Shown: positions 1 to 32,935 of the stretch, piece by piece
Position numbering within the stretch: the stretch's first letter is position 1
Layout: each line of letters opens with the position of its first letter
Assembly (NCBI GenBank): GCA_947586655.1
Contig: CANPXR010000005.1
Location: 1 to 32,935, forward strand
Direction: 5' to 3'
From: an uncultured Bacilli bacterium
Lineage (GTDB): Bacteria; Bacillota_I; Bacilli_A; RF39; UBA660
Length of the DNA: 32,935 bases
Notes under the pieces: model-generated
What the model saw: the letters and a program-made list of their open reading frames with translations, nothing else
Told to the model about the DNA's origin: nothing
Databases searched by the model: none
Position numbers and translations under genes: made by a program

Positions 1-15
1 TTTTAGTAGACTTTT

Positions 16-873
16 TTAGACTCTTCTATTTTGAATGCTTCCATTATCTAAATTATATAATCTTTTATATTCATCTATTAGTTCTTGCGGAACGTACCTT
101 TCAAGGGCATCAACGTTACCATTTTGAAATTCATTTCTTAAATAATCTTTTTGCCTATCATTTAAGCGTGCATTATTAATTTCACTAATAATCATATTAA
201 TAACGTTATTTAGGTCATTCTTATCTTGATGATCTTTGTTATTTTGATTAGACATCCAACTATTAGCAATCTTTTTCGCATAAACACCAATCGTCGCATC
301 AGGAGGATTTGACGTCATCTTTAACTCGTCTTCCATTTCTTTTAATATCTGTTCTGGAGTTCTTTTTATAACGTAAGACCTAGTACCATTTTTAGAACTA
401 AAAACAAACTCATGATTAGCATAAAAGTAATTATATAATATTATTTCTGCAAATTTAGTTACCGTATCAAGATTTTGATAATGCTCTTTATACTCTTGTT
501 TTTCTTGATAATAAGAAAGCGCTTTTTGCATAACCTCATTAAAAGAAGAAATAGTCTTTACATTATCTTTTTCACTTAACTTACGTTCTTCGTTATACCT
601 ATTAACAACCTCATCCGAAGCATATTCTAATAAGTCATCATCTGATAATAACAAGTCCGCTTTATAATATCGTGCTTTGGCTAGTTCTATAACCTCTTCT
701 TTAACCTTATGAGAACTCGTGGTTGCGGCATATAGTTGAGTTTTAGTATCACCAATATATTTATAGTAAGCCTTAGCAATAAGAAACCTAACATACCCTT
801 TTAATTCTGCTTCTTCCTTTAACGGATAAGCATCCAAATCCATCTTTATAGCATTATATAAACCATTTGACAC
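16..873 (-). CDS. hypothetical protein, 285 aa, probable GTG start
   Basis: Long ORF. GTG start preceded by AAGGTGATAAAAA, a good Shine-Dalgarno. No family recognised. Confidence 0.75.
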   Translation of the reverse strand: MSNGLYNAIKMDLDAYPLKEEAELKGYVRFLIAKAYYKYIGDTKTQLYAATTSSHKVKEEVIELAKARYYKADLLLSDDDLLEYASDEVVNRYNEERKLSEKDNVKTISSFNEVMQKALSYYQEKQEYKEHYQNLDTVTKFAEIILYNYFYANHEFVFSSKNGTRSYVIKRTPEQILKEMEDELKMTSNPPDATIGVYAKKIANSWMSNQNNKDHQDKNDLNNVINMIISEINNARLNDRQKDYLRNEFQNGNVDALERYVPQELIDEYKRLYNLDNGSIQNRRV

Positions 874-957
874 TTTTTATCACCTTCTATTTATAGATTA
901 TCATATAATTATAATAACTCAAAAGAGTTGTAAATTATGTTGTAAATAAATAGTAAA

Positions 958-2586
958 CTATTTACCTTTTAGTTTTTTTAAGAAGCCTTCTCCAAAAATA
1001 TCGTTAAATGCTCCATTTTTTATGGTAAGTGCAAAATATATAACTGCCCCTACTAACCCATATAACACTATCGTTATTATAGATCCAAACCTACTTGATA
1101 AATTAAATATAATTACTTTTTTCATTAATACCAACACTAATATCATTATAGCTAAAGGATAAACAAATTTGAACATCTTCTTAAAGAATGCCTTAGTGTC
1201 TAAATGAATCGTTTTATTTATTATAACCAGGTTAGTTACAAATGATACGGTAAGACCAATTAAAGTCGCACTTATTGACCCATAAAAAGGATATAAATTA
1301 AGGCTATTAAATAAAGTCATAAGTGGTATTTGAAGGATTAATTTAGTAACTATTCCTATAACTATACTTAAAAATACGTTTTTAAACTTATTAAGAGATT
1401 GGGTAATCGACACTGAAGTTGTAAAAATACACCTAAATAAAGAAACAAAAATTGAAAAACAAAATACCTTTGGTCCCCAGTTACTTGCTCCATAAAAAGC
1501 ATAGAATACTGGTTGCGCTAAAATACTAAGTCCAAAGGCCATTGGCATGGTAACGTATAGAAGCATCAAAAAAGATTGGTTAACCTTCCTTTTAACATCT
1601 TTTATGTCACGTTTTACAAAGCTTGCGGTTATGTTTGGAACAAGACTCGTCATAAGACCCGTTGAAATTGCAAGAACGACGCTGTTTAATTTGTTACCAG
1701 TAGTATTAATTACCCCCAGTACGCTTTCTGCGTCCTTAGTTTTAAAACCTAAATGAGTAAGGGCATTAATCATCGTTGTCATATCAATGTAATCATATAC
1801 CGAAAGCGCAAGTCCAAATGATATAAACGGAACTGAATAAATAAGAAGTTTCTTTATAATACCCCGGTTGGTAATTTGTTTTTCATCATCCTTTTTATTT
1901 GAGGACGTAACTAGCACCTTTTTATTTTTCTTAATCTTTATAAGTAAATAAATTAGCGCGACAAAAGCTCCTATAGTAGCTCCAAACACAGCAACCCCAA
2001 TAGCATTAGTAACACCAACTTTAAATACTTTAACGCACAAATAACTACCAATTAGGATTACTAAAATCCTAACTAGCTGCTCTATTACCTGACTTACCGA
2101 AGATGGCGTTATTATCTTATGCCCTTGCAAGTAGCCTTTTGTTACACTTAAATATGGTACAACTAATATTGCCGTTGAAATAATCCTAATAACAAACGTT
2201 ATGCTCTGCTTAGAATTTCCACCCGTATTATCTCCCATTATCTGATTAGCAATAAATGGCGCTCCAAAAAACATTATTAAAAATAGTACTATACCCATCC
2301 CTATAAGTAATGTTTTCCCTAATTTATAAGCTCTTTCCTTTGTATTATAATACCCTAAAGTATTATATTCACTTATTAATTTACTCATTGCAGGTGGTAT
2401 TCCAACGGTTGATAAAGCCAAAAACAAATTATATATCGTATAAGCGTAACCATATAACGCAATGTTAGATTCACCTATTATAGCATAAAAAGGAATTACG
2501 TATACTATACCCAAAAACTTAGTTAATACGATTCCTATCGTTGCAATTAAAGCACCATTTATGAAACTATCTTTTTTCATCAACAT
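958..2586 (-). CDS. MurJ/YtgP/SpoVB-type lipid II or polysaccharide flippase (MATE/MOP superfamily)
   Basis: About 540 aa polytopic protein with the MOP flippase pattern (N-terminal 'GIVLTKFLGIVYVIPF', 'GIPPAMSKLISEYN'). Start trimmed to the ATG at 2586 rather than the TTG at 2589. Confidence 0.85.
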   Translation of the reverse strand: MLMKKDSFINGALIATIGIVLTKFLGIVYVIPFYAIIGESNIALYGYAYTIYNLFLALSTVGIPPAMSKLISEYNTLGYYNTKERAYKLGKTLLIGMGIVLFLIMFFGAPFIANQIMGDNTGGNSKQSITFVIRIISTAILVVPYLSVTKGYLQGHKIITPSSVSQVIEQLVRILVILIGSYLCVKVFKVGVTNAIGVAVFGATIGAFVALIYLLIKIKKNKKVLVTSSNKKDDEKQITNRGIIKKLLIYSVPFISFGLALSVYDYIDMTTMINALTHLGFKTKDAESVLGVINTTGNKLNSVVLAISTGLMTSLVPNITASFVKRDIKDVKRKVNQSFLMLLYVTMPMAFGLSILAQPVFYAFYGASNWGPKVFCFSIFVSLFRCIFTTSVSITQSLNKFKNVFLSIVIGIVTKLILQIPLMTLFNSLNLYPFYGSISATLIGLTVSFVTNLVIINKTIHLDTKAFFKKMFKFVYPLAIMILVLVLMKKVIIFNLSSRFGSIITIVLYGLVGAVIYFALTIKNGAFNDIFGEGFLKKLKGK

Positions 2587-2759
2587 CAATTCCTATCTAT
2601 ATATATAACCATCGCAGAAAAACAATATATTTGTTCCTCACCATTTATTGCAATTGAGACTTGATACTTAATATCAATTATTTCTTTATCATAAATAAAA
2701 GCATTAATACTTTCCTCAAGATCTTTTTCATGGTCACAATCAAACACTTTAACCTTCAT
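2586..2759 (-). CDS. Cse60-like small protein (57 aa): MKVKVFDCDHEKDLEESINAFIYDKEIIDIKYQVSIAINGEEQIYCFSAMVIYIDRN
   Basis: Read from the minus strand, not in the ORF track. GGGTGAT Shine-Dalgarno. The pattern 'VKVFD.EHEKDLEE..N.F......IDIKYQVS......EQIYCFSAM..Y' matches my recollection of the sporulation protein Cse60 family. Stop overlaps the start of the downstream flippase gene. Confidence 0.75.
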   Translation of the reverse strand: MKVKVFDCDHEKDLEESINAFIYDKEIIDIKYQVSIAINGEEQIYCFSAMVIYIDRN

Positions 2760-2777
2760 ATTATCACCCGTGATAAT
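2760..2777 (-). promoter_or_regulatory. Perfect dyad (ATTATCAC-GG-GTGATAAT on the minus strand) containing the Shine-Dalgarno of the Cse60-like gene
   Basis: 8-bp inverted arms with a 2-nt centre, directly abutting the ATG. The GGGTGAT SD lies within the stem. Confidence 0.5.
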
Positions 2778-2834
2778 AATATAAAATTAAAACTAATTAA
2801 ATTGTCTTCTTTTATCATTATACCAAAATATTTT

Positions 2835-3158
2835 TTATTTTAAAACTTTAATATATCCTAAAATACCTTGCTTTATATCTTTTTTTACACCATCATCAAA
2901 TTTTTTATAAAAACTATAAATAAAATCCACATCTTCTTTACATGCAATAACAAAAGAATCCCTATCACATAAACCACTTACATCATACACCTCGTCATTT
3001 ATCAAACAAGCACAATGATCATTATTTTTCTGTAAAACCATTTTACAATCTGGATAAATTGATTCTAATATTTTATAATATTCTAAACAATATCCATTTA
3101 AAAACATGTTATATATATCACAATTAAAATAATCACTTAAAAACTCATTAATTTTCAT
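2835..3158 (-). CDS. hypothetical protein, about 107 aa (MKINEFLSDYFNCDIYNMF...)
   Basis: ORF. Start moved from 3191 to the ATG at 3158 because the longer version runs into the terminator hairpin at 3182-3209. Confidence 0.6.
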   Translation of the reverse strand: MKINEFLSDYFNCDIYNMFLNGYCLEYYKILESIYPDCKMVLQKNNDHCACLINDEVYDVSGLCDRDSFVIACKEDVDFIYSFYKKFDDGVKKDIKQGILGYIKVLK

Positions 3159-3181
3159 GATGGTTAAAAGAACACACAAAA

Positions 3182-3209
3182 AAATCACCATAGTATTTTA
3201 TGGTGATTT
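3182..3209 (-). terminator. Intrinsic terminator of the 3230-4066 gene
   Basis: AAATCACCATA...TATGGTGATTT, 11-bp stem. Followed by a T-run on the minus strand. Confidence 0.75.
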
Positions 3210-3229
3210 CTTATCAGGGTTACAAATAG

Positions 3230-4066
3230 CTATTTCCTTACTTTACTTTTACTAGTAAACTTAGAAAAATTTATATTTAACATGGATTTAAGTTGTTTTC
3301 TATTAAAATTTTTAAGTGCTGTACATGCTAAGGACTCAAATAGTCCTTCATGAAAATCATTAAATAACTCTTTTTGATCTTCAATAAAAGGATAATAATC
3401 ATCATCTAATTCACTAATCAAATCTACAATAGCAATATCATATGGAGTATAGTCATAATTGTATATTTTAACATCTAATGGCTTATATCCAGCAATGTTA
3501 TCAATATTATCAATATTTTCATAGTATTTTTCATCAAAAATTGGTCTTCTAAAATAGTAAATTTGACCATTTTCATTAATTACCTTATTTTCTTGAAGAT
3601 TATTTAAAAAAGTTAATTTATTACTTATATACGTTACTTTTTGCTTACTTTTATAACTCAAAATTTTAAAGGCATTCTTTAAAGTACTAAAATAACATTT
3701 TGAAATAAACGAATCATCTTTATACAAAGATAATTCATTTTCAACTATTATATTATCATATTTAATACCTTTTTGAGTTTGAAACAAACCAATCAACTTA
3801 TCATTTGAATTATTTTTTTTAATAGTATAATTATAACCCGAAGAGTTACCATCATAAAAACTATTAGCGTAAAGATAAGAATTTTCCAAAACAGCATCAA
3901 TAGTAATTTTACCATTACAATAAAAAGCCTCTCCTACTGGATCTAACATTTTATTATATATTATTATTTTTTTGCCTTCATAAAATGATTTTTCTTCTAG
4001 ATTAGAAACAGAAAGTTCAAATAAAGACAAAAATTTATAAAAATTGATAGTAAAAATTTTTTTCAT
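3230..4066 (-). CDS. hypothetical protein, about 278 aa
   Basis: ORF with start trimmed to MKKIFTINF at 4066, preceded by AAGGGTGAT. No family recognised. Confidence 0.65.
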   Translation of the reverse strand: MKKIFTINFYKFLSLFELSVSNLEEKSFYEGKKIIIYNKMLDPVGEAFYCNGKITIDAVLENSYLYANSFYDGNSSGYNYTIKKNNSNDKLIGLFQTQKGIKYDNIIVENELSLYKDDSFISKCYFSTLKNAFKILSYKSKQKVTYISNKLTFLNNLQENKVINENGQIYYFRRPIFDEKYYENIDNIDNIAGYKPLDVKIYNYDYTPYDIAIVDLISELDDDYYPFIEDQKELFNDFHEGLFESLACTALKNFNRKQLKSMLNINFSKFTSKSKVRK

Positions 4067-4172
4067 AAAATCACCCTTTTGAATTCCTATTATAAATTTA
4101 ATATTAATAAAAAGCAAGAAAATTTACGTATTTTCTTACTTAATTATGATTATCTTTTATAATCTTTAAATT

Positions 4173-4361
4173 TTATCTATTTTTATTTCCCTTATTACTT
4201 TGATATCGTTCAACGTTTTCGGGAGTTATTTCAAATCCATTCATATGTATCGTATATGTTAATGGCTCTGGGATAATTAAACCATCTGCACTTGTTAAGC
4301 TGCTTAAATATAAATCTCCGCCCATGCTTTGTGGTAACACTAATCCTTCTGAACTTGTTAA
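4173..4361 (-). pseudogene. Truncated 3' end of a 21-aa-repeat solenoid protein gene, paralogue of the gene at 31952-32935
   Basis: Minus-strand translation LTSSEGLVLPQSMGGDLYLSSLTSADGLIIPEPLTYTIHMNGFEITPENVERYQSNKGNKNR* is near-identical to the C-terminus of the right-edge gene. Homology ends abruptly at about 4361 with no 5' part. Confidence 0.85.
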
Positions 4362-4554
4362 TTGATGTTTATCTTAAACCTTATTTTGTTGAAATTGCTC
4401 ACAATGCTGTTAAAGATAAAACTAACTCTTACTATGTGAGGAAATTTCTAAACGTCGAGGTAAAAAACGTGCCTACATTACAGTTACTAGAAAAATTTTA
4501 GGTGAATCTATAATATATTTTTTATCGTTGAAGTTTGAAATTCAGTTTATTTAG
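4361..4554 (+). pseudogene. Degraded IS110-family transposase C-terminal fragment (Transposase_20-like), frameshifted
   Basis: Frame 1 gives IDVYLKPYFVEIAHNAVKDKTNSYYVRK. After a frameshift near 4445, frame 2 gives SKRRGKKRAYITVTRKILGESIIYFLS, the typical IS110 C-terminal 'KRRGKKRA..A.ARKIL' motif. Confidence 0.7.
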
Positions 4555-4595
4555 CATTTGTTTAAGATATATAATTAGATACACTAAAAATAATT

Positions 4596-6560
4596 TTAAT
4601 CAATCACATATGGATCTTCTGCAAATCCCGTACCAGACGCATATTCAGTATTAGATTTAAGAGAAACCATAGGTCTTACCCCAAGAGAATTTATTGGAGT
4701 AACAGAAACTAGCTCTCCATTACTTCCAACCGACCATACATCTGGATGCTGTGGTGAAATATCACGAGGAGACAGCGTCCAATAACTAGTTCCAGTATAT
4801 AAATAATATGTTGTATTTGACTTACTAGTGCTTCCAAATCCTGCTAACCTGACCTCATCTGCGGTTATCATTCCAACCCGGTATTTTAACATTTTATTGG
4901 CAACAGTAAAACCATAACCACTAGAACACGTTAAAGCATGGTTAAAAGCATTTGGGTTAAACGACATGTAATTTCTTAAAGACCCTATAGTTCCTGAACC
5001 CTCATTAGGAGACCAACCAGCCAAGCCACGGATACCTTTATCATTACACCAAATAGTATCTTCAAGCTTGTCAGTATAGCTAGTCATGTTTTTATAATAC
5101 CACTCATCTTCAATGTAAGTTTTTATTAATGAATCATTTTCATTTGTAAACATTTTTTGTATAACATCATTAATCATTTCTCCATTAGATAAATCGACAT
5201 AATAACAACCAACGATAGTACCACTTTCATCTTGATCACCATCCGAAGTAAAATAGCAATACTTTATCTCATTACATGATGTTTGATTACTACCACAAGT
5301 GAAATGATGATTATTATCAACCGTATTTTGAATATTTTCTAAAGTGTACACACCATCATCATAAGCTATGCTATTTCCAAATAAAAAGTTATTGGAAATA
5401 CGCAAGTATTTTTGTTGATATACATCACCATACTTATATCCTAAATAAGCTGGTGGAATATACTTATTACTCGTATTTAATTGTTCATTGTATTTTTTAG
5501 TATCAATCTGAGATTTATCAGCTGTGTTTACGCATACTTTTTTTCCATCTTCTTCTTTTGGGGAGCCATTAAATATTAACTTTACTCCACCAGTTTCAGT
5601 AGTTCTTACAATTTTCCAACAATAATTAGCAAATAAAACGTTGTTATCATTAACATCACCACGATAATAATACGTTGGGTAACTCTTTTTTTCGGTACCA
5701 GAAAGCAGATAAACACCTTTGCCATTAGTATCAGACGCATTCTCATTAAACTTTATTCCACTACTATCTACAACATATTCACTTTTAATGTTATCTGGGG
5801 TACCCTTCGATGCAATAAGTTCGTAAAGGTTAGGTTTCTTTTCTACTATTAAATCACCCATTACGTTTTTTCTTATAAGAACTCCCTTATCATATGTAAA
5901 ATCTTGTTTCTTAATTAATGCCAAATTATTTTCATATAACAATACATCATAAACATCAAGTCTTACTTCTAAATCATCACCATCAATTATTTCAGTAGGT
6001 AAACTAGTAGTATTTGAAATATTTTTATATGTCACTTTGTGAAATTCCCTAAAATCAAAATCTAATGTAAAAAGATACGTAATCCTATCAGAATTATACA
6101 TTCCATCCCTATATTTTATCGTTATATAGAAATCCTTTTTTACGCCTAATTTACACTTCCCATTATTACAAATTTTATCTTTTAACTCGTACTCTTCAAC
6201 AGAATAATAAAGGTTTTCTGGAAATTTTTCATTTTTTATACTTAAAATTCCCATTTCAACGTTACCAATATTAGTTACTTCTACTTTATACTTCACCATG
6301 GAATTACTATTAGGAAGATTTACACTTCCACTTATACTAGAAACGTTATAATCCTCCCAATTAAAACTTGCGTCATTTGTTGCTTGCGATTCAGATATTG
6401 CAGTCACCCTAATATCTTTTTTAATTCTCACTTCTGATTTGATATCATTAATGTTTAACCCTATGTTAAAAGCCGAATAACCTATTGATATAATTAATAT
6501 TATAGCAACAATAATCGTTAGCATAATTCCTTTTAAATTTCTTTTATTTATTCGTTTCAT
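4596..6560 (-). CDS. Secreted/surface protein with SipW-type leader and C-terminal DUF6273-like domain
   Basis: N-terminus MKRINKRNLKGIMLTIIVAIILIISIGYSAFNIGLNI. C-terminal 'YWTLSPRD...WSVGSNGELVS....SLGVRPMVSL' pattern. Start trimmed to 6560. Confidence 0.75.
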   Translation of the reverse strand: MKRINKRNLKGIMLTIIVAIILIISIGYSAFNIGLNINDIKSEVRIKKDIRVTAISESQATNDASFNWEDYNVSSISGSVNLPNSNSMVKYKVEVTNIGNVEMGILSIKNEKFPENLYYSVEEYELKDKICNNGKCKLGVKKDFYITIKYRDGMYNSDRITYLFTLDFDFREFHKVTYKNISNTTSLPTEIIDGDDLEVRLDVYDVLLYENNLALIKKQDFTYDKGVLIRKNVMGDLIVEKKPNLYELIASKGTPDNIKSEYVVDSSGIKFNENASDTNGKGVYLLSGTEKKSYPTYYYRGDVNDNNVLFANYCWKIVRTTETGGVKLIFNGSPKEEDGKKVCVNTADKSQIDTKKYNEQLNTSNKYIPPAYLGYKYGDVYQQKYLRISNNFLFGNSIAYDDGVYTLENIQNTVDNNHHFTCGSNQTSCNEIKYCYFTSDGDQDESGTIVGCYYVDLSNGEMINDVIQKMFTNENDSLIKTYIEDEWYYKNMTSYTDKLEDTIWCNDKGIRGLAGWSPNEGSGTIGSLRNYMSFNPNAFNHALTCSSGYGFTVANKMLKYRVGMITADEVRLAGFGSTSKSNTTYYLYTGTSYWTLSPRDISPQHPDVWSVGSNGELVSVTPINSLGVRPMVSLKSNTEYASGTGFAEDPYVID

Positions 6561-7731
6561 TAGCCTCAGCTTCCATATCAACAGCCTTTACTTTCATAAG
6601 GTAAATATCATTATTTCTTTTAATATAAAAGTAGCATTTTTGATGACTTGCAACATTACAATACATAATAGGAAGTTTTAAATTATCATGAACATCTAAA
6701 AGTTCTTCAAATTTTTCAATATGAACTATATTAAATTTATTAAAATCCAAATCAACTTTAGCTTCTACTATAAGTCTATCATACTCTTTTAAAACTCTGT
6801 CAACAAACGCATCATACTTACTCTTTTTATTGTTTAACAAACTTATTAGCTTAATTAAATTAATAAGACTTACGATAGCTATTGCAAAACTACATATCAT
6901 TACTACTATGTTTCCTAAATTGAAAACTATCTTACTATCTACCATGACGCTATTCGCACTTGATGTGTTTTCGGTATCTAAAGTTATTTCAATGGCTTTT
7001 TCTGATAAAGGTATGTTAATAACACTTTGAAAACTATCATTAATGTTTAAGTCGGATTTTGCTCCGTTTTTTTCAACCTGTAAGTAAACTTTCAAATAAC
7101 TACTAGTATCCACACCATATGAAGACTTAAATACACTAGCTAATTTATTATAATAATCATAATCAATATCTATGTCTTGTGATATTTTGTACGTATTATC
7201 ATTTTTCATTGAACCTTTTTTGCTATCTAATAAAACGTACTCTTTCTCGTAATACCTATTATTACCATTAGGATTTGAAATTATCAAATCACCTATTATC
7301 TTATAATTAAAATCTATTGTTTGTTTATTGCTAATTTCAAATAAATAATCAAAATTAATATTAATTTTATCAATTAAATTAGCAACATAAATCATATTCT
7401 TTCCCAAGAATGGCTCATCATAAAAGTCATTTTTCTTAAGATAAACCCTATAATCAATTGCTTGAGTATCCTTATAATTTATTACCTTTGCATTTCGATA
7501 ACTAAACGACTTAGTAATAGAAACAATAAAAATTAACAATGATATAACAAAAATCAAAGAACATAAAAACAGCCTTAAGTTAAAACTAAAATAAAATTTA
7601 CTCTGTTTATTTTTGTTCTTATTGTCCTTTTCATTCATTTTATTTTTATCTCCTTTATTAATCTTTGTAGATGCAATCCTATCTGCTCTATTATTTTTTT
7701 TCATTGAACTAGTCTTCTTCGTGTCTTTCAT
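6544..7731 (-). CDS. Membrane protein, DUF5305-like
   Basis: 395 aa with N-terminal TM, ectodomain and C-terminal TM plus cytoplasmic tail. Lies next to a SipW-type peptidase, as expected for DUF5305. Stop overlaps the start of the downstream gene. Confidence 0.65.
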   Translation of the reverse strand: MKDTKKTSSMKKNNRADRIASTKINKGDKNKMNEKDNKNKNKQSKFYFSFNLRLFLCSLIFVISLLIFIVSITKSFSYRNAKVINYKDTQAIDYRVYLKKNDFYDEPFLGKNMIYVANLIDKININFDYLFEISNKQTIDFNYKIIGDLIISNPNGNNRYYEKEYVLLDSKKGSMKNDNTYKISQDIDIDYDYYNKLASVFKSSYGVDTSSYLKVYLQVEKNGAKSDLNINDSFQSVINIPLSEKAIEITLDTENTSSANSVMVDSKIVFNLGNIVVMICSFAIAIVSLINLIKLISLLNNKKSKYDAFVDRVLKEYDRLIVEAKVDLDFNKFNIVHIEKFEELLDVHDNLKLPIMYCNVASHQKCYFYIKRNNDIYLMKVKAVDMEAEANETNK

Positions 7732-7758
7732 TTTTTACCTCCATAATTACATAATAAT

Positions 7759-8889
7759 TTATTTTGATAGTTCATTAAACCATACCGTTGGTGCACCAAT
7801 CCAAGGTATTTTTAAACTTACAGTCCCATTAATCATATCTTTTTTTACCACGATATCGTCCTTATCTTCATTCGCGTCACCCTTAGTATAAAAATACCAC
7901 TCATCATCCACTTTAATCTTATCAATAACCCTATGAACTATAGTAATTTTATTAGATTCATACGCTATTACTTGTCCTTCTTTAATGTCTTCTACATTAT
8001 CTACTTTTTCTACTATAACTACGTCACCTTTATGAATAGATGGTACCATACTTCCACTTGCTATCGCTACCGCATAATAGTGAAAATATCCAGATACAAA
8101 GTAAATCAAAATAGTAACAATCAATGAAGAAATAATTAAAGGTACAAAACTACGCTTATTATAGTCCCTGGTTACATCCTCATCTTGCTGTTTTAAGAAA
8201 GATAAATATACCCTATAACCAAAAATAACTGGAACAATTAAGCTAATGATTGCAGTAATATAATTATTTGGATTTGGTACTATTGGTAGTAGGTAAGGAT
8301 ATAATCTCATAACCAGCAAATAGAAAATTACTGGTTTATAACCAACTTTAACACTAACATAAGTACATACAATATTAGTACTGATTGATGGCAACAAACT
8401 TAAAGAGAAAAACATAAACGTATCATAATTAGAACTAAAATTATTATAATATACTGCACCTGTTATATCAATTAAGATAAATAAAACGCAAGTCATAACA
8501 ACAAGTAGCTTACTTCCCTCTGACTTTACTAACATCATATACCTTAAAAATTCTTTTATAATTACTATCAATACTATTGGAATTATATACGTAAAACTAT
8601 TTTTTATATAAAATAAATAGTTAGTTTTGGCAAATCCAAATAATATTCCTAATAGATAATAAATTAAAAAATAAGTTAGTAAAAAGACAATTTCTTCAAT
8701 TATTATATCTTTCGCAAACCTATGTCTATCTTTTTCAAAGCCAAATAAGAACTTAAATAAAAAACATACAAGTAGTAAAAAAGCAATCATACCATAGTCA
8801 CTTAATATACTTGATACAAAACTATTTAAAATAAGAATAATCATAATAATTATTTCAAATATTAATAATCTTTTATAACCTCTTTTCAC
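7759..8889 (-). CDS. SipW/ER-type signal peptidase I with N-terminal polytopic extension
   Basis: Catalytic 'AIASGSMVPSIHKGDVVIV', then 'ITIVHRVIDK' (His in place of Lys) and 'YTKGDANEDKD'. N-terminal ~240 residues are strongly hydrophobic. Confidence 0.85.
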   Translation of the reverse strand: MKRGYKRLLIFEIIIMIILILNSFVSSILSDYGMIAFLLLVCFLFKFLFGFEKDRHRFAKDIIIEEIVFLLTYFLIYYLLGILFGFAKTNYLFYIKNSFTYIIPIVLIVIIKEFLRYMMLVKSEGSKLLVVMTCVLFILIDITGAVYYNNFSSNYDTFMFFSLSLLPSISTNIVCTYVSVKVGYKPVIFYLLVMRLYPYLLPIVPNPNNYITAIISLIVPVIFGYRVYLSFLKQQDEDVTRDYNKRSFVPLIISSLIVTILIYFVSGYFHYYAVAIASGSMVPSIHKGDVVIVEKVDNVEDIKEGQVIAYESNKITIVHRVIDKIKVDDEWYFYTKGDANEDKDDIVVKKDMINGTVSLKIPWIGAPTVWFNELSK

Positions 8890-8971
8890 TTTCTTATCAC
8901 TCTTTCAAATAATTTTGTGCAAATATACTAAGAAATTCTAAATTAATAGTATTCCTAGTATAATTACTTAA

Positions 8972-9652
8972 TTAATCAGCTGAACTATAAGTTAACTTTA
9001 TATCACCAAACTTAACATCAAAGTCACCATCAGCAAGATTATCATTACTCTCATCAGCTTTGTATTCAATCTTAACGACTACTTTTTCAAATGCCTTTTT
9101 ATCCAAAGCATGGCTTTTTATATCTGATTTAGTAGTAGTTAAATTTTGTAAATCATTATTCTCACCAACACTTATAGATAGTTCAATGCTATCACAAGCT
9201 TTTTTAACCAAAGCCTCAGTCGTACCTTCTTTAGCACTACATTCTTTATTTGAACTTCCATCAGTTACATTGTCAAAAGTAATTGTTTTTAAATATGCTT
9301 TATAATCCCCTTGATTTGTTACGTAAAACGTATAAGTAACAGAATCCCCTGGATCCTTAAAAGTAGCTTTTAAACCTGTTATTGAAGGTGAAGATGCACT
9401 ATCATTATTTATGGATGCACTTTGTGCAGTAGCCTGATTTACACCACTTACTTTTCCTTCTACCTCACTTGTTTGTAACGTATCTTCTGAACTAGAAAAT
9501 AATACTTTAAACCTAGATGCATCTGGGTTTACTTCTGCTGATTGGCTAATTGTTAAAGTACTAGAAAATGCAGCAAAGCCAATTGATAATCCTATTACTC
9601 CAATAACCAAAGCAATAATTGCAATAATTTTTGAACTTCTATCTTTTTCCAT
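8972..9652 (-). CDS. SipW-dependent TasA/camelysin-like secreted protein candidate
   Basis: Leader MEKDRSSKIIAIIALVIGVIGLSIGFAAFSSTLTISQSAEVNP, beta-rich ectodomain, SD AAGGAGG. Upstream of the signal peptidase gene. Confidence 0.75.
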   Translation of the reverse strand: MEKDRSSKIIAIIALVIGVIGLSIGFAAFSSTLTISQSAEVNPDASRFKVLFSSSEDTLQTSEVEGKVSGVNQATAQSASINNDSASSPSITGLKATFKDPGDSVTYTFYVTNQGDYKAYLKTITFDNVTDGSSNKECSAKEGTTEALVKKACDSIELSISVGENNDLQNLTTTKSDIKSHALDKKAFEKVVVKIEYKADESNDNLADGDFDVKFGDIKLTYSSAD

Positions 9653-9686
9653 AATACTACCTCCTTTTCAAAATTATTCCATATAA

Positions 9687-9715
9687 ATCATATCAAAATA
9701 ATGCCTATTTTACAA
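9687..9715 (-). promoter_or_regulatory. Putative sigma-A promoter of the SipW cluster
   Basis: Minus strand TTGTAA (9710-9715), 17-nt spacer, TATGAT (9687-9692). Confidence 0.6.
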
Positions 9716-9793
9716 CATCAATATACTATAAAAATGTCAGGCTTTACATTTTTACGTAATTAGTGTGTGTATATTATGTTTTTTTATTCTTTT

Positions 9794-9940
9794 TTAATAA
9801 TATTTACATGATGCTATGCATAATACCAACCATATTTGTAACTCTTTATCCCCATCAATATTAAAGCATTGTAAAAAGAATGTAAAGTTACGTTTCACTC
9901 GTAATTTTTTATATTCTTCAAATAAATTAGAGGAATCTTT
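9794..9940 (-). pseudogene. Possible transposase C-terminal relic
   Basis: Open frame without a start codon: KDSSNLFEEYKKLRVKRNFTFFLQCFNIDGDKELQIWLVLCIASCKYY*. It resembles the C-terminus of IS1182/DDE-type transposases ('FN..G...V..EW..VC.AHN..K'). Weak resemblance. Confidence 0.3.
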
Positions 9941-9976
9941 TCATCTAGAATCTAAAATAATTAAATAACGTACAAA

Positions 9977-9996
9977 AAAACCACCGTGGTGGTTTT
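9977..9996 (-). terminator. Terminator downstream of parC
   Basis: AAAACCACCGTGGTGGTTTT hairpin flanked by A/T runs. Confidence 0.75.
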
Positions 9997-10020
9997 ATAA
10001 TTATGTGATTAAATTATACC

Positions 10021-12564
10021 TTAATCAAAATTGTCTAAAAAATCATCTATTGTCATAAATTTATCATCTATTTCTTTTAATGATACCTCTTTCTTTGATT
10101 TAGATTCTTCTTTAGTAACTGGTTTAGATATTTCATTAACTAATTTTATATCATCTTTAGTTAAATTAGCTACTTCATAAACATTATCTATTTTCTTTTT
10201 AGTAATTGAAGAACCAGCGGAATATCTATCCATTATTGGTATTTCAGTAAGTTTAATTTCTTTATCATCATCACCTGCTAATAAAACTATGTTATGTTTA
10301 GCATCTCCAATAAATATTTTTATTATTTCCTGTGGATTACTTTTTACTTCTCTTAAAAGTAATAGTCCTCTTTTAGCACGAGATGTTTTTTCAAATTCTG
10401 ATAACTTAACTCGTTTACCAAGTCCCTTATGAGTAATTATGGTTATATACTCACTATTACCATCAAACACGCAAGCAGATACTACCTCATCTTCTTTTAG
10501 GTTTATCGCTTTAACTCCTGCTGTTTTTAAACCAATAGTTGGTATTTCAGATCTATCATACCATAGACCATAACCTTTTTTAGTTGCAATGAATATTTCA
10601 TTATAAGCACTCATTGAAACATCTATTACCTCATCATTATCCTTTAGTTTTATAAACGTAATTGGCTTAGAATAACGTTGTACAACGAAGTCTGATAAAA
10701 CTGACTTTTTCGTCATACCATTTTTCGTAAACGTTATTATTTCACGCTCATCAAACTTAGATATAGCCATTGCTTTTATTATTTTTTCATCTTGTGCAAT
10801 AGGAATTATGTTACTTATGTGCTTACCAAGTTCTTTCCACTTAAGTTCAGGCAAATCATGAACTGGTACATATAAATAATTACCCTTATTAGTAAATAAT
10901 AAAAGTGTATCAAGGGTATTTTGTTCAAATAACCCAATTACATAGTCATTTTCTTTAACTAAGGTATCCTCGTCTTCTTTAGCAGCGTAAGACTTTTTGG
11001 ATACTCTTTTTACGTAACCCTCATTTGTCACAACAACGATAACATCTTCTTTTGGTATCATTGCTGTTAAATCTATTTTTATTTCTGTTATTTCGTTTTT
11101 AATACTAGTTTTTCTAGGTGTTGCAAACTCTTTTTTTACTTTTCTTAATTCATCCTTCATTACCCTTTTAAGTTCTGATGAATCAGATAAAATAAGTTCG
11201 TATTCTTTTATTGCATCTTGTAAGTTTTTCATCTCGTTTTCAACGTCAGTTATGTCTGTGTTTGTTAAACGATATAGTTGTAACATCACGATTGCCGTTG
11301 CTTGCTTTTCGGTAAACGAAAACTCTTTTACTAAGTTTTCTATTGCGTCCGTTTTATTTTTAGATGCTCTTATTACCCTTATTACTTCATCTAAAATACT
11401 AATAGCCTTAATTAGACCTTCTAAGATATGATATCTTTCTTTAGCATGCTCTAGATCAAACTTAGTTCTTCTTATTAAAACTTCTTTTTTATGTTCGATA
11501 AAAGCGTCTATTATTCCAAGGATACCAACTTGTCTTGGTCTTCTTTGAACTATTGCAATCATGTTAAGACTATAAGATATTTGCATGTCTGTATTCTTAA
11601 GTAAGTAATTGGTAATTAATTCTACGTTAACGTCTTTTTTAAGTTCAATAACGATTCTAAGTTCTCCGCGAGATGTTTCATCCCTTACTTCTAAAATACC
11701 ATCTACTTTTTTATCAATTCTAATGTCGTTCATTTTTTTAACAAGACTTGCTTTGTTAACTTCATATGGTATTTCGGTAATAACGATCATTTGTTTATTT
11801 TTTTCTTTAATAACTTCATACTTAGACTTAACAATTATTTTACCCCTACCGGTTTCATAAGCATTTTTTATTTCGTTAGAACCTTCTATTACTCCTCCGG
11901 TTGGAAAATCAGGACCAGGCATAACTTCTAGGATGGAATCAAGCCTGCAATTTGGTGAATCTATCCTTTTTATGGTAGCGTCAATTACCTCACCTAGGTT
12001 ATGGGTTGGAATGTTCGTTGCGTAACCTGCTGATATACCAGTTGAACCATTTACTAAAAGGTTTGGAAAACCTGCTGGTAAAACCACTGGTTCTTTTAAC
12101 GTATCATCATAGTTAGGAGCCATTTCAACGGTGTCTTTAGTAATATCTTCTAATAGCACGTTACTTATTTTAGATAGTCTTGCCTCGGTATAACGCATTG
12201 CTGCTGGCCCATCACCATCTATTGAACCATTATTACCATGCATGTCTACGTAAGGAGTTTCCATCTTCCAATCCTGGCTCATTCTTACCATCGCATCATA
12301 TATTGAAGAATCTCCATGCGGGTGGTAATTACCCATTATTTCTCCTACCGCTTTAGCACTTTTACGGTACTTTTTATCATAGGTGTTACCACTTTTATAC
12401 ATACCATATAATATTCTTCTTTGAACTGGTTTTAACCCATCTCTTACATCGGGTAAAGCACGGTCTAAAATAATTGTTTTACAATACCTACCAAAACGTT
12501 CACCCATTATTTCTTCAAGTGAATATTCTTCTATTCTTTGTAATACATCTTTCACAAGTAGCAC
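10021..12564 (-). CDS. parC: DNA topoisomerase IV subunit A
   Basis: Full-length type IIA topoisomerase A subunit ('YHPHGDSSIYDAMVRMSQDWK', 'DMHGNNGSIDGDGPAAMRYTEARL'). No canonical GyrA box. Follows parE. A GTG start at 12555 is also possible. Confidence 0.92.
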   Translation of the reverse strand: MLLVKDVLQRIEEYSLEEIMGERFGRYCKTIILDRALPDVRDGLKPVQRRILYGMYKSGNTYDKKYRKSAKAVGEIMGNYHPHGDSSIYDAMVRMSQDWKMETPYVDMHGNNGSIDGDGPAAMRYTEARLSKISNVLLEDITKDTVEMAPNYDDTLKEPVVLPAGFPNLLVNGSTGISAGYATNIPTHNLGEVIDATIKRIDSPNCRLDSILEVMPGPDFPTGGVIEGSNEIKNAYETGRGKIIVKSKYEVIKEKNKQMIVITEIPYEVNKASLVKKMNDIRIDKKVDGILEVRDETSRGELRIVIELKKDVNVELITNYLLKNTDMQISYSLNMIAIVQRRPRQVGILGIIDAFIEHKKEVLIRRTKFDLEHAKERYHILEGLIKAISILDEVIRVIRASKNKTDAIENLVKEFSFTEKQATAIVMLQLYRLTNTDITDVENEMKNLQDAIKEYELILSDSSELKRVMKDELRKVKKEFATPRKTSIKNEITEIKIDLTAMIPKEDVIVVVTNEGYVKRVSKKSYAAKEDEDTLVKENDYVIGLFEQNTLDTLLLFTNKGNYLYVPVHDLPELKWKELGKHISNIIPIAQDEKIIKAMAISKFDEREIITFTKNGMTKKSVLSDFVVQRYSKPITFIKLKDNDEVIDVSMSAYNEIFIATKKGYGLWYDRSEIPTIGLKTAGVKAINLKEDEVVSACVFDGNSEYITIITHKGLGKRVKLSEFEKTSRAKRGLLLLREVKSNPQEIIKIFIGDAKHNIVLLAGDDDKEIKLTEIPIMDRYSAGSSITKKKIDNVYEVANLTKDDIKLVNEISKPVTKEESKSKKEVSLKEIDDKFMTIDDFLDNFD

Positions 12565-12568
12565 CTTC

Positions 12569-14479
12569 TTACTTTAACATTTCATAATTATCTTCCAAAG
12601 AAAAATCTACGTTTTCTTCTATCCATTCTTTTCTTGGTTCTACGTTATCACCCATTAAAATTGATACTCTTTTTTCGGCTAAAAAAGCATCCGTTATTTT
12701 AACTTTTATTAAGCTTCTTTTTTCTGGATCCATGGTGGTTTCCCATAACTGGGTTGCATCCATTTCTCCCAAACCTTTATACCTTTGCAAATCATCTATT
12801 TTATGCTCATTAGTTATCTGTTTTAATTCATCATCAGAATAAGCGTACACCTCATCTTTTTTACCAAAACTTACTTTATATAACGGTGGGTTTGCAATGT
12901 ATAGCTTACCAGCTTCAATTAAAGGCCTCATGTACCGATAAAAGAAGGTTACTAAAAGAACCTGGATATGACAACCATCATCATCGGCATCGGTCATTAT
13001 AATGATTTTATCATAGTTGCAATCTTCAATGTGAAAATCAGGACCCACTCCTGCTCCTATGGTGTATATTAAGGTGTTAATCTCAGCGTTTTTATAAGCC
13101 TCATCTACACTACACCTTTCGGTGTTTAAAACCTTACCACGAAGTGGTAATATTGCTTGATAACTTCTTTCCCTTCCGGTTTTTGCACTACCTCCTGCTG
13201 AGTCTCCCTCAACTATAAATAATTCGTTTTTAGTTGGGTCTTTTTTAGTAGCAGGAGCAAGCTTATCTGATATGTTCTTTTCTTTTGAGTTTTTAGTTTT
13301 TCCCTTACGGGCTTCTTCTCTTGCTTTTCTTGCGGCTTCCCTTGCGGCTTTTCCTTTTAAAGCCTTATTTATAATATCGGTTGCAATAGCTTTATTTTCT
13401 TCTAAGAAATATTGAATTTTCTCATACACGATTTGTTCAACCACCGTTTTTGCAAGAGGCGTGCCAAGTTTCCCCTTAGTTTGACCCTCAAATTGTAATA
13501 AATCTTCTGGCACTTTTAAAGATAGAATAACGGTTAAACCTTCCCTTACGTCTGAACCCTCGAAATTCTTGTCCTTAGCTTTTAGGTATCCGTTATTTTT
13601 AGCATAATCATTAAAAGCCTTAGTTAATGCACTTTTAAGTCCTACTTCGTGGGAACCCCCATCACTTGTTTTTACGTTATTAACAAATGATACGACGTTT
13701 TCGTTATAGGAATCAGTATACTGAAAAGCACATTCTACTTCTATTTTATTTTTAACGCCATCAAAACCAACCACGTTATGAATCGTTTTTTTGCCTTCGT
13801 TTAGGTACGTTACAAATTCTTCAAGTCCCTTTTCGTAGTGGTAAGAAGCTTCTTTTTCATCTTCTTCATCAATTACGTCAATGGTAAGCCCTTTAATTAA
13901 AAAGGCTGATTCTTGCATTCTTTCACATATCGTGGTGAAAGAAAAAGTAGTCGCTGAAAAAATACTATCATCTGGCATAAATCTTACCGTTGTACCAGTT
14001 CTGTTAGTTGTTCCTACCTTTTTTAAAGGTTCATCTAAGTGTCCACCATCTTTAAATGATATTTCATACTTACCACCATCACGGTTAATACTTACCCTCA
14101 TCCATTTAGATAGTGCGTTAACAACCGATGCTCCAACTCCGTGTAAACCTCCAGATACTTTGTATCCACCTTCCTGGAACTTGCCTCCAGCATGTAAAAC
14201 AGTATAAATAACCTCAGGAGTTGATTTACCTGATTCATGAAGACCTACTGGTACACCACGACCTTCATCTGAAACTGATACAGAACCATCCTTATGGATG
14301 ATTACCTTCAAATGGTTTCCGTAACCATTAATAGCTTCATCAATACCATTATCAACTATTTCCCAAACCAAATGATGTAAACCTCTTTTGTCGGTAGAAC
14401 CTATGTACATACCAGGCCTTTTTCTTACCGCCTCTAAACCCTCTAGTATTTTAATTGATGATTCATCATATTTTGGCAT
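12569..14479 (-). CDS. parE: DNA topoisomerase IV subunit B
   Basis: GHKL ATPase and TOPRIM motifs ('EAVRKRPGMYIGSTDKRGLHHLVWEIVDN', 'IVEGDSAGGSAKTGR', 'MTDADDDGCHI'). Paired with parC. Confidence 0.93.
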   Translation of the reverse strand: MPKYDESSIKILEGLEAVRKRPGMYIGSTDKRGLHHLVWEIVDNGIDEAINGYGNHLKVIIHKDGSVSVSDEGRGVPVGLHESGKSTPEVIYTVLHAGGKFQEGGYKVSGGLHGVGASVVNALSKWMRVSINRDGGKYEISFKDGGHLDEPLKKVGTTNRTGTTVRFMPDDSIFSATTFSFTTICERMQESAFLIKGLTIDVIDEEDEKEASYHYEKGLEEFVTYLNEGKKTIHNVVGFDGVKNKIEVECAFQYTDSYNENVVSFVNNVKTSDGGSHEVGLKSALTKAFNDYAKNNGYLKAKDKNFEGSDVREGLTVILSLKVPEDLLQFEGQTKGKLGTPLAKTVVEQIVYEKIQYFLEENKAIATDIINKALKGKAAREAARKAREEARKGKTKNSKEKNISDKLAPATKKDPTKNELFIVEGDSAGGSAKTGRERSYQAILPLRGKVLNTERCSVDEAYKNAEINTLIYTIGAGVGPDFHIEDCNYDKIIIMTDADDDGCHIQVLLVTFFYRYMRPLIEAGKLYIANPPLYKVSFGKKDEVYAYSDDELKQITNEHKIDDLQRYKGLGEMDATQLWETTMDPEKRSLIKVKITDAFLAEKRVSILMGDNVEPRKEWIEENVDFSLEDNYEMLK

Positions 14480-14534
14480 TTAAATCAGCTCCTTATTATT
14501 TTCTAACCTATAAAGCATTATAACATAACAACTT

Positions 14535-14564
14535 AAAAAAGTGCAAAATTCTTGACACTTTTTT
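14535..14564. terminator. Terminator between the DUF1016 gene and parE
   Basis: AAAAAAGTG...CACTTTTTT inverted repeat, usable on either strand. Confidence 0.65.
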
Positions 14565-14590
14565 ACGTATACTTAGTATTATCCAACTTA

Positions 14591-15520
14591 TTAATTTACC
14601 TTATTTAACTTATAAGTTGTTATAAAAATATCTAAATTACTTACGTACTCTAACATTAATTTGTTATTTTTTTTCGATATTATTATTCCAATTGTATTAT
14701 TATGATTATACTCTTTTAAGGTTTTATCCGTTAATTTCATATAATTAAGTGTTTGACCAATATCTTTTGCACTTACCTCATGAGTTTTTAATTCTATTAC
14801 TATAAATCTGTTTAGTTTATAATTAAATAATAACAAATCAACGTAAAAATTCTTGTTATTATACGTTATTTTATATTCACTACCTACAAACGTAAAACCA
14901 GTTCCTAATTGTAAAAATACTTGTTCTAACTCTTTTAAAATATACTTTTTTAATGCTTTTTCGCTTAATTTTTCTTCTTCATATACATTTATTATTATTG
15001 GATCAAGAAGCATATCATTTATTCTTAATATGTTATTAGAAGAGTTATCAATTACTAATTTTATATTCTTTTTATCTGCGTATTTTAATCTATTAAATGA
15101 ATCTTTTTTTATTTCGTTTATTAAACCTCTTACTGACAAATTATTTTCTATACATCTATTTATATAATAATTTCTTTCATTTTCATCATCAAACTTTAAC
15201 AAATACTTATAATGAGACCAAGTTAAATTTAATTGTTGCCACGGTGTAGCAACTTTTTTAAATAATACGTAAAATTTTCTCATTCTTGTTAAATTAGTAT
15301 AATCATAAGAAGTTCCATATTCCTTAGATAATTTTACTGACCAATCCTTAATTAAATTATCACCATATTTAGCCCTTTTTTCTCCACCCTGGGCCTTTAT
15401 AAGTAATTTCCCTATTTCATAATAAGTTTTTAAAGTATCATTATTTTCTTCTAAGTTTCTTACTTTGGTATTAATTTCTTTTATTTCTATTAGGTTTTTT
15501 ATTTCGTTATAGTAGTCCAT
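14591..15520 (-). CDS. DUF1016/YhcG-family PDDEXK nuclease-like protein
   Basis: N-terminal 'YYEIGKLLIKAQGGEKRAKYGDNLIKDWSVKLSKEYG..YDYTNLTRMRKFY' and C-terminal nuclease core 'FYVDLLLFNYKLNRFIVIELKT' with 'IGIIISK'. Confidence 0.88.
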   Translation of the reverse strand: MDYYNEIKNLIEIKEINTKVRNLEENNDTLKTYYEIGKLLIKAQGGEKRAKYGDNLIKDWSVKLSKEYGTSYDYTNLTRMRKFYVLFKKVATPWQQLNLTWSHYKYLLKFDDENERNYYINRCIENNLSVRGLINEIKKDSFNRLKYADKKNIKLVIDNSSNNILRINDMLLDPIIINVYEEEKLSEKALKKYILKELEQVFLQLGTGFTFVGSEYKITYNNKNFYVDLLLFNYKLNRFIVIELKTHEVSAKDIGQTLNYMKLTDKTLKEYNHNNTIGIIISKKNNKLMLEYVSNLDIFITTYKLNKVN

Positions 15521-15590
15521 ATAATAATTCCTTTCTTTTAAGTTGTTATTATATAAACTTTATTTAACATAAATGTCGAAATAAAAAAAG

Positions 15591-15606
15591 CAATAAACTA
15601 TTGCAC
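15591..15606 (-). terminator. Terminator overlapping the yneF stop
   Basis: GCAATA-N-TATTGC hairpin followed by a T-run on the minus strand. Confidence 0.55.
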
Positions 15607-15807
15607 TTTGTTCATTGCTTTCATTACTTGATTAACTTGTTTTTGACTAGGTGTTCTTCCCATTTGTTGCATCATTACCCTTATCATCTTTTCATTTATC
15701 GGTGGATTTTTCTTTAGGTATTTTTTCATGAACGTTTTAGCAACTAAAAATCCTATTACAAGACCAAATACAAGGCCAATTACGCACCATAAAATATTTC
15801 CCCACAT
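15598..15807 (-). CDS. yneF: YneF/UPF0154 family membrane protein
   Basis: 69 aa: N-terminal TM plus '[38 protein letters not shown]', the YneF signature. Confidence 0.9.
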
Positions 15808-15853
15808 TTATATTACCTTCCTTCCTTCTTTAATTTTACTATTATTTTATGTT

Positions 15854-16276
15854 TTATACAAGACTTTTCGTTGATACTTTACTAAGCCAAAAATAATCTT
15901 TGTTAATAAAATCACAAACAAAAACGTTACTTTCCTTTTGTAATATTTTAAAGAATTCAGTTATATTTTTATTTGTTTTAACCTTAATATAAGTATTATA
16001 AACCGTAAGCTTAGTTTTTTCTATTCCGTTATCTAGTATATGCTTATTAAGAGTTTTATAGTAGTTACTATCATAAGAATACTTCCTATATATTTCACTA
16101 TTAATTTCCGTTTTATTAAAGGCTACCGCCATTTGCTCAAACAACCTATATGATATTATGAAATCATTTTTACTAGATAAGGATATTTGCTCTAGCATTT
16201 TGTATAAATAGTAAGTCTTATTATAGTATAGTTTTGAAAAAGAATCATTAATCTTAAATAAATAATATACCCTCAT
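15854..16276 (-). CDS. sirA: SirA-like protein (sporulation inhibitor of replication, DnaA-binding family)
   Basis: Lies between tkt and yneF, as sirA (yneE) does in Bacillus. N-terminus MRVYYLFKINDSFSKLYY and C-terminus 'EFFKILQKESNVFVCDFINKDYFWLSKV' resemble SirA from memory. Start trimmed to 16276. Confidence 0.65.
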   Translation of the reverse strand: MRVYYLFKINDSFSKLYYNKTYYLYKMLEQISLSSKNDFIISYRLFEQMAVAFNKTEINSEIYRKYSYDSNYYKTLNKHILDNGIEKTKLTVYNTYIKVKTNKNITEFFKILQKESNVFVCDFINKDYFWLSKVSTKSLV

Positions 16277-16347
16277 AATTAAAAACACCTCTTTTATAGA
16301 ATATTACTAGTTCTATAAAAAAGATGTCGAAACATGGTTTTACGCAC

Positions 16348-18300
16348 TTATTTAAGCAACTTTTCAATTCTTTTATAAATCGTATCATCATCCAGCTTTA
16401 ATTTTTCTAAAACATCATTTGGTTTTCCAGAATAACCAAACTCATCAATTCCCATTATGTATTTATCATTATAAACGTACTTATGCCAGCCAAACTTAGA
16501 TGCTCTTTCGATTACAAAAGTTTTATAACCAATTGGAAGTATTTCTTCTTGGTAAGACCGAGGTTGTTCGTCAAAAAGCCTTACACAAGGCATAGAAATA
16601 ACCCTAATTTCCATTCCTTTAAGGGATAATTTTTCAGCTATATCAACCGCAAGGGATACTTCCGTTCCGGTTGCTATTATAATGGCAAATAGTTTCTTTT
16701 TTTCTTTTCTTACTATGTAAGCTCCTTTTTTTACGCTAATAGGATCCGTGGTACTTAAGTTTTTACACCTACCACGAGCAACTACTAGAGAAGATGGTTT
16801 ATCGTTATTTAATATTGTCTGCCAACAACCAATTAACTCGTTTGCATCACAAGGTCTATAAACGTAATGATTAGGAATACTTCTTAGCATCGCAAGTTGT
16901 TCTACTGGTTCATGCGTTGGACCATCTTCACCTACCATAACCGAATCGTGAGTAAATATAAAAGTACTAGGTAAATTCATTAAACTAGCCATCCTAATGG
17001 AAGGTTTTAAATAATCAGAAAATGATAAAAAAGTAGCACAAAAAGGTCTTAAACCAGATAATGCCATACCATTAATGAAGGCTCCCATAGCGTGTTCTCT
17101 TACGCCAAACCAAATGTTTTTAGCTCCATAATCTTCAGCACTAAAGTCATTAAAATTATTTAAATACGTCCTAGTACTTGAAGAAACATCAGCGCTACCC
17201 CCTAAAAACGCCGGAAAATTATCGGCGATAACATTAATTACTTTTTGATTTATGTTTCTTAGCTCATCATCGTCAAAAATAGTATCTTTAAATAATCTTG
17301 TAACGTCATACCTTTTATCTTGATTTAGGGATTCTAAAAACCTTTTTGTTTCTTCATCACAAGAATTAACGTAGGCATTATACTTAGTTTCCCATTTTTT
17401 CTTATCATGGTTTACCCGTATTTTAATAAAGGTAGCCATCTCTTTTCTTAAAGTGGTTATGTTCTTAAACAAGTCGGTATCTATTTTTAGTTTATCCTTT
17501 AATTGCCTTATGTCCTCTTTGGTAAGAACGCTACCATGTACTTTATTTGTACCTTCTAACAAAGAACCCTTACCAATGGTGGTTTTAATTTCTATGAATG
17601 ACGGTTTATCTACGATTCTTTTAGCTTTACTTATCGCCATGTCAATTAGTAAGTGATTTTCACCGTCTAAAACAACGTCAGTATGCCAGCCCATGGCTTC
17701 AAACCTTCTTAAAACGTCTTCGTTAAAACTTTTTTTGGCATCACCATCTAAAGTTACGTTGTTAGCATCATATAAAACTATTAGGTTGCCAAGTTTTAGA
17801 GTTCCCGCCAAAGAGCAAGCTTCATAGCTTATACCCTCCATTAAGTCACCTTCACTACATAACACGTAAGTTTTATAATCAATTAATCCATCAAATTTGG
17901 TTTTTAAGAATTTTTGTGAAGCAGCCATACCAGCCGCAAGCGCTACGCCCTGTCCTAATGGCCCGGTAGAAGCATCAACGCCAGGGGTTACAAAAACTTC
18001 TGGATGACCTGGGGTTTTAGAACCTATTTGTCTAAACTCCTTAAGGTCTTTTATACTTATATCAAAACCAGACATATAAAGCGTTGCGTATAAAAGCGCG
18101 GAACCATGTCCAGCGGACATTACGAACCTATCTCTGTTTATCCATTTATCATCTAATGGATCTACGTTCAAATGCTTTGAATACAAAGTATATAAAATTG
18201 GAGCCGCACCAAGGGCTATCCCAGGGTGTCCGCTTTTAGCCTTTGAAATTTGCGCTATTGATAGTGCTTTTATGGCACTTATAATTTTCTCATCATTCAT
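16348..18300 (-). CDS. tkt: Transketolase
   Basis: 'SKAKSGHPGIALGAAPILYTLY', 'GDLMEGISYEACSLAGTLKLGNLIVLYDAN', 'TFIFTHDSVMVGEDGPTHEPVEQL'. Confidence 0.95.
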   Translation of the reverse strand: MNDEKIISAIKALSIAQISKAKSGHPGIALGAAPILYTLYSKHLNVDPLDDKWINRDRFVMSAGHGSALLYATLYMSGFDISIKDLKEFRQIGSKTPGHPEVFVTPGVDASTGPLGQGVALAAGMAASQKFLKTKFDGLIDYKTYVLCSEGDLMEGISYEACSLAGTLKLGNLIVLYDANNVTLDGDAKKSFNEDVLRRFEAMGWHTDVVLDGENHLLIDMAISKAKRIVDKPSFIEIKTTIGKGSLLEGTNKVHGSVLTKEDIRQLKDKLKIDTDLFKNITTLRKEMATFIKIRVNHDKKKWETKYNAYVNSCDEETKRFLESLNQDKRYDVTRLFKDTIFDDDELRNINQKVINVIADNFPAFLGGSADVSSSTRTYLNNFNDFSAEDYGAKNIWFGVREHAMGAFINGMALSGLRPFCATFLSFSDYLKPSIRMASLMNLPSTFIFTHDSVMVGEDGPTHEPVEQLAMLRSIPNHYVYRPCDANELIGCWQTILNNDKPSSLVVARGRCKNLSTTDPISVKKGAYIVRKEKKKLFAIIIATGTEVSLAVDIAEKLSLKGMEIRVISMPCVRLFDEQPRSYQEEILPIGYKTFVIERASKFGWHKYVYNDKYIMGIDEFGYSGKPNDVLEKLKLDDDTIYKRIEKLLK

Positions 18301-18364
18301 TTAAACCCTTCCTATCCTTATAACGTATATTATAAGATAAAAAAGGATTTTTATCAATCAAATA

Positions 18365-18508
18365 CTAAGTATTTATAACGACGTTTTTTTCGGTTGAAAC
18401 CTGCTTAACATCACCTGGTTTTTCATATCCTACAATCCATATTGCGTTTATTATCGTTAAAACAACATAAATTAGCAACACTCCCTTATAATCTTTTAAT
18501 AACTTCAT
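18365..18508 (-). CDS. SOS-promoter-linked single-pass membrane microprotein (47 aa), positional counterpart of YneA: MKLLKDYKGVLLIYVVLTIINAIWIVGYEKPGDVKQVSTEKNVVINT
   Basis: Not in the ORF track. SD-like AAGGAAGTGG. Consensus-like promoter TTGACA-17-TAAGAT with a LexA-box-like site inside the spacer. Divergent from lexA. Confidence 0.75.
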   Translation of the reverse strand: MKLLKDYKGVLLIYVVLTIINAIWIVGYEKPGDVKQVSTEKNVVINT

Positions 18509-18546
18509 TATGACCACTTCCTTTTACTTTAACTCTTTACGTTTAA

Positions 18547-18575
18547 ATCTTATCACGAACAAATGTATGTGTCAA
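18547..18575 (-). promoter_or_regulatory. Promoter of the microprotein gene
   Basis: Minus strand TTGACA (18570-18575), 17-nt spacer, TAAGAT (18547-18552). Confidence 0.75.
18556..18569. promoter_or_regulatory. LexA-box-like site 1 (CGAACAAATGTATG)
   Basis: Resembles the Gram-positive SOS box GAAC-N4-GTTC. Half-site CGAAC is intact; the other half is degenerate. Sits between -35 and -10 of the minus-strand promoter. Confidence 0.7.
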
Positions 18576-18584
18576 TAGAAAATA

Positions 18585-18598
18585 AGAACATTTGTTTG
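18585..18598. promoter_or_regulatory. LexA-box-like site 2 (AGAACATTTGTTTG)
   Basis: GAAC-ATTT-GTTT, one mismatch to GAAC-N4-GTTC. Overlaps the lexA -35. Confidence 0.75.
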
Positions 18599-18624
18599 AC
18601 AATGTAAAGTAATTGTGTTATTAT
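18596..18624 (+). promoter_or_regulatory. lexA promoter
   Basis: TTGACA (18596-18601), 17-nt spacer, TATTAT (18619-18624). Confidence 0.75.
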
Positions 18625-18649
18625 ATTAACGTAGTAAAAAGGAGGAGTT

Positions 18650-19261
18650 ATGGATAAATTAACAAACAGGCAAAAAGACGTATTAGATTACATTAAAAGT
18701 TACGTTGCTAACCATGGATATCCACCTGCCGTAAGGGAAATCGGTAGCGCCTTAGGACTTAATTCACCCGCTACCATTCAATCCCACATAACGGCTTTAG
18801 AAGCAAAAGGATACATTAAAAAAACAAACTCGAAGTATCGTTCTTTGGAAATAATTGGTAACAATGAGTACTTAAACGATAACGTTGTAGAAGTTCCGTT
18901 ATTAGGTAAAATAACCGCTGGTTCACCAATTGAAGCAATCGAAACACCAAATGAGTTTTTTAGCCTTCCAGCTTATTTAATTCCTAATAAAGAAGAAGTG
19001 TTTACCTTAAAGGTAAGCGGAGAAAGTATGATTAACGCTGGTATACTTGACGGAGACATAGTAATAGTTCAAAGGCAAAGCGTTGCAAAAAACAAAGACA
19101 TCGTAGTTGCGATGACGGATGAAAACGAAGTTACGCTAAAAACGTTTTATAAAGAAGCTACGCACGTTAGACTACAACCAGAAAATGATACCATGGCACC
19201 AATTATATTACCTAATTGCACAATACTAGGTAAAGCTATTGGATTATATAGAAAATTTTAG
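18650..19261 (+). CDS. lexA: LexA repressor
   Basis: N-terminal wHTH 'LTNRQKDVLDYIKSYVANHGYPPAVREIG', Ala-Gly cleavage site 'ITAGSP', catalytic 'SGESM' and Lys in 'VTLKTFYKE'. SD AAAGGAGG. Confidence 0.95.
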   Translation: MDKLTNRQKDVLDYIKSYVANHGYPPAVREIGSALGLNSPATIQSHITALEAKGYIKKTNSKYRSLEIIGNNEYLNDNVVEVPLLGKITAGSPIEAIETPNEFFSLPAYLIPNKEEVFTLKVSGESMINAGILDGDIVIVQRQSVAKNKDIVVAMTDENEVTLKTFYKEATHVRLQPENDTMAPIILPNCTILGKAIGLYRKF

Positions 19262-19275
19262 CAATTAATAAAAAA

Positions 19276-19308
19276 GAGAAACTAAACGTTTCTTTTTTTT
19301 AGTTTCTC
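19276..19308 (+). terminator. lexA terminator with two overlapping alternative hairpins
   Basis: AGAAAC-N5-GTTTCT followed by T8. Alternative GAGAAACTAAA...TTTAGTTTCTC stem spans the T-run and could serve the opposite strand. Confidence 0.75.
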
Positions 19309-19354
19309 AATCTATATAAAAACGCCTTATCATGCATCAGCGTTCTACCATAAT

Positions 19355-19386
19355 ATATGGTTAACAAACCAGTTTGTTAACCATAT
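19355..19386. repeat. Perfect palindrome ATATGGTTAACAAAC-CA-GTTTGTTAACCATAT
   Basis: 15-bp arms with a 2-nt centre, in the lexA/comEC convergent intergenic region. No T-run follows. Confidence 0.8.
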
Positions 19387-19495
19387 TTAGCCTAAATACA
19401 ACATTAAAAAACATAATTTATTTTGGCCATTAACATCGCTATATTTTTAATATACCCATTATTTAAAATTTATACTAATTTATATTTTTTAACTT

Positions 19496-21484
19496 CTATG
19501 GTGCATACGTTCTTATTTTAAGTTTATGGTTTAACCTTAACATTATGCTACCATTTAAATCCGTTCTATAAATTTTTGATTTTGATAGTATGTCTAAAAC
19601 GGATTGTTTTGGATGATTATACCTATTATTCTTACCCACTGAAATTACCGAGTATTTCGTATTAATTTGATTAATAAATTCCTTAGAGGAACTTGTGTCC
19701 GATCCGTGGTGCGCAACCTTTAGAAAATCTATGTTATTTAGGTTATATTTTTTTAATATATCTTTTTCTTTTGTTTTTCCAGCATCACCCATAAATAAAA
19801 ACTTATAGTTATTATAATCAAAATAAATTACGTTACTATTATCGTTTTCATTATCATACCTTTTGGTATTTAAAAAATACAGTTTAAAGTTATTAATGTT
19901 TAAATCCTTAACGTTTTTATAATACTTTATGTTTTTTTCTTCTAACTTTTTAATTAATCTTTTCTCTAACTCGTTATAATCGTCATTATTAAATATCACT
20001 TCTTCTACTTTAAAATTATTTATTAAATCAATTGAATCCGCCATGTGATCATAATCTCCATGACTTAAAATTACCATTTTTAGCTTACTTATTCCCCTGG
20101 AGTTAAGGTATGGTATGGTCTTATTATTAACTATGGCACCTTCATTTTTATAAACTCCGCCAGTATCTATTAAAAACGCCTTACCAGAAGGTAATATAAA
20201 AACTATGCTATCTCCTTGCCCTACGTCTAAAAACGTAATTTCAGGACTACTAATAAAAAACCTTGAATTAACGTTTATAATCAAAATAATTAAGAAAAAG
20301 ATGATGAATTTTTTATTCTTCTTAATGGATAAAAATAAAAATACGTAATATAAAATAATAATTATTATGTTTGGTTTTGATACTATAAACGTTAATAGCT
20401 TTATTTTATAAAGGTTTAACACCAACCACTCTAAAATGTTTGTAAGATAATAATACGCTTCATCAAAAATAGGAAAAATAAAAGTAGCCATGGCTAAAGG
20501 AAAGTATAAAAACGAAATAAGTGGTACAAAAATAACGTTATATATTACGGATAATAAGTTTATTTTAAAAAACGAGAAAGCTAAAATTGGAATGGAAGCT
20601 AAAAAACAAATAACAGACATAAAAAAAGTTTTTTTAACATAATTTTTTTGAGTAAGTAAACTACTAGATAAAATTATAAAAAACGTAATAACAATAGAAA
20701 AAATAAAACCAACGTTATAAATTAAGTAAGGATTTAAAAAAACAAGGGCGCAAAAAGTAAGTACGATTAACGTTTCATTTTTAATACCAAATTTAAATCT
20801 TTTATTAATCGATGATAAAAAAAGAAACATAATAACCCTTAATAAAGACTCCGAAAAGTTAGTTAGAAAAAGAAAAAATAAAAGAAATAAAAATATTATT
20901 AAATTTTTATACTTAAATTTTTTTAAAATTTTATTTACGATAAAAAGAAAAATACCAACGTGCATTCCAGAAATTGCAAAAAGATGACTAATTCCAATTT
21001 CCCTATATGCCTGTTTTACTTTTTCGTTTAAACCTGATGTATCACCCAAAATAAAAGTTTTTACGTATTTTTCTGATTTAAAAGAAGAAGCTTTCTTTAT
21101 CATTATGTTTTTTACCTTATAAAAAACGTTGGTATTTTTCTTAATAACCTTAATTTTAGCGTTACTACTTATCATTTTTATTTTCTTAGATAATAAATAC
21201 TTACGGTAATTAAACAAATTAGGGACCGTATTATTATTAGGTTGCGTGAAAGTACCTTTTACGTTAACTACGTCCCCTAAGTTATAATTAACCTTTTTAT
21301 ATAAAGTAACACGGTACTTCCTATTAATATCTATAACTGATTTATTCTCGTTTATTACTAAGTTAGTTATTTTACCAGTTAAATTTTTATCCGTCTTTTT
21401 ATAAGTATTATCATCTAACGCAAGGCTTATAAAAACCCTAACGGACACCATAATAAATATTACGAGAAATATTTTTTTACCCAT
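19496..21484 (-). CDS. comEC: DNA internalisation competence protein ComEC/Rec2
   Basis: Competence membrane domain ('HLFAISGMHVGIFLF') plus C-terminal metallo-beta-lactamase domain ('FLDVGQGDSIVFILPSGKAFLIDTGG', 'LSHGDYDHM', 'KVAHHGS'). Confidence 0.93.
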   Translation of the reverse strand: MGKKIFLVIFIMVSVRVFISLALDDNTYKKTDKNLTGKITNLVINENKSVIDINRKYRVTLYKKVNYNLGDVVNVKGTFTQPNNNTVPNLFNYRKYLLSKKIKMISSNAKIKVIKKNTNVFYKVKNIMIKKASSFKSEKYVKTFILGDTSGLNEKVKQAYREIGISHLFAISGMHVGIFLFIVNKILKKFKYKNLIIFLFLLFFLFLTNFSESLLRVIMFLFLSSINKRFKFGIKNETLIVLTFCALVFLNPYLIYNVGFIFSIVITFFIILSSSLLTQKNYVKKTFFMSVICFLASIPILAFSFFKINLLSVIYNVIFVPLISFLYFPLAMATFIFPIFDEAYYYLTNILEWLVLNLYKIKLLTFIVSKPNIIIIILYYVFLFLSIKKNKKFIIFFLIILIINVNSRFFISSPEITFLDVGQGDSIVFILPSGKAFLIDTGGVYKNEGAIVNNKTIPYLNSRGISKLKMVILSHGDYDHMADSIDLINNFKVEEVIFNNDDYNELEKRLIKKLEEKNIKYYKNVKDLNINNFKLYFLNTKRYDNENDNSNVIYFDYNNYKFLFMGDAGKTKEKDILKKYNLNNIDFLKVAHHGSDTSSSKEFINQINTKYSVISVGKNNRYNHPKQSVLDILSKSKIYRTDLNGSIMLRLNHKLKIRTYAP

Positions 21485-22164
21485 TATAAAATAACGTTAT
21501 CTTTTATTTTTTCATAAAGGGCATCACCAATTCCTGATACGTTTTTAACATCTTCTATACTTTTAAACGCACCATTTTCTTCTCGGTAAGTAATTATAGC
21601 CTTGGCCTTGGATTCTCCGATACCAGGAAGAGTCATTAGTTCATCTTTACTTGCGGTGTTAATTGATACCTTATCACTTGTTTTTTCAGCTTTGTTATTA
21701 TTATCAGCCTTAGATTCTTTTATACATGCGTCGTTATGGGTATCAGGGCACTCACATTCAAATGAAGCACAAACGATTTCCTTACTATTTTCATTACTGT
21801 TTTTATAGTTATATATTTCTTCTTTAGTATAAACAACTATGTACATTTCATCAGTAAGTTTTTTACTTAAGTTAAGATTTATTGTGTCTGCTTTATCAGA
21901 TAAACCACCCGCTAAATTAATCGCGTCAATCACCCTTTTTCCTTCGTCAACTTCATAAACCCCAGGAGCGTTTACCGCACCTTTAACATCAACGAATAAG
22001 GTCGTGCTTTCTTTTTTATCCTCCTTAACTAAAGATAACTTTTTCGCGGTTTGGGTTGAAATGTTATTACTTTTTTCATGGTAAAAAAAGCTTACCGAAA
22101 AAACAACTAAAACCGATAAAGCACAAACTAGATACTTCCAATTTCTTCGTATAAAAACAATCAT
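21484..22164 (-). CDS. comEA: ComEA family DNA-binding competence protein
   Basis: TM anchor, SLBB-like 'VDVKGAVNAPGVYEVDEGKRVIDAINLAGGL', C-terminal HhH 'INTASKDELMTLPGIGESKAKAIITYREENGAFKSIEDVKNVSGIG'. 1-nt overlap with comEC. Confidence 0.93.
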   Translation of the reverse strand: MIVFIRRNWKYLVCALSVLVVFSVSFFYHEKSNNISTQTAKKLSLVKEDKKESTTLFVDVKGAVNAPGVYEVDEGKRVIDAINLAGGLSDKADTINLNLSKKLTDEMYIVVYTKEEIYNYKNSNENSKEIVCASFECECPDTHNDACIKESKADNNNKAEKTSDKVSINTASKDELMTLPGIGESKAKAIITYREENGAFKSIEDVKNVSGIGDALYEKIKDNVIL

Positions 22165-22216
22165 TTTTTTCCTCCTTTCACTTTAATTATTAAACAAAAG
22201 TTTTAAAAACCCTCTT

Positions 22217-22254
22217 TTAAAAATAAAAAAAATTAACTTTTTTGTTAATTTTTT
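22217..22254 (-). terminator. Terminator of ftsW-like gene
   Basis: AAAATTAAC-TTTTTT-GTTAATTTT inverted repeat with T-run on the minus strand. Confidence 0.6.
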
Positions 22255-22258
22255 TTGT

Positions 22259-23401
22259 TTATCTAACCAAATGCTTTTGTTCAAACGTTTTATTTTCAAC
22301 CGATACCCTTTGAACAAAGCCTAAGCATATTAGTAAATTAATCATAAATGAGCCTCCGTACGAGTAAAACGGAAGTGGAACTCCAGTAAGTGGTATTATA
22401 CCTAATACTCCTCCTAAATTAATCATAACGTGAAGGGCGATTAGCGTAGCAACACCATAACATATTATTGTTCCTTGTAAATTATATGACTTTCTACCTA
22501 TTAAAATTATTCTCCAAATCATTATAAAGTACACTAAAATTATAGCAACACCAACAATAAGGCCCATTTCTTCTATTATTATTGCAAAGATAAAGTCCGT
22601 GTGAGCTTCTGGTAAATACAGATATTTTTGCTTACTATTACCATAGCCACTACCAAGTAATCCACCACTATTTATCGCTATATAACCATTACACACCTGA
22701 TAACCAGTTTCCTGTCGGTACCTAGTGCATGGGTCTTTATAGTTAAACCTACTAATTTGGCTGCTAGTTAATCCTTTGCCAGTTACAAGCATTAAAAGCG
22801 CTAAAATAAGAACCGAAATAATGGTAAAAGTTGCCATTATAAACTTAGTTTTATTATCATACGGAACAATCAAAAATATAACCATGGTTATTCCAATTAG
22901 TATCATCATGGTACCAAAATCAGGTTGCTTAAAAACTAATAATACAAATACAAAAGGAACTATGAAAGGTACTAGTTTAGCAACGTTACTAACGTATTTA
23001 ATCTTCATCATTTTCTCAAACGTCAAAGCGAAAAATAAAATTAAAACGGTTTTTGCAAATTCACTAGGCTGAATACCAAATCCACCGATAAATAGCCAAC
23101 CGCTTACTCCGTTCATAACCTTCTCGTTTATAAGAACGTAGACCAAGGCCCCAGCAACTCCAAAAATCGCTAAATATACTAAGGACTTCCACTTTTTAAT
23201 CGGAGTTTTAATAAGCACTAAAAAGCAAGATAACCCTATGATAATAAAGAAAAGCTGTCTTTTAAAATAAAAGTAACTATCTGCTTTAGACATGTAAGCT
23301 TTTAAAGAAGAGGCACTACCTACCATCATTAAACCAAAAACGAGACTTATAACCATTAGTATTAATAATGGTTTATCTATTTTGCTAAAAGTTTTCTTCA
23401 T
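22259..23401 (-). CDS. FtsW/RodA/SpoVE-family SEDS peptidoglycan glycosyltransferase
   Basis: SEDS motifs 'GVSGWLFIGGFGIQPSEFAK', 'PEAHTDFIFAIIIEEMGLIVG', 'TGVPLPFYSYGGS'. Start trimmed to MKKTFSK at 23401 (AGGTGATAAC SD). Confidence 0.9.
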   Translation of the reverse strand: MKKTFSKIDKPLLILMVISLVFGLMMVGSASSLKAYMSKADSYFYFKRQLFFIIIGLSCFLVLIKTPIKKWKSLVYLAIFGVAGALVYVLINEKVMNGVSGWLFIGGFGIQPSEFAKTVLILFFALTFEKMMKIKYVSNVAKLVPFIVPFVFVLLVFKQPDFGTMMILIGITMVIFLIVPYDNKTKFIMATFTIISVLILALLMLVTGKGLTSSQISRFNYKDPCTRYRQETGYQVCNGYIAINSGGLLGSGYGNSKQKYLYLPEAHTDFIFAIIIEEMGLIVGVAIILVYFIMIWRIILIGRKSYNLQGTIICYGVATLIALHVMINLGGVLGIIPLTGVPLPFYSYGGSFMINLLICLGFVQRVSVENKTFEQKHLVR

Positions 23402-23526
23402 GTTATCACCTATCATAAATATAATATCATATTTTTTATTTTTTTTATATATAGGTATTTGGTATAACACTTTATTTACGTTTAGAGTAAACTATAGTAG
23501 ATAACATCAAAGGAGGGATACTAATT

Positions 23527-23706
23527 ATGTATTACTATGGTTACCAAGGTGGCTACGGATATAACTCTCCATGCTGTGGTGGCGTTAACGTATATCCATA
23601 CTATGGCCAAAATCAAGGGGGAACAGGATATGGAGCAGCTATTATCTTAGTACTATTTATATTATTAGTTATAGTAATTGGAGCTAGATGGTTAGGAAAT
23701 AACTAG
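23527..23706 (+). CDS. YjcZ-like Gly/Tyr-rich tail-anchored small protein (59 aa): MYYYGYQGGYGYNSPCCGGVNVYPYYGQNQGGTGYGAAIILVLFILLVIVIGARWLGNN
   Basis: Not in the ORF track. SD AAAGGAGG. Gly/Tyr-rich N-terminus then 'ALIxVLFILLxIVxG'-type TM as in YjcZ proteins. Own terminator follows. Confidence 0.8.
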   Translation: MYYYGYQGGYGYNSPCCGGVNVYPYYGQNQGGTGYGAAIILVLFILLVIVIGARWLGNN

Positions 23707-23732
23707 GAAAGTTTTACTTTCCTTTTTTTTTA
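23706..23732 (+). terminator. Terminator of the YjcZ-like gene
   Basis: GGAAAGT-TTT-ACTTTCC followed by a T-run. Confidence 0.85.
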
Positions 23733-23763
23733 TGATAGAATACTCTTGTTTAGAGGTGGCGTT

Positions 23764-24312
23764 ATGTTTAAAAAACTTAAAATATTAGATGAAAAAGATA
23801 AAAGATTAAGAATGATAAGTAAAGAAGTTACTTTTCCACTAGAAGACGATGAAAAACAAATTATAAAAAATGCCATGGAAAACCTAAGACTTAGTCAAAT
23901 TGAAAAATATGCTAAAAAGTATAATTTAAGGGCTGGATGGGGTTTATCAGCAATTCAAATTGGAATTCCAAAAAGATGGTTTGTTATCGTTGATGAACAA
24001 GAAGACGGTAGCTTTAAGGAATACTTCTTTGCAAACCCAAAGATAATAAGTAACAGCGCCGAAAAAATTTACGTTGAGCAAGGAGAAGGATGCCTTAGTG
24101 TTAACCGTGAGGTAGTTGGTATAATCCCTAGGTACGCTAGGGTAACAATTGAGGCTTATGACTTAAACGGAAATAAGTTTCAAATGAGATTAAGAGAAGA
24201 TTTAGCGGTGTGCGTTCAGCATGAAATAGATCACTTACAAGGCATTTTATTCGTTGACCGAATTGATAAGAAAAATCCGTTTAAAGACGCCGAAAAATAT
24301 AGGGCAATTTAA
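23764..24312 (+). CDS. def: Peptide deformylase
   Basis: Motifs 'GWGLSAIQIG', 'EGCLSV', 'QHEIDHLQG'. Start at MFKKLK, where GAGGTGGCGTT is the SD; the track start is 23746. Confidence 0.93.
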   Translation: MFKKLKILDEKDKRLRMISKEVTFPLEDDEKQIIKNAMENLRLSQIEKYAKKYNLRAGWGLSAIQIGIPKRWFVIVDEQEDGSFKEYFFANPKIISNSAEKIYVEQGEGCLSVNREVVGIIPRYARVTIEAYDLNGNKFQMRLREDLAVCVQHEIDHLQGILFVDRIDKKNPFKDAEKYRAI

Positions 24313-24313
24313 A

Positions 24314-24342
24314 AGAAACTAAGTTAAATTAGTTTCTTTTTT
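24314..24342. terminator. Terminator between def and smc
   Basis: AGAAACTAA-GTTAAA-TTAGTTTCT followed by a T-run. Confidence 0.8.
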
Positions 24343-24355
24343 TAATATTTAATTA

Positions 24356-27319
24356 TTACCTTTCGCTTTCATCTTCTTTTATGTCCTTTAATTTAACGCT
24401 AACTAACTTAGATACACCAGATTCCTGCATGGTTACACCATATAAAACATCCGCATACTCCATGGTTTTTTTCTTATGGGTAATAACGATAAACTGGGTT
24501 TTACCTTTAAATTCACTTAAAAACTTACCAAAATTATCAACGTTAACCTCATCTAAGGCTGCCTCCACCTCATCTAAAATACAAAATGGAACTGGCCTTG
24601 TTTGTAATATCGCAAATAAAAGAGATATCGCGGTTAGAGTTTTTTCTCCCCCAGAAAGTAAGGATATGTGTTTAAGCGTTTTACCAGGAGGTAATGCCTT
24701 TATGTCAATTCCCGTTTCCAAAACGTTTGATGGATCGGTAAGTCTAAGTTCTGCGTCTCCTCCAGAAAATAACTTCTTAAATACTTCTTTAAATTTTACT
24801 TTAACGTGCTCAAAGGATTCTAAAAATTTTTCCTTCATTATACCATCTAGTTCTTTTATTATTTTCAAAATGGTATCTTCTGCCTTCATTAAATCTTGTC
24901 TTTGAGAAACCAAAAAGTCATATCTTTTCGATACCCTATCGTATTCTTCTATTGCCCCTACGTTTACATCGCCTAGTTTTTTAATTTCTAGTTTACACTT
25001 ATCAACAATATTCCTTGCCTTTTTTTCATCCATTTCAAGGAAGTAATTATTTTTTGCCTTTTCAAAGGTCATACCATAATCTTCAGTTAAAGTAGAAAGC
25101 AAATTATCTAATTTTACGTCCGCACGATTAACTTTTATTTCAAGTTCTTTTAATTCCTGCTGTTTTTTATAAAATTCTTGGTTATTAACCTTATTTTCTT
25201 TTTCCATCGTAGTAATGGTTTGTTTATAATCATCGATTTCACTTTTTAAAGCTTCCATCGATAGGGATAAAGTCTTCTTTTCCTTTTCCTTTTGGTAGTA
25301 ATCTTCTACTATTTGTTCTTCTTCTTTACTTAAGGTACCGTTAATTAACCCATTTATGTTACTTACCTCATCCTTTAACTTTTGTAGTTCTTCTTCAAAT
25401 AAGGTTTGTCTTTCCTTTTCATACCTTAAGGATATTTCTAAATTCGTTTTTTCTTCAATTAGTTCGTTTCTTTGCTCAGTTATAGCCTTATACTTATTAT
25501 CACCAATATTTATTTCTTCTTCTAAGGCCGCCCTTTTAGATTCTAACTGTTTAAGTAAGTTTTCGTTATCCAAAAGTTCATGTTTTTGCGTTATTATGTT
25601 TGATTGATTTTTTTGAGTTCCACCAGTTAAAGAACCACCAACGTGTAACAACTCACCATCTAAAGTAACGATTTTATATTTATAATTTATCTTTCTTGCA
25701 ATATTTCCTGCTACGTCTATATCACTTACAACTATCGTGGTTCCAAGCTGATTTTTAATAACGTTATTATATAACGATTGGTATTCAACTAAATCAGAGG
25801 CGATACCCACAAAACCATTTTCTTGCCTTAAAAGCCTATAAGTTACGTTATCTACTTCTTTTGCTTTAATTATGTTAAGTGGAAAAAAAGTTGCCCTTCC
25901 GTATTTATTTACCTTCAAAAAATTAATCGCTTCTTTAGCCGCAAACTCATCATCGGTTACAACGTAATTTACCGCTGCCATTAACGCGGTGGATACCGCA
26001 ACGGAATATTCCTTTTTTGTTTCTATTAAATTACCAATAGCACCATGAATTCCAGCTAGTTTAGGATTATCTAGTACACTTTTAACCGCGTATGGTAAAC
26101 CAGAACCATTTTCAATGGTATCTTTTAGCATTTCTATTTTATATTTAGTTTCGTTTTCCATCCGGTTTTGCTCGGTTAAACGCTTTTCATTATCATCATG
26201 TAACTTCTTTACCCTAAAAAATTCTTCTTCCTTAGCGTTTAGTTTTAACGTAGCGTCACTTATTTTCTTATTTAGTATTTCAATCGTATTTTTAACCCCA
26301 AAAATCTCATTTTCTTTTCTTAAAATAGATTCTTTTATATTAACTACGTTATCATGAATCTTAGTATCATTGGCGTTATACTTTTGTCTTTCAACGATAA
26401 GATTCTTTTTTCCTAAAAGCTCTTGCGTATCTTTAACGACCTTGGTTAAGGCACTTTGCATACCATATAATTCTTCTTCCTTTTTGGTTTGCATAAGCTT
26501 TAGTTCTTCTATTTTAGATAAATCAACGTTACTATTTTTTTCTAACTTAATGATTTCTTCGCTTAGCTTTTTTACCAAGAGTTTATTACTTTGGTAATCT
26601 CTATTTATTTCGTCTACTTCACTTACGATTAAAGAAACTTCTATATCATCTAACTTCTTTTTATTTTCTAAGTATTTTTTAGCATCCATACTTTGTTTTT
26701 TTAATGGTTCTATGCTGGATTCTAACTCTAGGATTATGTCGTTTATCCTAGCCATGTTATCATGGGTTCTATCTAATTTCCTTAACGCCTCGTCTTTTCT
26801 TTTTTTATATTTAAGGGTTCCAGCGGCAGCCTCAAAAATTATTCTTCTTTCTTCCGGTTTATTTGATAAAATTGCTCCTATGTCACCTTGAGAAATAATG
26901 TTAAAAGATTCTTTTGAAACCCCAGTATCAACGAATAAGTCTTGTACGTCTTTAAGTCTTACCTTCTCATTGTTTAAGTAATATTCGTTTTCCCCAGTTT
27001 TATATATGCACCTTTTTACGCTAACTTCAGTATAATCAGTTGGTAAATACTTATCACTATTATCAAAAATAAGGGTAACACTAGCACTTGATGCTGGTCT
27101 TCTTGACTTACTTCCAGAAAATATTACGTCACTCATGGCTCCTTCACCACGAAGCTGCTTAACTGATTGTTCTCCTAAAACCCATCTTACGGCATCAACT
27201 ATGTTACTTTTACCACTACCATTAGGTCCTACAACACCAGATATACCAGGAGTTAAATCTAGTTTTATTTTTTCCGCAAAAGATTTAAATCCCACCGTTT
27301 TAATTTCTTTTAAATACAT
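24356..27319 (-). CDS. smc: Chromosome segregation protein SMC (987 aa, short-armed)
   Basis: Walker A 'GPNGSGKSNIVDAVRWVLGEQS', hinge around 'GIHGAIGNLIETKKEY', signature 'LSGGEKTLTAISLLFAI', Walker B 'FCILDEVEAALD'. Confidence 0.95.
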   Translation of the reverse strand: MYLKEIKTVGFKSFAEKIKLDLTPGISGVVGPNGSGKSNIVDAVRWVLGEQSVKQLRGEGAMSDVIFSGSKSRRPASSASVTLIFDNSDKYLPTDYTEVSVKRCIYKTGENEYYLNNEKVRLKDVQDLFVDTGVSKESFNIISQGDIGAILSNKPEERRIIFEAAAGTLKYKKRKDEALRKLDRTHDNMARINDIILELESSIEPLKKQSMDAKKYLENKKKLDDIEVSLIVSEVDEINRDYQSNKLLVKKLSEEIIKLEKNSNVDLSKIEELKLMQTKKEEELYGMQSALTKVVKDTQELLGKKNLIVERQKYNANDTKIHDNVVNIKESILRKENEIFGVKNTIEILNKKISDATLKLNAKEEEFFRVKKLHDDNEKRLTEQNRMENETKYKIEMLKDTIENGSGLPYAVKSVLDNPKLAGIHGAIGNLIETKKEYSVAVSTALMAAVNYVVTDDEFAAKEAINFLKVNKYGRATFFPLNIIKAKEVDNVTYRLLRQENGFVGIASDLVEYQSLYNNVIKNQLGTTIVVSDIDVAGNIARKINYKYKIVTLDGELLHVGGSLTGGTQKNQSNIITQKHELLDNENLLKQLESKRAALEEEINIGDNKYKAITEQRNELIEEKTNLEISLRYEKERQTLFEEELQKLKDEVSNINGLINGTLSKEEEQIVEDYYQKEKEKKTLSLSMEALKSEIDDYKQTITTMEKENKVNNQEFYKKQQELKELEIKVNRADVKLDNLLSTLTEDYGMTFEKAKNNYFLEMDEKKARNIVDKCKLEIKKLGDVNVGAIEEYDRVSKRYDFLVSQRQDLMKAEDTILKIIKELDGIMKEKFLESFEHVKVKFKEVFKKLFSGGDAELRLTDPSNVLETGIDIKALPPGKTLKHISLLSGGEKTLTAISLLFAILQTRPVPFCILDEVEAALDEVNVDNFGKFLSEFKGKTQFIVITHKKKTMEYADVLYGVTMQESGVSKLVSVKLKDIKEDESER

Positions 27320-27330
27320 AAATTCACTTC

Positions 27331-28008
27331 CTAACTAACCTTAGCCTGCTTATCAAGGGCATGTTTAGCGGCCTGTTGTTCAGCTTCTTTTTTTGACTTT
27401 GCAACCCCAGTTGCAAGAATTATTCCCCCAACTAAAACGTTTACCGTAAAGGTCCTATCATGTGATGGCCCTTCTTCTTTTATTACTTCATAACTAACTG
27501 ATTTTTTTGTCGTTTGAACCATTTCTTGTAGTTCTGACTTATAATCCATAAAAAACGTTTCAGGCTTTTCTTTTATGAACGGGATAACTATTTCATATAC
27601 TATTTGTCTTGCCTTTTTATAACCTTGATCTAGGTATACCGCTCCTAAAAAAGATTCAAACATATCCGCAAGGGTTGCTTTTCGGTACCTACCACCTGAT
27701 GCTTCTTCACCTTTTCCTACCTTAACGTACTTTGGAAAATTTAAAAGTAAAGCATACTCATATAAAGCGTTTTCACACACATACATTGATCTTATCTTAG
27801 TCATCTTACCTTCTTCATAGTCGGTTTCATTATAAAGGTAATCACTCATTATTAAATCAAGAACTTTATCTCCCAAAAACTCTAGTCTTTGGTAGTCTTC
27901 CTTTAGGTCATGTTCATTACAATATGATGAGTGTGAAAAGGCTGTATCATAAATATGCATATTATTAGTTTTAATGTTAAACTTATCAAGTAATTCCATA
28001 TCTATCAC
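27331..28008 (-). CDS. rnc: Ribonuclease III
   Basis: 'RLEFLGDKVLDLIMSDYLY' signature, C-terminal dsRBD. Adjacent to smc. Confidence 0.95.
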   Translation of the reverse strand: MIDMELLDKFNIKTNNMHIYDTAFSHSSYCNEHDLKEDYQRLEFLGDKVLDLIMSDYLYNETDYEEGKMTKIRSMYVCENALYEYALLLNFPKYVKVGKGEEASGGRYRKATLADMFESFLGAVYLDQGYKKARQIVYEIVIPFIKEKPETFFMDYKSELQEMVQTTKKSVSYEVIKEEGPSHDRTFTVNVLVGGIILATGVAKSKKEAEQQAAKHALDKQAKVS

Positions 28009-28085
28009 CCATCCAATTATAACAAAAAAACCGAATTTAATCTATAATTAGAGGTATTTTTTAAGTTATTAATAAAAATTAAAAA

Positions 28086-28118
28086 AGAAATTATAAACCT
28101 AAATTCATAATTTCTTCT
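28086..28118 (-). terminator. Terminator of dnaE
   Basis: AGAAATTAT...ATAATTTCT hairpin followed by a T-run on the minus strand. Confidence 0.65.
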
Positions 28119-28131
28119 TTATGTTTTTAAA

Positions 28132-31005
28132 CTAGTCACATTTTTGCATACTTTGTAATATTATTTGTAACTTAGAAAATCTTTTTTCAACCTTACCAGT
28201 AATTTTATAAACTCCTGGTATAACGATGTTAAAGTAATTTTTATAAACCCGCGGAAACATAACTAATTCAATCATTCCGTATGAATCACTAGCACTTATA
28301 AACATCATTTTTTCCTTGTCCTTCGTATTTATTTCACTTTTTCTTTCAAAGTATAAAACCATGGTAATATTTTTATCAAAATAGTCACCTAGCTTATTAG
28401 TTGTTATGCTATTTTCTAACGTATACTTACTAGTTGGATGATTACTTATATAAAACCCATAAAGTGCTAATTCCTGCTTCGTTAATTCTTCTAAGTCGTA
28501 TTCTTCACATAAATTAAGTTCAGGTTTAACAACTAAGTTCTCGTCTAAATCTTCACAAAGTTCCGCATAATTAATAAAGTCATCTAAGTTTGAAACTAAC
28601 GTTTTTCTCGTGCAACCAAAAAGGTCTAACGCACCGGATAAAATTATGTTTTTAATAACTTCTTTTCCGATTTTATAGTTTCTTTTAACGAAGTTAGCAT
28701 AAGAAGTATACTCACCATTTTTTTCTCTTTCTTGCATTATTTGTCTACACGTTAAGGTCCCAACTTTCTTTATCATTGATAACGGATAAACTAAATTACC
28801 ACCTTCTATTTCATAATTACATGATGCGTTATTAATCGTAGGTTTAACTATGTTTATACCAAGTTTCTTACACTCATTTAAAGTGGTTTTGGTTTTAGTA
28901 GAAACAGAAACAGAATTATTTAATATTTCACACATGAACTCTAGTGGGTAATGAGCCTTTAAATAAGCGAGTTTATAACCAATTATAGCGTAACAAACGG
29001 AATGAGCCTTATTAAAACCATAGTTAGCAAACTTAAGGATTAGTTCATAAACTTCCTTAGCCTCTTTTTCGTCATAACCATTTTTTATGCTGCCCTTTAT
29101 AAAATCTTCTTTTTTTGATAATAAAACTTCCTGTTTTTTCTTACTCATTGCCCTTCTTAACACATCGGCTTCTGCGTAAGAAAACCCAGCCATCTTACTT
29201 GCAATTTGCATTATTTGTTCTTGATAAACGATTATTCCGTAAGTAGGCTCTAATATTTCTTTTAAATCATCATTAACGTACGTTATTTTTTCCTTACCAT
29301 GCTTTCTTGCAACGTAATGAGGAATATTATCAATCGGGCCCGGTCTAAAAAGTGCTACCGCGGCGATTAAATCATTTATGTTATTTGGTTTTAACTCTGA
29401 TACGAAACTTCTCATTCCTTGGGACTCAAATTGAAAGATACCATTTACGTTACCTTCTTTAAATAACTCATAAGTTTTTTTATCATCAAGCGGAATCTCA
29501 TTAAATTTAACATCACCAATTCGCCTTGTTACCTTATCTATTATGCTTAAATTCTTAAGCCCTAAAAAATCCATCTTTAAAAGGCCTAAACTTTCTATGT
29601 AATTCATCGTATAACCACAAATATAATTACCATCGGAGTTAAGCGTTAACGGAACATAATTACTTAAGTCCTTATTAGATATTATGATTCCAGCGGCATG
29701 AATGGAAGTATGCCTTTTAAGGCCCTCTAAGTGTAGTGCAATATCATATATTTTACCTAATAATTTATCTTCTTTTATTAATTTTTTAACGGTTGGATTT
29801 AAAAGTTGTTCCTGCAAGTTTTTTTTATCATCAAAATTACTTAAAAAATTATCAACCTTAAAAACAGGAACCTCAAATATCCTTGATAAATCTCTTATTA
29901 CTTGCTTTGCAAGTAGGTTTGAGAAAGTAATTATGTAACATACTTTTGATGTTCCGTATTTTTTTACTACGTAATTGATTACTAATTCTCTTTTATCAGC
30001 GTCAAAATCAATGTCAATATCGGGCATCGTTACCCTTTGTGGATTTAAAAACCTTTCAAATAGTAAATCATAACGAAGTGGATCAACATCAGTAATTCCA
30101 AGGGAATAAGAAACCAAACTAGATGCCGCAGACCCCCTTCCTGGGCCTACTAAAATTCCATTTTTTTTAGCATATTTTACGTAATCCCAAACAACTAAAA
30201 AATAATTACAAAAACCCATTTTTGATATTACGTTAAGTTCGTATTTAAGCCTTTTAGCATAATTAGGTAAAAGGTTACCATTAAGCCTTTTTTTAAGACC
30301 ATAAACACATAAATCAGTTAAATACTTTTCTTCGTCAAAACCATCTTCATTATTGTAAACTGGTAGCAAATCATTTCTTTTTGGGATCTCTACGTTACAT
30401 AAGTTTGAAAAATAAATGGTATCTTTTTTTATTTGGGCATTTGTTTGATCATCAAAAGTAACATCTTTATTAGAAGTATAATTAACTTCTTTTATTTTAT
30501 ATAAATAAGGTAAATATTCTTCATCTTTTTTTGATAATGTCATGACTTTTTTTATGTATACCTTATTACCATTTATTTTATTTATCTCATCAAAGTTAGA
30601 ATAACCGGTAAAATACTCGTTTAAATTACTAACAAAACCCTCTGCTTTTTTTATGTATTCAAAAGGAATAACAACGTTTAAATCACCTAAATATTCATAA
30701 GTTTTTTCCTCGGTTAATTCACCCTTATTTTTAAGGGTGTCTATCTTACATAACGCTTGGTATCCTTCGTAATTTTTAGCATACAATAAAACTGGAAAAT
30801 CAAAGTTTAGTTCCAAACCAATAATTGGTTTAATGTTATTTTTTTTACACTTAGTATAAAACTCCATTGCTCCAAACAAATTATCATCACATATCGCACA
30901 AGAAGTAATGTTAAGAGAAATTAGTTTATCAATTAAATCATCTATTTTTATAAGACTAGATAATAAAGAATAATCAGTCTTTACCCAAAGTGGTACGTAA
31001 TTCAT
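28132..31005 (-). CDS. dnaE: DNA polymerase III alpha subunit, DnaE type
   Basis: PHP N-terminus, 'GPGRGSAASSLVSYSLGITDVDP', 'MPDIDIDFD', 'FNKAHSVCYAIIGYKLAYLKAHYP'. Confidence 0.95.
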   Translation of the reverse strand: MNYVPLWVKTDYSLLSSLIKIDDLIDKLISLNITSCAICDDNLFGAMEFYTKCKKNNIKPIIGLELNFDFPVLLYAKNYEGYQALCKIDTLKNKGELTEEKTYEYLGDLNVVIPFEYIKKAEGFVSNLNEYFTGYSNFDEINKINGNKVYIKKVMTLSKKDEEYLPYLYKIKEVNYTSNKDVTFDDQTNAQIKKDTIYFSNLCNVEIPKRNDLLPVYNNEDGFDEEKYLTDLCVYGLKKRLNGNLLPNYAKRLKYELNVISKMGFCNYFLVVWDYVKYAKKNGILVGPGRGSAASSLVSYSLGITDVDPLRYDLLFERFLNPQRVTMPDIDIDFDADKRELVINYVVKKYGTSKVCYIITFSNLLAKQVIRDLSRIFEVPVFKVDNFLSNFDDKKNLQEQLLNPTVKKLIKEDKLLGKIYDIALHLEGLKRHTSIHAAGIIISNKDLSNYVPLTLNSDGNYICGYTMNYIESLGLLKMDFLGLKNLSIIDKVTRRIGDVKFNEIPLDDKKTYELFKEGNVNGIFQFESQGMRSFVSELKPNNINDLIAAVALFRPGPIDNIPHYVARKHGKEKITYVNDDLKEILEPTYGIIVYQEQIMQIASKMAGFSYAEADVLRRAMSKKKQEVLLSKKEDFIKGSIKNGYDEKEAKEVYELILKFANYGFNKAHSVCYAIIGYKLAYLKAHYPLEFMCEILNNSVSVSTKTKTTLNECKKLGINIVKPTINNASCNYEIEGGNLVYPLSMIKKVGTLTCRQIMQEREKNGEYTSYANFVKRNYKIGKEVIKNIILSGALDLFGCTRKTLVSNLDDFINYAELCEDLDENLVVKPELNLCEEYDLEELTKQELALYGFYISNHPTSKYTLENSITTNKLGDYFDKNITMVLYFERKSEINTKDKEKMMFISASDSYGMIELVMFPRVYKNYFNIVIPGVYKITGKVEKRFSKLQIILQSMQKCD

Positions 31006-31065
31006 AAAATAACCTCTCTTTCTAATAATATTTTACTACAAATGATAATTTTTTCATATTTTAAT

Positions 31066-31094
31066 TTGACTAATTAGTAATTATATGGTAAAGT
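31066..31094 (+). promoter_or_regulatory. rpmB promoter
   Basis: TTGACT (31066-31071), 17-nt spacer, TAAAGT (31089-31094). Confidence 0.55.
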
Positions 31095-31129
31095 TATTAG
31101 GCAAACACGTATTTAAGGAGGAATTAAAT

Positions 31130-31297
31130 ATGGCTAAGAAAGTATCTACTAGAAAAGGATTACACGGAAATAATCGTTCACATGCTTTAAACGCAACTAA
31201 AAAAGTACAAAAAGTAAACATGCAAAAAGTAACGGTTGATGGAAAGACCGTTATAATGAGCGCTAGAGAAGCTAAAAAGCAAAAGAAAGCAGCATAG
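31130..31297 (+). CDS. rpmB: 50S ribosomal protein L28 (Cys-less form)
   Basis: MAKKVSTRKGLHGNNRSHALNATKKVQKVNMQKVTVDGKTVIMSAREAKKQKKAA. GNNRSHA..A and NLQKV-like motifs. Strong SD AAGGAGG before the ATG at 31130; the track start is 31085. Confidence 0.88.
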   Translation: MAKKVSTRKGLHGNNRSHALNATKKVQKVNMQKVTVDGKTVIMSAREAKKQKKAA

Positions 31298-31300
31298 CAA

Positions 31301-31331
31301 AAAACACTTAAAATTATTTTTTAAGTGTTTT
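31301..31331 (+). terminator. rpmB terminator
   Basis: AAAACACTTAAAA...TTTTAAGTGTTTTT. Confidence 0.8.
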
Positions 31332-31335
31332 TATT

Positions 31336-31740
31336 TTATTTACAATTACCATCTAATCCATACCAATACCCATCAAATTCATAACCATTATAATTGACTT
31401 CATATTTATTTTGATTTTCTGATGAGTAATTCCCCTTACAAACAACTTGACTAAGTCCTTGTCCTTGCGTTAACAAATCATTTTTTCCAGTTTCTGGATT
31501 AGTTGCATCTTTTTCTAAGTATTCGCTTAAATCAGAAATTGTAGCTGATGTTTTATCACCATTAACAGCAAAATAAGCTTCTGCTATTTGAACAATTTCT
31601 TTTGCTGCGATATATTTAGCTTTAGCTCTAGAATCATTTATGTTCTTTATTACGCTTGAGGTTGCAATAACAAGTATTATAGAAAGCACTACTATTACCG
31701 CTAATAACTCGATTAAAGTAAATCCATTTTTTCTTTCCAT
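31336..31740 (-). CDS. Type IV prepilin/pseudopilin-like protein
   Basis: MERKNGFTLIELLAVIVVLSIILVIATSSVIKNI: class III prepilin peptidase site G|FTLIEL. Start trimmed to 31740 (AGGTGATAAT SD). Confidence 0.85.
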   Translation of the reverse strand: MERKNGFTLIELLAVIVVLSIILVIATSSVIKNINDSRAKAKYIAAKEIVQIAEAYFAVNGDKTSATISDLSEYLEKDATNPETGKNDLLTQGQGLSQVVCKGNYSSENQNKYEVNYNGYEFDGYWYGLDGNCK

Positions 31741-31750
31741 ATTATCACCT

Positions 31751-31785
31751 ATCATCATAATATCATTATGATGATTCTTAGTCAA
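31751..31785 (-). promoter_or_regulatory. Prepilin promoter with operator-like dyad
   Basis: Minus strand TTGACT (31780-31785), 17 nt, TATTAT (31757-31762). Perfect inverted repeat ATCATCATAAT-N3-ATTATGATGAT (31751-31775) covers the -10. Confidence 0.65.
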
Positions 31786-31802
31786 TTTTATACTTACTAA
31801 AA

Positions 31803-31824
31803 AAAGAAACTTTTACGTTTCTTT
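31803..31824. terminator. Terminator downstream of the repeat-protein gene
   Basis: AAAGAAAC-TTTTAC-GTTTCTTT with A/T runs. Confidence 0.55.
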
Positions 31825-31951
31825 ACTTTTAATATATATAATTTTTAGTAGGTATCTAAAAAATAGTTACATACGCTATAGCTTAAAATCCATTTAAATT
31901 ACAATTTAAATAAAAATTTCGTTAACTAATTTCATTTTAAACTACTAAATC

Positions 31952-32935
31952 TTATTTACTTTTGCTTTTTCTATATTGTTCAACGTTTTCTGGATTTATT
32001 TCAAATCCATTCATATGTATCGTATATGTTAATGGCTCTGGAATAATTAAACCCTCGGCACTTGTTAAGCTCTTTAAAAATAAATCCCCGCCTATACTTT
32101 GTGGTAACACTAATCCTTCCGCACTTGTTAAGCTGTTTAAACCTAAATCACCATCTATTCTCTGGGGCAACTCTAATCTTTCTGCATTAGTTAAGCTGTT
32201 TAAATCTAAATCTCCACCTATTCTTTGTGGGAATTTTAATCCTTCAGCATTGGCTAAATCACTCAAAATTATATCACCACCTATGTTTTGTGGTAACTCT
32301 AATTCTTCGGCATTAGTTAAGCTGTTTAAATCTAAATATCCATCTATTCTTTGTGGTAACACTAACCCTTTGGCGCTAGTTAAGCTGCCTAAATCTAAAT
32401 TTCCACCTACCCTTTGCGGTAATATTAATCCTTCCGCACTTGTTAAGCTGCTTAAATTTAAATCATTGTCTATGATTTGTGGCAACATTAATCCTTTGGC
32501 ACTAATTAAGCTATTTAAATCTAAATCTCCACCTATTCTTTGTGGTAACTCTAATCCTTTGGCATTAGTTAATCTGTTTAAATATAAAGAGCCTCCTATG
32601 CTTTGTGGGAATACCAATCCTTCCGCACTTGTTAGGCTGCTTAAATATAAAGAGCCTCCTATGCTTTGTGGGAATACCAATCCTTCCTCACTTGTTAAGC
32701 TACTTAAATATAAAGAGCCTCCTATGCTTTGTGGAAATTCTAATCCTTTGGCACTTGTTAAGCTGCCTAAATTTAAACCCCCTATACTTTGTGGTAACAC
32801 TAATCCTTTTGCATTAGTTAAGTTGTTTAAATCTAAATATCCACCTATATTTTGTGGCAATACCAATCCTTCGGCACTTGTTAGGCTGCTTAAATCTAAA
32901 AAGCCTCCTATGCTTTGTGGTAATACTAATCCTTC
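31952..32935 (-). CDS. Tandem 21-aa repeat solenoid (LRR-like/beta-solenoid) protein, 5' truncated by the window edge
   Basis: At least 14 units of the consensus L.LPQ.IGG.L.L.SLTSAEG (63 nt each). C-terminal cap LIIPEPLTYTIHMNGFEINPENVEQYRKSKSK. The frame stays open to 32935. Confidence 0.85.
   Translation of the reverse strand, partial: EGLVLPQSIGGFLDLSSLTSAEGLVLPQNIGGYLDLNNLTNAKGLVLPQSIGGLNLGSLTSAKGLEFPQSIGGSLYLSSLTSEEGLVFPQSIGGSLYLSSLTSAEGLVFPQSIGGSLYLNRLTNAKGLELPQRIGGDLDLNSLISAKGLMLPQIIDNDLNLSSLTSAEGLILPQRVGGNLDLGSLTSAKGLVLPQRIDGYLDLNSLTNAEELELPQNIGGDIILSDLANAEGLKFPQRIGGDLDLNSLTNAERLELPQRIDGDLGLNSLTSAEGLVLPQSIGGDLFLKSLTSAEGLIIPEPLTYTIHMNGFEINPENVEQYRKSKSK
32589..32777 (-). repeat. Block of near-identical 63-bp tandem units
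   Basis: Units starting at 32589, 32652 and 32715 share 'gagcctcctatgctttgtgg.aat.c.aatcctt..' with few differences between neighbours. Confidence 0.85.

Follow-up and report, generated by a model that had tools for sequence, protein, structure and literature searches.

Background

What is encoded by the short open reading frame (ORF) that lies between lexA and tkt in an uncultured member of the Bacilli, and does it belong with the division inhibitors found beside lexA in other bacteria? The SOS division inhibitors of Gram-positive bacteria adjoin lexA, span the membrane once and have little sequence in common (PMC6851548). YneA, SosA, ChiZ and DivS make up a functional class of such lexA-divergent single-transmembrane (TM) proteins. 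YneA binds TM7 of FtsW via its own TM segment and requires its LysM domain to inhibit; SosA, ChiZ and SidA have also been modelled on FtsW (PMC13396833). Genes of this size class can be missed, as they fall below usual gene-calling lengths.

The DNA analysed here (the window) is a stretch of 32,935 nt that constitutes one contig of a 990-kb metagenome-assembled genome, and the genus to which it and its congeners belong is most likely Candidatus Aphodocola. An earlier note on this sequence had proposed that the ORF encodes a shrunken, LysM-less functional counterpart of YneA and SosA under LexA control. In a literature search whose coverage leaves out most subscription journals, no description of the gene in RF39/Aphodocola relatives was found, and the microprotein family has apparently gone undescribed.

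Results and discussion

Organization of the locus

The minus-strand ORF was recovered with exactly the 47-aa sequence and coordinates previously quoted, and both promoters, as well as the two LexA-box-like sites (one within the spacer of the microprotein promoter, the other overlapping the lexA -35 element), lie where the earlier note had placed them (Table 1). That note had not included a promoter for tkt, which is located directly past the microprotein stop codon and is kept in most congeners. No terminator was found in the window between the microprotein ORF and tkt.

Table 1. Features of the lexA region, in window coordinates
Feature	Coordinates	Strand	Details or basis
yneF homologue	15598..15807	-	NF002503 E=6.6e-27, under the curated cut-off of that model
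sirA (yneE) homologue	15854..16288	-	PF10747 E=1.4e-10
tkt, transketolase, 650 aa	16348..18300	-	conserved in relatives
tkt's own promoter, TTGATA-17-TATAAT	18329..18357	-	sequence; without LexA box
47-aa single-TM microprotein gene	18365..18508	-	ATG 18508, stop 18365-18367
Microprotein ribosome-binding site (RBS), AAGGAAG	18517..18523	-	sequence; 8 nt before ATG
Microprotein promoter, TTGACA-17-TAAGAT, sigma-70-type	18547..18575	-	sequence
LexA box 1 (putative)	18556..18569		CGAACAAATGTATG on +, quoted also as CATACATTTGTTCG; in microprotein promoter spacer
LexA box 2 (putative)	18585..18598		AGAACATTTGTTTG on +; overlaps lexA -35 by 3 nt; 29 bp from box 1
lexA promoter, TTGACA-17-TATTAT	18596..18624	+	sequence
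lexA, 203 aa	18650..19261	+	TIGR00498 E=4.2e-69
FtsW/RodA-family gene	22289-23365	-	PF01098, 265.8 bits

We take the gene order in Bacillus (B. subtilis) to be lexA, yneA, tkt, sirA/yneE, yneF. The window shares the order lexA-tkt-sirA-yneF with the microprotein gene at the place of yneA, and the claim of a position equivalent to yneA or sosA, divergent from lexA with tkt-sirA-yneF behind, is thus borne out. A homologue of sirA (sporulation inhibitor of replication) is encoded in a genome of 990 kb. On the other side of the locus, an FtsW/RodA gene lies approximately 3-4 kb from lexA, past comEC- and comEA-like ORFs.

Conservation, selection, and linkage to lexA

The reading frame is intact beside lexA in 16 of 17 congeners, with 42-70% amino acid identity; the remaining congener (G015) has only weak matches, located elsewhere in its genome. 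Among congener pairs, median pN is 0.228 and median pS 0.519, with pN below pS in 135 of 136 pairs. At the family level, where a lexA match is present in 132 of 145 genomes (a few of these being weak paralogues), an ORF was considered equivalent if it was divergent from lexA, had an RBS, and encoded one TM segment. Such an ORF occurs in 152 of 170 distinct lexA upstream regions that were long enough to judge, a set to which extra loci had been added and which includes close relatives that are not all independent, compared to 24 of 492 control windows scored in the same manner. The 152 family ORFs encode 34-56 aa (median 47) and start at a median of 133 nt from the lexA ATG. A TTGACW-type promoter is directed toward the microprotein gene at 135 of these loci, and the lexA promoter is present at all 152.

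An iterative search gathers 144 of the 152 family proteins into a single profile, compared to 6-11 for segment-shuffled controls; the profile was trained on these same sequences. With the untrained genus profile, 35 sequences score at E<1e-3, 17 of them its own training rows, and no shuffled sequence does. In genomes that possess lexA, the best short-ORF match adjoins lexA in 11 of 13 cases, while a search of limited sensitivity gave no short-ORF hit at E<0.01 in the genomes that lack a lexA match (13) or have only a weak paralogue (one). The gene downstream of the ORF varies among family loci (tkt, yneF, polA-like, and others) while the ORF stays beside lexA, and the microprotein gene is therefore tied to lexA rather than to tkt.

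Comparative sequence evidence thus indicates that the ORF is a real gene and is under purifying selection. A short frame in AT-rich DNA could arise by chance in the lexA-tkt spacer, but this explanation is already contradicted by frame conservation, by the pN and pS values, and by the excess over control windows, and its probability is negligible. A role as leader or regulatory element of tkt, without a functional protein product, would be compatible with the arrangement in the window, where the ORF is directly upstream of tkt and no terminator intervenes; however, the changing downstream gene, the separate and conserved tkt promoter, and selection at the protein level rule against a tkt leader peptide and leave this reading highly improbable.

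Eighteen family lexA loci lack the microprotein by the criteria used (L034, L079, L080, L095, L097, L098, and others), and nine of these have no recognisable LexA box upstream. Outside the family, an inspection by eye of the ORF lists of sister family f8 revealed no comparable ORF beside lexA. In sister family f11, three loci (L218, L221, and L223) carry, divergently from lexA and ahead of a ynzC-like gene, an ORF for a single-TM protein of 57 aa with the pattern MFNK.....PFLEV.AYQ.K; it was not seen at L219 and L220, and profile searches gave no link between this ORF and the microprotein family.

Putative LexA operators

Using the pattern CGAACNNNNGTTCG and counting a site when at least 8 of 10 positions match, a site was found in 162 of 186 lexA upstream regions compared to 1 of 177 control segments. 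Two or more boxes are present at 110 of 152 loci with the microprotein gene versus 3 of 18 without it, and the boxes are separated by 28-29 bp in 87 of 105 cases. Each box in the window has 2 mismatches to the 10 positions of CGAACNNNNGTTCG, and with up to 2 mismatches the pattern is no commoner in the window's own genome than its reversed control (12 vs 14 per strand); single sites therefore count only together with conservation and context. On this comparative evidence, the identification of both boxes as LexA operators is well supported, and the conserved box in the promoter spacer upholds the proposal that the microprotein gene is under LexA control.

Features of the microprotein

An AlphaFold2 (AF2) model has a single helix at approximately residues 8-26, corresponding to a hydrophobic TM segment that contains no charged residues, in agreement with the one TM segment proposed previously. 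The following C-terminal tail of approximately 20 residues, which ends in V-V-I-N-T, was modelled with low confidence and without structure. In the genus alignment, Y7, Y14, and T18 never vary, N21 and W24 hardly do, and the conserved positions favour one face of the helix (conservation moment, permutation p=0.0095). The most conserved parts of the tail are the C-terminus (V, V, I/L, N) and V37. Family proteins have a mean N-terminal net charge of +1.8, which is positive in 88% of cases, and by the positive-inside rule these basic N-termini suggest an N-in/C-out orientation.

Relationship to YneA and other SOS-induced membrane proteins

The earlier description of a shrunken, LysM-less YneA counterpart was correct in part: the protein lacks LysM and its gene position matches, but descent from YneA finds no support. 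None of 31 family members matched LysM, and the NCBIfam YneA model NF010723 gave no match to the window protein and none in a scan of 61 members. A single match among 31 relatives (NF010723 E=0.068) was rejected as an indication of YneA homology, being at chance level and absent in the 61-member scan. The microprotein matched no Pfam or NCBIfam family significantly. Hits to NF010723 at E<1e-4 in the window's own genome all lie in frames 329-413 aa long and align to the LysM portion of the model alone; weaker hits are likewise in long frames, and no protein of YneA architecture was found elsewhere in that genome. On contig C53, positions 283-2485 hold a convergent pair of long frames (370 and 413 aa) in which LysM-like units are repeated. 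Shared ancestry with YneA thus cannot be shown from sequence, although position and logic match, and the best reading by analogy is that the microprotein falls in the same functional class as YneA and SosA without being a demonstrable member of the YneA family.

Among the characterized systems, SosA of Staphylococcus resembles the microprotein in being divergent from lexA, LexA-controlled, single-TM, and devoid of LysM. Its C-terminus is outside and it is turned over by CtpA (PMC6851548), both of which we propose for the microprotein; going by its description, it is set apart by its length of 77 aa, compared to 47 aa here, and by a longer extracellular part, the membrane-proximal portion of which is needed for function (PMC6851548). 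YneA of Bacillus and Listeria shares the gene position, LexA control, and an N-terminal TM segment, and is degraded by CtpA (PMC13396833), a route that is only proposed for the microprotein. It differs in carrying an essential LysM domain, whereas the microprotein has neither LysM nor a match to the YneA model. SidA of Caulobacter, a 29-aa SOS-induced single-TM division inhibitor acting on FtsW (PMC4211646), is similarly tiny but belongs to a different phylum, and is likened here by description. The E. coli peptides DinQ and TisB are also LexA-controlled and single-TM (PMC3567139); they differ in their type I toxin-antitoxin locus, in depolarising the membrane, and in their unrelated genomic position.

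Proposed function

We consider it reasonably probable, by analogy with SosA, YneA, and SidA, that the gene is repressed by LexA, belongs to the SOS response, and encodes a minimal division-checkpoint microprotein. Division inhibition itself is plausible by comparison with these three proteins (PMC6851548, PMC13396833, PMC4211646), while DNA-damage induction, topology, target, division arrest, and proteolysis are steps that we infer. In the undamaged cell, LexA bound at box 1 would block the microprotein promoter and LexA at box 2 that of lexA itself. Upon RecA-stimulated cleavage of LexA, both promoters would fire, with tkt keeping its separate promoter. The 47-aa product would insert N-in/C-out with one TM helix, and the conserved face of this helix (Y7, Y14, T18, and N21, together with W24) probably packs against a TM helix of the enzyme that makes septal peptidoglycan, which is most likely FtsW; septation would then stall, with the short outside tail possibly helping. 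CtpA, a PDZ-S41 protease, could plausibly recognise the microprotein by its conserved hydrophobic C-terminus (phi-phi-phi-N-x), and turnover by CtpA would thereby end the division block after repair. The genome encodes FtsW/RodA proteins, recA, and a membrane PDZ-S41 protease of CtpA type.

Given that YneA needs its LysM domain and SosA its extracellular part, a TM segment with about 20 further residues may, by the same analogy, not suffice for inhibition. We can only tentatively suggest that the microproteins, present family-wide beside lexA, form a distinct and very small class of division inhibitor in the SOS response, for which contact between TM helices is enough to arrest septation and the peptidoglycan-binding or long extracellular part required in YneA and SosA is dispensable, or else that the same gene acts on a target outside the divisome.

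The main rival to a division checkpoint is an SOS-induced peptide like TisB or DinQ, a toxin or dormancy factor that would depolarise the membrane without acting on the divisome. DinQ, a LexA-controlled single-TM toxin of 27 aa that depolarises the membrane and is not a division inhibitor (PMC3567139), matches the microprotein in size, TM number, and predicted LexA control. However, it sits in a type I toxin-antitoxin locus with an antisense RNA, away from lexA (PMC3567139), whereas the microprotein gene is fixed beside lexA throughout the family, its RBS is canonical and its spacing of 133 nt steady, and its product has an uncharged TM segment, one helix face that is specifically conserved, and a C-terminus that is conserved too; a toxin is consequently rather unlikely. 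Slightly less probable still is an SOS-induced small membrane protein that does something else, for instance modulating a protease in the membrane, a signal of envelope stress, or the function of LexA or RecA. The tight linkage to lexA would suit direct involvement in the SOS circuit, but the characterized single-TM genes beside lexA in Gram-positive bacteria encode division inhibitors (PMC6851548), and the position is that of yneA.

The division-checkpoint reading suggests that a large family of gut Bacilli, mostly uncultured (more than 130 genera with lexA sampled), has a division checkpoint that responds to DNA damage; the one genome examined yielded no inhibitor of the YneA type. The approximately 150 diverse natural sequences of a candidate inhibitor of about 47 residues provide a data set for the minimal TM code that stops a septal synthase. 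This bears on a current question, as the TM part of YneA alone localises but does not inhibit (PMC13396833), yet SidA works with 29 aa (PMC4211646).

LexA-box-like sites elsewhere in the genome

The best box match in the window's own genome is located just upstream of recA. Three further boxes lie just ahead of the starts of genes for Bro-N proteins (L243, L244, and L245 on contigs C12, C31, and C32), one of them DinD-like (resembling E. coli DinD). These genes may form a small SOS regulon.
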